From NCBI RefSeq assembly GCF_004799665.1, contig NZ_CP031310.1:1046887-1110886 (forward strand): a DNA stretch of 64,000 nucleotides. The letters are read 5' to 3'. Below the pieces are notes generated by a model. The model did no database searches. It saw only the letters and a program-made list of their open reading frames with translations, and had not been told where the DNA came from. The position numbers were made by a program, and so were the translations under genes. The DNA comes from Halapricum salinum (GTDB taxonomy: Archaea > Halobacteriota > Halobacteria > Halobacteriales > Haloarculaceae). Positions 1 to 64,000 of the stretch are shown piece after piece. Numbering within the stretch: position 1 is the first letter of the stretch; each line of letters starts with the position of its first letter.

Positions 1-596
1 TTCGGGTCGTCGTTGTACCACGCCGCGTCGCCGTCGCCCGCCACCGCGAACGTCGTCCGCTCGTCGACGATCTCGAAGTCGTCCTCGCCGTGGATCGTGT
101 ACCGCAAGCCGACGCCCTCTTCGAAGACGCGAATCGTGACCGTTACCGTTCGCTCGTCCTCGACGGTGACGGCCAGTTCGCGGTAGCGTTCGCGGATCTC
201 GCTGTAGCGTCCCCACGGCGGCTCCCAGGTCCGGTCGACGCTATCGGTCGCCGAGCCGAGGACGGTGGCGTCGGTCCCGAAGGTCGATCCGTCGGCGAAT
301 TCCAGGCCGAGTTCGGAGTCCTCGATGACGGGTTCGCCCGCGCGCTCGACTCGATAGGACAGCGCACCGTCGTCCGCGTCGAGCGTCACTGAGAGCGTTC
401 CGCCGGGTGACTGTATGGTCTGGGTCGTCGCAGTCGGGCCGGACGTAATCGGGTCGGGGTGGGAGATCTGCTGGCCGATCTCCTCGGGGGCGGTCGCCAT
501 CGCAGTCGGGAGTAGCGTCGCCCCGCCGGCAGCCGCGAGCGCTCCGAGAAAGGTCCGCCGACGAAGTGGTGATCGCTCCGCCTCGCGTGCGCACAT
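1..596 (-). CDS. GH97-type glycoside hydrolase (alpha-glucosidase/galactosidase family), N-terminal part
   Basis: Reading leftward from the ATG at 594-596, the frame stays open to the window edge (198 residues), so the catalytic barrel and C-terminus are missing. Residues 12-34 are a Tat signal (RRRTFLGAL, small hydrophobic run, A-M-A cleavage site), so the enzyme is predicted to be exported folded. What follows resembles the beta-sandwich N-terminal domain of family 97 enzymes: SPGGTLSVTL, LSYRVERAGEPV, SELGLEF, then WEPPWGRY and FEEGVGLRYTI. The known family cleaves alpha-glucosides or alpha-galactosides by inverting or retaining mechanisms; the subtype needs catalytic residues that lie outside the window. 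The assignment is by remembered family motifs. Confidence 0.75.
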   Translation of the reverse strand, partial: MCAREAERSPLRRRTFLGALAAAGGATLLPTAMATAPEEIGQQISHPDPITSGPTATTQTIQSPGGTLSVTLDADDGALSYRVERAGEPVIEDSELGLEFADGSTFGTDATVLGSATDSVDRTWEPPWGRYSEIRERYRELAVTVEDERTVTVTIRVFEEGVGLRYTIHGEDDFEIVDERTTFAVAGDGDAAWYNDDP

Positions 597-682
597 GGAG
601 CGAAATCTATCGGGCCGGTCCCAATAGCCTGTCGAAGTGCTGGAGGACAAACGACTTAGTAGAGGCCGACCTATCATCGCGC

Positions 683-967
683 ATGGCAGACAAACCACAG
701 TCTGGAGAGATCTTCGGCGTGCCGTACAACTTCGAGCGACCGAGTCTGCGCCGCCTGCTGTCCTCGTACTGGCAGCCCGGTGAGGGCATGCTCGTCAAGA
801 AGCCCTTCGGGATCGGCTACACGCTCAACCTGGCCAACTGGCGCTCGTGGATCGTGCTCGCGGCCGCCGGCGCCCTGCTCTACCAGGAACGCGGCAAGTC
901 CGAGGACAGCGAGTCCGAGGAGCTCGAAGACGAATCCGACGAGCCCGTCGAAGTCATCGTCGACTAG
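683..967 (+). CDS. DUF5808-type small membrane protein
   Basis: A 94-residue protein. I chose the ATG at 683 rather than an upstream start because the text before it has no domain-like composition and a TATA-like stretch (cttagta, about 654) sits about 28 bases upstream, suiting a leaderless start. Residues 10-52 (FGVPYNFERPSLRRL, WQPGEGMLVKKPFGIGYTLN) match the pattern I remember for DUF5808, followed by one hydrophobic segment (about 53-67) and a strongly acidic tail. Function unknown; probably an inner membrane protein with a cytoplasmic acidic end. Confidence 0.7.
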   Translation: MADKPQSGEIFGVPYNFERPSLRRLLSSYWQPGEGMLVKKPFGIGYTLNLANWRSWIVLAAAGALLYQERGKSEDSESEELEDESDEPVEVIVD

Positions 968-1027
968 CTGTTTCGTCCCGATCCGGATATCGACGTGTCT
1001 TTTTGAGCGCCCTCCCATCGAGCAGGC

Positions 1028-1672
1028 ATGCTGCATTTCGTCACGGGCAACGCCGGGAAAGTCCACGAGGTCCAGTCCCTGCTCGACGCCGAGGTCGAGC
1101 AGTTCGAGTTCGACTACACGGAGATCCAGAGTCAGGACCTGCGAGAGATTGCTGCCCGCGGGGCGCGCGAGGCCTACCGAGAGGTTGGCGAACCGGTCAT
1201 CGTCGACGACTCGGGGCTGTTCGTCGAGTCGCTCGACGGGTTCCCGGGACCCTATTCGGCGTACGTCGAGGATACCGTCGGCGTCGAACGGCTCTGGCGA
1301 CTCGTCGAACCCGAAGCCGACCACAGCGCAGCGTTCCGGGCGGTCGTCGCCTACTGCGACGGCGGGGAGTTCGAAGCAACGCCCGAACCGGTCGACCGTG
1401 GCGAGCGACGCGGCCCGGATCAGGCTGCCGCCGAGCGATCGAGCGCGACCACTGACGACCAGGTCGATGCGGACGACCTCTCGGTCAAGTTCTTCGAGGG
1501 GGTCGTCCCCGGCGAGATCGTCGCGCCGCGGGGCGACGGTGGGTTCGGCTACGATCCCATCTTCGAACACGGCGGCCAGACCTTCGCCGAGATGGACACC
1601 GAACAGAAAAACGCCGTCTCCCACCGCGGCCGCGCCCTCGCACGCTTTGCCGAGTGGTACGAGCAGTCCTGA
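1028..1672 (+). CDS. XTP/dITP pyrophosphatase (RdgB/HAM1 family)
   Basis: A 214-residue cytoplasmic house-cleaning enzyme that hydrolyses non-canonical purine NTPs (XTP, ITP, dITP) to monophosphate and pyrophosphate, preventing their incorporation. The family motifs are in order: TGNAGKVHE at residues 6-14 (substrate loop), DDSGL at 60-64 (metal site), FPGPYS at 72-77, GGFGYDPIF near 175 and SHRGRA near 200. Compared with the usual length of about 185-195 residues it carries an acidic, Ser/Thr-rich insertion around residues 118-155, a common style of halophilic surface loop. It stands alone between DUF5808 and the convergent maoC gene. Confidence 0.93.
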   Translation: MLHFVTGNAGKVHEVQSLLDAEVEQFEFDYTEIQSQDLREIAARGAREAYREVGEPVIVDDSGLFVESLDGFPGPYSAYVEDTVGVERLWRLVEPEADHSAAFRAVVAYCDGGEFEATPEPVDRGERRGPDQAAAERSSATTDDQVDADDLSVKFFEGVVPGEIVAPRGDGGFGYDPIFEHGGQTFAEMDTEQKNAVSHRGRALARFAEWYEQS

Positions 1673-1722
1673 TTCTCTCGAAGGAAACCAATCACGTAGT
1701 ATTCCGATACCGTCGAAGGAAA

Positions 1723-2316
1723 CTACTCGTCAGGTCGCTCGTCGATGAGGACGACGGCCTCGCCGTCGATGACGGCTTCTTCGCCGTCGGTGACGGTCGT
1801 CGTCAGCCGATACTGGTTGTGACCGAGGTCCTCGACGATCTCACACTCGGCGGTGACGCGGTCGCCGATCCGGACTGGGGCGTGGAATTCGAGGTCCTGA
1901 GAGAGGTAGATCGTGAGGCCGGGCAGGCGCGCGAGCGCGGCGCTGATGAGGCCGCCGACGAGTGTCCCGTGGGCGATCCGGCCCTTGAACCGTGTCTGTT
2001 CGGCGAACTCCTCGTCCAGATGGAGGGGGTTGGTGTCGCCGCTGGAGAGGGCGAACCGGCGGACGTCGGCGTCCGAGATCGTCTTCGAGAACTCGACACC
2101 GTCACCGACGCTGAGGTGATCCTCGGCGTCGACCGTGACGTGCCAGGTCGGCAGGTCCTCTTCGGCTTCGATCTCGGGTCCGCTGGCAGGGTCGTCGCTG
2201 CGAGCGCCGACGCCGAACGCAGCGAAGGCGGCCCGGTTGGCCTCCATCATGCTGTTTACGACGTGTGAGGAGGTTTCTGTCCAGGTGTTCAAAAGATCGT
2301 GAGGTTCCGAACTCAT
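1723..2316 (-). CDS. MaoC-like (R)-specific enoyl-CoA hydratase (PhaJ type)
   Basis: A 197-residue protein with a MaoC/hydratase-2 hot-dog domain in its C-terminal two thirds. SGDTNPLHLDEEFA carries the catalytic Asp and His, and the downstream HGTLVGGLIS helix is typical. Such enzymes convert (2E)-enoyl-CoA to (R)-3-hydroxyacyl-CoA, the substrate of PHA synthase. The start at the second in-frame Met (MSSEPHDLL) is preferred: a TATA-like TTTATTA on the minus strand at about 2340-2347 lies 26-30 bases upstream, giving a leaderless mRNA. The gene is divergent from phaR-P-E-C, so a role in monomer supply for the polymer is a strong inference from position. Confidence 0.85.
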   Translation of the reverse strand: MSSEPHDLLNTWTETSSHVVNSMMEANRAAFAAFGVGARSDDPASGPEIEAEEDLPTWHVTVDAEDHLSVGDGVEFSKTISDADVRRFALSSGDTNPLHLDEEFAEQTRFKGRIAHGTLVGGLISAALARLPGLTIYLSQDLEFHAPVRIGDRVTAECEIVEDLGHNQYRLTTTVTDGEEAVIDGEAVVLIDERPDE

Positions 2317-2546
2317 TGCAATGGCGTTTGGGACCACCGCTAATAAATCATGCCCCTGTGGGCCGTTCAGGTACAACAGCCGTGAAAATATCCCACGTGC
2401 GCGGTCTGCGTGCCGCCTCGGCGGCCCCAGACCGCTCGGCTCTGTGGCCCAGTTTGCGACTGGATGGTTTCTTTTGGTACTGAATGGTAGCAGATGGTAT
2501 TCAACGCAATCTTTATCTGTTTGGCGGGAGTATCTGTAGGTACGAG
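2317..2546. promoter_or_regulatory. Divergent promoter region between maoC/phaJ and phaRPEC
   Basis: This 230-base spacer holds a leftward TATA-like box (TTTATTA read on the minus strand, about 2340-2347) serving the hydratase gene, and a rightward box (tctttatctg, about 2509-2518) about 30 bases before the phaR ATG. The middle (2377-2500) has no open frame I trust. In Haloferax mediterranei the AbrB-type PhaR represses its own phaRP promoter; a PhaR site here is likely but I cannot assign a motif. Confidence 0.5.
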
Positions 2547-2861
2547 ATGACGGAGAGCAACGACGCGATGGACATGATGTGGCCGCCTGCGATGTGGAAA
2601 GAAATGCAGGAAGCCGGCGAGCAGGCCGTCGAACAGCAGCAACAGATGATGCAGCAGCTGTTCAGCGGCTCCGCGAGTGGGATGGACATGAGTAGTCTGG
2701 GCGCGATGCGCCAGTTGGCGACGTTCAAGACACGCGTCCAGAGCGGGGGGCGTATCAGCATCCCCGACGCCGAGCGCGAAGCCCTCGACATCGAGGAAGG
2801 CGACATCGTCCAGGCCGTCGTACTCCCCGTCAAACGTAACCGAGATGATACAAATGAGTGA
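2547..2861 (+). CDS. phaR: PhaR-type AbrB-domain regulator of PHA granule genes
   Basis: A 104-residue protein. The N-terminal half is Met/Gln-rich (MDMMWPPAMWKEMQ, QQQQMMQQ) and may touch granules or partner proteins. The C-terminal half is an AbrB/SpoVT swapped-hairpin DNA-binding domain (GGRISIPDAEREALDIEEGDIVQAVV). It is the first gene of phaR-phaP-phaE-phaC, the arrangement known from haloarchaea, where PhaR represses phaRP and is titrated by granules. The start at MTESND is chosen because it lies about 30 bases after the TATA-like box; an in-frame upstream ATG at 2484 would precede that box. The stop overlaps the start of phaP by 8 bases, so translation is probably coupled. Confidence 0.85.
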   Translation: MTESNDAMDMMWPPAMWKEMQEAGEQAVEQQQQMMQQLFSGSASGMDMSSLGAMRQLATFKTRVQSGGRISIPDAEREALDIEEGDIVQAVVLPVKRNRDDTNE

Positions 2862-3414
2862 CGCATACACCACGCCCGTAACGACCGCTTTCGAAATGCA
2901 GCGCCGCACGATCGAACAGAGCCAGCAGGCCTTCAAGCAGAGCCTGGCGTTCCAGCAGAACGTCAACCAGGCGATGCTCGACAGCCTCGACAGCCAGGAG
3001 TCGGCCCAGCGCCGTGGCGTCGAGCTAACCCAGACGATGTTCCACAGCTACCTCGACGCCGTCGAGGCCGCCGTCCCCGGTGTCGATAGTTCCGTCGAGG
3101 AGCTTCGCGCCACCGTCGACGAGCAGGTCGCGTTCCTGCTGGAGAACCACGAGGAGGCGTTCGACACCGTCGAGAGCGAGTTCGCCGAAGGCCTCGACGC
3201 CTACGACGAGCTTTCGGAGGACTACGTCGCCGCCCTGGACGAGCAGGTCGAACTGCTGGTCGAGGCCCACGAAGACCTCGAAGGCCAGTCCGTCGAGGCC
3301 GTCGAACAGCTCGCAGACCAGTTCGAGAACCTTCAGGAACAGGTCGAAGAGGTTCAAGAGCAGGTCCGTGACGTTCAGGAGCAGGCCGCCGAGGCCGTCG
3401 ACGTCGAAGCGTAA
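2854..3414 (+). CDS. phaP: PHA granule-associated phasin
   Basis: A 186-residue, acidic, almost wholly helical protein. The N-terminus (TTAFEMQRRTIEQSQQAFKQS) resembles phasins, and residues from about 125 onward form a heptad-rich coiled coil (LQEQVEEVQEQVRDVQEQA). Phasins coat the surface of polyhydroxyalkanoate granules, limit coalescence and recruit other granule proteins. No signal peptide or membrane segment is present. I prefer the ATG at 2854 (MSDAY), with 2845 (MIQMSDAY) as the alternative; both overlap phaR. Gene order and coiled-coil architecture support the assignment better than sequence conservation, which is weak in this family. Confidence 0.8.
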   Translation: MSDAYTTPVTTAFEMQRRTIEQSQQAFKQSLAFQQNVNQAMLDSLDSQESAQRRGVELTQTMFHSYLDAVEAAVPGVDSSVEELRATVDEQVAFLLENHEEAFDTVESEFAEGLDAYDELSEDYVAALDEQVELLVEAHEDLEGQSVEAVEQLADQFENLQEQVEEVQEQVRDVQEQAAEAVDVEA

Positions 3415-3453
3415 AACCGCCGTTTTTTCTTTGCGCACGCACGAGATACACCC

Positions 3454-3999
3454 ATGAGCGATACAAACGACGTACAAGAGGAGTGGAGTCGAATGGTCGA
3501 ACAGATGAACGACGCGGTCGCGGACTCCGTCGAGCAGAACATGCAGGCCCAGGCGGCCTTCATGGAGTCGTGGGCCGACGCCGTCGAGGATTCGGTCCCC
3601 GAAGAGGACGTCCTCGCGGAGGGAATGCAGGGCTACAACAAGGCCTACGAGGTCTGGATGGACGCCGCCGAGCGGATGTTCGAGCGATCCACCGACGCCG
3701 CCCAGGGCGAGGACGTCGAACCCAGCGAGTTCCGCGACATCTGGCTGCAGTCGGCCAACGAGGCCTTCAAAGAAGTGATGGGTACGTCCGCCTTTGCCGC
3801 CGCGAACGGCCAGCTCGTCGAGTCCATGCTGGAGATGCGCCAGGAGGCCGACGAGATCGGCCAGGACACGATCTCCCAGCTCGGCTTCCCGACTCGCGAC
3901 GACATGGACGAGGTCGGCGAGCGCCTCGTCGAACTCGAGCGCCGCCAGCAGGCAGTCGAACAGAAGCTCGACCGCGTCCTCGACGCCCTCGAGGAGTGA
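3454..3999 (+). CDS. phaE: Class III PHA synthase subunit PhaE
   Basis: A 181-residue acidic helical protein directly before phaC, starting 39 bases after phaP. It has the layout of haloarchaeal PhaE: an N-terminal helix region ([20 protein letters not shown]), a central [10 protein letters not shown] segment, and a C-terminal coiled coil ([28 protein letters not shown]). Haloarchaeal PhaE is shorter than bacterial PhaE (about 350 residues). In class III synthases PhaE has no catalytic residues but is needed for PhaC activity, forming the PhaEC complex on the nascent granule. Confidence 0.9.
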
Positions 4000-4006
4000 T
4001 CTCGCC

Positions 4007-5374
4007 ATGATGAATCCGCTCAGTGCGGCCCTGGACATGCAACGCCAGGGCCTGGAAGCGATGACGGGCGCCAGCGAGAAGAGTCAGGTCCTCGACGACC
4101 GCATGGAGACCCTCGAGAGCGTCGAGGTCGGCGAGACGCCCAGCGAGGTCGTCTACACCGAGAACAAGCTCGAACTGCTGCACTACAAGCCCGAGGACGC
4201 CGGTATCGAGGTTCCCGACGACGAGAAAGAGCCCGTGCCGATCCTGATCATCTACGCGCTGATCAACCGGCCGTACATCCTCGACCTGCAGCCCTCCCGC
4301 TCCGTGGTCCGACGCCTGCTCGAAGCCGGCCACGACGTCTACCTCATCGACTGGAACGAGCCGACCCGACTCGATCAGCACCTCACGCTCGACGACTACG
4401 TCAACCGCTACATCGAGAACTGCGTGAACGAGGTCGCCGAGCGCTCCGGCCAGGATTCGATCAACATCCTCGGGTACTGCATGGGCGGCACCATGTCGAC
4501 GATGTACGCCGCACTCCACCCCGAGAAGGTCAACGCGCTCGGCCTGATGGCCGCCGGTCTCTGCTTCGACCAGACCGGCGGGATGCTCGAAATCTGGGGC
4601 GACCAGGAACACTACGATCCCGAACTACTGACCGAGACCTACGGGAACGTCCCATCGGAGATGCTCGACGTCGGCTTCGCGCTGATGGACCCCGTCAACA
4701 ACTACGTCTCCAAGTACATCCGGCTGTACGACAACCTCGAGAACGAGGGCTTCGTCGAGAACTTCGCCCGGATGGAGAAGTGGCTCGGTGACGGCGTCGA
4801 CGTCGCCGGTGCCGCCTACGAGCAGTTCCTCGAAGACATCTACCAGGAGAACAAGCTCTACAAGAACGAACTCGAACTCGACGGGAAACACGTCGACCTC
4901 GGGAAGCTGGAGATGCCGATCCTCCAGATCATCGGCGAGTACGACCACCTCATCCCGCCGGGCGCCTCCAAACCGTTCAACGAGGTCGTCCCGAGCGAGG
5001 ACGTCCGGACGATCGAGTACTCGACCGGCCACATCGGCCTGTCGGTCTCCTCCTCGTCCCACGAGAACGTCTGGCCCGAGGTCTGTGACTGGTACGCCGC
5101 ACGCAACGAGGGCGGTCCCGACCACGTCGAACCCGACGAACCCGACCTCGACGCGTCCACCGACGAGGCCGTCGAGGCCGAAGAAGCCGAAGACATCGCG
5201 GAAGCCGCCGACGTCGAGAGCGTCGCCGGCATCGGCCCGACCTACGCCGAGCGCCTCCACGAGGCCGGCATCGAGACCACCGAGGATCTCTACGAGAGCG
5301 ACGTCGACCACGTCGTCGAGGTCTCGCAGGCCTCTCGCAGCCGCGTCGAAGACTGGTTCGAGCAGGTCCAATAG
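4007..5374 (+). CDS. phaC: Class III PHA synthase catalytic subunit PhaC, with C-terminal helix-hairpin-helix-like extension
   Basis: A 455-residue alpha/beta-hydrolase-fold enzyme that polymerises (R)-3-hydroxyacyl-CoA. The lipase-like box is GYCMGG with nucleophile Cys158; the other triad members are Asp313 (EYDHLIPP) and His342 (TGHIGLSV). The start at [11 protein letters not shown] lies 7 bases after the phaE stop. Residues from about 345 to 400 are an acidic linker. Residues about 400-455 ([20 protein letters not shown], then TEDLYES and [10 protein letters not shown]) look like a helix-hairpin-helix domain of the kind found in DNA-binding or polymerase-associated proteins. Bacterial PhaC of class III ends near 350-360 residues; haloarchaeal PhaC proteins are known to be longer. 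Confidence 0.96.
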
Positions 5375-5424
5375 GACCACTCGCGTCACTCATTCTTTTG
5401 TCACCGCGTCCCGGAGCCACGGCT

Positions 5425-5868
5425 ATGCGTGTTTCCGTCATCGGGAGTTCGAGCGTCACCAACGAGCACTACGCCACCGCCCGCGAGGTCGGGCGGCTGC
5501 TAGGCGAGCGCGGCCACGAGATCGTCTGTGGCGGCCGCACAGGGGTGATGGAAGCAGTCTGTCGCGGCGGCCAGGAGACGGGGGCGCACACCATCGGTAT
5601 CCTCCCGGGCGAGCACCGGAGCCAGGCCAACGAGTACGTCGAGACGGCCATCGCCACAGGGCTCGGAAACGCCCGGAACGCGCTCGTGGCGCTGAACGGT
5701 GACGCCGCCATCGCAGTCGACGGCTCGACGGGCACGCTCTCGGAGATTGCCCTCTCGCTCGACCGCGGGATTCCTGTCGCGGGGCTGGATAGCTACGAGA
5801 TCGAGGGCGTCGAGAGCGTCGCGACGCCTCAGGAGGCCGTCGACTACGTCGAGAGCGCGCGGGATTAG
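5425..5868 (+). CDS. TIGR00725/LOG-like Rossmann-fold protein
   Basis: A 147-residue protein with a nucleotide-binding Rossmann fold: VIGSSS at the N-terminus, CGGRTGVMEAVCRGG in the middle, and a DGSTGTLSE motif that corresponds to the PGGxGTxxE signature of the LOG (lysine decarboxylase-like) superfamily. Family members hydrolyse nucleoside monophosphates or bind nucleotides; the TIGR00725 branch has no proven function. Here the first residues of the PGGxGT motif are replaced (DGSTGT), so activity should not be assumed. It follows phaC by 50 bases but does not obviously belong to the PHA operon. Confidence 0.75.
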   Translation: MRVSVIGSSSVTNEHYATAREVGRLLGERGHEIVCGGRTGVMEAVCRGGQETGAHTIGILPGEHRSQANEYVETAIATGLGNARNALVALNGDAAIAVDGSTGTLSEIALSLDRGIPVAGLDSYEIEGVESVATPQEAVDYVESARD

Positions 5869-5953
5869 CGCCTGGTGGCGACTGGTAATTGTGTGGTTCT
5901 TCGGATCTGCCTACAGACGCCACCGATAAGGCCCGGGCGGCCGAACCACCGGT

Positions 5954-6076
5954 ATGGTCGTCGATCGCAACGAAGCCGTCTCCACCGAGGACGACGAGGA
6001 GGAAGACGGCGATCCTTCGCTACTCGAGCGAGTCAAGAACTACTACCGAAGCGTCTTCTCTCCCGCTCGATACTGA
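5954..6076 (+). CDS. Small acidic hypothetical protein (40 aa)
   Basis: A short frame (ATG at 5954, stop TGA at 6074-6076) coding 40 residues: a run of Glu/Asp (STEDDEEEDGD) then a basic-aromatic helix (LLERVKNYYRSVFSPARY). The composition is that of real haloarchaeal small proteins rather than an antisense shadow, and it fills a gap with no other gene. No family recognised. Confidence 0.5.
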   Translation: MVVDRNEAVSTEDDEEEDGDPSLLERVKNYYRSVFSPARY

Positions 6077-6118
6077 GGCGCAACGGCGAGAACGAAGCTG
6101 TCGAAAGCGACGGCGTCG

Positions 6119-6253
6119 CTATTCCCACTCGGTATAGCCGCACTTTCCACAGTGCAGGCGGTCGCCGTGGTCGGCGAGGAACGAGTCGCCACAGCGGGGA
6201 CACTGTTCGCGGTCGCTGGTGCCGTCGTCGTTGTAGAGTTCGTGTCGGGGCAT
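6119..6253 (-). CDS. rps27ae: 30S ribosomal protein S27ae
   Basis: A 44-residue zinc-ribbon ribosomal protein. The two Cys pairs CPRCG and CGKCGY are spaced as in archaeal S27ae, and the protein ends YTEWE. It starts one base after the stop of the S24e gene, the conserved archaeal S24e-S27ae pair, so the two are surely cotranscribed. It is only 45 codons long and easily missed in automated calls. Confidence 0.95.
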
Positions 6254-6254
6254 C

Positions 6255-6563
6255 TTATGCCTCCTCGGCCTCGCTGTCGCCGTCGGCGGTGATCTTGTTG
6301 CGTTCGAGCATGTGCTCCTGCTCGACGTCCAGGGCGGCCTCGGGACTGTCGTAGACCTTCGCGTAGCCGACGGTCTTGCGCATGCCGAACTTCGTGTCCA
6401 GCTTGTGGACGACGACTTCCGCGGAGTCTTTGTTCAGTTTCGCGGCCAGCGAATCTCGGACAGAGAGCCGCGACGGCGTCGCTTCGTCGTGGACGACCTC
6501 GAAGCGGACGTCCGTCCGGTGCAACATTGGATTCTCGTCTTGCTCGATAATATCGACTTCCAT
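6255..6563 (-). CDS. rps24e: 30S ribosomal protein S24e
   Basis: A 102-residue small-subunit protein. The N-terminus [23 protein letters not shown] and the core [17 protein letters not shown] are characteristic of S24e. The start is set at MEVD; the frame is open further upstream but that stretch is arginine-rich shadow. The acidic C-terminal tail ([10 protein letters not shown]) is typical of halophiles. First gene of the S24e-S27ae pair. Confidence 0.96.
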
Positions 6564-6670
6564 GGTTCGTTGCCCATATCTACCCCTCGAAACGCCTAAA
6601 AGGATTTCGAAGCCGCCGACAGCCCCGTCTCGCCCCAAAACCCAAGTTTCGTGCCAACGTATACCACAAT

Positions 6671-6943
6671 ATGGCCGCGGCCTGGCTGTGGGTCCTGCTG
6701 TACGTGCTCGCGTTCGTCGCGTTCCAGTTGCTGCTCTATCGGTACCTCCAGCGCGGGAGCGGGCCCACGGTCGAACAGGCCGCCCCGGACTACGGCGAGG
6801 GCGAGTCAGCGCCACAGCGGCCCGCCCAGTCGGCCGTCGAGGCCGACGATCAGGAGGGTGTTCGCTGTCGCCACTGCGGGACTCTCAACGATGGCGAGTC
6901 ATCCTACACGTTCTGCCGGGAGTGTGCCGAACGGCTGCAGTGA
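6671..6943 (+). CDS. Membrane-anchored zinc-ribbon protein
   Basis: A 90-residue protein. Residues 3-24 form one hydrophobic membrane segment (AAWLWVLLYVLAFVAFQLLLY), then an acidic/Gln-rich linker, then a C-terminal zinc ribbon with Cys pairs CRHC and FCREC near residues 66-86. Such anchored zinc ribbons are common in haloarchaea and of unknown role. It is divergent from S24e across 107 bases. Confidence 0.7.
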   Translation: MAAAWLWVLLYVLAFVAFQLLLYRYLQRGSGPTVEQAAPDYGEGESAPQRPAQSAVEADDQEGVRCRHCGTLNDGESSYTFCRECAERLQ

Positions 6944-6977
6944 CAGCAGATAAGTACGCCGGACACCAGCGACGGGT

Positions 6978-7682
6978 ATGCGCGCGATCGCCATCAACGT
7001 CGGCGCGAACACCAACGAGCCCGGTTTTCGCGGGCCGGTTACTGGGGACGGGCGCTTCACGTATCTCCCGATCCCGGAGTCGAAACCGACCCGCGAGTCC
7101 GTGCCGACCTACGGCGATCTCGATCCGCAGTTGGATTTCGACGTTCCCGAGCATGTCCACGAGACGCCTGTACATCTCGACCCGGAGTTCGCTGGCTATC
7201 CCGGTTGTGAGCGCTACACCTACGGCGACGAACACGGCGTGAAGGCCGGCCCGCTCTCGACGCTCGAACCCGGCGACTATCTCTTCTTCTACGCGACGCT
7301 CACAGTCGAAGAGGCGGCCAACTGGCTCCCGCCGACGTGGGGCGCGTTCGTGATCGGGCACTTCCGGCTGGCTCGCGAGCCCACGAGTAGTGACGCACTC
7401 GGCGAGGACGAGCGAGCGGTCTTCGCGAACAACGCCCACCAGAAGCGCGACCAGCCCGACGCAGCGGTCCTGATCGAAGGCGAGCCCGACGAGTCGGCGC
7501 TGTACGATCGGGCGATCCCGCTGAGTACGCCCGAGGCCGGCACGAGCGCGAACCGACTGGTGACCGAGTATTCCAGTGATTCCGGGAAGGGACCGTGGTG
7601 GCGTCGCGTCCTCCGGTACGAGACAGGGGGAACCGAGCGACTGCTGGACGCTCGGCGTGAGGAATGGACGCCGTCCCGGTGA
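6978..7682 (+). CDS. Nucleotide modification associated domain 3 (Nmad3)-like protein
   Basis: A 234-residue soluble protein. The opening (MRAIAINVGANTNEPGFRGPV, DGRFTYLPIPES), the motif VHLDPEF, the Y-x-YGD element and LEPGDYLFFYATL resemble proteins I remember as Nmad3, a domain proposed from genome context to act in synthesis or reading of modified nucleotides. No biochemical activity is established. It follows the zinc-ribbon gene by 34 bases and precedes a RAD55-type ATPase. The domain name is from memory and is the uncertain part; the gene itself is secure. Confidence 0.55.
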   Translation: MRAIAINVGANTNEPGFRGPVTGDGRFTYLPIPESKPTRESVPTYGDLDPQLDFDVPEHVHETPVHLDPEFAGYPGCERYTYGDEHGVKAGPLSTLEPGDYLFFYATLTVEEAANWLPPTWGAFVIGHFRLAREPTSSDALGEDERAVFANNAHQKRDQPDAAVLIEGEPDESALYDRAIPLSTPEAGTSANRLVTEYSSDSGKGPWWRRVLRYETGGTERLLDARREEWTPSR

Positions 7683-7757
7683 TCGTCCCCACGAGAGTTA
7701 TCAGCCCTGAGAACGGTGAGGAAACATCTATGACTGGCGGCGACCCTCTTTGTGGAT

Positions 7758-8444
7758 ATGCGCGTTTCGAGCGGCGTTCCGGGGTTCGACGAACTCGTCC
7801 AGGGGGGGCTGTTGCCACGGCGGCTCTACGTCGTCAGCGGCCCACCTGGCAGCGGGAAGACGACCTTCTCCTCGCAATTTATCACCCAGGGCGCAAAGCA
7901 AGGCGAGAACTGCCTGTACGTGACGATGCACGAGACGAAAGAGGAACTGATGCAGGACATGGCCGGCTTCGACTTCGGCTTCGACAAGGCCATGCAGTCC
8001 GACGCCGTTCAATTCCTGAATCTCGTGACCGAGAGCGGCAAGCGCACCATCACACAGTTCGGTCATGAAGGTGGGCTGACGAATCGCCTCGTGGCTTTCC
8101 TCGATTCGAACGATATCGATCGGGCCGTGATCGACTCCACGATGCTCTTGCAGCACTTCTTCTCGGACGCGAACCAGGAGATCACGGGCTTTCTCTCCGC
8201 CCTCAAGCAGACCGACGCGACGATCCTGCTCATCTCGGAGATGACCGATCCCACGGCGTATTCGGACGAACACTACCTCGCACACGGGGTCATCTTCTTC
8301 CACAACTATCTGGAGTCGGGCGGGATGACCCGCGGGATTCAGGTCATCAAGATGCGCGGGACGGCAATCGACTGTGACATCCGTCACATATCGTTCAGTG
8401 ACCGCGGCTTGACGGTCGATCCGGACACGAAACTCCAGGGGTAG
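7758..8444 (+). CDS. RAD55/KaiC-like ATPase (haloarchaeal HTR-like protein)
   Basis: A 228-residue single RecA-fold ATPase: Walker A GPPGSGKTT at about residues 27-35, and a hydrophobic strand ending in Asp (DIDRAVIDST) as Walker B. The start VSSGVPGFDELVQGGL is the usual KaiC/GvpD entry motif. Such proteins are often annotated HTR-like in haloarchaea and sit near signalling genes; they are not the RadA/RadB recombinases. ATG at 7758 is used, with GTG at 7752 as the alternative. It is one base from the next gene, so the two form an operon. Confidence 0.8.
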   Translation: MRVSSGVPGFDELVQGGLLPRRLYVVSGPPGSGKTTFSSQFITQGAKQGENCLYVTMHETKEELMQDMAGFDFGFDKAMQSDAVQFLNLVTESGKRTITQFGHEGGLTNRLVAFLDSNDIDRAVIDSTMLLQHFFSDANQEITGFLSALKQTDATILLISEMTDPTAYSDEHYLAHGVIFFHNYLESGGMTRGIQVIKMRGTAIDCDIRHISFSDRGLTVDPDTKLQG

Positions 8445-8445
8445 C

Positions 8446-8850
8446 ATGTACGAGCAGACCTACGACACCGACTGGGATTCGCTCGACCGTGACGAGGCGA
8501 TGAGTCGCGCGTTCGCCATCGGTGTCGCAGCGTCGCTCGGCCACGACCACGCAGAGGAGTACGACCGGATTGTCCAGTCGATGGATACCTCCTACAACCG
8601 AAGTATCGTCGAACTGGCGTTCGAGGAGGGCAAGAACAAAGCGAAAAAGAAGCAGTACGAGAGCGACGACGACGAAGCCGCGGTCTGGTCGGAACTCGTC
8701 GAGGGCGAGAAAGTCACCGTCGAGAAAGACGACGTTCCTACTGGCGGGCAGAACAGACTCCCCGCAGCGCTGGACAAGGCGAAGATTCTCGACCGGCCGA
8801 AAACTGACAGTCGCGATCGGGTCTCGCGACCGGACTTTCTCGAAAAGTAA
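8446..8850 (+). CDS. Conserved hypothetical partner of the RAD55-type ATPase
   Basis: A 134-residue acidic protein starting one base after the ATPase stop. No membrane segment. The N-terminal 60 residues are predicted helical (DRDEAMSRAFAIGVAASLG, NRSIVELAFEEGKNKAKKK); the C-terminal part (WSELVEGEKVTVEKDDVPTGG, LPAALDKAKILDRP) looks like a compact domain ending in RPDFLEK. Tight coupling suggests that it works with the ATPase, perhaps as an adaptor. Family not recognised. Confidence 0.75.
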   Translation: MYEQTYDTDWDSLDRDEAMSRAFAIGVAASLGHDHAEEYDRIVQSMDTSYNRSIVELAFEEGKNKAKKKQYESDDDEAAVWSELVEGEKVTVEKDDVPTGGQNRLPAALDKAKILDRPKTDSRDRVSRPDFLEK

Positions 8851-9135
8851 CTACAGCGACACCGGGTCGGGGCCGTTCTCACCCGGTGCGATCGGGTCCC
8901 GGTCGCTGTAGTGCTTGCGGCCGATTCCCTTGCTCGAGACCACGCTGTAGGCGGCCGTGTTCGCGTCTTCGGCCGACTCGAAGGTCTCGCCGGGCAGCCG
9001 ACCCAGAATCTCGCCCAGGGTCTCGGTCCCATTGGCCAGCGTGAGTTCCGTCTCGCCGAAGGCCTCGATCAACTCCTCGGTCGTCGCCGGATAGCTGTGT
9101 GTCTCGAACTGCTCTGTTGCGTCTGTGAGTCGCAT
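8851..9135 (-). CDS. DUF5789-type small protein
   Basis: A 94-residue protein beginning MRLTDATEQFETHSYPATTEELIEAF and ending RKHYSDRDPIAPGENGPDPVSL, the pattern of the haloarchaeal DUF5789 family. The middle (LANGTETLGEILGRLPGETFESAEDANTAAYS) is a helical mini-domain. Start at MRLTD: a minus-strand TATA-like box (ggtttatcat, about 9158-9167) lies about 27 bases upstream. Its stop codon abuts that of the preceding gene, with convergent transcription and no spacer. Function unknown. Confidence 0.78.
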   Translation of the reverse strand: MRLTDATEQFETHSYPATTEELIEAFGETELTLANGTETLGEILGRLPGETFESAEDANTAAYSVVSSKGIGRKHYSDRDPIAPGENGPDPVSL

Positions 9136-9266
9136 GGAAATAGAGAAAGATGGTGGTCGATGATAAACCTTCACTATTAATCATACGAGTTTGTGGAAAG
9201 AATGGCTATGTGTATAAGGTTCGCGGCAGTCGGAACTCGCTTGGCGCTGGCGCGGGAAGCGATGGT

Positions 9267-10058
9267 ATGGTTCTGGCGGATCTGCACGTGCACACGACGG
9301 TCTCGGACGGGCGACTCGAACTCGCGGACGTGCCGGCAGCCGCCCGGGAGGCAGGTGTCGATATCGTCGCGCTCACCGACCACGACCGGATCCAGCCCGC
9401 ACTCGACGCACCCGTCGTCGAGCGCGAGGGGGTGACGCTGATCCACGGGATCGAGTTGCGCGTCGACGCAGGCCAGCAGAAAGTCGACCTGCTGGGGTAC
9501 GGCCTCAAACCGACGGCCGCTCTCGAATCCGAGTGTGCACGCATTCAGGAAAATCGCGTCGAGCGCGCGCGAGCCATCGTCGAGCGTGTCGAGGATAGCC
9601 TCGGGGTCGACCTCGATCTCGACCTCCACCCCGGGGTCGGCCGGCCCCACATCGCTCGGGCTATCGACGACAGCGACGCCGACCTCACCTACCAGCAGGC
9701 TTTCGACACGCTCATCGGCAGCGACGGCCCCTGCTACGTTGCCCGAGAGATCCCGGACTTCGAAACCGGACGGGGCCTGCTCGCGGAGGCCTGCGCGTTC
9801 GTCGGGCTGGCCCATCCGCTGCGGTACGGCGACACCGAGCACGCGCTCGCGCTCACGGCGGATCTCGACGCCGTCGAGCGATACTATCCCTACGGCCGCG
9901 AGGTCGACCCGGCGCCGGTCGAGCGGGCGATCGAGCGCCACGACCTGCTGGCGACGGGCGGCAGCGACGCTCACGATGACCAGCTCGGGATCGCGGGACT
10001 GGGCAGCGAGGCCTACGAACCGATCCGCGAGCGCCTGCCGCGTTCGACTCGTGGATGA
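9267..10058 (+). CDS. PHP-domain metal-dependent phosphoesterase
   Basis: A 263-residue protein with all PHP signature metal ligands: DLHVHTTVSDG near the N-terminus, ALTDHDR, HGIELR, AHPLRYG, and GGSDAH near the C-terminus. The family hydrolyses phosphoesters (for example 3',5'-nucleotides or phosphorylated sugars) with a trinuclear metal site; substrate here unknown. The start at MVLADLHVH places the first motif at the usual distance; the frame is open upstream to 9150 but without conserved sequence. Confidence 0.88.
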   Translation: MVLADLHVHTTVSDGRLELADVPAAAREAGVDIVALTDHDRIQPALDAPVVEREGVTLIHGIELRVDAGQQKVDLLGYGLKPTAALESECARIQENRVERARAIVERVEDSLGVDLDLDLHPGVGRPHIARAIDDSDADLTYQQAFDTLIGSDGPCYVAREIPDFETGRGLLAEACAFVGLAHPLRYGDTEHALALTADLDAVERYYPYGREVDPAPVERAIERHDLLATGGSDAHDDQLGIAGLGSEAYEPIRERLPRSTRG

Positions 10059-10154
10059 ACCGTCCCGCCGTCCGACTCACGGATGATCGATCGCGTCGGA
10101 CACGCGGCTGACGACAACGCAGGGTTCAATGTGGTTCGCGTTGTACCCCGCTAT

Positions 10155-10319
10155 ATGAAGTGTCACTACTGCGACCGCGACGCCGACATCGCGGTCGAGA
10201 AAGACGGGATCAAGGTCGGCGTCTGCAAGGAGCACTTCCGCGAGCAGATGGAGGACCTCGCGGACTCGGAGTGGCTCCAGGGCATCGACGAGGACCTGGA
10301 CATCGACCGGACTGAGTGA
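10155..10319 (+). CDS. DUF6757-type small zinc-binding protein
   Basis: A 54-residue protein with CHYC at residues 3-6 and a later VCKEHF, giving a likely three-Cys/one-His zinc site, and an acidic C-terminus (WLQGIDEDLDIDRTE). The pattern matches small haloarchaeal proteins I associate with DUF6757. The start MKCHYC is chosen because it opens the motif; a TATA-like element is not obvious. Confidence 0.7.
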   Translation: MKCHYCDRDADIAVEKDGIKVGVCKEHFREQMEDLADSEWLQGIDEDLDIDRTE

Positions 10320-10356
10320 CCCGACCCTTTTCTCGCTGGCCTGCGGACTGCGGTCT

Positions 10357-10839
10357 ATGGAACGCATCGCGATCGACGACGTCGACTCGTACATGGGTCC
10401 GGCCGACGTCAAGCGCCCGCTGACCGACGCGCTCGGTGCGAGTGACCTGGCGATCAACTACTACGAACTCGCGCCGGGCGAGAGTTTCGCCTTCGGTCGC
10501 CACCGCCACGAGAATCAGGAGGAAATCTTCTATATTCAGGAGGGCACCGCCATCTTCGAGACCGGCCCGCCCGAGGCCGACCCCGACCGCGTCACGGTCA
10601 AGTCCGGCGAGGCGGTTCGCTTCGGGCCAGGCGAGTGGCAGCGTGGCGTCAACGAGGGTGACGAGCGCGTGGTCGCACTGGCGCTGGGCGCACCGCAGGA
10701 GACCGGCGAGACGACCGTCACGCGGGAGTGTCCCGACTGCGGCGAGCGCACCGAGGCGACCATCGAGATGGCCGACGACCGAGACGCCCTGGTCACGAGA
10801 TGTGTCGAGTGCGGGGCCGAGACTGATCGATTCGACTGA
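10357..10839 (+). CDS. Cupin-domain protein with C-terminal zinc ribbon
   Basis: A 160-residue protein. Residues 25-110 are a single cupin barrel: motif 1 HRHENQEEIFYIQEGTAIFE (metal-binding His/His/Glu) and motif 2 around FGPGEWQRGVN, in which the usual second-motif His is not evident. Residues about 122-157 add a zinc ribbon with CPDCGE and CVECGA. The fusion suggests a small-molecule or metal sensor or an isomerase-like enzyme; nothing fixes the ligand. It lies 37 bases downstream of the DUF6757 gene. Confidence 0.8.
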   Translation: MERIAIDDVDSYMGPADVKRPLTDALGASDLAINYYELAPGESFAFGRHRHENQEEIFYIQEGTAIFETGPPEADPDRVTVKSGEAVRFGPGEWQRGVNEGDERVVALALGAPQETGETTVTRECPDCGERTEATIEMADDRDALVTRCVECGAETDRFD

Positions 10840-10919
10840 CTGGGGAATCTCTCCATCCGGTTCCCGTCGTGTGAGAAGAACAACCGGTATTCTTCGGCTC
10901 CGGACGCGTCTAGGGAGCG

Positions 10920-11843
10920 ATGACTACCACCCTGCAGAGCGACGAAACTGAGGCACAGCCCCCGGCGTACGGCACGGCCGGGACCGCCCGGATCGACCGC
11001 TGGCTCGCCGCCGGACTCGTCGTGCTGGCGGGCGCGCTCGCCCTCAACACGCTGCTCGGTCCCCTGTTCGCCGACGCGATCGCCTACCCCTTCTCCGAGA
11101 CGATGGTCAACCAGACGCTCGGCCTGGAGGTCGTCACGCTCTTCGTGGTCGCGCCCTGGGCGCTCGTGGCCGCGACCCTCCTCTCTCGGGGTCACCGCGC
11201 GGCCCCGTTCCTGGCGATCCCGCCGGCCGCCTACGCCGCCTACATGTTCGTTCAATATGTGCTCGGCCCGACCTATCTGACTTACCAGCCGGCCGTGGTC
11301 TTCCACCTCGGAATCTTCGTCTGTAGCTGGCTCGTGCTCGCGGTGGCCTGGCGGCGGACTGCCGACGTGTCGCTCCCAGCCTGCACCGCGCGATGTGCGC
11401 GCCGGACCGCCATCGGGCTGGTCGCGCTGGCCGCGTTCACTACGTTCCAGTACGTCCCGACGTTCGCGGGATTCCTCGACGCCAGTCCCCTCTCAGCGGA
11501 GGCCGCCGCCGACCCGACGATGTTCTGGTCGATTGTCTTCCTCGATCTCGGCGTCGTCGTGCCCGCCACGATCCTCGTCGCCTGGGGCCTCCTTCGCGAA
11601 GCCGGGTGGGCTCGCCGGGCGGCCTACGGCGTCGCCGGCTGGTTCGTCCTCGTCCCCATCTCCGTCGCGACGATGGGGCTGGTCATGCTGGCCAACGACG
11701 ACCCCAACGCCGCCGTCGCACAGGTCGTCGTCCTCTCGGTGGCTGCCCTCGCGTTCTCCGCCTTTGCGGTGTGGGTCTTCCGACCGCTGTTCGGCGGCGA
11801 CTCACAGCCGGCGACGGAATCGGACGCCCAGGGTGCCGAGTAG
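10920..11843 (+). CDS. Multi-spanning membrane protein of unknown function
   Basis: A 307-residue protein with a 30-residue polar N-terminus and roughly eight hydrophobic segments (for example LAAGLVVLAGALALNTLL, FLAIPPAAYAAYMFVQYVL, FLDLGVVVPATILVAWGLL). No transport or enzyme motif is recognised. Its 3' end overlaps the convergent membrane gene by 42 bases (11802-11843), so the C-terminal coding is shared with the opposite strand. Confidence 0.75.
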   Translation: MTTTLQSDETEAQPPAYGTAGTARIDRWLAAGLVVLAGALALNTLLGPLFADAIAYPFSETMVNQTLGLEVVTLFVVAPWALVAATLLSRGHRAAPFLAIPPAAYAAYMFVQYVLGPTYLTYQPAVVFHLGIFVCSWLVLAVAWRRTADVSLPACTARCARRTAIGLVALAAFTTFQYVPTFAGFLDASPLSAEAAADPTMFWSIVFLDLGVVVPATILVAWGLLREAGWARRAAYGVAGWFVLVPISVATMGLVMLANDDPNAAVAQVVVLSVAALAFSAFAVWVFRPLFGGDSQPATESDAQGAE

Positions 11844-12320
11844 CCCCGGGCCGACGAGGACGACGACGCCCCACGCCAGCCACGCGAGGACGGCCGCTGC
11901 ACCGGAAAGAAAGGTGATGTTATATCGTGCGAAGCCGCCGGGCGCGACGAACAACGCGAAACTGCCGGCGAGCGCGACCGGCCAGGCCGTCACCGCGACA
12001 CGGAGGGCGTCCTCGCGCTCGATCCCGGTTCGCCATCTGACGACCCCGCGGCCGACGAGCACCGGGATCACTGCCAGTCCCAGAAGGGCTCCCTGCCCGG
12101 CGAGAAAGAGGACGATCCCTGCCCGCCATGACAGTAGCGCGAATCCGGCGGTCGCGCCCAAAGTGACGATCCCGGCCACTGCGCCGACGATCGACCCGAG
12201 CGCGGCCGTGGTCGAGCGCCGCCGTGAGAGGAGGACGATCGCCAGCGCTAGCACTGGCGACAGCCCCACCGTGAGCACGTAGACGAAGAAGACGAGCGTC
12301 CACAGGATCGATTCGGCCAT
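11802..12320 (-). CDS. Membrane protein of unknown function (172 aa)
   Basis: A protein with about five hydrophobic segments (ILWTLVFFVYVLTVGLSPVLALAIVLL, LGSIVGAVAGIVTLGATAGFALL, VLAWLAWGVVVLVGPGLLG). Start at MAESILW: it lies four bases from the stop of the upstream alanine dehydrogenase-like gene, pointing to one transcript. The longer frame start has no supporting composition. It ends antisense within the neighbouring membrane gene. Confidence 0.65.
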   Translation of the reverse strand: MAESILWTLVFFVYVLTVGLSPVLALAIVLLSRRRSTTAALGSIVGAVAGIVTLGATAGFALLSWRAGIVLFLAGQGALLGLAVIPVLVGRGVVRWRTGIEREDALRVAVTAWPVALAGSFALFVAPGGFARYNITFLSGAAAVLAWLAWGVVVLVGPGLLGTLGVRFRRRL

Positions 12321-12324
12321 CGGT

Positions 12325-13320
12325 TCAAATTTCGGTCCCGACCAGCGAGAACAGTGTGCCGGCGTCGACGGCCTCGGCCTGCTCGTAGGCGACATGAGAG
12401 GCCGCGACGTCCTGGATCGCCAACCCCGTCGAATCGAAGACCGTCACGCCCTCCGGGCCGCCGGGTTCGCCCCGCCCCGAGACGGTGTCGGTGACGATGT
12501 CGCCCAACTCGGCGTAGATGTCTTCGTCGTCCAGTCGGCCCTCGCTCCAGGGGACGTTGATCTCCCCGGAGTGGGTGCACTGCTCGTAGTCGTCGATCAC
12601 GATCGCGGCGTCTTCGAGGACCGAATCGGCGATCTCGTGTTTCCCCTTGGCGTCCGCGCCCATCGCGTTGACGTGCGTGTTCGGCCCGACGTCGTGGACG
12701 ATTGGCTCCTCGACCGGCGTCAGCGTCGAGACGATATCGCAGGTGGCAGCTTCCTCGATCGATCCGCCTCGGACGTCGTAGGCGTTCTCGAAGACGTCGA
12801 CGAAGTCCGCGACTGCCTCTGGATCGACGTCGGTGACGACGACCTCGTCGATGTCTCGTACTGTGGCGATCGCCTCGAGCTGGGCGTATGCTTGCGTCCC
12901 CGCACCGACGAGCCCCAGCGAGGACGCGTCTTCGGGCGCGAGATGGCGCGTCGCGACCGCAGCGGCCGCGCCCGTCCGCAGCCGGGTGATCGTCGTCCCG
13001 TCCAGAAGGGCGAGGGGGAAGGCGTTGCGCGGGTCCGAGTAGACGATGACGCCCATCACCGTCGGCAACTCGAAGCGGTCCTCGTTGTCGGGGTGGACGT
13101 TGACCCACTTGACCGCGGCGGCGTCCCACTCGCCCGCGTCCATGTAGGCGGGCATCGACCGGAAGTCGCCGTTGTACCGGGGCAGGTCGATGTAGGACTT
13201 GGCGGGCATCTGGACGTCCCCGCGAGCGTAGGCCCCGAAGGCCTCTTCGACGGCGTCGACTACGTCGGCTGTCGTCGTGTGCTCGGTGACGTCCGCGGCC
13301 GAGAGCAAGCGCGTCTGCAT
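12325..13320 (-). CDS. Ornithine cyclodeaminase/mu-crystallin family; probable alanine dehydrogenase
   Basis: A 331-residue NAD(P)-dependent enzyme. The N-terminal part has MPAKSYIDLP and RSMPAYM (substrate arginine/lysine region) and WVNVHPDN; the Rossmann half has LGLVGAGTQAYAQLEAI (dinucleotide loop) and later NAMGADAKGKHEI. Archaeal members of this family are proven alanine dehydrogenases, while others make proline from ornithine or reduce ketimines. Length is as expected. The start codon is followed upstream by 56 non-coding bases to the UDP-glucose dehydrogenase gene. Confidence 0.85.
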   Translation of the reverse strand: MQTRLLSAADVTEHTTTADVVDAVEEAFGAYARGDVQMPAKSYIDLPRYNGDFRSMPAYMDAGEWDAAAVKWVNVHPDNEDRFELPTVMGVIVYSDPRNAFPLALLDGTTITRLRTGAAAAVATRHLAPEDASSLGLVGAGTQAYAQLEAIATVRDIDEVVVTDVDPEAVADFVDVFENAYDVRGGSIEEAATCDIVSTLTPVEEPIVHDVGPNTHVNAMGADAKGKHEIADSVLEDAAIVIDDYEQCTHSGEINVPWSEGRLDDEDIYAELGDIVTDTVSGRGEPGGPEGVTVFDSTGLAIQDVAASHVAYEQAEAVDAGTLFSLVGTEI

Positions 13321-13376
13321 GGTCGTGGGTCGTTCTGGAAGCGACTTATAAATAGGGTCGAGTTACGCTCGAACAG

Positions 13377-14681
13377 CTACCACGTGATTCCTTCGTAGGT
13401 GAGCCCATCGCGGCGCTCGATCACACGGCGGCCGTCGATCACGACGGGATCGGCCATCGCGTCGAACTCGCCGTCGAGAGCCTCGAACTCGTCCCAGTCG
13501 GTCGTGACGAGCGCGGCGTGGGCACCCTCCAGCGCCGCAGCCGCCGAATCGGCGTACTCGATGTCGGGGAAGTGCTCGCGCATGTTCTCGGTCGCGACGG
13601 GGTCGTAGCCCACCACGTCGGCTCCCCGCTCGATGAGGCCCTCGATGACGGGGATGGCTCGCGATTCGCGGATGTCGTCGGTACCGGGCTTGAACGCTAA
13701 CCCGAGCACTGCGACGCGCTTGCCCGCGACGTCAGTGTGTGTATCGAGCAGGCCGAGCAAGCGCTGGGGCTGGCGCTCGTTGACGGCGACGGCGGCCTCC
13801 AGGAGTTCGGGGGCGTAGCCCTTCTCGCGGGCGGCGTGGATGATGGCGGCGACGTCCTTTGGAAAACACGATCCGCCCCAGCCAACTCCAGAACGGAGGA
13901 AGTGCGGGCCGATCCGGTGGTCGAGCCCGATGGCGTCGGCGACCTCGTAGGCGTCGACGCCGTACTCCTTGCAGATGTTTCCTAACTCGTTGATGAGGCT
14001 GATCTTCGCCGCCAGGAAGGCGTTGTTGGCATATTTGATCATCTCCGCTTCCCGGAGGCCGGTCTCGACGACGGACGCGTCGTGGTCGGCCAGGATCGGC
14101 TCGTAGACCTCGTGGAGGGTGTCCAGCGCGCGCTCACCGGCAGCCCCATCTTGTACGCCGAGGACGATCTTGTCCGGCTCCTGGCAGTCGTAGACTGCGG
14201 TTCCTTCCCGGAGGAATTCGGGGTTCATCGCGACGTCGAAGCCCTCCCCAGCGGTCTTGCCCGACGCCTCCTCGACGGCCGGGACGACGACCTCCTCGGT
14301 CGTGGTCGGGACGACTGTCGACTTGACGACGACGAGGTGGTCGCCGTCCTTCTCGGCGAGGATCTCGCCCACGGATCGCGAGCCGGCGCGCATCGCCGCG
14401 AGGTCGATCTTGCCCTCGTCGTCGGTCGGCGTGGGCAAGGCGAGGAAGGTCACGTCGGTGTCGGCGATGTCGTCGTAGTCGGTCGTGGCTCGCAACTGCG
14501 TGCCGGCGTGTTCGGCGACGAGTTCGTCCAGTCCAGGCTCGAAGATCGGCGCGACGCCGTCGTTGATCTGGGAAACGATCTCCTCGTCGAGGTCGACGTT
14601 CACGAGGTCGTGGCCGGCGTCGGCCAGCACTGCAGCGAGTGTCGTCCCGACGTAGCCGCTCCCGATGACGCTAATTTGCAT
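13377..14681 (-). CDS. aglM: UDP-glucose 6-dehydrogenase (AglM type)
   Basis: A 434-residue cytoplasmic enzyme that oxidises UDP-glucose twice to UDP-glucuronate, a precursor of N-glycans and surface glycolipids in haloarchaea. Motifs: [21 protein letters not shown] (NAD site), [22 protein letters not shown], catalytic Cys in WGGSCFPKD, and [20 protein letters not shown] in the C-terminal domain. Full length. The aglM symbol follows Haloferax usage; no other glycosylation gene is adjacent, so the glycan it feeds cannot be told from context. Confidence 0.93.
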
Positions 14682-14733
14682 GCCACGACGTACGCCGCCC
14701 TGCTATTTGTAAGTAGGCGAGTAGCAGTGGGGA

Positions 14734-16320
14734 TCAGCTGTACGCCTGCGAGCGGATCCGCAGCGCCGCCGACTCGATCGCGTAGGCCAGACTGTACAGC
14801 GTCGTCAGTGCGAGTGGGACGAACGCCAGTGCACCCGCGGCGACGACCAGCAACTCGGCGTTGGCTGTCGATTCGAGCGGGTGCTGGACCAGCGGCGCGC
14901 TCGCGAGTACGTCGGCGTAGGCGTCGAACACGGCCGGCCGGAACGTCGCGAGTACGATCCCGACGCCGGCCAGCGCGGCGGCGGAACTGGCCAGCCCGAA
15001 CGCGATCGTCGCGACGCTGCGACAGAGCAACGACAGCAACCGCGGCGCGCCGACGTCCATCGCCGCCTGGAAGGTGAACAGCGTCAGGACGGCGGTGAGG
15101 GCGATCCCCGGCCGCTGGGACAGTGCCGACTGGCCGACGCCGACGAACAGCGCGCCCGCAAGCGCCGGCAGGACCAGCCCGAAGACGAGCCAGGCGTCAC
15201 GCGGCAGGGCAGTCTCTTTTCGCTCGCGGATCGCGGGCACGACATAGCGGGCAGTCAGTCCCGCGGGAACGCAGACTAACAGTCCGGCCGCCAGATAGTG
15301 GACGACGCCCACAGTAGAGAGGGGCGCGTCGACCGCGACTAGCGGGACGCCGCCGACCGCGAGGCCGCCGGTCGAGGACTCGAGTAGCAGCGCCGCCGCC
15401 AGCAACGGGACGAACAGGACACCGACCAGCAGCGAGCCGGCGACGCCACTTCCAGCGGTGCCGAGGAGGCTCCCGCCGGTCCAGAGCCCGGTCGAACCGA
15501 CGTAGGTGAGGACACTTGCGAGGCGTTCTGCCGGCGTCGACAGCGCCGAGGTGACCGCAGTCAGGTGGCCATCCTCGTCGGTTTCGGATTCGGGAGTTGG
15601 GTAGCCCGTCGTGACCGAGCCGGCGGAACTGGGATGTCCGAGGCTGATCTGGGTGGCCGGGGTATCGTCGTCTTCGACCGTGTCCTCCTGCTCGGGGACG
15701 CTGGCGGGACCGTTGTTTCGGAGCGAATCGAGCTGGTCGTCGATCGACCCGGGTTCGAGCAGGGCCGTCCGCCAGAGCTGTCGACCGCCGGTGAGCCACA
15801 GCGAGAACTCGCTGGGCTGTTCGGACTCGTGCCAGCTCCAGGCGGCGACGCCGAAGCCGACGTCGTCGACCGCGTAGCCGTTCGGCAGGTCGGTGTCTCC
15901 GATGTCCTCGGGGATCGGTGTCGAGAGCTGGTCGTGATAGCGTTCGAACTCCCGGGAGCCGGCTTTCGGGCCGAGTACCTCGACGAAGCCGCGGAGGTGG
16001 TCCAGGAGCGTCTCGCTGTCGCGAACGTCGTCGACGACCCCAGTAGAGAGCGTCTCGTAGGCGAGCGTGCCGTTGATCGGGCCGAGCGCGTCGTAGCAGT
16101 CGTCGTATCGCGCTCGCTCTTCGGGGTCTTCGAGGACGGTGCTAGCCCGGTTGATCTGCATGTGCCGCTTCTCGTCGGCGTCGGGACTGGCCCCCATCGG
16201 AGAGAAGCGCCGGTCGGCCTGCTTGCGCCGTCGCTGGATCGTCTCGGCGTCGGCCTCGCGACTCGCGCCGATCCGGGCGTAGTAATCGACCGCGTCGGGA
16301 TCTGGGTCTCGCTCGCGCAT
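14734..16320 (-). CDS. Membrane protein with degenerate J-like domain lacking HPD
   Basis: A 528-residue protein. Residues 12-75 look like a J domain: YYARIGASREADAETIQRRRKQADRRF, then ADEKRHMQINRASTVLEDPEERARYDD. However, the HPD tripeptide that activates Hsp70 ATPase is absent; the aligned position reads FSPMG. A soluble middle region follows (about 80-240, containing GYAVDDVGFGVAAWSWHES), then a C-terminal half with about eight membrane segments. The gene is divergent from an Hsp70-family gene across only 108 bases, which suggests functional pairing even though the canonical J motif is lost. It could tether or sense the chaperone rather than stimulate it. Confidence 0.7.
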   Translation of the reverse strand: MRERDPDPDAVDYYARIGASREADAETIQRRRKQADRRFSPMGASPDADEKRHMQINRASTVLEDPEERARYDDCYDALGPINGTLAYETLSTGVVDDVRDSETLLDHLRGFVEVLGPKAGSREFERYHDQLSTPIPEDIGDTDLPNGYAVDDVGFGVAAWSWHESEQPSEFSLWLTGGRQLWRTALLEPGSIDDQLDSLRNNGPASVPEQEDTVEDDDTPATQISLGHPSSAGSVTTGYPTPESETDEDGHLTAVTSALSTPAERLASVLTYVGSTGLWTGGSLLGTAGSGVAGSLLVGVLFVPLLAAALLLESSTGGLAVGGVPLVAVDAPLSTVGVVHYLAAGLLVCVPAGLTARYVVPAIRERKETALPRDAWLVFGLVLPALAGALFVGVGQSALSQRPGIALTAVLTLFTFQAAMDVGAPRLLSLLCRSVATIAFGLASSAAALAGVGIVLATFRPAVFDAYADVLASAPLVQHPLESTANAELLVVAAGALAFVPLALTTLYSLAYAIESAALRIRSQAYS

Positions 16321-16428
16321 GCGGGGGCTGTCGTTGTGCTAGTTCGGATAGCACCCACCGTAAAAGCACCCGATCCAATCGGCCGAACAACGAAAAACCA
16401 TTTACGATATGACCGAGCACGTACCGAT
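16321..16428. promoter_or_regulatory. Divergent promoter between the J-like membrane protein and Hsp70
   Basis: The 108 bases carry a rightward TATA-like stretch (aaccatttacg, about 16396-16406) about 26 bases before the Hsp70 ATG, suiting a leaderless mRNA. A leftward box is less clear; tttacggtggg read on the minus strand (about 16354-16365) is the best candidate. The region has no open frame. Confidence 0.4.
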
Positions 16429-18018
16429 ATGGTAGACGGGTACACAGTGGGGATCGACCTCGGCACGACCAACAGCGCGATCGCAGCAGTGACTGGGGAT
16501 CAACCCGAGATCATTCCCAATAGCGACGGCGAGCGGACGACACCGTCAGTCGTCATGATCGACGAGAACGACGAGACGGTCGTCGGCCAAGCCGCGGCCA
16601 ACCAGGCCGTCAGCAAGACCGCTCGCACAGTACAACACATCAAACGCCACATGGGCGACGAGGACTTCGTCGTCGAGATAGACGGCGAGGAGTACCGACC
16701 CGAACAGATCTCGGCGCTCATCCTCTCGCGACTGCTGGCCGACGCCGAGGCCTACCTCGGCCGGGACGTCGAGTCCGCGGTCATCACGGTGCCGGCGTAC
16801 TTCGGCGACGCCGAGCGCCAGGCCACCCGGAGCGCGGGCGAGATCGCCGGCATCGACGTCGAACACGTCATGACCGAGCCGACCGCCGCCTGTCTCTCCT
16901 ACGGCCTGCAGGAGGCCGCCGACGCCGACGACGAGGAGACCCACGAGCAACGCCACGTTTTCGTCTACGACCTGGGTGGGGGCACCTTCGACGCGACGCT
17001 CGTCGAGATCGACCTCGAACACAACCACATCGAAGTCAAAAACACCGACGGCGACCGTGACCTGGGCGGCGAGGACTGGACGCAGCGAATCGTCGACCAC
17101 CTCGCGTCGATCGCCGCCGAGGAGGGTGACGTCGAGGTCGCCGGCGACGCGGAACAGGAGCAGCGCCTCTACGACGCTGCAGTGCGGGCCAAACACGACC
17201 TCTCCAGTCGCGAGCAGACCGAGATCACCGTCCCGTACCTCGGGCCGGACTACAACCTGGAGACGACGATCACTCGCGAGACGTTCCAGGAGCTGACCGC
17301 GGACCTGCTCGATCAGACGATCGACTCGGTCGACGAGCTGTTCGAGCGGTCCGAACTGGAAATCGAGGAGGTCGACGAGGTGTTGCTGATCGGTGGTTCG
17401 ACCCGGATGACCCAGGTGCAAGAGACCGTCGAGAGCTACTTCGGGATGGAGCCGCTTCGATCCGTAAACCCTGACGAGGCCGTCGCGCTCGGCGCAGCCA
17501 CGCAGGCCGAACTGATGTCCGCGGGCGGCGAGACGACCGCTGACGACGTGCTGCCCGGCGACGAGGAGGACCTGCTGCTCGTGGACGTCACGCCCCAGCC
17601 GATCGGAATCGAACTCCACGACGGCGACTTCGCTGCCGTGGTCGACCAGGACGAGAAGGTGCCGATCAGCCAGAGCGACGACCGCTTTACCACCGTGATG
17701 GACGACCAGACCGGAGTTCGGTTCCCGATCTATCAGGGCCAGTCCGAGGCGGCCGAGGAGAACACCAAACTCGGCGAGATGGTCCTCTCGGGGATTCCGA
17801 AAGCGCCCGCGGGCGAACCCACACTCGAGATCGACTTCGAGGTCCAGTCCGACGGGACCCTGGAAGCCTCCGCGACTCACGTCGAGTCCGGTGAGTCGGT
17901 CGATACGACCATCGAATCCGGTGTGCGCCTCTCCGAGAAGGAGATCGAGCAGATGAAAGAGGCCCTCCCGACCCTGAAGGATCGGGACGTCGCCGGCGCA
18001 GATCAGAAAGAAGCCTGA
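16429..18018 (+). CDS. Hsp70/DnaK-family chaperone, short form
   Basis: A 529-residue Hsp70 relative. The actin-like ATPase domain is intact: GIDLGTTNSAIA at residues 8-19, VITVPAYF, VYDLGGGTFD, LLIGGSTRM, and NPDEAVALGAA. The linker DLLLVDVTPQPIGIE leads to a substrate domain of about 110 residues with TTVMDDQTGVRFPIYQG, and the helical lid is cut to a stub (RLSEKEIEQMKEALPTLKD). Canonical DnaK has about 610-640 residues, so this is probably not the main dnaK of the genome, and neither grpE nor canonical dnaJ lies beside it. The start at MVDGYTVGID is set by the motif; the longer frame upstream is antisense to the J-like gene. Confidence 0.88.
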   Translation: MVDGYTVGIDLGTTNSAIAAVTGDQPEIIPNSDGERTTPSVVMIDENDETVVGQAAANQAVSKTARTVQHIKRHMGDEDFVVEIDGEEYRPEQISALILSRLLADAEAYLGRDVESAVITVPAYFGDAERQATRSAGEIAGIDVEHVMTEPTAACLSYGLQEAADADDEETHEQRHVFVYDLGGGTFDATLVEIDLEHNHIEVKNTDGDRDLGGEDWTQRIVDHLASIAAEEGDVEVAGDAEQEQRLYDAAVRAKHDLSSREQTEITVPYLGPDYNLETTITRETFQELTADLLDQTIDSVDELFERSELEIEEVDEVLLIGGSTRMTQVQETVESYFGMEPLRSVNPDEAVALGAATQAELMSAGGETTADDVLPGDEEDLLLVDVTPQPIGIELHDGDFAAVVDQDEKVPISQSDDRFTTVMDDQTGVRFPIYQGQSEAAEENTKLGEMVLSGIPKAPAGEPTLEIDFEVQSDGTLEASATHVESGESVDTTIESGVRLSEKEIEQMKEALPTLKDRDVAGADQKEA

Positions 18019-18092
18019 GCCGCGCAGCGAGACGCGAACCGACTCACATTCGAACCGACACACGCTTTTCCGGGCGCACAGGATAGGTAGCT

Positions 18093-18302
18093 ATGACCGA
18101 GGACGACCCCACTGTACCGATCATTTGCGAGGAGTGTGGGACCGAGACACGGGTCCCACTGGAGACGCTGGCTGACACCCTGGAGCGGCACAACGACAAT
18201 CGCCACGACGGCGAACAGGTCGCACAGGTCGACCCCGACATCGCCGACCGGATCGCCGATCTGGTCGCCGACGATCTGGGGCTGCTCGAAGACGCCGAGT
18301 GA
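18093..18302 (+). CDS. Small zinc-finger-like protein (69 aa)
   Basis: Contains ICEECGTET followed by ETLADTLERHNDNRHDGE, giving a Cys2 pair and His residues spaced like a C2H2-type finger, then an acidic helical tail (DIADRIADLVADDLGLLEDAE). Such small fingers are common in haloarchaea and often regulatory; no target known. It lies 74 bases downstream of the Hsp70 gene on the same strand. Confidence 0.7.
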   Translation: MTEDDPTVPIICEECGTETRVPLETLADTLERHNDNRHDGEQVAQVDPDIADRIADLVADDLGLLEDAE

Positions 18303-18505
18303 TCGCGCGAACGTTCACCGACGCTGAACGACCGACGGCGGAACCTTCTCACCGAATCCAGCTCGGAACAGACTGCTCCGTGCAGCTATATAGTGCTATA
18401 TCACGAACATTCGAGTCCGTCCGAGAAATAGTGGTATGTCGCCCTCGTACCCGAAAATACCCCTATTATAAGCGGTTTTATTAGTCACTCACCCCCGTAC
18501 AGGTG
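18303..18505 (+). promoter_or_regulatory. Upstream region of the phosphate uptake operon
   Basis: A 203-base spacer with no frame I trust. At 18388-18401 there is an inverted repeat with ATATAG and CTATAT arms around TG. An AT-rich core promoter (cctattataagcggttttatta, in the 18467-18483 area) lies about 25-35 bases before the pstS start. By analogy with other haloarchaeal pst operons, phosphate starvation control is expected to act here, but no known Pho site can be assigned by eye. Confidence 0.45.
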
Positions 18506-19702
18506 ATGGCAGACGATCCAGACCAGTCAGACTTCGTATCGCGACGCAAGTTCATTGCCGCGGGCAGCGTGGCAGGCGTTGCGGCTGTCGCCGGGTGTGG
18601 CAGTGGTTCGGGCGACGGCAACGGAAACGGCAACGGGAACGGCAACGGCGGCAACGGGAACGGCAACGGCAACGGCAACGGCAACGGAAACGGCAACGGC
18701 AACGGGAACGGCAACGGCAACGGGAACGGCAACGGCAGCATGAGCCAGCAGGACACCTCCGTGCTCGAATCCGGTGGGTCCTCGACGGTCTACCCCGTCG
18801 CCAACACCGCGGCTTCCTACTGGCAGGGTAACCGACCCGCCAGCGACTCCGAATACTGGCCGTGGCAGGAGTACAACATCGACAACAGCGACGAGAAGGC
18901 CCTGGCCGATTACTGGGCTGGTCTGTACGGTTTCGAGCCGAGCGACGGCAGCTCGCCGCCGTTCAAGTGGACCGTCGGCCTGAGCCACTCCGGGACGGGT
19001 GTCCGAAAGGTTCGTGACGGCCTCTACGACATCGGGAACTCCTCGGGGAACGTCGAGGACGAACTGCCGGATCGGGACTCCTACGAGAAGTTCGTCGACC
19101 ACGTGGTCGCCGTCGACGGCCAGCCGATCGTCGTCTCCAGCGAGATCGCCGAAGCCGGCGTCGACCAGATCACCGGTCAGGATCTCAAGGACCTCTACAA
19201 GGGTCGTATCGACAACTGGAGCGAACTCGGCGGGCCGGACAAGCCGGTTCGCGTTCTCGGTCGCGCGAAAGACTCCGGGACCCGGACGTCGTTCGTCAGC
19301 AACGTCTTCAACAACCCCAAGGAGAACACGCAGGTCGCGACCCGCTACGGCCAGAACCAGCGCCTTGCGCAGGCGATCTCCCAGGCCGACAACGCGATCA
19401 GCTACCTCGCGCTCGCCTTCCTCGACACCGACGGCGTCACGCCGATCGCCCTCGAGTGGGAGGGGACGACCTACGCCTACGAGGACCCCGAGAACGGCCT
19501 CGACTCCAAGCAGTACCCGCTCAGCCGTGACCTCCACATGTACACGTGGGACGGCACCTCGATGAAGGAAGCGTCGGTCGTCAACATGATGCTCTCGGAC
19601 TTCGGTCAGGACACCTTCGTCGCGCCGAACAACTACTTCACGCTCAACGATCGCCGCCTCGAAGAGCAGAAGGCGAAGCTCCCCGACCAGAACCCGGTCT
19701 GA
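18506..19702 (+). CDS. pstS: Phosphate ABC transporter substrate-binding lipoprotein PstS
   Basis: A 398-residue exported lipoprotein that captures phosphate for PstCAB. The N-terminus has a Tat motif (SRRKFIAAG) and a lipobox (AVAGC), so the mature Cys is expected to be lipid-anchored. A Gly/Asn-only linker of about 40 residues follows, then the periplasmic-binding fold: [16 protein letters not shown] (phosphate loop with Ser/Thr ligands), HSGTGVRKV, and [16 protein letters not shown]. First gene of the pst operon. A GTG at 18503 immediately before the ATG is the alternative start. Confidence 0.93.
18612..18737 (+). repeat. Low-complexity (Asn-Gly) coding repeat in PstS
   Basis: About 20 near-perfect copies of a six-base unit (ggcaac with ggaaac/gggaac variants) encode an alternating Gly-Asn tether between the lipid anchor and the binding domain. 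It is prone to slippage, so its length may vary between strains. Confidence 0.9.
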
Positions 19703-19795
19703 TCCCGCCGGCAGTGAATCGCTGAGAAGCCACCAAGCGGGACCATCTATGATTTTCAGTACGATATCATCGAGACGGGACACACGGAGGGAATC

Positions 19796-21055
19796 GTGAG
19801 ACGAACATGGGCGCTGCTGCTCGTCGTGCTAGCTGTGCCGACGCGGATTGTGGGCTATCTGCGCGAGTTACCTGGACGCGTCGCGGCCTACCTGCAGGCG
19901 CTGCCGGGACGGCTCCGGGAGGCACTGTTGGACACCTGGCGCGTCCTGGTCGGCAGTGACTCGGGCCCGATAGAGATCGCGTTCAGCCTGTTGTTGCTGG
20001 CCTCGATCGCGGGCGTCGTCGGGACGTTCCTGTTCGATCAGTCCCTGGTCGCCTACCCGCTCGTGGGGATGGTCGGCCTCGCCCTGCTCGGCTGGGGAAC
20101 CTACCAGGCCCGGACCGCGAAGTTGCTGATGCTGTTCGCGACGATCGCGACGGTCCTCACCGTCGGCTTCATCACGTACTTCCTCTTCGAGCGTGCGTGG
20201 ACCCCGATCCAGGAGTTCGGACTGGAGCTGCTGGCGATCCCACGCCATCAGCAGACCGGCGAACCGCGGTGGTTCTTCTTCCTGGACTGGCTGAACGTGC
20301 TCCCGGTCAGCGAGATCGAACTCGGCTCCGGCTGGGACCCGCGAAACGGCTACTACTCGCTGCTCGCTGCGGCGTGGGCGACGATCGTCGTCACGATCAT
20401 CGCCGTGCTCGTGGCGGGTCCACTGGGCGTCCTCGGCGCGCTGTTCATCGCCGAGATCGCCAGCGCTCGCGTGCGCAGCCTGGTCAAACCGGCGATCGAA
20501 ATCCTCGCGGGGATCCCTTCGATCGTCTACGGGTTCATCGGCTTCGCCGTGCTGCGGACGTTCACGTCTGATGTCTTCCTCGATCCCGGGGCGAGTTTCC
20601 TCATCGCGGGCCTGGTCGTCGGGATCATGGCGCTTCCAACTGTGGTTTCGATCTCCGAAGACGCGCTTTCGGCCGTCCCTGACTCGATGCGTGACGGCTC
20701 GGCCGCGATGGGCGCGACGAACTGGCAGACGATGAAGAGCATCTCGATCCCGGCGGCGTTCTCGGGCATCTCGGCGGCGATCATCCTGGGGCTGGGACGT
20801 GCCCTGGGTGAGACGATGGCCGTCGCGGCGATCATGGCCGGCGGGACGAACTTCGCCCGGCCGCTGTACGACATCTTCGACCAGAGCGTGACGCTGACCA
20901 GCCGGATCGCGACCAGTTACGGGAGCGCGACCGGCATGACCATCGACGTCCTGTTCGTCGCCGGCGTGATGCTCTTTAGCATCGTCGCGGTGATGAGCCT
21001 CCTCGCACAGTACGTCGAACGGCGGATGGAACGCAAACTGCAGGGGAACCAATGA
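19796..21055 (+). CDS. pstC: Phosphate ABC transporter permease PstC
   Basis: A 419-residue integral membrane subunit with about eight hydrophobic segments. The cytoplasmic EAA loop that docks on PstB is visible (MRDGSAAMGATNWQTMKSISIPAA), as is GIPSIVYGFIGFAVL, diagnostic for Pst permeases. The GTG start at 19796 is supported by a ribosome-binding sequence (ggaggg) five to ten bases upstream, unusual for a mostly leaderless genome but expected for an internal operon gene. It begins 93 bases after pstS and overlaps pstA by four bases. Confidence 0.92.
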   Translation: MRRTWALLLVVLAVPTRIVGYLRELPGRVAAYLQALPGRLREALLDTWRVLVGSDSGPIEIAFSLLLLASIAGVVGTFLFDQSLVAYPLVGMVGLALLGWGTYQARTAKLLMLFATIATVLTVGFITYFLFERAWTPIQEFGLELLAIPRHQQTGEPRWFFFLDWLNVLPVSEIELGSGWDPRNGYYSLLAAAWATIVVTIIAVLVAGPLGVLGALFIAEIASARVRSLVKPAIEILAGIPSIVYGFIGFAVLRTFTSDVFLDPGASFLIAGLVVGIMALPTVVSISEDALSAVPDSMRDGSAAMGATNWQTMKSISIPAAFSGISAAIILGLGRALGETMAVAAIMAGGTNFARPLYDIFDQSVTLTSRIATSYGSATGMTIDVLFVAGVMLFSIVAVMSLLAQYVERRMERKLQGNQ

Positions 21056-23778
21056 GCGACGCATACGCACAGGAGACGGAACTCGTTCGCGAGGACTCGA
21101 ACTACGTCGACCGAGCGCTGGACACGACGATCGCACTGACGATCGTGAGCTTCCTCCTCGGGCTGGTGACGGCGATCCAGGTCGTCGGCTTAGAGACCAG
21201 CGGGGGCGCGCTGACGACGCTGCACCTGCAGTTGCTCGCCGTTGTCGGCGGCGGCGTCGGCACTGTCGGCGCGCTGTCGTGGCTCGGAGTCGTCCCGATC
21301 ACCGACCAGCGCGTTCGTGGAATCGGGATCGGGCTCGTCGTCTCGCTGCTCGGGCTGACGATACTCTCTGTGGCCCTCCCGGTCACGATGGCGAATCTCC
21401 TCGGGATCGTCCTCCTGCTCGAAGCCGGTGCCGTCCTCGCGGCCGGTATCCTCTCTTGGCAGGGTCTCTTCGACACCGATCCCAGTCCCAGTGCCGGCCT
21501 GCTGGCCGGCATCGCATTCGGGATCATCGGGTTGCTCATCGGGGCCGCCTTCGGCGGCGCGTTCCTCCCGAGTATCGCGTTCTCGCTCGGCCTGCCGGAC
21601 GGAGCACAGGTCTCCATCGACTTCGCGCATCTGTTGCCGGCGCTGCTCGTCGGCCTGGTGCTCGCCGCGATCACCATCGCCCCGCCGGAAGACCTCGGGA
21701 CTGCGATCCCGACCGCGGTGCTGGTCGGTGGCCTTGGCCTCGTCATCCTGACGGGCGCGATCGGTCCCGGCTGGACGTGGTCGCCCGGCGAGGACATCGA
21801 CGGTGCGTTCACCGGACAGATCGTCATTCCGCTGTTCGTTCTGACCGGTTCGATCGTCTCTAGCTGGGGCGCGGCGAAAGCCCGCGCGGGCTACGGTGCG
21901 GTCGGCCGGCAGTTCGGCTCGTATCTGGTGATCTATCTCAACGCGGCGATGATGGTCGCGATCATGATTTCGATCGTCGCGTTCGTCCTGATGAAGGGCC
22001 TGAACTACGCCTTCCACGGCTTCACCATCGGCGCGCTGTCGGCGCTGGTCCTGCTGGCTCCGTTGCTGGCAGTGGTCGTCGACTGGGCACGGACGCCAGC
22101 GGGGACGCCCGACTGGCACTCCGGCGCTCGACAGGCCGTTCGCGCGATTCCGGTCGTGCTCCTCGGCGGGCTGGCCGGCTGGCTGGCGTTCCTCCAGGTG
22201 ACCGGCGGTCGCTTCGCGGCTCCGTTCGAGTACACAGTCAAACTCCCGAACGAGAACACGACGAAAGTGCTGGACACGGCCGCGTCGATCACGACCGAAC
22301 CGACGGTCGGGACGCTCGTGGTCGTCTTCTCCGGGCTGTTGCTGACGTGGTACTTCCTCCGCAAGTACGGCAGCCTCCGCAGCGTGGGGACCCAGACCGA
22401 GCGACTGGCCGCCGTCGAGCGCTGGGTCGGGATCACCGTCGGTCTGACGCTGTTGCTGTCGGCGATCCTGCTGGCGCTGCCGCCAGTACTGGAACTCGGC
22501 GTCCTGTCCCTCTGGCTGAACGTCGACACGTTCGCGCAGCCGATCGTGAGCGTCCTCGTCCCGGTCGGTGCGGTCGCGGCAGTCGGTCTGGCTGCCCTGG
22601 CCGTCCAGACACTGGCGGTCGGCAGTGGTCGGATGGCCGAGCGCGCGATCGAGGGTGCACACCGAATTCGCGTCGGCCTGCTCGGCGGCGTCGGACTGCT
22701 GGCGGCCGTCACGATCGCCCAGCCGAGCGTCGGGGTCAATCCGCGAGTGGGTCCGTGGGATATCGTTCCCGCGGTCGCACTCGTCGGGGCGGGCGTCGCG
22801 CTGGCCGTCGCGATCACGACGGCAGCGCTGGCCCGCTCGGAGGCGGGCCGACTCGAACGAGTCCTCCGCAAGCAGAGCGCGCTCGGTCTGGCGGCGACGT
22901 CGGCCTACGTCGTCGTCGCGGCCCTGCACGTCGCGGTGACGTGGGTCGACTTCACGGTCGCGGGCGTGACCGTCGGCGTCACCGGGACGCTCTCTTGGCC
23001 GATGACGATGTCGGCGTACATCCCGCTGGTCCCCGAACCGGGCGGGATCTTGCCCGCCGTCGTCGGAACGACCTGGCTGGTCGTCGGGGCTGCGCTGTTC
23101 GCCGTCCCGCTGGGCGTCGGCGCGGCCGTCTTCCTCACGGAGTACGCCGAACAGGGCAAGTTCACCGGGCTGGTCGAGGTCGCGACGAACTCCCTGTGGA
23201 GTACCCCGAGCGTCGTCTTCGGGCTGTTCGGGGCCGCGTTCCTCATCCCGCGGCTCGGCGAGCAGGAGTCGCTTTTGACCGGGATGCTCGTGCTCGGATT
23301 CATGCTCCTGCCGCTGGTGTTGATCACCAGCCGAGAGGCGATCAAGTCGGTCCCCGACGAGTATCGGGACGCCAGCGCCGCGCTGGGCGTCAGCAAGTGG
23401 GAGACCGTCAAGAGCGTCGTTCTGCCGGCGGCAGTGCCGGGCGTGATCACGGGCGTCATCCTCGGCGTCGGCCGGATCGCAGGTGAGACCGCGCCGCTGA
23501 TCCTCGTGCTGGGATCGACGCTCAACGAGACGTCGGCCGTCGACGTTCTCGGCGCATTCAAGTTCGTCGGGCATCCGCCGTTCGTCGCCAACGACATGCT
23601 GTTGAGCAGTTCACCGGCGGTCCCGACCCAGATCTGGGCGATCATCTCCGCCGGCGTCGCCGGCTCGACCTCGATGGGATGGGGCTCGGCACTGGTACTG
23701 TTGCTGATCGTGCTCACGTTCTACGCCGTGGGTATCGTCACGCGGACCTACTTCAGGAAGAAACTCAACTATGAGTAA
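21052..23778 (+). CDS. pstA: Phosphate ABC transporter permease PstA with a long N-terminal membrane extension
   Basis: A 908-residue integral membrane protein. The true PstA permease domain is the last 250 residues or so: [38 protein letters not shown], and the EAA loop [25 protein letters not shown]. The first 650 residues add many extra hydrophobic segments (at least twelve by eye) in recognisable blocks, with no known domain. Bacterial PstA has about 300 residues. The reading frame is continuous and overlaps pstC (ATGA) and pstB, so it is not an assembly fusion of separate genes. Confidence 0.88.
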
Positions 23779-24706
23779 CGCACTCAACGAAAGCAAGACG
23801 GAATCGAGTAGCGAATCGGCGGGCGTCACAGCAGACGTCTCGACGGGCACGACCACCGCGGGCGAGAGCGACGAGCAGATCCGAGAGGAGTGGTCGAACT
23901 ACCACTTCGACGGGCCCGCGAAACTCTCCGTCGAGGATCTGAACGTCTACTACGGCACCGACCACGCCCTCAAGGACGTCTCGATGGAGATTCCCGAGAA
24001 GAGTGTCACGGCCCTGATCGGCCCCTCCGGTTGCGGGAAGTCGACGTTCCTGCGGTGTCTGAACCGGATGAACGACCGGATCAAGACCGCCCGGGTCGAG
24101 GGCTCGGTCGAACTCGACGAGACGGAAATCTACGACGCCAACGCCAACCTCGTCGAACTGCGCAAGCGGATCGGAATGGTGTTTCAGCAGCCCAATCCAT
24201 TCCCCAAATCGATCCGGGACAACATCTCCTACGGCCCGCGCAAGCACGGCGACATCGACACCGGCCTGCTGGCGCGACTGCTCGGCCGCGACGACACCGA
24301 GGAAGAGTCCGAACTGGTCGAGCGTTCGCTCAAACAGGCCGCTCTCTGGGAGGAAGTCTCGGATCGCCTGGACGACAACGCGCTCGGGCTCTCCGGCGGG
24401 CAACAACAGCGTCTCTGTATCGCCCGCTGCCTGGCGGTCGATCCCGAAGTCATCCTGATGGACGAGCCGGCGAGCGCACTCGATCCGATCGCGACCTCGA
24501 AGATCGAGGATCTGGTCGAAGAGCTGTCGAAGCAGTACACGGTCGTCATCGTCACCCACAACATGCAACAGGCTGCGCGGATCTCTGATCAGACCGCCGT
24601 GTTCCTCACGGGCGGGGAACTGGTCGAGTACGACGACACGGACAAGATCTTCGAGAACCCCGAGAGCCAGCGCGTCGAGGACTACATCACCGGGAAGTTC
24701 GGGTGA
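23771..24706 (+). CDS. pstB: Phosphate ABC transporter ATP-binding protein PstB
   Basis: A 311-residue ATPase that powers PstCA. Walker [11 protein letters not shown]-loop [13 protein letters not shown] (the PNPFPKS stretch is typical for PstB), signature [15 protein letters not shown], Walker [14 protein letters not shown], and switch His in [10 protein letters not shown]. The first 55 residues are an acidic Ser/Thr-rich extension not present in bacterial PstB. It overlaps the end of pstA by eight bases, so expression is coupled. Confidence 0.96.
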
Positions 24707-24711
24707 TCGCG

Positions 24712-25389
24712 ATGTCCCGTGAATCCTATCAGCAGGAGCTGTCGGCCCTCCGGGAAGGAGTCGTTGCGCTCAGCGAGACCGTCGTCGACCGTCTCGAACT
24801 GGCGCTGTCGAGTCTGGCGACGGGCGAGACGGCAGCCGCCAGACGAGTCGTCGATGGCGACGGCGAGATCAACGACCGCTATCTCGAACTGGAGGGCGAC
24901 TGTATCGACCTGTTCGCCCTCCAGCAACCGGTCGCGAGTGACCTCCGGTTCGTCGCGGCGTCGTTCAAGATCCTGACCGATCTCGAACGGGTCGCGGATC
25001 TGGCGACGAATCTCGCCGAATACGCACTCGAAGCGAGTCGTGAGGTCTTCCCCGAGGTCGACGTCCAGGCGCTGGGCGTCTCGGCGATCGAGATGGTCGA
25101 GTTGGCCGTCGAGGCCTACACCGAGGCCGACACGGCGGCCTGTTTCGCTATCGACGAGTACGACGACAGCCTCGACCAGCGATGTGCGGAGGCGTCCGAC
25201 GCGGTCGTCCGCCACCTCATCGAACGCGAGACGGCGATGGCTGACGACGATACGGTCCAGCGCCTGCTGGACGACGCCTCCCGGCTACTGCTCACGATCC
25301 GGGATCTCGAACGCGTCGGCGATCACGCCGTCAACGTCGCCGCCCGAACGCTGTACATGGTCGAGAACGACGACGCACTCATCTACTGA
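24712..25389 (+). CDS. phoU: Phosphate signalling/uptake regulator PhoU
   Basis: A 225-residue helical protein with two PhoU three-helix repeats (about residues 10-105 and 115-215). The metal-binding E/DxxxD signatures are in LERVADLATNLAEYALE and DLERVGDHAVNVAARTLYMVEN. PhoU restrains Pst activity and phosphate signalling. Start at MSRESYQQEL, six bases after the pstB stop; a GTG at 24703 is possible. Followed after one base by the frameshifted AbrB-PhoU gene. Confidence 0.93.
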   Translation: MSRESYQQELSALREGVVALSETVVDRLELALSSLATGETAAARRVVDGDGEINDRYLELEGDCIDLFALQQPVASDLRFVAASFKILTDLERVADLATNLAEYALEASREVFPEVDVQALGVSAIEMVELAVEAYTEADTAACFAIDEYDDSLDQRCAEASDAVVRHLIERETAMADDDTVQRLLDDASRLLLTIRDLERVGDHAVNVAARTLYMVENDDALIY

Positions 25390-25390
25390 C

Positions 25391-26403
25391 ATGGATACCC
25401 GCAAGATACAGTCCGTCGGCGGGGGACATACACCGTTTCGCTGCCGAAAGACTGGGCGCAGTCGGTCGACATCGCCGCCGGATCGGTCGTCGAACTCCAC
25501 ACGCACATCGACGACCTGCTCGTGATCCAGCCACGGGAGTGTGAGACGGACGCCGTCACGACGATCGAGATTCCGGTGGTCGACGACGACCCGACCCACG
25601 TCGAGCGGATGCTCCGGGCCGCCTACGCGACTGGCCTGCGAGAGATCGTCCTGACGGGGGCACTGATCGATAGCCAGCGCCGGACCGTCGAGCGCGTCAC
25701 ACGGACGCTGACCGGCGTGACCGTCGCCAGCGAGAGCCACGACCGGGTGGTCGTCCAGTCGATGCTCGACGCTAGCGAGGTGTCGATCCAGCAGTCGGTC
25801 CGGCAGTTGCAGTTCGTCGCCCTCTCGCTCCATCGGGAGGCGACGGCGGCGCTGACCGGCGGGTCCCGAATCGACGACCCTGCCGAACGCGACGATCAGG
25901 CCGACCGACTGTACGCGCTGGTGGATCGATACTTCTGGCGCGGGCTCTCGCGACTGGACGAGGTCGACGCGCTCGATCTGACCCGCCCGGAACTGTTCAC
26001 GCTCTGGTCGACCGCGCGCGAACTCGAACGGGTCGCCGATCACGCCGAGCGGATCACCAGACTCGCCGCGGCAGCGACGGCCGAGGAGGCGACTGCCGCC
26101 GAACTGCAGCGACTCGCTGCGGACGCCCGCTCGGTCGTCGAGGACGCCGTCAGCGTCGCATTAGGCGACACGGGGATCGACACCGCCAAAGCGGCGCTGG
26201 AGACACGCCAGCGCGTCCGCGAGGACGCTCCCGCGCTCGAACGGCGGCTGTTCGAGGCCAGCGACACCGACTACCGGCTCGCGCGGATCCTCGACAGCCT
26301 GACGCGAACGGCCGAACACGGCGGCAACATCGCGGAGTTGGGGCTGCAAAGTGTCATCCGCGAGGACGGGCTGGTCGAGGGTGCCGAACTGAGCACGGCG
26401 TGA
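25391..26403 (+). pseudogene. AbrB/SpoVT-PhoU regulator, frameshifted near the 5' end
   Basis: The gene starts at ATG 25391 with MDTRKIQSVGGG, one base after phoU. At the run of five G (25421-25425) the frame is lost; with one more G the protein would continue TYTVSLPKDWAQSVDIAAGSVVELH, a textbook AbrB-type swapped-hairpin, and run on without stop to 26403 (about 337 residues). The body has two PhoU-like helical repeats with LERVADHAERI and TRTAEHGGNIAELGL. AbrB-PhoU fusions are common haloarchaeal phosphate regulators at the end of pst operons. The lesion is either a homopolymer sequencing error or a real, possibly reversible, frameshift. An internal start near 25522 would give a protein lacking the DNA-binding domain. 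Confidence 0.85.
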
Positions 26404-26506
26404 GCGCGGTACTCGTGGATCGATTCTCGCACGCGTCGCGGCTGTCCGGCCTGACGGCTGTGTCTGGCTGTCGCGCTCGCCGAAAATACCGTCCTCTATC
26501 GCCTGC

Positions 26507-26647
26507 CTATCGTCCCGTCTCGGCCTCTGGATTGTTCTTCCGGCGGTAACTCCCGACCATCTCCCAGAGGGTCGCCTCGATATCGTCGTCGCCGGCCTCC
26601 GTTTCTAACTGCCGGTACAGGTCTTTCGACACCGATATTTCAGGCAT
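26507..26647 (-). CDS. Small antitoxin-like/DUF7557-type protein (46 aa)
   Basis: A 46-residue protein MPEISVSKDLYRQLETEAGDD... ending RRKNNPEAETGR. The opening beta-strand and helix (VSKDLYRQLE) look like a ribbon-helix-helix-type small protein, and the pattern resembles haloarchaeal proteins I know as DUF7557. A minus-strand TATA-like box (tttataatta, about 26668-26678) lies about 26 bases upstream, supporting the start. No toxin partner is adjacent, so a toxin-antitoxin role is not claimed. Confidence 0.6.
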   Translation of the reverse strand: MPEISVSKDLYRQLETEAGDDDIEATLWEMVGSYRRKNNPEAETGR

Positions 26648-26815
26648 CACCAGATTCTTCACGGCTAATAATTATAAATCTGTTCGTGGACGTCTCAATG
26701 GCGAAATTCGTCCCGGACCAAACTATTATTTTACTGCTGCTCGATTTCGGAATCGAATGGGTGGGAGAGTCGGTCACCGTGGGCGGGCACTGGTCTTCTC
26801 GTCGTCTTAGCCCGT

Positions 26816-26858
26816 CCGGAAGGACAGATCCAGCGTCTGCGCGGAGTGAGTCAGACTG
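26816..26858 (-). repeat. Direct repeat copy 1: displaced nadC 3' end
   Basis: Forty-three bases that match 29476-29518 at all but one position. Read on the minus strand they spell the C-terminus of NadC (SLTHSAQTLDLSFR) and here continue TG-stop, a clean gene end. It is detached from the rest of nadC by about 2.66 kb, so it is a relic of the original gene end. The downstream PQQ-propeller gene uses a stop codon inside this copy. Confidence 0.9.
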
Positions 26859-28119
26859 AATTACTACTCCGGACGGCGACGATTCGATCGTCGGTGAGCG
26901 CGTACACGTCACCGAATGCGACGGCCGGCGCGCCTCGTAGACGCAGGTCTTCCTGCCAGCGAATCTCGCCGTCGGTCGCGTCGACGATTGCCAGTCCCTC
27001 GGGGCCGCCGAGGACGACAGCGTCGTCGGCAACTACCGGTGGATACGCCCAGGCAGGATCGCCAATCAGATCTCGGAGTGGCTCGTCCAGGCTCCACTGG
27101 CGAGACCCACTGGACGTGGCGAGTGCGATCAGTCCATCGTCCTCGTGGGGTGCGTACAGCGTCTCCGTGTCGACGCCGACACCGATCCTCGCACCGGAGA
27201 GATCAGCTCGCCAGTTCTCAGAGCCGTCGTCGCTGTCGAGTGCGACGACCGTGCCGGGTTCGGAAGACGGATCAGGTCCACCGCGGCTGCCGTCGGTGAG
27301 CACGAATACCTGACCCTCGTGTATCGCTGGTGCTTCGTAGATCGGCTCGGTGAATTGCTCTTCCCACTCAACACTCCAGTCGTCGGTGTCGAAGCCGACG
27401 ACCAATCCGGATCGACTGCCGTCGACACGCAACGCGTGGGCTGCGACATCGTCCCCGACTGCGAGGCCGCCGTCGCTTCCGTTCTCGCGAGTCCGTTCGG
27501 TCGAAATGGAGTTCCCCGTCTCGGGATCGATACGTGCGACGGACCCCGAGAGGTACAGTTTCTCGTGATTTCCGGTCAGCCTGTCGCCGTATAAGAGCCC
27601 TGTCTCGTCCGTCCAGACCAGTTTCTCCTCTGCTGGGTTGATTCGGTCCCGTCGATACTTACTGTGGATGAAGACCTCACTTCCGGCGACGACAGGTGCC
27701 GGTGTCCGGGCGAACGCTGATGATTTGAGGTCGTCGTCAGCGATGTCGGTGAGGCGCCACAGCTGTTCCGGCTCCGTGCGGTGGACGGCCGTCGGCTCGT
27801 AGTCGGTATCGACCGCAGTCGCGTAGACGGCGCGGTCTGTGACTGCAATCCCGGGTCGAGATACGTAGTCCAGCGATCGGTGATCTGGGATCGTCAGTGA
27901 CTCTCCGTATCCCCAGAGTCGTTCGACTTCGTAGGGAGCTTCAAGCCGTGTTTTCGCCTGACCGGTCTGGGCGAGGTCGCCTCGATACATCGGCCACTTT
28001 TCGGTGTCGGACGCATCAAGCGGTTCTCCCGGGGTCTCTTTGCCTGAGAGCATCGAACACCCGGAGAGCGTAAGCATCCCGCCTGTTGCGAGAACTTGCC
28101 GACGAGTTAGTAGCCTCAT
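26851..28119 (-). CDS. Tat lipoprotein with PQQ-like beta-propeller repeats
   Basis: A 422-residue exported protein. Tat motif TRRQVLATGG and lipobox LSGCS give a lipid-anchored protein. The rest contains recurring propeller-blade motifs of the PQQ/BamB type: WPMYRGDLAQTG, EQLWRLTD, GTVVALDSDDGSENWRADL, SGSRQWSLDEPL, DATDGEIRWQEDL. Such propellers are binding scaffolds, and only some bind PQQ; no redox partner is seen. It starts three bases after the stop of the Tat-exported gene upstream, so the two form one transcript inside the island. Its last residues (SSNSV) and stop run into the nadC repeat. Confidence 0.78.
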   Translation of the reverse strand: MRLLTRRQVLATGGMLTLSGCSMLSGKETPGEPLDASDTEKWPMYRGDLAQTGQAKTRLEAPYEVERLWGYGESLTIPDHRSLDYVSRPGIAVTDRAVYATAVDTDYEPTAVHRTEPEQLWRLTDIADDDLKSSAFARTPAPVVAGSEVFIHSKYRRDRINPAEEKLVWTDETGLLYGDRLTGNHEKLYLSGSVARIDPETGNSISTERTRENGSDGGLAVGDDVAAHALRVDGSRSGLVVGFDTDDWSVEWEEQFTEPIYEAPAIHEGQVFVLTDGSRGGPDPSSEPGTVVALDSDDGSENWRADLSGARIGVGVDTETLYAPHEDDGLIALATSSGSRQWSLDEPLRDLIGDPAWAYPPVVADDAVVLGGPEGLAIVDATDGEIRWQEDLRLRGAPAVAFGDVYALTDDRIVAVRSSNSV

Positions 28120-28122
28120 ATA

Positions 28123-29310
28123 TTATATAGTGAATTTGACTTGATCCATTAGATCAATGAAGTGCGAATCAATATATCGGTTAAAATCCATTCCTTCTAA
28201 TTCATACCATGTTGCTTTCGAGTGGACCCTGCCAACTGGCTGGTATGATCCAAACCAAGAGCTTTTTTGAACCGTTCTATCAACATCAGCCAACGAACCA
28301 GGATTAACGCTAGCTGTGTACTTCTGGGTATGGTTGCTTCCTATTGACACTCTCCATTTGCCAAGATCTTCCCATGGATCACTCTCGTCGTAAGTTTGCA
28401 CATCGTGCTGAGTGTAGGTGTTGCTGGTAGACACATTGATTCCCGGAGGCCAGGAGATACTAATTCCTGCACTCCAAGTTTCACTCACTTGGCCAGTCAC
28501 ATCCGACCTAGGGTATCGACTTTCATGTTTCATATCTGCATTGTCGTCCCATTCGTGCTCAAGTACCAACTCAGTATTTCTGATTGAGTCATCAACACCA
28601 TCCAGGGCTCCACCACCCATCTCTGAGAAGGAAACAATTCCGTATGCATCGTTTTCAGTGTCAGATTCGTGATACCTATAACAATCCACCTTGGTGAAGA
28701 ATTTCCCGTAATCTTCGACTGTATTTGTTTCTATAGTTTCTGTAATCTTGTTCCAGTCGTTAAAGTCACCTGTTGAACTTGTTCCAATACTGTATTCAGA
28801 TTGTGTTTGTAGTCTATCTGAACCACTATCTCGGGAGCCAATTCGATCAAGGTGTTTATCAGCTTCGTTAAATGTGTCTTCTATTTGTTGTTTGTTAGTC
28901 GTTAGCTCCCGTGATCGCCTCCCATTATCCCTTCCCTGACGTGAGGCTGGTATGTCATATCCAATGAATTCTTTGATAATCCCATCATCCACCCCAAGGT
29001 TGTAAGCACGAATTGGTTTTTGCTTGGGAAGCGAAAGCGCAATCCCATCGTTGTTCAAATCACTTTCTTCGACAAACTCGTCAAAGTACTTGGCTCTGAT
29101 AGTCTGTAGGTTTCGCCGTGAAAGCGGTATCGAAGGCGCACGGGACCGGACAAAGGCTTTCCCATTTCGCTTGACGATAGGTGCTTCTTCACTCTTTCCT
29201 GGTCTGGCCTCGGCAGCACCGGTCGTGCCTATTGAACTCACAAACAGGCCAAGGCCCGTTGAGCCCAATAATTTGAGTGTCTTTCTACGGTTATAATTGT
29301 CTTCAGACAT
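28123..29310 (-). CDS. Tat-exported protein of unknown function, AT-rich gene
   Basis: A 395-residue protein. Tat signal NRRKTLKLLGSTGLGLFVSS with likely cleavage after TGAAEA. The mature part has a charged helical region (ELTTNKQQIEDTFNEADKHLDRIG) then a Ser/Thr/Trp-rich part (GISISWPPGINVSTSNTYTQHD, WRVSIGSNHTQKYTASVNPGS) suggestive of beta structure; no family recognised. Base composition is clearly lower in GC than any other gene in the window and codons often end in A or T, a sign of recent acquisition. Start at MSEDNYNRRK; six residues further upstream is possible. Confidence 0.72.
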   Translation of the reverse strand: MSEDNYNRRKTLKLLGSTGLGLFVSSIGTTGAAEARPGKSEEAPIVKRNGKAFVRSRAPSIPLSRRNLQTIRAKYFDEFVEESDLNNDGIALSLPKQKPIRAYNLGVDDGIIKEFIGYDIPASRQGRDNGRRSRELTTNKQQIEDTFNEADKHLDRIGSRDSGSDRLQTQSEYSIGTSSTGDFNDWNKITETIETNTVEDYGKFFTKVDCYRYHESDTENDAYGIVSFSEMGGGALDGVDDSIRNTELVLEHEWDDNADMKHESRYPRSDVTGQVSETWSAGISISWPPGINVSTSNTYTQHDVQTYDESDPWEDLGKWRVSIGSNHTQKYTASVNPGSLADVDRTVQKSSWFGSYQPVGRVHSKATWYELEGMDFNRYIDSHFIDLMDQVKFTI

Positions 29311-29475
29311 CAAATGGCAATTTAACAAAGAGTGAAAAAATGTTTCTATATGAGTCTAATATATTATGTTCTGGGTGCTCTTCTATTTAATTGCTCTACA
29401 GTACTACAGTAGCAAGAATTTGAATTGAAAATCCGATAGCCAATGATGTTCAGCGAAGCCTCACAACCCGCCTGA
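29311..29475. promoter_or_regulatory. AT-rich leader of the island operon
   Basis: These 165 bases between the Tat gene and the nadC end are very AT-rich and include candidate leftward TATA boxes (catataga near 29345; cataatatatta near 29356-29367). Two tandem copies of ctacagta occur at 29396-29411, and most of this block reads as an inverted repeat around the central gta. No open frame. Confidence 0.4.
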
Positions 29476-30282
29476 CCGGAAGGACAGATCCAGCGTCTGC
29501 GCGGAGTGGGTCAGACTGCCCATCGAGATGACGTCGACGCCCGTCGCCGCGTAATCGGGCACGTCGGCGACGGTGATCCCGCCGGAGGCCTCCGCGAGCA
29601 CGTCCGCCTCGGCCGCACGGAGTCGCTCGACAGCCCGCTCGGTCTCGTCGGGGGACAGATTGTCCAGCAAGACGATATCTGCGCCGGCCTCGGCGGCCCG
29701 AGGCGCGTCCTCAGGGCTCTCGACCTCGACTTCGATCTTGGTCGTGAACGAGGCCCGCTCTCGAAAGTGCTTGATTGCTCCGGTCAGCCCCATCTCGGCG
29801 ACGTGGTTGTCCTTGACCATCACCATGTGCGAGAGATCCAGCCGGTGGGTGTCGCCGCCCCCCGCCACGACCGCCCGTTTCTCGATGCCGCGCAGACCGG
29901 GCGTGGTCTTTCGAGTGCAGGCGATCCGGACCGACTCGTCGACTTCACGAGCGCGCTTGACAGCCTCGCGCGTCTTCGTCGCGACTCCGGAGGCGTGTCC
30001 GGTGATATTGACGGCAACGCGCTCGCCCCGGAGCGTTTCCTGTGCAGGGCCGTCGGTCCTGAGAACGACGTCACCGGCGTCGGCTCGGTCGCCGTTCTCG
30101 ACAGTCGTCTCGACGTCGACGTCGAGATACTCGAAGACGGCCGTCGCGGCGTCGAGGCCGGCGACGACGCCGTCCTCTTTGGCGACGAGTCGACCCTGCG
30201 TTTCGCCTGGAACGTGGTTCGTGACGTCGTGATGGCCCAGGTCTTCCTGAAGCCAGCGTTCGATTGTGCTGTCTGGAATCAT
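29461..30282 (-). CDS. nadC: Nicotinate-nucleotide pyrophosphorylase (carboxylating)
   Basis: A 273-residue type II phosphoribosyltransferase that turns quinolinate and PRPP into nicotinate mononucleotide, the third step of de novo NAD synthesis. Motifs: EDLGHHDVTNHV near the N-terminus, TRKTTPGLRGIEKRAV (PRPP/quinolinate site), GGGDTHRLDLSHMVMVKDNH, EVEVES, DIVLLDNLSP, and EASGGI near the end. It follows nadB by seven bases in the order nadA-nadB-nadC. The final four residues appear to come from the integrated island. Confidence 0.95.
   Translation of the reverse strand: MIPDSTIERWLQEDLGHHDVTNHVPGETQGRLVAKEDGVVAGLDAATAVFEYLDVDVETTVENGDRADAGDVVLRTDGPAQETLRGERVAVNITGHASGVATKTREAVKRAREVDESVRIACTRKTTPGLRGIEKRAVVAGGGDTHRLDLSHMVMVKDNHVAEMGLTGAIKHFRERASFTTKIEVEVESPEDAPRAAEAGADIVLLDNLSPDETERAVERLRAAEADVLAEASGGITVADVPDYAATGVDVISMGSLTHSAQTLDLSFRSGGL
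29476..29518 (-). repeat. Direct repeat copy 2: 3' end of functional nadC
   Basis: Partner of 26816-26858, with one mismatch (G for A at 29509 versus 26849). It lies in frame inside nadC and codes the last conserved residues (SLTHSAQTLDLSFR); beyond it the gene ends SGGL-stop instead of TG-stop. Confidence 0.9.
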
Positions 30283-30289
30283 CGGCGTG

Positions 30290-31807
30290 TCAGTCCGCGG
30301 TCGTCTCAGCGGCCTCGGCGAGGTAGTGCGTGCCGCGGCTTTCGGGGTTCTCGCTGGCGGCGCGAGCGATCAGGAGTGCGGTGATCGAGGCGTGGCGGAG
30401 TTCGTACAGCGAGCGCGATGTTCGAGTGCGGACGTAGGCGTCGACCTCGCCCTTCAGGCGGCGGAGGACGCCCTGGGCGCGGTTGAGATCCTCGGGCGTG
30501 CGTTCGAGTCCGACGTACTCGTCCATCACGCGGCGGAGGCGGTGGAACTTGTCGCGGGCGAACTTTTCGGGAAGTTCGGGGTCGCGGTTCAGGAGTTCCG
30601 GTGCCTCCATCGTCTGGACCTCGCGACCGACCGCGTCCTCACCGGCGCGGAGACCCCAGACGAGGCCTTCGAGCAAACTCGTGCTGGCGAGGCGGTTCGC
30701 GCCGTGGACGCCCGTGCGGGCGGTCTCGCCGACGGCGTACAGATCGTCTAGCGAGGCGCGGCCGCGGTCGTCGACGGCGACGCCGCCACACAGGAAGTGC
30801 TCGGCAGCCGCGACCGGGATACCGTCCGTGTAGTCGATCCCACCGTCCTCGCACAGCTCGACGAGGTCCGGAAACTCCCTTTCGAAGTCGAGCGGCGAGA
30901 CGTCGAGCCGGACCTCGCCCGTCTGCTCGCGTTCGGTCTCGACGGCTCTGGCCACGACGTCCCGCGGCGCGAGTTCGGCGTCGTCATGATAGTCAGGCAT
31001 GAAGCGCTCGCCGTCGCCATTCTTGAGGAGCGCGCCCTCGCCGCGAACCGCTTCGGAGACGAGGAACTGTTCCTCGGCGTCTACGCATACAGTCGGATGG
31101 AACTGGACGTACTCCATATCCGCGACGTCCGCACCGGCCAGCGCGGCCATGCCGATCCCGTCGCCGGTCATCCCCACGGGATTCGTGGAGTTGGGGTAGA
31201 GTTCGCCGATCCCGCCCGTGGCGAGGATCGTCGCGCCCGCGAAGGTGGGTTCGACCTCGCCGTCGTGTTCGAGCATCGCACCGTAGACGCGACCTTCGTG
31301 GCGAACGAGGTCGAGAGCGGCGGTGTCCTCGCGGATCTCGACGCTGTCGTGGGCGTCCAGATAGTTCAGGAACGGGACGTGGATCGCCTTGCCGGTCGAG
31401 GCGTCGACGTGCAGGATGCGCTCGTCGCTGTGGGCGGCCTCCTGACCGAAGTCGAGGTCCTGTTTGCTCGCGGGTGAACCCGCGCCGTCAGCCCGGTCGA
31501 ATTCGACATCGAGCGTCTCCAGCAGGACGTCCCGGACGGCGTCGTTGGCGTTCTCGACGAGGACGTCGACGGCGTCGGGGTCGGCGGTGCCGTCGCTGGC
31601 CTCGATGATGTCTGCTTTGAACTGCTCGGGGTCGTCCTTCGAGACGGCGATGCCGCCCTGGGCCCACCACGACGAAGAGCCCTCGGGCTGGGTGGCTTTG
31701 GTCGCCATTGTCACGTCGGCACCCTCACGGACAGCCGCGAGCGCGGCCGCACAGCCGGCGATACCCGAGCCGATCACGAGGACGTCGGTAGTGGTCTCGC
31801 TCATCAT
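30290..31807 (-). CDS. nadB: L-aspartate oxidase
   Basis: A 505-residue FAD enzyme that oxidises L-aspartate to iminoaspartate for NadA. FAD site LVIGSGIAGCAAALAA at the N-terminus, SSWWAQGGIAV, HVDASTGKAIH, GGIGELYPNSTNP, EYVQFHPTV, the active-site region HFLCGGVAVD, and TGVHGANRLASTSLLEGLVWG. The C-terminal helical domain ends near TTAD. Two Met codons in tandem mark the start, four to seven bases after the nadA stop; the upstream frame is antisense noise. Confidence 0.95.
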   Translation of the reverse strand: MMSETTTDVLVIGSGIAGCAAALAAVREGADVTMATKATQPEGSSSWWAQGGIAVSKDDPEQFKADIIEASDGTADPDAVDVLVENANDAVRDVLLETLDVEFDRADGAGSPASKQDLDFGQEAAHSDERILHVDASTGKAIHVPFLNYLDAHDSVEIREDTAALDLVRHEGRVYGAMLEHDGEVEPTFAGATILATGGIGELYPNSTNPVGMTGDGIGMAALAGADVADMEYVQFHPTVCVDAEEQFLVSEAVRGEGALLKNGDGERFMPDYHDDAELAPRDVVARAVETEREQTGEVRLDVSPLDFEREFPDLVELCEDGGIDYTDGIPVAAAEHFLCGGVAVDDRGRASLDDLYAVGETARTGVHGANRLASTSLLEGLVWGLRAGEDAVGREVQTMEAPELLNRDPELPEKFARDKFHRLRRVMDEYVGLERTPEDLNRAQGVLRRLKGEVDAYVRTRTSRSLYELRHASITALLIARAASENPESRGTHYLAEAAETTAD

Positions 31808-31811
31808 CCCA

Positions 31812-32942
31812 TCAAATCTCCAGCATCCGATCGAGGGCCAGTTTGGCCAGTTCCTTCTCTTCGGGCGCGACCTCGATGACGTTGCGCTCACGGCCTTCGA
31901 CCAGCTCTTCGAGCACCCACGTGAGGTAGTTGGGGTCGATCTGGCGCATGGCGTTGCAGTCCATGCAGGCCTCACCGCACAGCGGCAGGACGTTCACCTC
32001 GGGATGCCAGCGCTGGAGGTGGTTGGTGAGGTGGATCTCGGTGCCGATCGCCCAGGTGTCACCCGGATCGGCGTTCTCGATGGTCTCGGTGATCGTCGCG
32101 GTCGAGCCAGCTTTGTCCGCCGCTTCGACGACTTCGCGGCGGCACTCGGGGTGGACGATGACCTTGGCGTCCTCGTGCTCGGCGCGGATCTGCTCGATGT
32201 GGTCGACCCGGAAGCGCTCGTGAACCTGACAGTAGCCGTCCCAGAGGATGACGTCGTTCTCGACGGCCTTGGCAGCGTCCTTCGATTCGGGGTCCCAGGG
32301 GTCCCACTCCACGGTTTCATCTTCCATCCCCAACCTGTGGGCGGTGTTCTCCCCGAGGTGTTTGTCCGGCAGAAAGAGGACCTTGTCGCCCTTCTCGAAG
32401 GCGTACTCGAAGGCCTTGTGGGCGTTCGAGGAGGTACAGACCAGTCCGCCCTGCTCGGCACAGAACGCCTTCAGGTCGGCGTAGCTGTTCATGTAGGTGA
32501 TCGGGATGATGTCGGCGTCGGTCTCGGCAGTGATCTCGGCCCAGGCGGCGTCGACCTGCAGCGCTTCGGCCATGCCCGCCATCGGGCAGGAGGCCTCCAT
32601 ACTCGGGAGGATCACCGACTGGGAGTCGTCGATGATGATGTCGGCGGACTCGGCCATGAACGTCACCCCGCCGAAGATGACGTACTTCGCGTCAGAGTTG
32701 GCGGCTTCCTTGCTCAACTGGTAGGAGTCGCCGATGAAGTCCGAATGATCGACGATCTCCCGGCGCTGGTAGTTGTGCCCCAGGATGACGACATCCTCAC
32801 CCAGTTCCTCCAGGGCAGCGTCGATCCGGCGGGTTCGCTCGTCCTCGTCGAGGTCCCGGTATTCCGGCGGGAGCTGTTCGAGGTTGTCGTACTTGAACAG
32901 ACTCAGATCAGTCTCGAACGCCGCCGTTTCCATTGCTGGCAT
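31812..32942 (-). CDS. nadA: Quinolinate synthase
   Basis: A 376-residue enzyme condensing iminoaspartate with dihydroxyacetone phosphate to quinolinate, using a 4Fe-4S cluster. The cluster cysteines are recognisable in SCPMAGMA, the CTSSNA segment and CGEACMDCNAM. Other motifs: ILGHNYQRREI, GDSYQLSK, FGGVTFMAE, and HPECRREVV. It leads the nadA-nadB-nadC operon. MPAMETAAF has two possible Met starts three codons apart; a 13-base palindrome sits directly upstream. Confidence 0.95.
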   Translation of the reverse strand: MPAMETAAFETDLSLFKYDNLEQLPPEYRDLDEDERTRRIDAALEELGEDVVILGHNYQRREIVDHSDFIGDSYQLSKEAANSDAKYVIFGGVTFMAESADIIIDDSQSVILPSMEASCPMAGMAEALQVDAAWAEITAETDADIIPITYMNSYADLKAFCAEQGGLVCTSSNAHKAFEYAFEKGDKVLFLPDKHLGENTAHRLGMEDETVEWDPWDPESKDAAKAVENDVILWDGYCQVHERFRVDHIEQIRAEHEDAKVIVHPECRREVVEAADKAGSTATITETIENADPGDTWAIGTEIHLTNHLQRWHPEVNVLPLCGEACMDCNAMRQIDPNYLTWVLEELVEGRERNVIEVAPEEKELAKLALDRMLEI

Positions 32943-32943
32943 T

Positions 32944-32956
32944 ACAGGTCACCTGT
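32944..32956. promoter_or_regulatory. Palindrome at the nadA start, possible operator
   Basis: ACAGGT-C-ACCTGT, a perfect six-base inverted repeat, lies one base upstream of the nadA start codon. In a leaderless operon this position overlaps or abuts the transcription start, where a bound repressor would block initiation. No known NAD repressor site is matched. Confidence 0.4.
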
Positions 32957-33127
32957 GATATCTCGCCGTACGGACTGGCCGATTGAAAAGATTTTGCCTT
33001 CAATATCGAACTCGGCAGAGTATTTTTCACCTCGTGTCGCTATCGAACACGTATATTTTGGCACTCACTCACACGGGAGTTGACACTCAAGATGGCCGTT
33101 TCGCGAACGGGTCGAGAAGGGGGCGTC

Positions 33128-33274
33128 CTACTGCTCGCGGTCGGATTGGCGCTGTTCGATCTCCTCGATGGCGGGGTCTTTGACGCTATCGCCGTCGCGG
33201 CCGTAGACAAAGAAGACGGGGAGGAGGAACGCCGCAAGGCCGGTGGCCGACAGCGCGAATGCGATCTCCCACAT
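33128..33274 (-). CDS. Small single-span membrane protein (48 aa)
   Basis: Starts MWEIAFALSATGLAAFLLPVFFVYGRDGD, one membrane helix, and ends in an acidic/polar tail (DPAIEEIEQRQSDREQ). The composition is that of a genuine small membrane protein. It sits between the amidohydrolase gene (25 bases upstream, same strand) and nadA. No family recognised. Confidence 0.6.
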   Translation of the reverse strand: MWEIAFALSATGLAAFLLPVFFVYGRDGDSVKDPAIEEIEQRQSDREQ

Positions 33275-33299
33275 ACCAACTCCTACTGTCGCGAGCGGG

Positions 33300-34823
33300 T
33301 TAGCCGTTTCGAACGACGATCTCGCCGTCGACGACCGTCATCGCCACGTCGATCCTGCCGATCTCGGCGTCCGGAACCTCCCAGGGAGACGCATCGAGCA
33401 CCACGAAGTCCGCCCGCTTGCCGCCCTCGATCGTGCCCAGCCGGCCCTCGTCGAAGCCCGCGTACGCGCTCCCGAGCGTGTACGCCTGCAGCGCCTCGGT
33501 CACCGACAGTCGCTGGCTCGGCTCGGGTGCCGTGACGGCCTGTTCGATCCCGTAGAGCGGGTCCAGGGGCATGCAGTCGCTGCCGAACGCCAGCGTCGCG
33601 CCCGCCGCCCGGAGCGCGCCGAACTGATTGGTTCGCTCGCGTCGCTCGACGCCCAGGGCCGTGTCGTAGAGCCCACCTTCGCGCGCCCAGCGGTGGAAGT
33701 TCGGCTGTGCCGAGACGACGACCTCGTTCGCCCCGAGCCGTTCGATCAACGCCTCGGTCAGTACTTCTGCGTGCTCGATCCGATGCCGTCGAGGGTCGAT
33801 TCCGTCGTAGGTATCGAGCGTCGTCTCGATCGCCTCGTCGCCGATGGCGTGGGTCGTCATCTGGAGTCCGGCGGCGTCGACCCGGTCGGCCAACTCGCGG
33901 AGCTCGTCGGGGCCGACGACCCACGCCCCAGTGTCGTCGGTGTCGGCGTAGGGCTCCGAGAGTTTCGCCGTCCGGCCGCCGATCGAGCCGTCGGTGTAGG
34001 TTTTGATCGCACCCGTTCGGACGCGGTCGCTGCCGTGGTTGGTCCGCAAGCCGGCCTCGCTGACGGCGTCCAGAAAGTCCGACCAGTAGTTGCAGCGCAC
34101 CCGAAGGTCGAGTTCGCCTGCGAGATCGAGATCGCGGTAGATCCCGGGGACGTGGGGGTTGCGGATCATGTCGTGGACGCCGGTGACGCCGCGTTCGAGC
34201 GCGACCGACTGGGCGGCCAGCAGGTACTCCCGAGTCGTCTCGGCGTCGGGCGCGATGGCGTCGGTGATCACGCCGACGGCGTCTTCGACGAGGACACCAG
34301 TCGGTTTGCCATTGGTGGTACGGACGTCTTGCTCCGGTAGATCCCCGGCGAAGCGATCGAGGACGACGCTGTTGACCGAGACGACGTGCAGATCTTCCCG
34401 GAAGGCCGCGACTGGGCGCTTCTCACTCACGCGATCGAGATCCTCGCGGGTGAGATAGCGCGACTCCTCCCAGGTCGACTCGTCGTAGCCGAACCCGAGC
34501 ACCCAGTCGTCGGCGCCTTCGGCGTGGGCGGCGAACGCGTCGACTGCCTCCTCGGGTCCAGCCACGTCGGCGAGGTCGGCCTCGACGGTCCGCCGGCCGA
34601 GGACATCCATGTGAGTGTGGGCGTCGATGAAGCCAGGGAGCAGCGTCCTGCCGCCGAGGTCGACGACGTCGGTTTCGACGCCCTCCAGGAACTGGACCTC
34701 CGACGCCCGGCCGACGCGGACGATCCGGCCGTCCCGGACGGCCACCGCCTCGAAGCACTCGTCGGGATCGGTGAGCGTGTGGCCGTCGGCGTTCGTGAAG
34801 ATGCGGTCTGCGGCCGCTGTCAT
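33300..34823 (-). CDS. Amidohydrolase family protein (YtcJ-like, Amidohydro_3)
   Basis: A 507-residue metal-dependent hydrolase. LLPGFIDAHTHMD carries the first metal HxH; a metal-bridging lysine region lies near GAIKTYTDGSIGGRTA; TTHAIGDEAIE and RIEHAEV supply later His ligands; FGSDCMPLDPLYGI supplies the final Asp. Members hydrolyse amides or related bonds in varied small molecules; the substrate cannot be read from sequence. Length is normal and it is cytoplasmic. The downstream small membrane gene may be cotranscribed. Confidence 0.88.
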   Translation of the reverse strand: MTAAADRIFTNADGHTLTDPDECFEAVAVRDGRIVRVGRASEVQFLEGVETDVVDLGGRTLLPGFIDAHTHMDVLGRRTVEADLADVAGPEEAVDAFAAHAEGADDWVLGFGYDESTWEESRYLTREDLDRVSEKRPVAAFREDLHVVSVNSVVLDRFAGDLPEQDVRTTNGKPTGVLVEDAVGVITDAIAPDAETTREYLLAAQSVALERGVTGVHDMIRNPHVPGIYRDLDLAGELDLRVRCNYWSDFLDAVSEAGLRTNHGSDRVRTGAIKTYTDGSIGGRTAKLSEPYADTDDTGAWVVGPDELRELADRVDAAGLQMTTHAIGDEAIETTLDTYDGIDPRRHRIEHAEVLTEALIERLGANEVVVSAQPNFHRWAREGGLYDTALGVERRERTNQFGALRAAGATLAFGSDCMPLDPLYGIEQAVTAPEPSQRLSVTEALQAYTLGSAYAGFDEGRLGTIEGGKRADFVVLDASPWEVPDAEIGRIDVAMTVVDGEIVVRNG

Positions 34824-34980
34824 GTCCCACTCGCCGTGGCCGAGCGACTTACCCCTTGTGCCGGGCGGGCGGTTGGCGAATGTCGGCCCTATGTTGGCGC
34901 AATTCTAGAGAGTCTTTGCCGCCACTCTGCACAAATGTTGAAAATTTTACTTGAGGTGGGCTGTCGTCGGATAGGGTGCT

Positions 34981-35919
34981 ATGGCAGAACACACGAATCG
35001 GCGACGGTTCATCGCGCTGGCAGGAAGCACGGCGGCAGTCGCGATCGCTGGCTGTCTCGATGGCGGGTCGGACGAGGAGACGACCGAGGGTCCGATGGAC
35101 ACCGGGATGACCGAGTCTCCTGGTATGGATGGCGGTATGACCGAGACGCCAGGGATGGACGACGGCATGACCGAAACCCCTGGAATGGACGATGGGATGA
35201 TGGAAGGGCCGGTGACGGTCACGGTGCGGATCGAGAACGTCGCACCGACGGACTACTACGACTCGATGACCTCGACCAGCGGCGCGATCTGGCTCACTCC
35301 GGGGGCGTTCGCGATCCACACCGGACAGAACCCGATCTACACCGAGGGCGAGGCCGCTTCGATCGGCCTGGAAGCACTCGCTGAGGCGGGTCTGTCGACT
35401 GGCTTCGAGGGCGAGACCGGGCTGGTCGAGGAACTCCAGGGCATGGAGATGGGCGTCCAGTCGGCCGGCGCGTTCACGCCCGCAAACACGGTCGCGGATC
35501 CCAACGACCCGATGGGCGAGGTGCCCGGCGCGCCGCCGATCGCTCCCGGTGGCGCCTTCGAGTTCGACGTCGAGGTCGAACCCGGTCAAAAGTTCTCTTT
35601 CGCGATCATGTACGTCCCCTCGAACGACCTGTTCCTCTCGCCCGATCCTGCGGGGATTCCGCTGTGGCCCGAAGACGGCGAGCCCGTCTCGGGAGACGTC
35701 ACCGAGCACGTCGCGCTGTGGGACGCCGGCACCGAACCCAACGCCCAGCCGCCGGGCGAGGGTCCAGATCAGGCACCCGCACAGGACAGTCCCGACCAGG
35801 GTGACGACGAGATGGGGACCGTCCGGCGCGTGAGCGGGATGATGGACACCTACGACTACCCCGCGGTCGAGGACGCGATCCGGGTGACGCTGACGCCCCA
35901 CGAGACGATGGACGGCTGA
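34981..35919 (+). CDS. Tat lipoprotein with spondin domain
   Basis: A 312-residue exported protein. Tat motif NRRRFIALAG and lipobox IAGC anchor it to the membrane. A Met-rich low-complexity linker (about 40-75) leads to a spondin-like domain: VTVRIENVAPTD, SGAIWLTPGAFAIHTG, EALAEAGLS, PPIAPGGAFEFDVEVEPGQKFSFAIMYVPSNDLFL. Spondin domains are beta-sandwich binding modules; in archaea and bacteria their role is unknown. A core promoter (gaaaattttactt) lies about 30-40 bases upstream. Confidence 0.8.
   Translation: MAEHTNRRRFIALAGSTAAVAIAGCLDGGSDEETTEGPMDTGMTESPGMDGGMTETPGMDDGMTETPGMDDGMMEGPVTVTVRIENVAPTDYYDSMTSTSGAIWLTPGAFAIHTGQNPIYTEGEAASIGLEALAEAGLSTGFEGETGLVEELQGMEMGVQSAGAFTPANTVADPNDPMGEVPGAPPIAPGGAFEFDVEVEPGQKFSFAIMYVPSNDLFLSPDPAGIPLWPEDGEPVSGDVTEHVALWDAGTEPNAQPPGEGPDQAPAQDSPDQGDDEMGTVRRVSGMMDTYDYPAVEDAIRVTLTPHETMDG
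35104..35205 (+). repeat. Met-rich coding repeat in the spondin lipoprotein
   Basis: Three imperfect copies of a 30-base unit encode GMTExPGMDxG, ending GMMEGP. The unit is rich in Met, Thr, Pro and acidic residues; Met-rich linkers can bind soft metals or simply act as spacers. Confidence 0.8.
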
Positions 35920-35938
35920 GCCCCCGCAGGCGCCCCGG

Positions 35939-36691
35939 TCAGCGGACGCGCGTCGTCCGATAGAACGCCGCCGTCGCGAGCGCGCCGACGACCGCGAGCG
36001 CCGCCAGTGCCCGGGCGAACGGATCGAGTGCGACGCTCCCGGAGAAGCCAGCGTCGACGGCGAGTTCGGTGACGGCGTGGCCGGGGAGGTACGTCGCGAG
36101 CCACAGCTGGTCGTCCACGGTCGGGTTCTGGAGGAAGAACACGTCGAACATCGGAACGAACAGCATCGTGTAGACGCCGGCCAGCCGCCCGAGGACGAGC
36201 CCCACGAGCACGCCGACGAGGCCGTAGGTCAGGCCCGCGAGCACACTCGCCGCGACGAATACGGCAAGAGATTGGGGGACGTACCCGACCGCGAGGACCG
36301 CCAGCCCGACCGCCGTGGCGACGACGCTCGCGACGACGAGTAGGCCGATCCGCGCGGCGATCACCTGTGCAGGGTGGTAGCCGGCGAGGACGAGCCGTCC
36401 GTCGGCCTCGCGAGCGGCCTGCATCAAGAACAGGCCGGCGATACCGCCGATCAACCCGGCCAGCAACGGGATCAACAGGACGCCGTACAGATCCGCCGTC
36501 GCGACGACGCGCTGGCCGTCGCCGGGAACGGTGATCGCCATCTCGCTGGCGGGCAGCACGTAGACGAAGATGCCGACGAAGTACACCGGCAAGAACAGCA
36601 ACAGGGCGAGCAGGACGGGCGTGCGGGCGTACTCGCGCAGCCCCATCTCGAAGGCCCGGCTCACCCTGGCGACGCTACCCACGCAGGACAC
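35939..36691 (-). CDS. ABC-2 type transporter permease (second subunit)
   Basis: A 250-residue membrane protein with six hydrophobic segments (LLALLLFLPVYFVGIFVYVLP, LLIPLLAGLIGGIAGLFLM, IGLLVVASVVATAVGLAVL, LAGLTYGLVGVLVGLVLG and a C-terminal helix), the usual ABC-2 layout. It starts with GTG and overlaps the end of the first permease gene by 17 bases, so the two are translationally coupled and presumably heterodimerise. Confidence 0.8.
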   Translation of the reverse strand: MSCVGSVARVSRAFEMGLREYARTPVLLALLLFLPVYFVGIFVYVLPASEMAITVPGDGQRVVATADLYGVLLIPLLAGLIGGIAGLFLMQAAREADGRLVLAGYHPAQVIAARIGLLVVASVVATAVGLAVLAVGYVPQSLAVFVAASVLAGLTYGLVGVLVGLVLGRLAGVYTMLFVPMFDVFFLQNPTVDDQLWLATYLPGHAVTELAVDAGFSGSVALDPFARALAALAVVGALATAAFYRTTRVR

Positions 36692-37421
36692 CTCCGTTTC
36701 CGGTCACCCGGACGTAGACGGCGGCGACGACCCCGAGCAAGCACAGGATGTACGCGCCCGTCACCAGCGCATCGCCCGTCGCGATCGAGCCGTCGACGGC
36801 CGACTGGAAGACCTGGTGTGGGTGATAGAGGGGGAACAGTTCGACGAGTCGGGTGTCGATCTCGACCATCCCCGAGGAGAGAAAGTCGTCGGCGTCGACC
36901 AGAAAGACGAGGACGAGCGACCCCTCCAGCGCCCGGGGGAGGACCGCGCCGACGAGCATCCCGAGCAGGCCGTAGACCAGTGCCGCGGCCGCGAGCGCGA
37001 GAAACGCGACCGCCGGCAGGGCCACGTCGACGCGCCAGAGCAGCACCGCCAGCGAGACTGCGGCGACGATCAGGCTCGCCGCGAGCACCGTCGCCAGTCT
37101 GGTCACGAACAGTTCGGCTCGCGAGTACCCACACAACTGCAGCCGTTCGTCGGCCTGGACGGCGCTGATGACCTGGAACAGTCCCATCACGCCCGAGAGG
37201 AACGCCGCGGCGTAGATCGCGCCGTTGAGTCGCCCCATCGTCTCGGCGTTCATCTCCATGAACGGGAACTCCGGAAACGCCGTCATCGCGTAGCCGTACC
37301 CCTCGATCACGACCAGCGGCAAGGCGAGCAAGACGGCGACCTGGATCGGTTCCCGGAGGAACGCCCGGACCGCCGCGCCGACGCCGACGCTGATCCGGTC
37401 GGCGCGACCCACGTCAGTCAC
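36675..37421 (-). CDS. ABC-2 type transporter permease (first subunit)
   Basis: A 248-residue membrane protein related in layout to the next gene: FLREPIQVAVLLALPLVVIEGYGYAM, AAAFLSGVMGLFQVISAVQADERLQLCGYSRAEL, then paired helices. The polar segment ADERLQLCGYSR corresponds to EADGRLVLAGYHP in the partner, a sign that the two permeases arose by duplication. Overlaps the ATPase gene by eight bases. Confidence 0.8.
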   Translation of the reverse strand: MTDVGRADRISVGVGAAVRAFLREPIQVAVLLALPLVVIEGYGYAMTAFPEFPFMEMNAETMGRLNGAIYAAAFLSGVMGLFQVISAVQADERLQLCGYSRAELFVTRLATVLAASLIVAAVSLAVLLWRVDVALPAVAFLALAAAALVYGLLGMLVGAVLPRALEGSLVLVFLVDADDFLSSGMVEIDTRLVELFPLYHPHQVFQSAVDGSIATGDALVTGAYILCLLGVVAAVYVRVTGNGGVLRG

Positions 37422-38187
37422 CGGCGTTCACCCCCGGCGTCGACCCGTCCTCGCTCGCGGCGACGCCCGAGCCGCGACCGCTCGACGCATCGGGCTCGCG
37501 GTCGGTCACGTCCGTCAACGCGCCGTCGGCGAGTTCGACGATCCGGTCGAAGCGCTCGCGCTCGCTGACGAAGTGGGAGATGATCGCGATGGCGGTTCCC
37601 TGCTCGGTCAACTCCTCGGTGAGGTTCCAGAACGCCAGATACGTCTCCCAGTCGAAGCCCGTGTAGGGTTCGTCCAGCAGCAGGACGTCCGGGTCGTGCA
37701 TGAGCGCGACCGAGAGGTTGATCTTCTGTCGGTTGCCGCCGCTGAGGTGGTCGACCCGGTAGTCCAGGAACTGCTCGAAGCCCAGCAGGTCGGCGTAGTG
37801 ATCGCGTGCCTCGGCGATCTCGCCGTCGTCCATCCCGTAGGCGGTCCCGAACAGTCGGAACGTCTCGCGGACGGTGAGTCGATCGTACAGCAGCGGCTCC
37901 TGGGGACACCAGCCGACCGCGCCGTCGACTGCGACCGCGCCCTCGTCCGCGCCGAGCGCGCCGACGAGGATCTGCATGAGCGTCGACTTGCCCGCACCGT
38001 TCTCGCCGACGATCCCGACGATCTCGCCGGCCTCGATCTCGACACCTGCACCCTCCAGCACCTCGACGGTCCGCCCGACGAACGGGAGCACCGACTCGTA
38101 GGTCTTCGAGATCTCGTCCGCGCGGAGCACGACCTCGCCGTCGAGTTCGCTGTCGCCGTTTCGAAGTCGTTTCTCTATATTCGGCAT
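37414..38187 (-). CDS. ABC transporter ATP-binding protein
   Basis: A 257-residue ATPase: Walker A GENGAGKST, CPQEPLLYDRLTVRE (Q-loop), signature LSGGNRQKINL, Walker B VLLLDEPYTGFD, and switch His in IISHFVSER. The C-terminus is an acidic Ser/Gly tail. It leads a three-gene exporter operon with two ABC-2 permeases; exporters of this type move drugs, lipids or peptides. The start codon lies in the middle of a 22-base palindrome, and the operon is divergent from a GbsR-type regulator. Confidence 0.9.
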   Translation of the reverse strand: MPNIEKRLRNGDSELDGEVVLRADEISKTYESVLPFVGRTVEVLEGAGVEIEAGEIVGIVGENGAGKSTLMQILVGALGADEGAVAVDGAVGWCPQEPLLYDRLTVRETFRLFGTAYGMDDGEIAEARDHYADLLGFEQFLDYRVDHLSGGNRQKINLSVALMHDPDVLLLDEPYTGFDWETYLAFWNLTEELTEQGTAIAIISHFVSERERFDRIVELADGALTDVTDREPDASSGRGSGVAASEDGSTPGVNAGD

Positions 38188-38242
38188 ATACCGAATATTC
38201 TGTACAAAACGATTTATTACTTGTGGTCACCTAGGTCCGGCC
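38177..38242. promoter_or_regulatory. Divergent promoter and operator between ABC exporter and GbsR-type regulator
   Basis: ATATTCGG (38177-38184) and CCGAATAT (38191-38198) form a perfect eight-base inverted repeat around CATATA, the spacer containing the exporter start codon. About 25-30 bases away lies one AT-rich element (gatttattac, 38211-38220) that can serve as TATA box in both directions: leftward it places transcription start at about the exporter ATG, rightward just before the regulator ATG. A repressor on the palindrome would block the exporter. Confidence 0.6.
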
Positions 38243-38767
38243 ATGAGCGAGACAGACGAGGCAGTCGCGGCGGCACGCGAGGAGGTGATCGAGGCGCTGG
38301 CCCGCTCGGCCGACGTCTACGGACTCAAACGGAGTTACGGCCGGCTGTACGGGATCCTCTTTTTCGCCGAGGAGCCGCTGAGTATGGACGACCTAGCCGA
38401 GCGCAGCGAGTACGCCAAATCGACGGTGAGCACGGCGATGAAGACGCTCGAACGGTATCACTTCGTCCACCGTCGCTCGATCCCGGGCGAGGGAAAGAAG
38501 GCCTACTTCGAGGCCGAGACGGACTTCTGGCACATCTTCCAGGAGTTCCTCCAGCGCGAGGCCACCCGCGAGATACAGATCATGACGCGCGCGCTCGACT
38601 CGGCGGCCGAGGAGTTGGCAGACGCCGACAGCGACCAGGCCCAGCGCGACCTCCAGAAGATCCGGAGGCTCCAGTCGGTGTACAGCCAGTTCGAGACGCT
38701 GGTGAACGTCTTCACGAGTCAATCGACGGAGCGAGTGATGAGCATGGTCAAGAAACTGCGGTCCTGA
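38243..38767 (+). CDS. GbsR/MarR-family transcriptional regulator
   Basis: A 174-residue regulator. Winged helix about residues 28-85 (YGRLYGILFFAEEPLSMDDLAERSEYAKSTVSTAMKTLERYHFV), with the basic wing HRRSIPGEGKKAYFEAE, followed by a long helical dimerisation part. This is the GbsR subgroup, whose members repress transport genes in response to small ligands. Its divergent position next to the exporter, with a palindrome between, argues that it controls that operon and perhaps itself. Confidence 0.85.
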   Translation: MSETDEAVAAAREEVIEALARSADVYGLKRSYGRLYGILFFAEEPLSMDDLAERSEYAKSTVSTAMKTLERYHFVHRRSIPGEGKKAYFEAETDFWHIFQEFLQREATREIQIMTRALDSAAEELADADSDQAQRDLQKIRRLQSVYSQFETLVNVFTSQSTERVMSMVKKLRS

Positions 38768-38773
38768 TAGTGG

Positions 38774-38971
38774 TCATCGCGGTGGTCGGTACTGTTCGGC
38801 CTCGTAGATCGCGCCCGCAATCACAGCCAGCACGAGTATCAGTCCGACGAAGAACTCGATCGCCGGCAGATCGCCGCTGTTGAGCCAGACGAGGACGTCC
38901 TCGAACCCCAGGATCACGAACAGGATCGCCAGCAGGATCACCCCGTGTCTACCGATGTGTAGATCGACCAT
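38774..38971 (-). CDS. Small two-span membrane protein (65 aa)
   Basis: MVDLHIGRHG followed by ILLAILFVILGFEDVLVWL and FFVGLILVLAVIAGAIYEA: two membrane helices with a short polar loop and a polar tail (EQYRPPR). The start at MVDLH is the last Met before the hydrophobic part. Convergent with the GbsR-type gene, six bases apart. Function unknown. Confidence 0.65.
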   Translation of the reverse strand: MVDLHIGRHGVILLAILFVILGFEDVLVWLNSGDLPAIEFFVGLILVLAVIAGAIYEAEQYRPPR

Positions 38972-39065
38972 ACTTGGCCTTGGTCGCCGGACCACTACAA
39001 TCCCACTCCCCGATCCGAGACGTATTTCCGAACCCCTATGGTGGTCCCGGGGCCACACACAGCCA

Positions 39066-40355
39066 ATGAGTGACATCGAGAGTCTCAAGGGCTTCTACGA
39101 TCGCTACCCCGAGGAGTTCGCTGCCTGGCGGGAAGTCATCGACGTCGTCGAGACCACCGCCGCGGAGTTCGGCTTCCGGGAGATCAACACCCCTGCGGTC
39201 GAGCGCCAGAAACTCTACGAGATCAAATCCGGCGAGGAACTGCTCGAACAGACCTACTCCTTCGAGGACAAGGGCGGCCGGAAGGTGACGTTGACGCCCG
39301 AGCAAACCCCCACTCGCGCCCGGCTGGTCCAGCAGCGTAAAGACCTCAAAACGCCGATCAAGTGGTACGACACCTCGAAACGCTGGCGCTACGAGAACGT
39401 CCAGAAAGGGCGCGATCGCGAGTTCTTCCAGACCGACATCGACGTCTTCGGCATCGAGAGCGTCGAGGCCGACGCCGAGGTCATCGCCGTCGCCGCCACC
39501 ATCTACGAGCGTCTCGGCGTTGCCGACCGCGTGGAATTTCTGATCAACGACCGCACGCTGCTCGACGCCCTGCTCGACGCCGAGGGGATCGAGAATACGG
39601 ACGAGGTCATGGGCGTCATCGACGACAAGGAGAAGCTCTCCCGCGAGGAGTTCCTCACTGCGTTGCGGAACGCGGGCGTCACTCACGAATCCGCCGAGCG
39701 AGTGGACGAACTTACCTCGATTCGGGGACCGATCGCCGAGGAGGTCGACCGGTTGCGCGACCTCGCACCCGACGACGAGGCCGCTCAGGATGCAGTCGAC
39801 CGGATGGCCGACCTCGCGGCGGCCCTGGAATCGTACGGCGTCGCCGACGTGTGCAAACTCGATCTGTCGATCGTCCGCGGCCTCGCGTACTATACAGGAC
39901 TGGTGTTCGAGGCCTTCGACAGCGAGGGCGAGTTGCGGGCGCTGTTCGGCGGTGGGCGCTACGACGACCTCGTCAGTCTGTTCGGCAGTCAAGACGTGCC
40001 GGCCGTGGGCTTTGCCTTCGGCTACTCGACCACGCGCGAGTTGCTCAAAAAGGAGGGCGAGTGGCCCGCCGAGGAACTCTCGACGGACGTCTACGTCGCC
40101 GCCGTCTCCGCGGACGTTCGGGACGAAGCACTCTCGTTTGCCAGTGATCTCCGGATGGAGGGGCTGGTGGTCGAGACCGACCTCGCGGACCGCGGCCTGG
40201 GCAGTCAGTTCGGCTACGCCGACAGCATCAACGCCGACACCGTCCTGATCGTCGGCCAGCGCGACCTGGACAACGGCGAAGTCACGGTGCGGGACATGGA
40301 CAGCGGCGACGAAGAACAGGTCCCGATCGAGGATCTGGTCGACGAAGTGGCCTAG
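39066..40355 (+). CDS. hisS: Histidine-tRNA ligase
   Basis: A 429-residue class II aminoacyl-tRNA synthetase charging tRNA-His. Motif 1 region INTPAVERQKLYEIKSGEELLEQTYSFEDKGGR, motif 2 WYDTSKRWRYENVQKGRDREFFQTDIDVFG, His-specific segment RGLAYYTGLVFEAFD, motif 3 GGGRYDDLVSLFG and AFGYSTTRE, then an anticodon-binding domain (DVYVAAVSADVRDEAL, LGSQFGYADSINADTVLIVG). Full length. Start MSDIESLKGF is the first Met that precedes the conserved domain. Confidence 0.97.
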   Translation: MSDIESLKGFYDRYPEEFAAWREVIDVVETTAAEFGFREINTPAVERQKLYEIKSGEELLEQTYSFEDKGGRKVTLTPEQTPTRARLVQQRKDLKTPIKWYDTSKRWRYENVQKGRDREFFQTDIDVFGIESVEADAEVIAVAATIYERLGVADRVEFLINDRTLLDALLDAEGIENTDEVMGVIDDKEKLSREEFLTALRNAGVTHESAERVDELTSIRGPIAEEVDRLRDLAPDDEAAQDAVDRMADLAAALESYGVADVCKLDLSIVRGLAYYTGLVFEAFDSEGELRALFGGGRYDDLVSLFGSQDVPAVGFAFGYSTTRELLKKEGEWPAEELSTDVYVAAVSADVRDEALSFASDLRMEGLVVETDLADRGLGSQFGYADSINADTVLIVGQRDLDNGEVTVRDMDSGDEEQVPIEDLVDEVA

Positions 40356-40395
40356 TCACGCCGTTTTTTGACACTGCCGCCAGTCTCTCTCACCA

Positions 40396-41463
40396 GTGAG
40401 CGACGACCGCGACCAGTCTACGGCCAGTGACGGCCGCGACCAGCCAGACGACACGATGCGCGAGCGTGCGAGCACCAGCGGGACGTGGTTCGACCTGCTC
40501 GTCGAGACGAATCGCCTCCTGCTGGTCGCGGGGCTGTTCGTCACCATCTTCGGGGCGCTGCTGGCCCTCGGAGTGGTCATTCCCAGCGCGGGCCCGCTGT
40601 TCATCAGCGGCGACCCGATCGAGACCGCCTTCCAGGCGTTCGTCGGGGCGACGATCACCGGCGTCACGCTCGTGGTGACGCTCAACCAGCTCGTGCTCTC
40701 CCAGGAGTTCGGGGCTGTCGGCGACCAGCGCGAGCGCATGGACGCTGCCGTCCAGTTCCGCGAGGACGTCGAGTCGACCCTCGACGCGGCGATCAGCCCG
40801 CCCGAACCCGCCGCCTTCCTCCGGGCGCTCGTCGACGTCACAGGCGAGCGCGCCGAGACGCTACGCGAGCGCGTCGCCGAGGACGACTCGCTGGACGAGG
40901 CGGTTCGCGACCGAGTGACGACGCTGGCCGCGGACATCGCCGCGAACGCCGACGCAGTCGGTGAGGCGCTCGACGGTACGCAGTTCGGGACTTTCGAGGT
41001 GGTCTCTTCGGCACTTGATTTCAACTACTCCTGGAAGCTCTACAGTGCCCGCCGCGTCCGGGCCGAAGACGGCCAGCAACTCACCGACGAGCAGTCCGAA
41101 GCGGTCGAGGAGTTGATCGACGCTCTGGAGTTGTTCGGCCCCGCCCGCGAGCACTTCAAGACGCTCTACTTCCAGTGGGAACTGACGGCACTCTCGCGGA
41201 TCATCCTCGCGGCCTCGCTGCCGTCGCTGGTGGTCTCGGTGTCGATGGTGCTGTTCTACGATCCGGCCGCAATCGCCGGGTCGATCGCGGGCGCTCCTCT
41301 TTCGCTGTGGATCGTCGCAGGCGCGGTCGCGGTCGCGCTGGTCCCGTTTCTCGTCTTACTCTCGTACGTGCTCCGGATCGCGGTCGTCACGCAACGGACG
41401 CTGTCGATCGGGCCGTTCACACTCAGGGAGACCGATCGCGAGGAGTCGATCGACTGGGAGTGA
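40396..41463 (+). CDS. Conserved haloarchaeal membrane protein (355 aa)
   Basis: GTG start. A polar N-terminus of about 35 residues, two membrane helices (LLLVAGLFVTIFGALLALGVVIP and AFQAFVGATITGVTLVVTLNQLVLSQE), a long soluble segment (about 110-265) with helical, acidic composition, then two helices (LAASLPSLVVSVSMVLFYD; LWIVAGAVAVALVPFLVLLSYVL). The layout suggests a membrane protein with a large cytoplasmic helical domain. It follows hisS by 40 bases. No family name recalled. Confidence 0.75.
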   Translation: MSDDRDQSTASDGRDQPDDTMRERASTSGTWFDLLVETNRLLLVAGLFVTIFGALLALGVVIPSAGPLFISGDPIETAFQAFVGATITGVTLVVTLNQLVLSQEFGAVGDQRERMDAAVQFREDVESTLDAAISPPEPAAFLRALVDVTGERAETLRERVAEDDSLDEAVRDRVTTLAADIAANADAVGEALDGTQFGTFEVVSSALDFNYSWKLYSARRVRAEDGQQLTDEQSEAVEELIDALELFGPAREHFKTLYFQWELTALSRIILAASLPSLVVSVSMVLFYDPAAIAGSIAGAPLSLWIVAGAVAVALVPFLVLLSYVLRIAVVTQRTLSIGPFTLRETDREESIDWE

Positions 41464-41543
41464 CTCCCCGGAGTGGCTGACGGGCGTTCACTTTCCGAGG
41501 ACCGCCCGGGGGATTTATACACGGCCCGCCTAGAGCCTCACAC

Positions 41544-41789
41544 ATGCCAAAAGTCGAAGTTTCGTTGCCGGATCGGATCGAGACCGAGATCGCTCGGCTG
41601 GTCGAACAGGGCGAATTCGTCAATCGTGACCAGGCCGTCGAGGAGTTGCTGACGATGGGCGTCTCCGCGTACGACGTCGAAGAAGAGTCAGAGACGACCG
41701 TCGAGGAAGACCTGTTCACCCAGACCGTCGAGGACCAGCAAGATCCCGCGATGCACGACGAACCGCAGGACGACGGCTACACGTTCTGA
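41544..41789 (+). CDS. Ribbon-helix-helix protein (DUF7120-type)
   Basis: An 81-residue protein: PKVEVSLPDRIETEIARLVEQGEFVNRDQAVEELLTMGVSAY is a CopG/MetJ-type ribbon-helix-helix DNA-binding fold (residues 2-43), and the acidic C-terminus (EEESETTVEEDLF... DDGYTF) is a halophilic tail. Probably a dimeric regulator; target unknown. A TATA-like ggatttatac lies about 26-35 bases upstream. Confidence 0.75.
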   Translation: MPKVEVSLPDRIETEIARLVEQGEFVNRDQAVEELLTMGVSAYDVEEESETTVEEDLFTQTVEDQQDPAMHDEPQDDGYTF

Positions 41790-41833
41790 TCGTTTGGGTC
41801 AACAGTCAAGAGGAACACGCCGTACCATCAGCC

Positions 41834-42109
41834 GTGGACAGAACTGCACTCGAAACGGAACTCCAGGACATCTTCGACGCCGACCAGCGGGCCGCTCGCG
41901 TCGTCGCTCGCCAGGCCCGTGACCTCGCCGACTCCGGCCGGTTCGCCGACGATCTCGGGATGGAACTGTCGGTCGAAATCGTACGCTCGAACCTCGAAGA
42001 CGCTCCCGCCGACTATTCCCTGGTCGAGCGGTGGAACTGGTGGCTCGGCTCTCTCGAACTGTCTCACGGTGGCTACGAACGGTTCCAGATCCGTGACGGC
42101 GCAGTGTAG
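41834..42109 (+). CDS. Conserved hypothetical protein (91 aa)
   Basis: GTG start. A small soluble acidic protein: N-terminal helix (TALETELQDIFDADQRAARVVARQARDLADSGRF), then MELSVEIVRSNLEDAPADYSLVERWNWWLGSLELS. The aromatic cluster WNWWLG suggests a folded core. 44 bases after the ribbon-helix-helix gene. Family not recognised. Confidence 0.65.
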   Translation: MDRTALETELQDIFDADQRAARVVARQARDLADSGRFADDLGMELSVEIVRSNLEDAPADYSLVERWNWWLGSLELSHGGYERFQIRDGAV

Positions 42110-42171
42110 CGCTCCCTGTCCGGCGTCGCCGGGTCCGATACCTATTTTGGCCTCACAACGAAATCACAGGT

Positions 42172-43119
42172 ATGGATCTACAGGGAAAGCGAATTCTCGT
42201 CACCGGGGGTGCGGGACTGATCGGATCGCGACTCGCGACCCGACTCGTCGCGGACAACGACGTCCGCGTCGTCGACGACCTCTCGAACGGCATCCGTGAA
42301 TCGGTGCCCGAGGCCGCCGAGTTCCTCCAGGGCGACCTCACCGACGAGGCCGTCGTCGCCGATGTCGTCACCGAAGACCTCGACGCAGTCTTTCACCTCG
42401 CGGCGGACAAGTACGTCAACACTGACCGCCCGCGCGAGCAGATGGAAGTCAACGAGGCGATGACGTTCAACGTCCTCGAACGCATGGACGAGGTCGGCGT
42501 CGACAACGTCCTCTTTACCTCGTCGTCGACAGTGTACGGCGAGGCCCCGATGCCGACGCCCGAAGACTACGCGCCGCTGGAACCCATCAGCGTCTACGGC
42601 GCGAGCAAACTCGCCGAAGAGGGGTTGCTGTCGGTGTACGCCCACAGTCACGACGTCACGGTGTGGAACTTCCGCTTCGCCAATATCGTCGGCCCGCGCT
42701 ACGGCGCCGGGGTCGTCCCCGACTTCGTCTACAAACTGCAGCAGGACCCTGAATCGTTAACTATCCTCGGGGACGGCCGCCAGGAGAAATCGTACATGCA
42801 CATCGAGGAGTGCATCGACGCGATGTGTCACGTCGTCGAACGTTCTGAGGGAGAGATGAACACCTACAACCTGGGGACGCGAACGACGACGTCGGTCACG
42901 CGGATCGCCGACATCGTCAGCGAGGAGATGGGGATCGACCCGGACTACGAGTACACGGGCGGTGACCGAGGCTGGACTGGTGACGTCCCGAAGATGCGAC
43001 TGTCGGTCGAGAAACTGTCGGCGATCGGCTTCGAGCCCGAGCTATCGAGCGACGAATCGGTCCGGCGGGGCGTGCGTGACTTACTCGATGGTGCGGAGAA
43101 CGAGCCCCACCTGGGCTGA
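42172..43119 (+). CDS. NAD-dependent sugar-nucleotide epimerase/dehydratase (extended SDR)
   Basis: A 315-residue enzyme. NAD site LVTGGAGLIGSRLATRL at the N-terminus, FHLAADKYVN, catalytic Ser in FTSSSTVYGEA and the YxxxK pair in VYGASKLAEEG, then FRFANIVGPRYGAGVVPDFV (substrate loop) and KSYMHIEECIDAM. It is closest in style to UDP-glucose/GlcNAc 4-epimerases. Together with aglM elsewhere in the window it suggests surface glycan precursors, but the exact sugar is not determined. Confidence 0.85.
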   Translation: MDLQGKRILVTGGAGLIGSRLATRLVADNDVRVVDDLSNGIRESVPEAAEFLQGDLTDEAVVADVVTEDLDAVFHLAADKYVNTDRPREQMEVNEAMTFNVLERMDEVGVDNVLFTSSSTVYGEAPMPTPEDYAPLEPISVYGASKLAEEGLLSVYAHSHDVTVWNFRFANIVGPRYGAGVVPDFVYKLQQDPESLTILGDGRQEKSYMHIEECIDAMCHVVERSEGEMNTYNLGTRTTTSVTRIADIVSEEMGIDPDYEYTGGDRGWTGDVPKMRLSVEKLSAIGFEPELSSDESVRRGVRDLLDGAENEPHLG

Positions 43120-43134
43120 TCGCTCCGAGACGTA

Positions 43135-43400
43135 GTTTGAAGGGGAGAAGTACGGTGACGTGCCTCGGCACGTCCTGAACGGATCGTATCCAGCGCGTAT
43201 CCTGGCGCTCGACTCGCGTGTCGGCCCTGGCGGGCGAACGCCCGTCGGGCCGACCCAACGTGTAGCCGGTATGCGCCGGTGGCGTACAGACCGGCGCACC
43301 ACCCACGACGCCGACACCTGGGGGGATAGGGGGAGAGCGTCCCGGGATCTGTCCGGCCGCAATCACTGGATTCGATCCATCCGAGTCGACTGTCCCCGCG
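43135..43400. ncRNA. Candidate structured RNA region of unknown class
   Basis: The 355 bases from 43120 to 43474 contain no credible coding frame but several strong hairpins: 43157-43174 (seven-base stem, CTCG loop); 43220-43254 (eight-base stem GTCGGCCC/GGGCCGAC, one bulged T, a further seven-base stem, GAAC loop); 43272-43298 (nine-base stem TGCGCCGGT/ACCGGCGCA). In addition TCGACTCG (43209-43216) can pair with CGAGTCGA (43382-43389), closing the set. I find neither the SRP RNA nor the RNase P RNA core motifs on either strand. Strand is uncertain: a minus-strand transcript could start near 43385 from gaattaatg (43408-43418). Confidence 0.35.
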
Positions 43401-43474
43401 ACATTAATTCCCCGTCAGCGTTTTCTCGTTGTGAAATGACCCAGTGGGTGAACAATCCTTTTTTGCCCTCTCGC

Positions 43475-43843
43475 ATGAAAGGGCCACTCGTGTCCGACGA
43501 CGACAGGAGTATCGAAGAGATCCTCGATACCATCGGCGATAAACACGCCCGACGGGTCCTCGCCGCAATCAGCCGCGAACCCAAGTCCGCCAAGGAGCTC
43601 AGCGAAGAGTGTGATCTGTCGCTGCCGACGGTCTACCGACGAATCGAGATGCTCGAAGAGTACAAACTGGTAACCGACCGAACGCTCGTCGCCGAGGACG
43701 GCAATCACTACAAGGTGTTCGAGTCGAACTTCGAGAGCACCGTCATCAGCCTCGAAGACGACGAGTACAAGGTCCGGATCTACCGCACTGAGAACCTCCC
43801 CGACCGCTTCAGCCAACTCTGGGACGAACTCGGCTCGGAGTGA
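43475..43843 (+). CDS. Winged-helix (ArsR-like) transcriptional regulator
   Basis: A 122-residue regulator. The HTH is RSIEEILDTIGDKHARRVLAAISREPKSAKELSEECDLSLPTVYRRIEMLEEYKLV, with the recognition helix LSLPTVYRRIEML, and a C-terminal ligand or dimer part (LEDDEYKVRIYRTENLPDRFSQLWDEL). Start is uncertain: ATG 43475 is used here, GTG 43490 (reading SDDDRS) is attractive because relatives begin there, and ATG 43436 is also in frame. The next gene encodes a small membrane protein, a pairing seen often in haloarchaea and suggestive of membrane sensing. Confidence 0.8.
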   Translation: MKGPLVSDDDRSIEEILDTIGDKHARRVLAAISREPKSAKELSEECDLSLPTVYRRIEMLEEYKLVTDRTLVAEDGNHYKVFESNFESTVISLEDDEYKVRIYRTENLPDRFSQLWDELGSE

Positions 43844-43939
43844 GAGCACTCGCCCGTCTGACGCTCGGCTGACGCCCGTCTCCCGAGCGATGGAAATAGC
43901 TTAGTGGCTCACGAGCGCTTCTTCACGCAGACGATTGGT

Positions 43940-44245
43940 ATGGCCGACATCACTATCTGGATCGCGAGGGGCGTACTGATCCTGCTCCGGCTGGCGCTGT
44001 TCGGACTCTCGTTGGGGCTGACAGTCATCAGTTTTCAGGCCTACACGAAACAGCAGAGCGAGCGCTTGCAGTACGCGTTCGTCGGATTCGCGTTCATCAG
44101 CATGGGCGTAGCCGTCAGCAACGTCATCGCACAGATCGGCTGGATCGCCAGCGACCAGGAACTCGTCCGGATCTTCTTCCAGGCCTCCGAGACCATCCCC
44201 TTCATCGTCGGGTTCGCCATGCTGTATCTCTCGCTGTACCGCTGA
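43940..44245 (+). CDS. Small three-span membrane protein (DUF7521-like)
   Basis: A 101-residue membrane protein with three helices (WIARGVLILLRLALFGLSLGLTVISF; LQYAFVGFAFISMGVAVSNVIAQIG; TIPFIVGFAMLYLSLYR). The start MADITIW is preferred over an upstream frame extension. Its position after a winged-helix regulator matches a recurring haloarchaeal pair in which the membrane protein may control the regulator; the DUF name is from memory. Confidence 0.65.
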   Translation: MADITIWIARGVLILLRLALFGLSLGLTVISFQAYTKQQSERLQYAFVGFAFISMGVAVSNVIAQIGWIASDQELVRIFFQASETIPFIVGFAMLYLSLYR

Positions 44246-44315
44246 TCTGTGAGGAAATTTGTAACGAAACTTTCTTTACTGATACTGTTGACTCTCGGAC
44301 AACGGGGTGAGGGAG

Positions 44316-44474
44316 ATGCCAGAATGCCAGAACTGCGGTTCGTTCGTCACGAAAGCGTACGCACGAGTGTTCACGCCACGTGGGGTGACCGACCCACGCG
44401 TCTGTCCCGACTGTGAGGACAAACTCAGAGACGGAGCCGATGTCCGCGAAGCGCGGTCGCCGCGCCACTCCTGA
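44316..44474 (+). CDS. Small zinc-finger protein (52 aa, DUF7563-like)
   Basis: Two Cys pairs, CQNCG near the start and CPDCED near residue 30, separated by FVTKAYARVFTPRGVTDPRV, form a zinc ribbon; the C-terminus is basic and ends SPRHS. Small proteins of this pattern are frequent in haloarchaea. The preceding sequence has gagggag six bases before the ATG as a possible ribosome-binding site. Confidence 0.65.
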   Translation: MPECQNCGSFVTKAYARVFTPRGVTDPRVCPDCEDKLRDGADVREARSPRHS

Positions 44475-44596
44475 CGGCGGGGCGGTCGCTCGCCGACATC
44501 GCGTCCAGGTGGGGACACACAGGCGCCCGTAGCGGCGCTGGAACCGGGAGCCGAAAGTCACGTTGCTTATGAAGGAGCAGCCCGTTTCTAGGTGCA

Positions 44597-46441
44597 ATGA
44601 CTGAGGCAAGTCCCCAGATCGTCCGCCTGTTCGGCGGACCGGGGAGCGGGAAGACCACTGCGCTACTCGACCGCGTCGAGGAGTTGCTCGAAGACGAGGA
44701 CGTCGACGTTCGGGACGTGCTGGTCGTCTCCTACACCCGGGCGGCCGCCGCGGAGATCCGCGAACGCCTCGCCGAGCGCCTCGACATCTCGCCGCGGACG
44801 CTGAAAGGCAACGTGTGCACGATGCACGCGAAAGCTTACGAACTGCTGAATCTCTCTCGCGGCGACGTCGTCGGCGAGAAGGACAAAAAGGAGTTCTGCG
44901 AGCAGTTCGGCCTGGATTTCGAGGACGAGTACGAGGGCGCACGCCGCCGGACCGCCCGCTCGACGACGATGGGGAACAAGATTATCGCCACGAGCCAGTG
45001 GCTCCAGCGCACCCGCCGTGACGTCGCCGACTGGTACGACGTCCCCTTCCAGTGGAACGACGAGGAAGTCCGGCTGCCACCAGACATCGACGACAACGCC
45101 CAGACCGGGAACAAGTATACTCCCACGTGGCCCTCAGACGACGACCGGATCGACGTCCCCGAGGCCATCCGCGGGTGGCGAACCTACAAGGGCGAGAACG
45201 GGCTGGTCGGGTTCGCGGACATGCTCGAACGCGTCAAGCAGCGCTCGCTGCTGCCGAGCGTCGATTACCTGATTATCGACGAGTTCCAGGACATCACGAC
45301 CCTGCAGTACGACGTCTACGAGGAGTGGAAACCCCACATGCGGAAGATCCTCATCGCGGGCGACGACGACCAGGTCGTCTACGCCTGGCAGGGCGCCGAC
45401 CCCGACCTGCTGCTGGACGAGGACGTTACGGACGACGAAATTCTGCCGAACTCCTACCGCCTCCCGTCTCGCATTCTGAACGTCGTCAACCGGCAGGTCA
45501 GCCACATCGACAAGCGCCAGGAGAAAGACCTCAATCCCCGCAAGGAAGGCGGTTCCGTCGAGGCTGTCCAGAGCCCGTCGATGCTCGATCTGTCGCGAAA
45601 CGTCAAAGCGACCATCGAGGAAGACGAGGACGGGACGGCGATGGTTCTCTTTCGGGCGCGCTACCAGATGTTCCAGTTCATCGATGAGTTCATCGGCGAG
45701 GGCATTCCGTTCAAGTGCCTGACCGACCAGCGGATGTGGACCGACCGGCTCACCCAGTACGTCCGCGGGATCGAACATCTGGAGGCCGAGGAGCAACTGA
45801 CCGCGCTGGAGGCGCGCCGACTGGCTGATATGCTGGTCGACTCGGCCTTTGGTACGGGTGAACGCGACGATCTGTTCGACGCGATCGACGAGATCACCGA
45901 CGCTGCCGAGACCGAGGATCTGGAGGAGATCGCGGTCAATCCCGACGTGATCAGCGACCACGTCCCGTTCGCGCCCGACGCCGCAGCGGCCTCGGACATG
46001 CTGCGGAAGGTGACGAGCTTCCAGGAACGCACAGTCGACGCGTACTTCGGTGGCGACTACGAGGGGATGGACCCCAACCGCCTGCGCCTGGGGACGATCC
46101 ACTCCGCGAAGGGTCGCGAGGCCGATCACGTCTTCGTCGCGACGGATCTGACCGAGAAGGTGGTCGAGCAGATGGCCGCGACCGTCGAACAGGAGGGAAT
46201 CGATGTCCCGGAAGTCGAGGAGTTCACCAAGCACACCTCGCCCGTCCCGACGCTGACCGACAACGAACGGCGTGTGTTCTACGTCGGGATGTCCCGGGCT
46301 CGCGAACGCCTGGTCATCCTCGAGAACCTCGTCGACGGCGCGCCGACGCTGCCGCTGGACGTGCTGCTGGACAACGAACCCGTCGAAATCGACCCGCAGC
46401 AGTTACTCGACGAGGCTCAGGGGATCGCCCCCGCGAAGTAG
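44597..46441 (+). CDS. UvrD/Rep-family superfamily 1 DNA helicase
   Basis: A 614-residue ATP-dependent helicase. Motif I FGGPGSGKTTALL, motif Ia VVSYTRAAAAEIRERL, motif II LIIDEFQDIT, motif III AGDDDQVVYAWQGAD, motif IV region YRLPSRILN, motif V LGTIHSAKGREADHVFV, and motif VI VFYVGMSRARERLVIL. All catalytic residues appear present, so it should be active in repair or replication restart. It is shorter than bacterial UvrD (about 720 residues), mainly in the 1B/2B insertions. It stands alone, convergent with the MATE gene two bases away. Confidence 0.92.
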   Translation: MTEASPQIVRLFGGPGSGKTTALLDRVEELLEDEDVDVRDVLVVSYTRAAAAEIRERLAERLDISPRTLKGNVCTMHAKAYELLNLSRGDVVGEKDKKEFCEQFGLDFEDEYEGARRRTARSTTMGNKIIATSQWLQRTRRDVADWYDVPFQWNDEEVRLPPDIDDNAQTGNKYTPTWPSDDDRIDVPEAIRGWRTYKGENGLVGFADMLERVKQRSLLPSVDYLIIDEFQDITTLQYDVYEEWKPHMRKILIAGDDDQVVYAWQGADPDLLLDEDVTDDEILPNSYRLPSRILNVVNRQVSHIDKRQEKDLNPRKEGGSVEAVQSPSMLDLSRNVKATIEEDEDGTAMVLFRARYQMFQFIDEFIGEGIPFKCLTDQRMWTDRLTQYVRGIEHLEAEEQLTALEARRLADMLVDSAFGTGERDDLFDAIDEITDAAETEDLEEIAVNPDVISDHVPFAPDAAAASDMLRKVTSFQERTVDAYFGGDYEGMDPNRLRLGTIHSAKGREADHVFVATDLTEKVVEQMAATVEQEGIDVPEVEEFTKHTSPVPTLTDNERRVFYVGMSRARERLVILENLVDGAPTLPLDVLLDNEPVEIDPQQLLDEAQGIAPAK

Positions 46442-46442
46442 G

Positions 46443-47915
46443 TCACTCTCGGGCTACGTCGCGAGCACCGACCTCTGATTCTTTCGCGACTTCCGTCCAC
46501 GCCCCGCTGTAGAACCGCCCGGTGTTGACGGCTGCTTTCACGTAAAAATCGGCCACGATCGCGACATAGATCGCCGGCAGACCGAATCCGAGGCCGACAG
46601 GGACCGAGACCCCGAAGACTGCGACCGCGAACCCGGCCGGCAGCGCCACGGCAGCGATCGGGAGTCTGACGAGGTATGTCCCCAGGAACGTCCCGTAGAG
46701 TGGGAATCGAGTGTCGCCGGCTCCGCGGAGGCTGCCGCGCATGGTTCGCGAAATCGAGAAACCAGCGATCGCGACACCGAAGACGCGGACGAACGTCACC
46801 GTCAGGTCGACGTGGTCGGTCCCGAACGCCAGCGCGATCGGACGGGCGAAGAAGACGATCACGACGCCGATCAGCAACTGGGAGATCAGCGCGATTCGGA
46901 GGGTCTGCCAGCCGTAGTCGGCGGCTTCCTGATCGTTGCCGGCGCCGATCGCCTGGCCGACGAGGGTCGAAGCGGCGGTCGAAAAGCCCCAGGCTGGCAT
47001 CAGCGCGAGCAGAACGACCCGGCGACCGATGGCGTAGGCGGCAAGCACGGGCGTCCCGAACACCCCGAGAACGAACAGGAAGGGGAATCGGCCCAGCGAC
47101 TGCAACAGCCGCATCCCCGCGAGCGGGCTGGCGACGCGGGCGATCTCGCCGAGGAGGTCGAGATCGAACAGGGGACGCTGGAGGCGTAACTGGACGGTGA
47201 AGCGCCCGGAGGCAAGCAGCGCGAAGAAGACCACGGCGGCGACGGCGTTGGCGACGGCGGTCCCGATGGCAGCGCCGGCGATCCCGAGTCTCGGGGCGGG
47301 ACCGAGCCCGAAGATGAGCACGGCGTTGAGGAGGACGTTCGTCGGGAGAGTGAGCAGGCGGACGTACATCGGCGTGCGGGTGTCGGCCCCGCCCGCCAGC
47401 GCTCGGGAGGCGATCAGGCTGAAGAACCGAAAGGGCAGCGAGAGCATGACGATCGCGAGGTAGGTCGCGCCGAGAGTGACCGTCGCTGGGTCGTCGGTCA
47501 GGACGCCGATCAGGGGTTCGGCGTAGAGCCAGGAGACCGCGGCGAGCGGGAGCGAGATGGCGAGCGAGAGCCACAGCGACTGGGTGACAGCGAGGTCGGC
47601 GCGGGCGTGTTCCCCTGCGCCTTTCAGTCGGGAGACGACGCTGATCGTGCCGCTGGTGACCGCCAGCGACAGACCGAAACCGACGAAGTAGTACTGAAAG
47701 CCGAGTTCGAGCCCGGCGATGGCCGTGTCGCCGAGCGCGAGCCCGACCATCAGGAAGTCGGCCATCCGAAGGAGCACGCGCAACCCACCGGTGACCATCA
47801 CCGGTGCGGCCAGATCGAGCGCGTCCGTGGCTTTGACCCGGTCGAGAAGCCCGAGCCGGGACAGGGCGGCGGGATACCACTCCAGCACGGCGCGCAGCGA
47901 CTGACGAATCCCCAT
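46443..47915 (-). CDS. MATE-family efflux transporter
   Basis: A 490-residue membrane protein with twelve predicted helices in two related halves. Recognisable MATE features: an N-terminal cytoplasmic amphipathic stretch, LDLAAPVMVTGGLRVLLRMADFLMVGLALGDTAIAGLELG in helix 1-2, PMYVRLLTLPTNVLLNAVLIFGLGPAPRLGIAGAAIGTAVA, and STLVGQAIGAGNDQEA in the second half. Such proteins export drugs or metabolites in exchange for Na+ or H+; Na+ would be natural in a halophile but is not shown by sequence. Confidence 0.9.
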   Translation of the reverse strand: MGIRQSLRAVLEWYPAALSRLGLLDRVKATDALDLAAPVMVTGGLRVLLRMADFLMVGLALGDTAIAGLELGFQYYFVGFGLSLAVTSGTISVVSRLKGAGEHARADLAVTQSLWLSLAISLPLAAVSWLYAEPLIGVLTDDPATVTLGATYLAIVMLSLPFRFFSLIASRALAGGADTRTPMYVRLLTLPTNVLLNAVLIFGLGPAPRLGIAGAAIGTAVANAVAAVVFFALLASGRFTVQLRLQRPLFDLDLLGEIARVASPLAGMRLLQSLGRFPFLFVLGVFGTPVLAAYAIGRRVVLLALMPAWGFSTAASTLVGQAIGAGNDQEAADYGWQTLRIALISQLLIGVVIVFFARPIALAFGTDHVDLTVTFVRVFGVAIAGFSISRTMRGSLRGAGDTRFPLYGTFLGTYLVRLPIAAVALPAGFAVAVFGVSVPVGLGFGLPAIYVAIVADFYVKAAVNTGRFYSGAWTEVAKESEVGARDVARE

Positions 47916-48018
47916 TCACTCGCGGATGGGACGGCACCGACAGGTGTCTTTCGACATTTCCGAATCTGAAACTGCACGAGACGCTTATACGCTTCGGGGC
48001 TGAGGTTGGGATAGGCTG

Positions 48019-49848
48019 ATGGCAGGAGATCCAGTGGTAACCGTCCTCGATTTGGACGGGCGGCTCGACGAGATCGTCGAGGCGACCCGCAGAGGTGGGA
48101 TCGAGGACGTCCGGACGGTAGCGACGGTCGAGGGGATCGACGAGGCAACCGACTGCGTGATCGTCCCGGACTCGAAGTCCGCTGGCGTCGACGGGATCGA
48201 GCTTTGCCGGCGGGTCCGCGAGTTGATCGGCGACGTTCCTGTCGGAGTGTATGCGTTCGAGGGAGAGATCGACCACACGTTCGGGCTCCTCGAACACGGT
48301 GCGGACACGGTCGTGTCGGTTCCGCCGGAACGACCGGCGTTGCTGGCCACGCGAGTACGCCGGCTGGCCGGTGTCGCAGACACCGAACCGCTCGAACAGC
48401 AGTTCCGATCCTTTCTGGAGCACTATCCCGAACAGATATTCTTCAAGGACCGCGAAGGGACGTTCGTCAACGCGACGCGGTCGGACGTCTTCGACGGCTA
48501 CGACATCAGCGCCGAGGACGTGTTCGGGCTCTCGGACTACGAACTCTACCGCGACGAACTGGCGGAAGAACTCTTCGCGGAGGAACAGGAACTCCTGGCA
48601 CGTGCAGAGAGCCTCGACGGCAAGATCGAACACTATCTCGAAGACGGCGAGGACAGGTGGGTCTCGACGACGAAAGTCCCGCGATACGACAGCGACGGGG
48701 AGTTGCTGGGGCTGGTCGGCAACGTCCGGGACGTCACCGACATCAAGCGTCAGGAGCGGACGATGGCGGCGCTGCACGAGGCGAGTCGGCGACTGGTCAG
48801 AGCCGAGACCAGCGAGGACGTCGCGCGGACGGCGATCGACATCGCCGCGGAGAGTGGACTGCTCCCGGAGGCCCGTGTCGATCTCTTCGAGACGGGAACG
48901 TTACAGACGGTTGCGACGACGGATACGGCCCTCGACTGGGACGACACGTCGTTCCGTCGGGCGGGAGCCGCTGGCGTCGCGCAGTACCGGACAGCGACTG
49001 ATGCGTTCGTCTCGATCGACGTCGACGACCACGATCATCGAGAGTTGTCGTTGCCGGCGGGAATCGAGTCGGTGGTCGGACTCCGGATCCCGCTGGGCGA
49101 GCACGGCGTTTTCGGCGTGGATACGACTGGGGAGACTCTCGATCCGTTCACCGTCGAACTGGCGTACGTACTCGCATCGAATACCGAGGCGGCGCTCGAC
49201 CGAGCCGTCCAGGAGCGACAGCTGGACCAGCAGGCAGCACGCCTGGAGGAGTTCGCAGCGTTGAGTTCCCACGAGCTACGCAATCGCCTGCAGATCGCGC
49301 TGGGGACTGCAGAGCGCGCGCAGGCGCAGGGGGACCTCGACGCGGTCGAAGACGTGATCGAGACGCTGGGACGGATGAATCGGCTGGTCTCGCAGTTGCT
49401 CGCGCTGGCGCGAACGGGCTCTGCGGCCCGGGGTAGCGAGTCGATCGCGCTCTCGGGGATCGGCGATGTCGCCTGGACTGCCGTCGAGAGCGCGACGGCG
49501 ACGCTGACCGTCGAGAGCGACGGAATTGTCACGGCTGATCGGGACGGGCTGTTGGAGGTACTGGAGCTGGTGTTCCGGACGGTCGTCGACGGCGGTGGTA
49601 GTGACGAGGCCCGAGTCGGGACGCTCGAGGATGGCTTCTACGTCGAGGACGACGGGACTGCGATCACGCCCGAACAGCGAGAGGAGTTGCTCGAACCGAC
49701 TTACTCCGCCGTCAACGAGGCGACTGGCGACAGCGTCCACCTCGTGGCGACGATCGCCGACGCCCACGACTGGGAGGTCTCCGTGACCGAAGCCGGCGGG
49801 AAGACCCGGATCGCTTTCCGGAACGTGGAGATCGCACACGTGAAGTAG
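48019..49848 (+). CDS. PAS-GAF sensor histidine kinase homologue, first of a tandem pair
   Basis: A 609-residue soluble protein: receiver-like domain lacking a clear phospho-acceptor (about 5-118), PAS (about 128-245, FKDREGTFVNATRSDVFDG and VGNVRDVTDIK), GAF-like domain (about 250-395), HisKA with SSHELRN (His418), and an ATPase-like C-terminus. In the last domain the N-box equivalent reads VLELVFRTVVDGG, with Thr where Asn is needed, and the G-boxes are reduced (GFYVEDDGTAI). Kinase activity is therefore doubtful. The neighbour at 49968 is a full-length paralogue. Confidence 0.83.
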   Translation: MAGDPVVTVLDLDGRLDEIVEATRRGGIEDVRTVATVEGIDEATDCVIVPDSKSAGVDGIELCRRVRELIGDVPVGVYAFEGEIDHTFGLLEHGADTVVSVPPERPALLATRVRRLAGVADTEPLEQQFRSFLEHYPEQIFFKDREGTFVNATRSDVFDGYDISAEDVFGLSDYELYRDELAEELFAEEQELLARAESLDGKIEHYLEDGEDRWVSTTKVPRYDSDGELLGLVGNVRDVTDIKRQERTMAALHEASRRLVRAETSEDVARTAIDIAAESGLLPEARVDLFETGTLQTVATTDTALDWDDTSFRRAGAAGVAQYRTATDAFVSIDVDDHDHRELSLPAGIESVVGLRIPLGEHGVFGVDTTGETLDPFTVELAYVLASNTEAALDRAVQERQLDQQAARLEEFAALSSHELRNRLQIALGTAERAQAQGDLDAVEDVIETLGRMNRLVSQLLALARTGSAARGSESIALSGIGDVAWTAVESATATLTVESDGIVTADRDGLLEVLELVFRTVVDGGGSDEARVGTLEDGFYVEDDGTAITPEQREELLEPTYSAVNEATGDSVHLVATIADAHDWEVSVTEAGGKTRIAFRNVEIAHVK

Positions 49849-49967
49849 CAGTCCAAAGTGCACGGCCGGCCGACAGAACGAAGTGACCTACACCCGGGGC
49901 AGAATCGTGACGTGAAACGGCCCGAGAACTTTTTGCTATCGTACTGCGAATACGAGTCACTGCCTCA

Positions 49968-51848
49968 ATGACGGCGGGCGAATTACCGGGAGCGCTAGTG
50001 GTGGTCGATCCGGATGGTCGACTCGAACCGATCACCGAGGCTCTCGAACTGGCCGGGATCGAGCCGATACGATCGGTCGAGCGACCGGCGGGCGTCCCTC
50101 GATCGAACGTCGCGGCAGTTCTCGGTATCGACGCGCCAGCGAGTGGGACTCTCCCGAAACAGGACGGTCTCGACCTCTTCAGGCGGGTCCGAGACCACTT
50201 CGACAGCCCGCCACCGATCGCACTGTACGTGCTCCGCAGCGAGCGCACGCGGATCAACGAACTGCTGGACGCGGGTGTCGACGACGTCATCAGAGTCCCG
50301 CCGAAGCGTGAGGCGTTGCTGACGGCCCGCATCGAGCGCCTCTGTGGACTCGATCCGGTCGAACCGCCCGAACAGCAACTGGAGTCGATGCTCGAAAGCT
50401 ATCCGGAGACGGTGTACATCAAAGACCGCGAGGGACGGTTCGTCAACATCTCCGGACACTCGCTGGACAACCGCGAGATGACTCGCCCCCAACGGGTCGG
50501 GCTGACCGATTACGAGCTGTTTCCGGGCGACCTCCCGGATAGACTCTACGAGGAAGAACAGGAGTTGCTGGCCCGCGAGGAGACGCTGTTCGAGAAGATC
50601 GAACACTGGGTCGAAGACGGCGACGATCACTGGGTGTCGACCACGAAAGCACCGCGATACGACGCCGACGGGGAGTTGCTGGGGCTGGTCGGGGACGTCC
50701 GGGACGTGACCCACCTGAAACGCCAGGAACACGCGCTGGCGGCGCTGCACCAGGCTAGCAGGCGGCTCATCCGTGCGGATGACCGAGAGGAGATCGCCGC
50801 GGTGACGATCGATATTGTCGCGGGGATCGATTCGCTGCCTGCCGCCCGGCTCGTGCTCGACGCCGAGGATGGCGAGGGAGACGGGCGTGCTGTCGAAGGC
50901 GGGGGCGAGACCGGCGAGGACAAACGGATCGAGGAACGCTCCGAGAACGGGGAAATCGCCTGGGACGAGACGTCGTTCGAACGGGCGGCGACGAGCGGTG
51001 AGACGTTGTATCTCGCCGACGACGGATCGGTGTTGACCGGGCCACAGCGACGGGAGTACGAGGACACCTGGATGCCAGATCGCGGTGTCGTCGGGGTTCG
51101 ACTGCCGCTTGGCGAGCACGGCGTCCTCGGGATCGAAACGCCCGAGGGACTACTGGAGCCGTTCACGATCGAACTCACGCACATCCTGGCGGCGAACGTC
51201 GAGGCCGTTCTCGACCGCCAGCGCCAGGAGCGGCGCGTCACGCGACAGGCCGACCGGATCGAACAGTTCGCGCGGATCGGCTCGCACGAACTCCGGAACA
51301 ACCTCCAGATCGCGATGGGGGCGGTCGAGCGAGCGCTGGCGGGCGAGGACGAGGCCGGCGAGCAGGCGCTGGCGACGCTCGAACGGATGGATCGACTCAC
51401 CTCGCAGTTGATGACGCTCGCTCGAACCGGCTCGATGGTCCGCGGGAACGGCCAGGTCGATCTCTCTGAGGCCGCCGGCACGGCCGCCGAGTCGATCGAC
51501 GGCGATCTGACTGTGCTGGCGGACACCAGCGCGACGGTGCAGGCAGATCCCGACGCGCTGGTCGAGGTGCTGTCGGTGCTGTTTCGCAACGTCGCCGATC
51601 GCGACCCGGCGGCGACTATCGAGATCGGTGTCATCGACGAGGGGTTCTACGTCACCGACGACGCGCCGACGCGACTCGATCCCGACGCGAGCGACCTGTT
51701 CGAGCCGGTCTACTCGGAGACCTCCGGCGAGAGCGATGGCAGCCTCTATCTCGTGTCGGTGCTGGCGGAGGCGCTCGACTGGGAGGTTTCGATCACTGCC
51801 GAGGACTCCGGAACGCGGATCGCTTTCGAGGGCGTCGTCGTCGACTAG
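49968..51848 (+). CDS. PAS-GAF sensor histidine kinase homologue, second of a tandem pair
   Basis: A 626-residue paralogue of the preceding protein, colinear throughout: receiver-like domain, PAS (IKDREGRFVNISGHSL, VGDVRDVTHLK), GAF, HisKA with GSHELRN (His440), and an ATPase-like end in which the N-box Asn is retained (VLSVLFRNVADRD). The GAF region carries an acidic/Gly-rich insertion (about 302-320) that the first copy lacks. No membrane segments, so it is a cytoplasmic sensor. No full-length response regulator is adjacent. Confidence 0.83.
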   Translation: MTAGELPGALVVVDPDGRLEPITEALELAGIEPIRSVERPAGVPRSNVAAVLGIDAPASGTLPKQDGLDLFRRVRDHFDSPPPIALYVLRSERTRINELLDAGVDDVIRVPPKREALLTARIERLCGLDPVEPPEQQLESMLESYPETVYIKDREGRFVNISGHSLDNREMTRPQRVGLTDYELFPGDLPDRLYEEEQELLAREETLFEKIEHWVEDGDDHWVSTTKAPRYDADGELLGLVGDVRDVTHLKRQEHALAALHQASRRLIRADDREEIAAVTIDIVAGIDSLPAARLVLDAEDGEGDGRAVEGGGETGEDKRIEERSENGEIAWDETSFERAATSGETLYLADDGSVLTGPQRREYEDTWMPDRGVVGVRLPLGEHGVLGIETPEGLLEPFTIELTHILAANVEAVLDRQRQERRVTRQADRIEQFARIGSHELRNNLQIAMGAVERALAGEDEAGEQALATLERMDRLTSQLMTLARTGSMVRGNGQVDLSEAAGTAAESIDGDLTVLADTSATVQADPDALVEVLSVLFRNVADRDPAATIEIGVIDEGFYVTDDAPTRLDPDASDLFEPVYSETSGESDGSLYLVSVLAEALDWEVSITAEDSGTRIAFEGVVVD

Positions 51849-52192
51849 AGCAGGTCACGGACCTCGGAGTAGAACATGTCGTGGCTGTCGACGGCGTCGA
51901 TCTCGCGGGCGATCTTGACCGCGAGGGCGTGCCAGCACAGTTCGGTCGGGTCTTCGGGATCGAGATTGTACTCGGCGTCCTTGCAGGTGCAGCCGTCGTC
52001 TTCGACGATGTACTCGTCGTCGTAGCCTACGACCACGGTAAAATCGTTGTAGGCTTTGACCCGCCCCTCGGCGACGGCTTCGATGGCTCTGACGCCGCGG
52101 GAGCCGTGGACGGAGGTGATACGGTCGACTACGTCGGCGTCGAGTTCTCCCGCGTCGGCGAGGGCCGCTTGCCACTGCTCGACGGCGTTCAC
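51845..52192 (-). CDS. SWIM zinc-finger protein
   Basis: A small protein (115 residues from the GTG at 52192) with the SWIM pattern CTCKDAEYNL...CWHALAVKIA, that is CxC then CxH, a zinc module that binds DNA or proteins. FTVVVGYDDEYIVEDDG before it forms the usual preceding strands. The start is not certain: the frame extends nine codons to a TTG at 52219, but a T-rich promoter-like patch around 52224 suits a leaderless start at 52192. Its 3' end overlaps the kinase gene by four bases. Confidence 0.75.
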   Translation of the reverse strand: MNAVEQWQAALADAGELDADVVDRITSVHGSRGVRAIEAVAEGRVKAYNDFTVVVGYDDEYIVEDDGCTCKDAEYNLDPEDPTELCWHALAVKIAREIDAVDSHDMFYSEVRDLL

Positions 52193-52262
52193 GCACTCGA
52201 CTATGGAAGGCCGGGACAAAACGCTTCGGTGCTGGTGTCGGCGCGACTCGTGAAGTGACAGA

Positions 52263-53087
52263 CTACTGGCGAGCCTGCTGGACCCAGTCGGGTTCCTCGA
52301 CGGTCGTCGAGCCGACGTTCGTGACGGTCAGCTCCCACTCGAACCACTCGGTCTCCCCGTCGCTGTTAGTCCCCTCGACCTCGTAGAACTGGTAGCGCGG
52401 GACGCCGTCGCGGTCGACGAGCAACTCGAAGCGAGCGCTACTCACGTCGAACTCCGAGTCGGGAGCCTGCCCGCCGAGGTACTGGTCGGTCGCCTCGTAG
52501 ACGTAGCGGCGGACGGTCACGCCGTCGTAGGTCTCGGTGCCCTGATCGGTCCATTCGTCGAAGTCAGACGTGTCGTAAGCGAAGCCGTAGCCCCAGATGG
52601 ACCCACTTTGCTCGAAGGCGGCCTCGGTCTGCATGTACGTGGCGTCCGACCCGTCACCGGAGCCGAACCGGGTGTACTGGAAGCCGTCGGCGTAGTAGTA
52701 ATCGATGCGGCTGTTCTCCTGGCCGCCGACTTCGATCGTGTTGTACGCCCGCTCGGCCCCGAAGTCGACCCGGGTCGTGAACGTCATCTCGTCGGTGTCG
52801 TCGACGTTCGAGCGCCAGGTCCAGGTGCTGGTGTAGCTCCCGGCCGACTCCAGTGCGGTCTGGGCGTTGGTGCGTTCCCACTCGTCCGGTTCGTCGGTGG
52901 TCGGTGGCTCGTCAGTGGTCGGTGGTTCGTCAGTGGTCGGTGGCTCGTCGGTGGTCGGTGGTTCGTCGGTGTCGTCCGTGGTCGTCGTGACGTCTGCCGG
53001 TGACGAACCGTTCCCCCCACCGCCGGCACAGCCCGCTAGCACGACGACGAGTCCGAACAGCAATGCGACTAGAACCTTTCGTGACAT
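52263..53087 (-). CDS. Sec-type lipoprotein with acidic repeat linker (DUF7537-like)
   Basis: A 274-residue exported lipoprotein: signal SRKVLVALLFGLVVVLAGC with lipobox LAGC and no Arg pair, so Sec rather than Tat. A Thr/Asp/Glu/Pro repeat linker follows (about 33-68), then a beta-rich domain (ALESAGSYTSTWTWRSNVD, GDGSDATYMQTEAAFEQSGSIWGYG, VTVRRYVYEATDQYLG, ELLVDRDGVPRYQFYEVEG) resembling LolA/LppX-like folds that bind lipids. Haloarchaea have many such paralogues. Confidence 0.75.
   Translation of the reverse strand: MSRKVLVALLFGLVVVLAGCAGGGGNGSSPADVTTTTDDTDEPPTTDEPPTTDEPPTTDEPPTTDEPDEWERTNAQTALESAGSYTSTWTWRSNVDDTDEMTFTTRVDFGAERAYNTIEVGGQENSRIDYYYADGFQYTRFGSGDGSDATYMQTEAAFEQSGSIWGYGFAYDTSDFDEWTDQGTETYDGVTVRRYVYEATDQYLGGQAPDSEFDVSSARFELLVDRDGVPRYQFYEVEGTNSDGETEWFEWELTVTNVGSTTVEEPDWVQQARQ
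52889..52972 (-). repeat. Tandem 18-base coding repeat (TTDEPP linker)
   Basis: Between four and five copies of an 18-base unit encode TTDEPP in the linker of the lipoprotein. Copies differ by single synonymous changes. It is a coding microsatellite, not a CRISPR: there are no spacers. Confidence 0.9.
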
Positions 53088-53108
53088 ACACGCTATACAC
53101 TCCGCGAG

Positions 53109-53128
53109 AATATAATATTTCTTATATT
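53109..53128. promoter_or_regulatory. AT-rich inverted repeat upstream of the lipoprotein gene
   Basis: AATATAA and TTATATT arms flank TATTTC, about 22-41 bases before the lipoprotein start at 53087. The right position for its TATA box, so it probably serves as promoter and possibly as operator. It stands out sharply in the GC-rich surroundings. Confidence 0.45.
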
Positions 53129-53244
53129 AGATCGCATAGGAATTCCGCGGGCAGGAGACGGGTAGACCAGTTCCGTCTCGGCTGGGTCCGTGCCGCCCTA
53201 CCCCAGAGCGCAACGGCTTTGCACGCCGCTCTGCGAGAACGGAT

Positions 53245-54357
53245 ATGCGCGTCACGGAAGGGAGCGTCGAGATCGAGGTCCCCGAGCAGGCCGATTCGGG
53301 CGTTGGTGAAGGTGTCTTCTACAATCCCGTTCAGGAACTCAACCGCGACCTCACGGTGGCGGTCCTGCGGGCCGCCCAACAGCGCTTCGAGTACGCCGAT
53401 TCGTATCTCGACGCGACTGCCGCGAGTGGTATCCGCGGCGTCCGAGCGGCCGCTGATGGCTGGGACGCCGCCTGCTGTGACCGGGACGCGGACGCGGTCG
53501 AACTCTGCCGAGCCAACCTCGAACGAAACGACCTCGCGGGCGAGGTTCACCAGCGCGACGCCAACGCGCTCATGCACGAACAGCGCTTCGACGTGGTCGA
53601 TCTCGATCCGTTCGGGACGCCGATCCCCTTCGCCGACGCCGCCAGTCGGAGCGCGATCGACCTGCTCTGTGTGACTGCGACTGATACCGCGCCCCTCTGC
53701 GGTGCCCACTTCGAGAGCGGCGTCCGATCCTACAGCGCCGTCCCACGGAACACGGAGTACCACCAGGAGATGGGCGTCCGGATCCTGCTGGGAGCGATGG
53801 CCCGGACGGCCGCCCGCTACGACCGCGCGGTGACGCCGATCCTGACCCACGCCACGAAACACTACGTCCGGACCTACCTCGCCCTGAACGACGGCGCGAC
53901 GGTCGCCAACGAGGCCCTGGACGAACTCGGCCACCTGCATCACTGTCAGCACTGCCTGTGGCGAACGCACGACTTCGGACTCGTTGCCGACCCACCCGAG
54001 TCCTGCCCACACTGCGACGAGCACCTCCAGACGGCGGGACCGCTGTGGCTCGGCCCGATCCACGATACCGATTTCGTCCGTGCAGTGGGTGCGTCCGTCA
54101 GCGAGGACATGGGGACCGCCGAAGAGGCACGCGACCTGACCGAGCGGCTCGCGGGCGAACTCGACACGCCGACGCACTACGATCAGCACCGACTCACCAA
54201 ACGCTGGGGGACGGGCGCGATGGCGATGGACGAGTTTCTGGACTGTCTGCGGGCGGCCGGCTACGCGGCGTCACGCACGCACTACGGCGGGACGACGTTC
54301 AAGACCGACGCCGACGTGACCGAGATCCGCGCGGCGGCGATGCCGACAGGTAGCTGA
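53245..54357 (+). CDS. trm1: tRNA (guanine26-N2)-dimethyltransferase
   Basis: A 370-residue SAM-dependent enzyme that dimethylates G26 of tRNAs. [15 protein letters not shown] at the N-terminus, SAM site [11 protein letters not shown], and catalytic [27 protein letters not shown] follows. The C-terminal domain contains a zinc site (CQHC and CPHC) and [18 protein letters not shown]. Full length for archaeal Trm1. No operon partner on its strand. Confidence 0.96.
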
Positions 54358-54377
54358 ACGGCAGTCGAGTGAGCGCG

Positions 54378-54764
54378 CTACAGCGCGCGATTGAGCCGCG
54401 TGAGCAGGCCGCCGACGAAGAAGTAGAGCGGCCGCAGCAGGTAGTTGAACATCCCGATCAGGCCGACGACAGCTCCGAGCGTCTGCAGTTCCGCTGGTGC
54501 CGCGTCCCGGTAGAGGGCGAAGACGGCCGCGGCGACGAGCGGGCCGACCCAGGCGATCTCGAGATGGGGGCGGACCCACGACGTGTCCGAGAGAGCGACC
54601 AGTCGGTCCCGGTAGACGAACGTGAGGATGGCGAGTCCGAGCGCGACGGCGGCGAACCCGAGCGACGAGCCCACGCCGGCGAATCCGGGCGCGAGCAACA
54701 GCGCACAGGCGACCAGCGAGACGGATGTTCCGACGCGGGTCACCCACTCGATGCGGTCGTTCAT
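54378..54764 (-). CDS. Four-span membrane protein of unknown function (128 aa)
   Basis: Starts MNDRIEWVTRVGTSVSL and has about four hydrophobic segments (LVACALLLAPGFAGVGSSLGFAAVALGLAILTFV; IAWVGPLVAAAVFALY; LGAVVGLIGMFNYLLRPLYFFVGG). The start is the Met just before the first helix; the longer frame is antisense of the next gene. Convergent with trm1. Confidence 0.65.
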   Translation of the reverse strand: MNDRIEWVTRVGTSVSLVACALLLAPGFAGVGSSLGFAAVALGLAILTFVYRDRLVALSDTSWVRPHLEIAWVGPLVAAAVFALYRDAAPAELQTLGAVVGLIGMFNYLLRPLYFFVGGLLTRLNRAL

Positions 54765-54868
54765 GCCCGGGTCTTGTTCAGTGGAGGCGAAACCGGTTTC
54801 GGTCCGTGGACCGCGGCTCGTCTCGGCGATCCGCAGGTATTTGCCACCGACGAACGACACGTCTACAC

Positions 54869-56101
54869 GTGCACCAACGGATCGCGCGGCCACTGGCCGT
54901 CGGGACGACGCTGCTACGCGTCGTGCGTCGCTCGGAGGTGACGCTGCTGGCGGCGGCGATCGCCTACTACGCGCTCGTCTCGCTGTTTCCGCTCTTGCTG
55001 TTGAGTCTGGTCGTCGCCTCGACACTCGGCGGGCAGACGTTCGCCGATACCATCGTGGCCTCACTGGGGAACGTGCTCTCGCCGAGCGGCGAGACGCTGG
55101 TCCGGGACGCGCTGACGAACGCACGCGGTCGTGGCGGGGCGACCGTCGTCGGGATCGCGCTCCTGTTGTGGGGCGGTCTGAAGCTCTTTCGCGGGCTGGA
55201 CGTGGCGTTCTCGATGGTCTACGGCGAGCACGAGGCCGAGCCACTGCTCGAACAGTTGCGGAACGCGATCGCCGCGCTGGCAGCCGTCGGCGTCGCGATC
55301 GGCCTGACACTGGCCGTCGGGATCGTCGCGGGCGCACTCGGCTTCTCGTTCGGCGTTCTCGGCCTCCCGGTCGTGCTGACGGCGGCGTTTCTCCCGCTGT
55401 TCTACATCTTTCCCGATACCGATCTCACGATCGGGGAGGCGCTGCCGGGCGCGGTGTTCGCGGCGGTCGGCTGGACGGTGCTGAGCGCGGGCTTCCAGAT
55501 CTACGCGGCCACGGCCGACAGCGCGGCGCTGTACGGCGTCGTCGGCGGCGTGCTCCTGCTGGTGACGTGGTTCTACCTCGGCGGGATCGTCCTCCTGCTG
55601 GGGGTGATCCTCAACGGCGTGCTCGCCGGCGACGTCGAGCAGACGGCCATCGAAGACCGGCAACTACAACACGATCCGCTTCGAGATGTCGGACAACGAA
55701 TGAGCGAGACGGGGGCCGACACCGCCGACGACGCGACGGCGTCCAGCGGAGACGTCGACGTCGCGGAGCTACGTGCCGAGATCGACGAGCTCGAATCCCG
55801 AATCGAAGAGCGGACGCTCCACCGCGACGAGATCGAACGCGATCTCAAACGCTACGTCCGAAAGCGCGTCCGCCGCGGCCACGCCACTGGCTGGGGCCCC
55901 TACCTGGTGTTGCTGTACGGGACGGCGATGACGTTGGGGGCCTTCTACTTCCTGTCGGGCTGGGTCGCGTTTCTCACCATGCTGGTCGTCTGGCTGTCGA
56001 CGCTCGGGCTGTACGTCATGATGTTGCTGGTCGGCGTCACCGTCAACGCGGTCGGACTGCCCGGCAAGCTACTCGACAAAGTCCGTGACTTCCGTCGCTG
56101 A
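54869..56101 (+). CDS. YihY/BrkB-family membrane protein
   Basis: A 410-residue membrane protein with a GTG start. Family signatures: AAAIAYYALVSLFPLLLLSLVV in the first helix, LLLWGGLKLFRGLDVAFSMVYG, and GGVLLLVTWFYLGGIVLLLGVILNG in the sixth. After the six-helix core come a coiled-coil cytoplasmic segment (VDVAELRAEIDELESRIEERTLHRDEIERDL) and two more helices near the C-terminus. The family was once called ribonuclease BN, wrongly; its role is unknown. It is two bases from the PAP2 gene and probably cotranscribed. Confidence 0.87.
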   Translation: MHQRIARPLAVGTTLLRVVRRSEVTLLAAAIAYYALVSLFPLLLLSLVVASTLGGQTFADTIVASLGNVLSPSGETLVRDALTNARGRGGATVVGIALLLWGGLKLFRGLDVAFSMVYGEHEAEPLLEQLRNAIAALAAVGVAIGLTLAVGIVAGALGFSFGVLGLPVVLTAAFLPLFYIFPDTDLTIGEALPGAVFAAVGWTVLSAGFQIYAATADSAALYGVVGGVLLLVTWFYLGGIVLLLGVILNGVLAGDVEQTAIEDRQLQHDPLRDVGQRMSETGADTADDATASSGDVDVAELRAEIDELESRIEERTLHRDEIERDLKRYVRKRVRRGHATGWGPYLVLLYGTAMTLGAFYFLSGWVAFLTMLVVWLSTLGLYVMMLLVGVTVNAVGLPGKLLDKVRDFRR

Positions 56102-56103
56102 CG

Positions 56104-57051
56104 ATGGCACAGTCCACTCTCGGGTCTGCCGCCCGTGAGATCGGCGCGATTCTAGCTGCGCGCGGCGTGGGCGTCGAATCGCTGCTGTCGTCGCTCCCGG
56201 GACTCGTCGTCGTCGCGTTCGCGCTCCTGACACAGCTCGGTGACGTCTGGTTTCTCACAGCTGTCGTGACACTGCTGTACTGGCTCGGGCCGCACACGCC
56301 GCGGCTCGGTGACGCCGTCGACCGCCAGCGGGGTGGGCGGCTCCTCTCCGTGCTCGTGCTGTCGGTCGTCGTCGTCGCCGTCCTCAAGCCGCTGCTGGCG
56401 TTCCCACGGCCGCCGGGAGCAGCCGTTCCACCGCACGCTGATCTCGTCCCGGAAGCACTGACAGGAGTCTACGAGTGGCTCTCGACCAGCGAGAGCTACG
56501 GCTTCCCGAGCGGCCACGCGTTCGGCTCGACGCTGGTCTACGGCGGGCTCGCCTGGACGATCCGGGTCGGATCACGGCGCGCCAGGGCAGCCTTCGCGGC
56601 CGGAATGGTCGCACTGCTCTCGGTGTCGCGGCTCGTCCTCGGACTGCACTATCTCGTGGACGTCCTCGCCGGAGCGACTCTGGGAATCGTCGTGCTCGTG
56701 GTCGCGATGGCGCTCCGGACCCGGGACGTGTTCGGTATCGCGGCCGTCGTCGGGCTCGTCGGTGCCGTCACCGTCGAGCCGTCGACGAAAGTGCTCGGCG
56801 CGGCAGGGCTCGCTTCGGGATGTCTGCTGACGTGGCTGGCAGTCGGCGACTCGATCCCGAGCACGCCCTCGCGGACGAGCGCCCGGGCAACGGTGGTCCT
56901 GGGCGTGATCGTCGGCGGAGTACTCGGCGTGGCCGGATTGCCGGGTCGTTCGGTGGCACCGGCCGTGCTGCTGCTCACGCTAGCCGGTGGCGCGAGTCTC
57001 GTCGCGATGCCACTGCTCGGCGAGCACGTCGCAAAAAACGGGCGTAGGTAG
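56104..57051 (+). CDS. PAP2-family membrane phosphatase
   Basis: A 315-residue membrane protein with all three PAP2 motifs: KPLLAFPRPP, GFPSGHAFGSTLVYGG and SRLVLGLHYLVDVLAG, the catalytic residues facing outward. Such enzymes dephosphorylate lipid phosphates such as polyprenyl pyrophosphate or phosphatidate. About nine helices, of which the last four lie beyond the catalytic core. It starts two bases after the YihY gene. Confidence 0.9.
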   Translation: MAQSTLGSAAREIGAILAARGVGVESLLSSLPGLVVVAFALLTQLGDVWFLTAVVTLLYWLGPHTPRLGDAVDRQRGGRLLSVLVLSVVVVAVLKPLLAFPRPPGAAVPPHADLVPEALTGVYEWLSTSESYGFPSGHAFGSTLVYGGLAWTIRVGSRRARAAFAAGMVALLSVSRLVLGLHYLVDVLAGATLGIVVLVVAMALRTRDVFGIAAVVGLVGAVTVEPSTKVLGAAGLASGCLLTWLAVGDSIPSTPSRTSARATVVLGVIVGGVLGVAGLPGRSVAPAVLLLTLAGGASLVAMPLLGEHVAKNGRR

Positions 57052-57055
57052 CCTT

Positions 57056-57137
57056 ATAGTGATTCCTGTAGCGATTTACCGGTACGACCGCACAATGTCG
57101 TGCGGTCGATCCGGAACAGACCTACAGTAATTACTAT
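57056..57137. terminator. Nested inverted repeat between convergent genes (likely bidirectional terminator or element relic)
   Basis: Outer arms ATAGTGATTCCTGTAG (57056-57071) and CTACAGTAATTACTAT (57122-57137) are complementary at 14 of 16 positions. Inside, CGACCGCAC (57085-57093) and GTGCGGTCG (57100-57108) form a perfect nine-base hairpin with loop AATGTC. The structure fills nearly the whole gap between the PAP2 and glnA stop codons. A double-stranded transcript end signal is the plain reading; a miniature inverted-repeat element is possible. Confidence 0.5.
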
Positions 57138-58495
57138 CAGAAGGTCTCGAGGTAGCGGTCGAGTTCCCACTGGGAGACGTCGACGAGGTAATCCTTGAAC
57201 TCTTCGCGCTTGGCTTCGACGAACTTCTCGGCGATGTGCGGGCCGAGAGCGTCGCTGACGACCTCGTCCTTTTCGAGCTCGTCGACGGCCTCGCCGAGGT
57301 TGGTCGGCAGCGTGTCGATGCCGTACTCCTCGCGCTTGGCTTCGTCGAATTCGTAGATGTTCTCCCGGACGGGGTCGGGGCAGTCGAGCCCCTGCTCGAT
57401 GCCGTCCAGCCCGGCGTGGATGAGGACCGCAAACGCCAGATACGGGTTACACGACGGGTCGGGGAAGCGAGCCTCGATACGCGAGGCGGCCGGGACGCGA
57501 GCGGCCGGCTTCCGGATGAGTGCCGAGCGGTTGCGGTCGCTCCAGGCGACGTAGACGGGTGCCTCGTAGCCGGGCACCAGGCGCTTGTAGCTGTTGACGG
57601 TCGGGTTGGTGACCGCGGCCAGCGCGGGCGCGTGTTCGAGGATCCCGGCAGTGAACTGCTTTGCCGTCTCACTGAGGTTGAACTCGTCGTCCTCGTCGTG
57701 GAAGGCGTTGCCGTCGTCGTCGAACAGCGAGATGTGGGTGTGCATGCCCGACCCGTTGATACGCGGGATCGGCTTGGGCATGAACGTGGCGTGCAGGTCG
57801 TGTTCGGCCGCGATGGCGCGGACGACCGACCGGAAGGTCGCGACGTTGTCAGCCGTCGACAGGGCGTCGTCGTAGGTGAAGTTGATCTCGTGCTGGCCCT
57901 GGGCGACCTCGTGGTGGGAGGCCTCGATCTCGAAGCCCATGTCCTCCAGGCCGTAGATGATGTCACGGCGGACGTCGCTGGCGAGGTCCTTCGGTGCGAG
58001 GTCGAAGTAGCCACCGGCGTCGTTGGTCTTGGTCGTCGCGCGGCCGTCCTCGTCTTCCTCGAACAGGAAGAACTCGGGCTCGGGCGCGGCGTTGACCTCG
58101 TAGCCCATCTCCTCGGCGCGGGCGAGGGCGTCCTTCAGGACGCCACGCGGGTCGCCGGAGAACGGCTGGTCGGTCGAGGTGTCGTGGACGTCACAGATGA
58201 GTCGGGCGCTGTTGCCGCCCTCGATGTCCTCGCGGCTGCGCCACGGCAGGATCGAGAACGTCGACGGGTCCGGAACCAGACGCATGTCCGACTCCTGGAT
58301 GCGGACGAAGCCGTCGATCGAAGAACCGTCGAAATAGATCCCCTCTGTAAATGCTTTTTCGGCCTGTTCAGCAGGAACCGAGACGTTCTTGACGACCCCA
58401 AGGATGTCCGTGAACTGGAGACGCAGGAAGTCTACGTTCTTTTCCTCGATCTCCTCGAGGACTGCCTCTGCCTCCGCTGAGAGTTCGCTTGTCAT
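57137..58495 (-). CDS. glnA: Glutamine synthetase, type I
   Basis: A 452-residue enzyme that makes glutamine from glutamate, ammonia and ATP. Motifs: [27 protein letters not shown], the metal/ammonia site [34 protein letters not shown], the ATP loop [25 protein letters not shown], and [17 protein letters not shown]. The length and lack of the long C-terminal extension fit the GSI-alpha type, which is not adenylylated. It is divergent from an Lrp regulator, a common archaeal nitrogen control pair. Confidence 0.97.
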
Positions 58496-58623
58496 GGTTA
58501 TCGACAGCAGAGAGATATACTCCCGTCATAAAAACCCTGCTGTTTTGCGCAATTCTCAGATTAGGTATCGACGGAAGTGGATATTCGTAAAATTCTAATG
58601 GGTGGGTGCCGATGACGCTTATA
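58496..58623. promoter_or_regulatory. Divergent glnA / lrp promoter region
   Basis: The minus-strand stretch gggtttttatgac (about 58527-58540) gives a TATA box 30-40 bases before the glnA ATG. The plus-strand cgtaaaattc (about 58585-58594) serves the Lrp gene, about 30 bases from its ATG at 58624. The 40 bases between the two boxes are AT-rich and are the likely binding area for the Lrp protein; no clear palindrome was found. Confidence 0.5.
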
Positions 58624-59079
58624 ATGACGTACGAAAATCTCGACCGGAAGTTAGTGAATGCCCTGCTGGGCGACGGGCGCGCAAGCCTCCGGAGTCTCGC
58701 AGACGACCTGGATGTGTCAGTAACGACCGTGTCGAATCACCTCTCGAACCTCGAAGACGAGGGGATCATCCAGGGGTACACCCCGAAAGTCGACTACGAC
58801 AAACTCGGTTACGACGTAACAGCCATCGTCCAGCTAAAAGTCGAAGGGAGCGCGCTGCCGGACGTCACCGACAGCCTCTCCGAGCACGAACAGATGGTCA
58901 GCGTCTACGAGGTTACCGGCGACTACGACATCATCGCCGTCGGGAAGTTCCTCGACACCGACGACATGAACAAGCAGATCAAGAACATGCTGACCGACCC
59001 CGAGATCAACGAATCGAACACCAGCGTCGTGCTCAACGCCGCCAAAGAGCACGAACAGTTCACTCTCGAAGTCGAGTAG
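58624..59079 (+). CDS. lrp: Lrp/AsnC-family transcriptional regulator
   Basis: A 151-residue regulator. HTH at about residues 4-50 ([46 protein letters not shown]) and the RAM ligand/oligomer domain ([43 protein letters not shown]). Archaeal Lrp proteins next to glnA control nitrogen assimilation in response to glutamine or amino acids; this one most likely regulates glnA and itself. Start [10 protein letters not shown] set by HTH position and the promoter. Confidence 0.92.
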
Positions 59080-59149
59080 CGACCGAGAGCGCGGGCGGTC
59101 GCCCGATATCGTGTGTTTTTATCGCTGGGACGGCCATCCGTCAGTACTG

Positions 59150-59392
59150 ATGTGTGAGTTATTCGGGGTGGGGTTCGTCCTGCTCCCGTTCGGCGTGGCG
59201 CTCGGGCGCTACCCGTTCGAGATCGCCGAACTCAGCGAACAGCACGACGCAGTCGGGAGTTTGCGGGACGTCGACGACGTCGAGCCCGCCGACTGGAAGG
59301 TCAGCATGACTCGGGCGGGCGGGTACGGGCTGCTCACCATCGCGGGGCTGCTGCTGGTCGCCGGCCTGGGCTGTGCGCTCCTGTCTGTGTGA
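59150..59392 (+). CDS. Small membrane protein (80 aa)
   Basis: MCELFGVGFVLLPFGVALGRYPF then a polar acidic middle and GYGLLTIAGLLLVAGLGCALLSV: two membrane segments with a cytoplasmic or external loop of about 30 residues. ATG at 59150 is chosen since gtttttatcgc (about 59113-59123) gives a TATA box 27-30 bases upstream; a GTG at 59111 would lie inside that promoter. Unknown function. Confidence 0.6.
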   Translation: MCELFGVGFVLLPFGVALGRYPFEIAELSEQHDAVGSLRDVDDVEPADWKVSMTRAGGYGLLTIAGLLLVAGLGCALLSV

Positions 59393-59483
59393 TCAGTCCC
59401 TCCCTTCGGGCTGTTCGATCGCCGTCTCCCGATCGGTACGATAGGCAACTCGGCTGATTGTCCGGCAAAATCCTTATGCACAA

Positions 59484-59495
59484 GATAATATTATC
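59484..59495. promoter_or_regulatory. Perfect palindrome upstream of the STAND ATPase gene
   Basis: GATAATATTATC is a perfect 12-base palindrome centred about 15 bases before the ATG at 59505, flanked by tatgcaca on the left and gtatgcata on the right. A TATA-like cttatgca (about 59473-59480) lies just upstream, so the palindrome is at the presumed transcription start, the classic place for an archaeal repressor. Confidence 0.45.
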
Positions 59496-59504
59496 GTATG
59501 CATA

Positions 59505-60878
59505 ATGATCGACAGAGACGACCAGCGCGAATGGTTGGAATCGCGACTGAAGGACAGCAGTCGGGACGTACTGGTTCTGTATGGACGCCGTCGCGTCGGA
59601 AAAACGACGCTTGTAACTTCAGTCCTCGACGCGATCGAGACGCCATCAGTCTACTACCTCTGTGACCAGCGCGGGACCGAATACAACGTTCGTGCGTTCG
59701 CGAACCGCTGTGCCGAGCGACTCGACGACGTTCCGCCGGCGGTCGACGGCTTCGAGGGCGCGTTTCGGTATCTCGCTGGACGAGTCGAGGGGCCATTCGT
59801 CGTCGCGCTCGACGAGTTCTCGTATCTCGTCGAAGAGGATGAGGGGATTCCGTCGGTGTTCCAGCGGGTTGTCGACGACGTGCTCGCCGAGACCGAGATT
59901 TCGCTCGTCCTATTGGGGTCGTCGATCTCGATGATGGAGGAGGGGGTTTTGAGTTACGAGAGTCCACTGTACGGACGACGAACCGGCCAGTGGCGACTCG
60001 AACCGATGTCGGTCGGTGACGCGTCGGGCTTTTTCCCAAACTACGATCCAATAGCGTTGATCCGTACCTACAGCGCCGTCGGCGGAATCCCGGCGTATCT
60101 CGAACAGTTCGATCCCGATGTCGATCTGCTATGTAACGTCGAACAACATGTACTCTCGAAGGGTGCGTTCCTCTACGAGGAGCCGGAATTTCTCCTCAGA
60201 CAGGAACTACGAGAGCCGGCGACGTACATGGCGATCCTCGAAGCGATCGCGAACGGTGCAGCACGCGTCACCGAGATCGCCGGCGAAATCGACCGCGACG
60301 CCAGTTCACTGTCACGGTATCTGGACAACCTCACCAGACTAGCGCTCGTCGAGCGGGAGACGCCAGTAACGGACCCCGATGGCCGGGGAGTTTACCAGGT
60401 GACCGACCATTTCCTCCGGTTCTGGTTTCGGTACGTCTCTCCCAACCGCTCACAGCTCGAACAAGGTCACGTCAAACCCGTCAGTGAGTCGATTATCGCG
60501 ACATTCCCCGAGCACGTGAGCTATACGTTCGAGGACGTCTGCCGGCAGGCCGTCCGCACGCCTGCGTTTCCGGTCGCGTGTTCGCGCGTCGGGCGATGGT
60601 GGTACGACGGTCAGGAGATCGACATCGCCGGCCTGAGTGCAGAGACCGAGACGCTGCTGCTCGGGGAGTGCAAGTGGACGAGCGACCCCGTCGGCACGGG
60701 CCTGCTCGATGATCTCGAAGCGCTCGAACCGGAGGTGCGCTGGCACGGCTCGGAGCGGTCGGTCGTCTACGCGCTGTTCTCGAAGTGTGGGTTCACGGAT
60801 TCGCTCGAAGCGACCGCGGCCGAGCGAGACAACCTCGTTCTGTTTACTCCGGGAGACGTTCTCGAACTGTTCGGTTGA
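59505..60878 (+). CDS. Archaeal-type P-loop ATPase with DUF234-like nuclease domain
   Basis: A 457-residue protein. Walker A YGRRRVGKTTLV (about 26-37), Walker B VVALDEFSYL, and LLGSSISMMEE form the SWACOS/STAND-like archaeal ATPase. A winged-helix-like stretch follows (EAIANGAARVTEIAGEIDRDASSLSRYLDNLTRLALVE). The C-terminal part has QEIDIAGLSAETETLLLGECKW, resembling a PD-(D/E)xK nuclease core (D... E-x-K), as in DUF234. These proteins are widespread in archaea, often lineage-specific and horizontally moved, and suspected of defence or selfish functions. The gene stands alone. Confidence 0.85.
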   Translation: MIDRDDQREWLESRLKDSSRDVLVLYGRRRVGKTTLVTSVLDAIETPSVYYLCDQRGTEYNVRAFANRCAERLDDVPPAVDGFEGAFRYLAGRVEGPFVVALDEFSYLVEEDEGIPSVFQRVVDDVLAETEISLVLLGSSISMMEEGVLSYESPLYGRRTGQWRLEPMSVGDASGFFPNYDPIALIRTYSAVGGIPAYLEQFDPDVDLLCNVEQHVLSKGAFLYEEPEFLLRQELREPATYMAILEAIANGAARVTEIAGEIDRDASSLSRYLDNLTRLALVERETPVTDPDGRGVYQVTDHFLRFWFRYVSPNRSQLEQGHVKPVSESIIATFPEHVSYTFEDVCRQAVRTPAFPVACSRVGRWWYDGQEIDIAGLSAETETLLLGECKWTSDPVGTGLLDDLEALEPEVRWHGSERSVVYALFSKCGFTDSLEATAAERDNLVLFTPGDVLELFG

Positions 60879-62618
60879 TCAGTCCGCGCCTTCGGGCTGT
60901 TCGGCGACCGCGAACTTCGAGAGGTCCTGTTCTTCGACGTTCTCCACGGAGTCGTAGGGTCGATTGACGACGATGTTGCCCGCGCGCTGGCGACCCAATC
61001 CGGGAATCGCCTGCAGTTCGTCCATCGACGCCGAGTTGAGGTCGAGCGGATGGGGAACACCGGTCACGGAGCGATAGCCGTGGTCCGTGACGGCGACGTC
61101 GAGCACCTGGCCGAGTTCGCGCTCTCCCGGGATCGCCACCAGGAGCGGATAGGTCCCCAGCTGACGGCCGAAGGTCTTGCCGTCCTGGTGGTATTCGAGG
61201 TGGACGTCGGGCAGGACCGTTCCAGGCGGCGCGACGCGCTGGAGCATCGGGTTGTCGATCGCTTCCCGTACTTCCTTCTTGTACTGTTTGAACAGCTGTT
61301 TGTGGTCCCTGGCGATCTCTGCCCCCGTCTCGGCCATGTCGGTACCCTCGAACGCCATGACCTGCCGGATGTTGACCCGCCGGAGCAGCAGGCCCGCGTC
61401 GAGCACGCGCTGGAGGAAGCGCTTGTTGTGCTCGAAGGTCTCGGCGGTCTCGCCCTTCAGACCGTGGACGAGGTTGATCCCCGGCAGGAGCTTCGGCAGG
61501 CGCGGGGCGGCGTCCTCACCGAAGTTCGGGGCCGACCCCTCGACGTCGGTCCGGGGGTCGCCCGCACCGCCGGGTCGCCAGCCCGCGACCTCGTTGACGA
61601 TCTTGACCGCCTCGAAACACTGGTCTGCGGTGACGTTGAGGTTGTTGTCGCTCATCACGGCGGGATCGGCGGATTCGAGGCCGAAAGCGGCGGTGTCCCC
61701 GGGCGTGTTGTGCTCGGCGATGATCCGGATCCCCTCTTTGGCCTTCTCGGGCCACTTCACGATCGTGATGGGGTTCATGTTGTCCAGATGGAGGGTCTCC
61801 AGATCGGGCGCGACCTCGCGAATCCCGCCGTAGAGTCGCCGGAGCGCCTCGGGATTCGGAGCCTCGCCGTCACCACCGTAGGCCAGGATGTCGGCCTGCC
61901 GGCCGAGTCGGAAGTGTTTGACGCCGTGATCCGAGAGCGCGTCGACCTCGTCGACGACACTTTCCGGTGGTCGGAAGTCCGGATCGCCGTACAGTGGCTC
62001 CGTGCAGAACGAACAGCGGTACGGACAGCCCCGGGAGGTTTCGAGTTCCGCCAGCAGGTAGTCGGGATGATTCGGATGCTGTTCGACGATGAAGGCACCG
62101 TTGCGCGCCCACCGCGTCTCCTCGGGGATGCCGCGATATCGGGGCTCGAACCCCTCCAAGCCGTTCTCGACCAGATCGAAGACTGCAGCCTCGATATCGG
62201 CACCGGCGACGAAGTCGAAGTCCAGGTCGTCGCGCTGGGTTTCGCTGGCGCCGACGTTCTCTTCGCCCACGCCGAAGCGGACTGGGCCGCCCATGATCGA
62301 GGTGCCGTCGGCGGTCCAGGCGATCTTGCGCACCTCGTCGGGTTCGGCGGGGGTGCCGCCGACGTACTTGCCGGGGACGGTCATGCCGCCGACGTACACC
62401 GTCAGATCGGCGTCGCTCACGTCCCGCCAGCGGGTGGTCTCCTCGCGCAGCGCGTCGATCGTGTGGTAGGTGATCCGTTCGCGTGGGACGCCCGCGTCGA
62501 CCAGCGCGCCGGCGACGTATCGAGGATACGTCGAGATGTAGGGAGGGACGCCGAAGTGAGCGGGTTCGTCGACGTAGCCGTCGACGATCGTCACCGAGAG
62601 CGCCGCAGGGTCGGTCAT
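60879..62618 (-). CDS. Radical SAM protein with C-terminal helix-hairpin-helix domain
   Basis: A 579-residue enzyme. The N-terminal 170 residues resemble a cobalamin-binding-like domain (VTIVDGYVDEPAHFGVPPYISTYPRY, VYVGGMTVPGKY). The radical SAM core has SRGCPYRCSFC, the CxxxCxxC cluster motif, near residue 205. The C-terminal 70 residues include LDLNSASMDELQAIPGLGRQRAGNIVVNRPY, a helix-hairpin-helix DNA- or RNA-binding motif. Known archaeal relatives are uncharacterised; a nucleic acid modification role is an inference from the HhH. Two tandem Met codons allow a start at 62618 or 62621. Confidence 0.87.
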   Translation of the reverse strand: MTDPAALSVTIVDGYVDEPAHFGVPPYISTYPRYVAGALVDAGVPRERITYHTIDALREETTRWRDVSDADLTVYVGGMTVPGKYVGGTPAEPDEVRKIAWTADGTSIMGGPVRFGVGEENVGASETQRDDLDFDFVAGADIEAAVFDLVENGLEGFEPRYRGIPEETRWARNGAFIVEQHPNHPDYLLAELETSRGCPYRCSFCTEPLYGDPDFRPPESVVDEVDALSDHGVKHFRLGRQADILAYGGDGEAPNPEALRRLYGGIREVAPDLETLHLDNMNPITIVKWPEKAKEGIRIIAEHNTPGDTAAFGLESADPAVMSDNNLNVTADQCFEAVKIVNEVAGWRPGGAGDPRTDVEGSAPNFGEDAAPRLPKLLPGINLVHGLKGETAETFEHNKRFLQRVLDAGLLLRRVNIRQVMAFEGTDMAETGAEIARDHKQLFKQYKKEVREAIDNPMLQRVAPPGTVLPDVHLEYHQDGKTFGRQLGTYPLLVAIPGERELGQVLDVAVTDHGYRSVTGVPHPLDLNSASMDELQAIPGLGRQRAGNIVVNRPYDSVENVEEQDLSKFAVAEQPEGAD

Positions 62619-62779
62619 CATCCCTGCTTCTCGCTCGACGGCCAAAACGGTGTCTCATGCGAGTCGACGGCCGACAAACTGGGAGTCAGCACCGACGCGA
62701 CATGATCGCCAACTATTATTTACGGAGCGTGTTTTCGCCTCTATATGCAGAGACGTTACGGAGACGTGCGGGTGGGACG

Positions 62780-62968
62780 ATGAACAAGTACGGGGTGTAT
62801 CTCGCTGTGGGATTGGCGGTGACTGCTGCACTCGTGGGCGGTCTGATCACTATCAACGGCTCGGTCACCGAACTGATAATGTTGGTTCGGCTCCTCGGGG
62901 CGGGAATCGTTCTCGTGGGGCTGTCGGTGGTCACACTTGCGGTCGTCGTCCTCCGACAGCACGATTGA
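62780..62968 (+). CDS. Small two-span membrane protein (62 aa)
   Basis: MNKYGVYLAVGLAVTAALVGGLITINGSVTELIMLVRLLGAGIVLVGLSVVTLAVVVLRQHD: two membrane segments around a short polar loop, and a basic end. A gggtggga stretch lies just before the ATG. It is 90 bases before the DUF4129-type gene and may be cotranscribed. Function unknown. Confidence 0.6.
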   Translation: MNKYGVYLAVGLAVTAALVGGLITINGSVTELIMLVRLLGAGIVLVGLSVVTLAVVVLRQHD

Positions 62969-63058
62969 TCCGGACCGATCCCCGAGGATGTGGCTGTCCG
63001 CTTTCCTACCGGTGGAATCTCGAAGAATTTTTCATCCGTTGCTGACAGGGTACGGACA

Positions 63059-63961
63059 GTGGATCGAAAGCGGGTCATCGTCTTCGGGGTGGGACTCGTC
63101 TGTGCACTCACGTTAGCGACGGCCGCAGCGTCTATCGCTTCCGAGTCGTCAGGTTCGTTCGCTGGATCACCGACGGTCGACGTCGAGGGCGGGCTGTTCG
63201 GTGATCTGCTGGGAGCGCTCCAGTTCGACGGCGGTCCGGTCGCGAGCGTGCTGAACGTGCTGGTCTTTCTCCCCGGACTCGTCGGACTGGCGGTCATCGG
63301 CTACGGGATCGCGAACTATCTGGGCGCCGCGGAGATGGCTGGGCCAGTGGTGATGGTCCTGTTTGGGCTGGCTGCGATGGCGCTGTTCCCGATGGCGAGC
63401 GTCAGCCAGGATTTTCTGCGGAAGGCGGAGGGAACAAGCGGCGAACTGGCCCCGACTGTCGAGTCGGCGGTCAGCAGTGGTCCCGAGATCACGGTGTTTC
63501 TGACTCCACTGGTCGGGCTCGTCGTACTCGTCGGCCTGGGCGTCGCCGCGGTGGTGTTGACGCGCGGAGACGAACCCGAGGACCCGTCGACGGAGCCGAC
63601 GGAGCTGCGAGAGATGCGCGATCTCCAGGGGGTCGGTGCGGCCGCCGGCCGCGCTGCCGAGGAACTGGCGGCCGACGAATCGTTCGAGAACGCAGTCTAC
63701 GAGGCCTGGACGCGGATGACGCGGTCGCTGTCGGTCGAGAACCCAGAGACGACGACGCCCGGCGAGTTCGCCGACCACGCCGTCGCGGCCGGAGTCGATC
63801 CCGGCGATGTCGAGGAACTGACGCGGCTGTTCGAGGTCGTCCGGTACGGACAGACACCGGTCACCGACGACCGCCGTGAACGTGCCCGGTCGGCACTCGA
63901 ACGGATCGAGGCGACCTACGCGGGGGACGACGGGACCGACACGAGGGAGCACGATGAGTAA
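63059..63961 (+). CDS. DUF4129-domain-type membrane protein
   Basis: About 300 residues from the GTG at 63059. A signal-like helix (VIVFGVGLVCALTLATAAASIA), three further membrane segments (VLNVLVFLPGLVGLAVIGYGIANYL; VVMVLFGLAAMALFPMASV; VFLTPLVGLVVLVGLGVAAVVL), and a C-terminal cytoplasmic domain with NAVYEAWTRMTRSLSVENPETTTPGEFADHAVAAG and RLFEVVRYGQTPVTDDRRERARSAL, which is the DUF4129 pattern seen next to transglutaminase/DUF58 clusters. GTG 63059 is favoured by gaatttttc about 28 bases upstream; an earlier GTG at 62990 is possible. Confidence 0.72.
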   Translation: MDRKRVIVFGVGLVCALTLATAAASIASESSGSFAGSPTVDVEGGLFGDLLGALQFDGGPVASVLNVLVFLPGLVGLAVIGYGIANYLGAAEMAGPVVMVLFGLAAMALFPMASVSQDFLRKAEGTSGELAPTVESAVSSGPEITVFLTPLVGLVVLVGLGVAAVVLTRGDEPEDPSTEPTELREMRDLQGVGAAAGRAAEELAADESFENAVYEAWTRMTRSLSVENPETTTPGEFADHAVAAGVDPGDVEELTRLFEVVRYGQTPVTDDRRERARSALERIEATYAGDDGTDTREHDE

Positions 63962-64000
63962 GTCACTGTTCGACGAGGCGTCGGTCGAGGGAGACGAGGA
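63954..64000 (+). CDS. Start of a further gene, cut by the window end
   Basis: ATG at 63954 overlaps the DUF4129 stop by eight bases and reads MSKSLFDEASVEGDE before the window ends. The overlap shows it to be in the same operon. Too short to identify; in related clusters the next gene is a further membrane or DUF58-type protein. Confidence 0.5.
   Translation, partial: MSKSLFDEASVEGDE

Follow-up and report, generated by a model that had tools for sequence, protein, structure and literature searches.

Insertion of a 2.66-kb segment with two cargo genes at the 3' end of nadC in Halapricum

The nadC locus in a 64-kb stretch of DNA from the genus Halapricum (the window, which was analysed at its full length) raises the question of why the coding end of this gene occurs twice, and which of the two ends is the native one. 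A preliminary description of the locus had reported a 43-base direct repeat with 42 identities, both copies encoding the NadC C-terminus in the same orientation. Comparison of the two copies (Table 1) confirmed this, and the reading frame of nadC is also kept in both. The single mismatch (T/C at base 10 of the core) is synonymous, the Thr codon being ACT in the orphan copy and ACC in nadC. When the whole window was scanned for exact direct repeats, the 33-bp exact match inside the 43-bp repeat was the longest. The only other one of at least 20 bp was a 27-bp pair (48693-48719 and 50666-50692). When nadC ends were compared without gaps with the DNA downstream of them, the repeat scored 40, and the best match in the controls and about 75 relatives scored 10-14. 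With this score and 42 of 43 identities, the orphan repeat is neither absent nor a chance similarity.

Table 1. Features of the nadC locus, with positions in the window
Feature	Position	Strand	Basis or remark
46-aa host gene, right-flank marker	26507..26647	-	Same gene directly after nadC in Halapricum sp. CBA1109
Last part of the displaced native nadC end (Thr-Gly, stop codon TAA)	26807..26815	-	Sequence; SFRTG near-universal in relatives
Orphan repeat copy, part of the displaced nadC end, candidate attR	26816..26858	-	42/43 identical
PQQ/BamB-like beta-propeller gene, 422 aa	26851..28119	-	Pfam PQQ_2, 2.3e-24; stop codon in orphan repeat
Inserted segment	26859..29475	.	Unit length 2660 bp including one repeat copy; absent at the CBA1109 empty site
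AT-rich gene, 395 aa, no known family	28123..29310	-	Tat-type signal RRKTLKLLGSTGLGLF, read by eye
nadC, quinolinate phosphoribosyltransferase, intact, 3' end rebuilt (SFRSGGL and stop)	29461..30282	-	Pfam QRPTase_C/QRPTase_N
nadC-joined repeat copy, candidate attL	29476..29518	-	Repeat comparison

As had been described, the copy joined to nadC ends in SFRSGGL and the orphan copy in SFRTG followed by a stop codon (TAA, 26807-26809). Among about 75 nadC loci of relatives the SFRTG ending is near-universal, with or without a few extra residues, and SFRSGGL was never met; the nadC of the closest congener is 82% identical to that of the window. Since the orphan end matches the ending of the relatives, it is the native one and the end now carried by nadC is new. 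The gene has thus received a replacement end, and its native end has been shifted by 2,660 bp. The PQQ gene has its stop codon (26851-26853) within the orphan repeat. An in-frame orphan end with the native stop codon and high similarity to nadC would also result if a second nadC, arisen in tandem or by transfer, had lain on the other side of the cargo and a deletion had then left only its last coding bases. Such a deletion must have left just the gene end plus a complete PQQ gene. As it is the orphan that has the native SFRTG ending and the native flank, this history also requires a new end for the intact nadC; we consider it unlikely.

An empty site with a single copy of the repeat, which the preliminary description had named as the observation that would confirm an insertion, is present in Halapricum sp. 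CBA1109. There a gene of 46 residues lies 90 bases beyond the nadC stop codon. It shares 64-65% identity with the gene next to the orphan in the window, and the sequence upstream of it can be aligned as well when the window's left and right flanks are put together; this evidence comes from one relative at genus-level distance, whose contig ends about 570 bases after nadC. The 46-aa gene is common in the family; of its listed locations, only those in the window genome and in CBA1109 are next to nadC. The two cargo genes are not a general feature of the relatives, as neither was found in 145 other Haloarculaceae genomes (no relative of the AT-rich gene at E 1e-5, no close relative of the PQQ gene at E 1e-20). 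The CBA1109 empty site, the near-universal SFRTG ending and the absence of the cargo from relatives together make an insertion at the nadC 3' end, with the gene rebuilt as had been proposed, well supported by sequence comparison.

The cargo consists of two open reading frames that fill nearly the whole segment. The earlier statement that these are only two exported-protein genes, one of them AT-rich, holds, the export signals having been read by eye; G+C is 62% in the PQQ gene, 45% in the AT-rich gene and 66% in nadC. The PQQ/BamB-like protein starts with a Tat-lipoprotein-type signal (RRQVLATGGMLTLSGC). It has one relative, with 33-36% identity, in 391 other genomes of the order, which adjoins an ABC-transporter-like gene and has no AT-rich gene beside it, and no relative was found on plasmids or viral contigs. 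At another place in the genome, 27 bp of the PQQ gene are matched exactly within a Tat lipoprotein gene whose product has the peptide VDTETLYA in common with it; this match was set aside. The AT-rich gene gave no match in Pfam and NCBIfam and no relative in plasmid, phage and viral collections; the 392 genomes of the order held remote matches only (E about 1e-5 to 1e-3). An AlphaFold prediction of the AT-rich protein alone reached a pLDDT of 33, and the model was not usable. Its remote haloarchaeal relatives (L177-L179) share 20-25% identity, have no family model and form a very divergent group, several members of which are Tat-type exported too.

The locus has the geometry of a circle that entered a gene end by a single crossover and restored the frame. 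The segment, about 2.66 kb in circular or excised form, would have carried an attachment site that differed little from the 43 bases at the nadC coding end (up to SFR), and one recombination event between this site and the 3' end of nadC would have placed the segment in a Halapricum chromosome. The crossover would most likely have taken place in the 33-bp exact core (29476-29508). The single mismatch lies on the core's 5' side, in agreement with a crossover to the right of it. At the left junction the segment would have supplied new last codons and a stop codon (SGGL) for nadC, and at the right junction the native end (TG and stop) would have been kept beside the 46-aa gene. The agent would be a tyrosine-type site-specific integrase, whose gene may have been lost or may have been supplied by another element. 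Our best guess, with a probability of roughly 60% (like our other gradings of mechanisms, a judgement and not a computed value), is integration by an integrase that has since been lost or that acted in trans. It is supported by the length of the repeat, since 43 bp fits archaeal attachment sites (29-69 bp with a median of 45 in crenarchaea), and by the thaumarchaeal element NitEve-E2, which likewise replaced the stop codon of its target gene (PMC6563490).

A search for the agent itself gave little. The segment has no integrase gene, its open reading frames encoding the PQQ-type protein and the exported protein without a family, and no integrase relic was detected in it; the four tyrosine-integrase matches of the genome (PF00589), none of which lies near nadC, have no meaningful similarity to the segment. 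A split integrase of the SSV type at the ends does not apply, as both repeats are nadC coding sequence and the flanks are nadC and the 46-aa gene. In the 43-bp core, the best inverted arms were no better than those of shuffled sequences, a comparison in which short imperfect sites are easily missed. Neither a tRNA nor an exact direct repeat of at least 18 bp was found in the neighbourhoods of the genome's own integrases (L174-L176), and thus no donor can be named for mobilisation in trans. Transposition or a casposon-like insertion with a 43-bp target-site duplication would explain why both copies resemble the host's own nadC. The segment has neither a transposase nor a Cas1 gene and its ends carry no terminal inverted repeats. 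Usual target duplications are far shorter than 43 bp. We regard a transposition of this kind as highly improbable.

The repeat itself bears on how the segment came by its nadC end. The two copies are alike at 41 of 42 positions, and the window nadC matches any of 127 relative loci (some genes among them fetched twice) at no more than 38 of 42, and congeners at 34-35. As the copies are more alike than the nadC of any relative, the segment probably acquired its copy from this lineage, or the copy stayed similar to it. Weak similarity continues past the core (4 of 6 bases, TCAGGC and ACGGGC, with a chance of about 5%), as expected if the segment carried a nadC-like end of its own. This lineage-specific copy, the absence of a recombinase and the single occurrence of a nadC insertion would also suit a Campbell-type recombination without a dedicated integrase, in which a circle had picked up a short nadC-end fragment of this lineage, by end joining or imprecise excision for instance, and then entered the chromosome by recombination, homologous or microhomology-mediated, over some 43 bp shared with nadC. 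Such a length is short for RadA-type recombination, and an insertion exactly at a gene end with the frame restored is typical of integrase targets. We take this as the main rival of the integrase reading, and judge it rather unlikely.

If an integrase recognised the nadC end, other insertions there would support this without being strictly required, and the preliminary description had proposed a search for nadC-end repeats flanking other cargo or a tyrosine integrase. None emerged. A degenerate nadC-end pattern, which covers the less divergent ends and matched 149 of 392 genomes, was present twice in the window genome alone; the 148 other haloarchaeal genomes with a match had it once each. No second repeat copy lies downstream of nadC in any of about 75 loci of relatives, and a search of viral contigs with a similar pattern gave no match. 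With the window genome's own integrases as the only queries, the nadC neighbourhoods of 80 relatives gave a single match, a weak one about 9 kb off. With a single nadC-end motif per other genome and no integrase nearby, repeated targeting of nadC is not supported, and a limited literature search found no report of nadC as an insertion target. The earlier suggestion of an element mobilised in trans, or one that lost its integrase, therefore found no direct backing in these neighbourhoods, nor was the action of an integrase itself borne out by the segment, by another nadC insertion or by a detectable dyad in the repeat. Doubt over a standard integrase event thus comes from the segment without an integrase, the lack of a dyad above chance and the lineage-specific repeat copy, and also from the lack of a second nadC insertion in the 148 genomes and of a viral contig with a nadC end.

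Other observations were made at the nadC loci of relatives. In one congener (G005) a TnpB-like gene (IS1341/IS605-type, by eye) lies about 280 bases after the nadC stop codon; it is a different mobile element in the same place, with no duplicated nadC end. Two congeners (G001 and G002, one contig each, 99% complete) gave no nadC match at E 1e-30, and thus some members of Halapricum may lack the nadC route to NAD. The nadC matches of G017, G101 and G121 fall into two pieces within one open frame, which suggests a short in-frame insertion near residues 110-117.

Insertions of this style have been described in other archaea. Of 68 mapped thaumarchaeal elements, 14 lie in the 3'-distal part of a protein gene, with biosynthetic genes among the targets, and most thaumarchaeal repeats are shorter than 26 bp (PMC6563490). 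These elements, NitEve-E2 among them, share with the nadC segment the 3' end of a protein gene as target, direct repeats, a stop codon derived from the element and an empty site in a relative (PMC6563490). In contrast, the nadC segment measures 2.7 kb, has two cargo genes, a 43-bp repeat and no integrase that we could find, and belongs to another target gene (nadC) and another lineage (Halobacteria). The Halorubrum virus BJ1 is also a haloarchaeal element with a protein-coding gene as its attachment site, the HMG-CoA reductase gene (cited in PMC8371274). Unlike this virus, which uses another target gene, the nadC segment has no viral genes and no relative in phage or viral collections. In Islander-type islands in tRNA genes, too, the target gene is restored by the island and the displaced fragment lies at the other end (PMC4383910); the nadC segment differs in its protein-gene target and its lack of an integrase, and no tRNA was found in the window. 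The view that such an insertion is unusual in a biosynthesis gene was thus only partly right, given the precedents in Thaumarchaeota (PMC6563490) and for halovirus BJ1 (PMC8371274). As insertions at archaeal protein-gene ends with a replaced stop codon have been described (PMC6563490), there is little new in the insertion style. The style is ordinary, and the payload is unusually small and integrase-free.

What the locus offers is a clean, testable halobacterial case of foreign DNA at the end of a core metabolic gene that is still readable, with no tRNA targeting and no recombinase of its own. It indicates how small cargo can become fixed in a genome and how an insertion can rewrite SFRTG, a conserved protein end. 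We tentatively propose, as a possibility to which we attach no great weight, a minimal integrase-free halobacterial passenger of about 2.66 kb, with two exported-protein genes and a nadC-end attachment site, that was moved by an integrase acting in trans. If mobilisation in trans is true, non-autonomous passengers would join the haloarchaeal mobilome.
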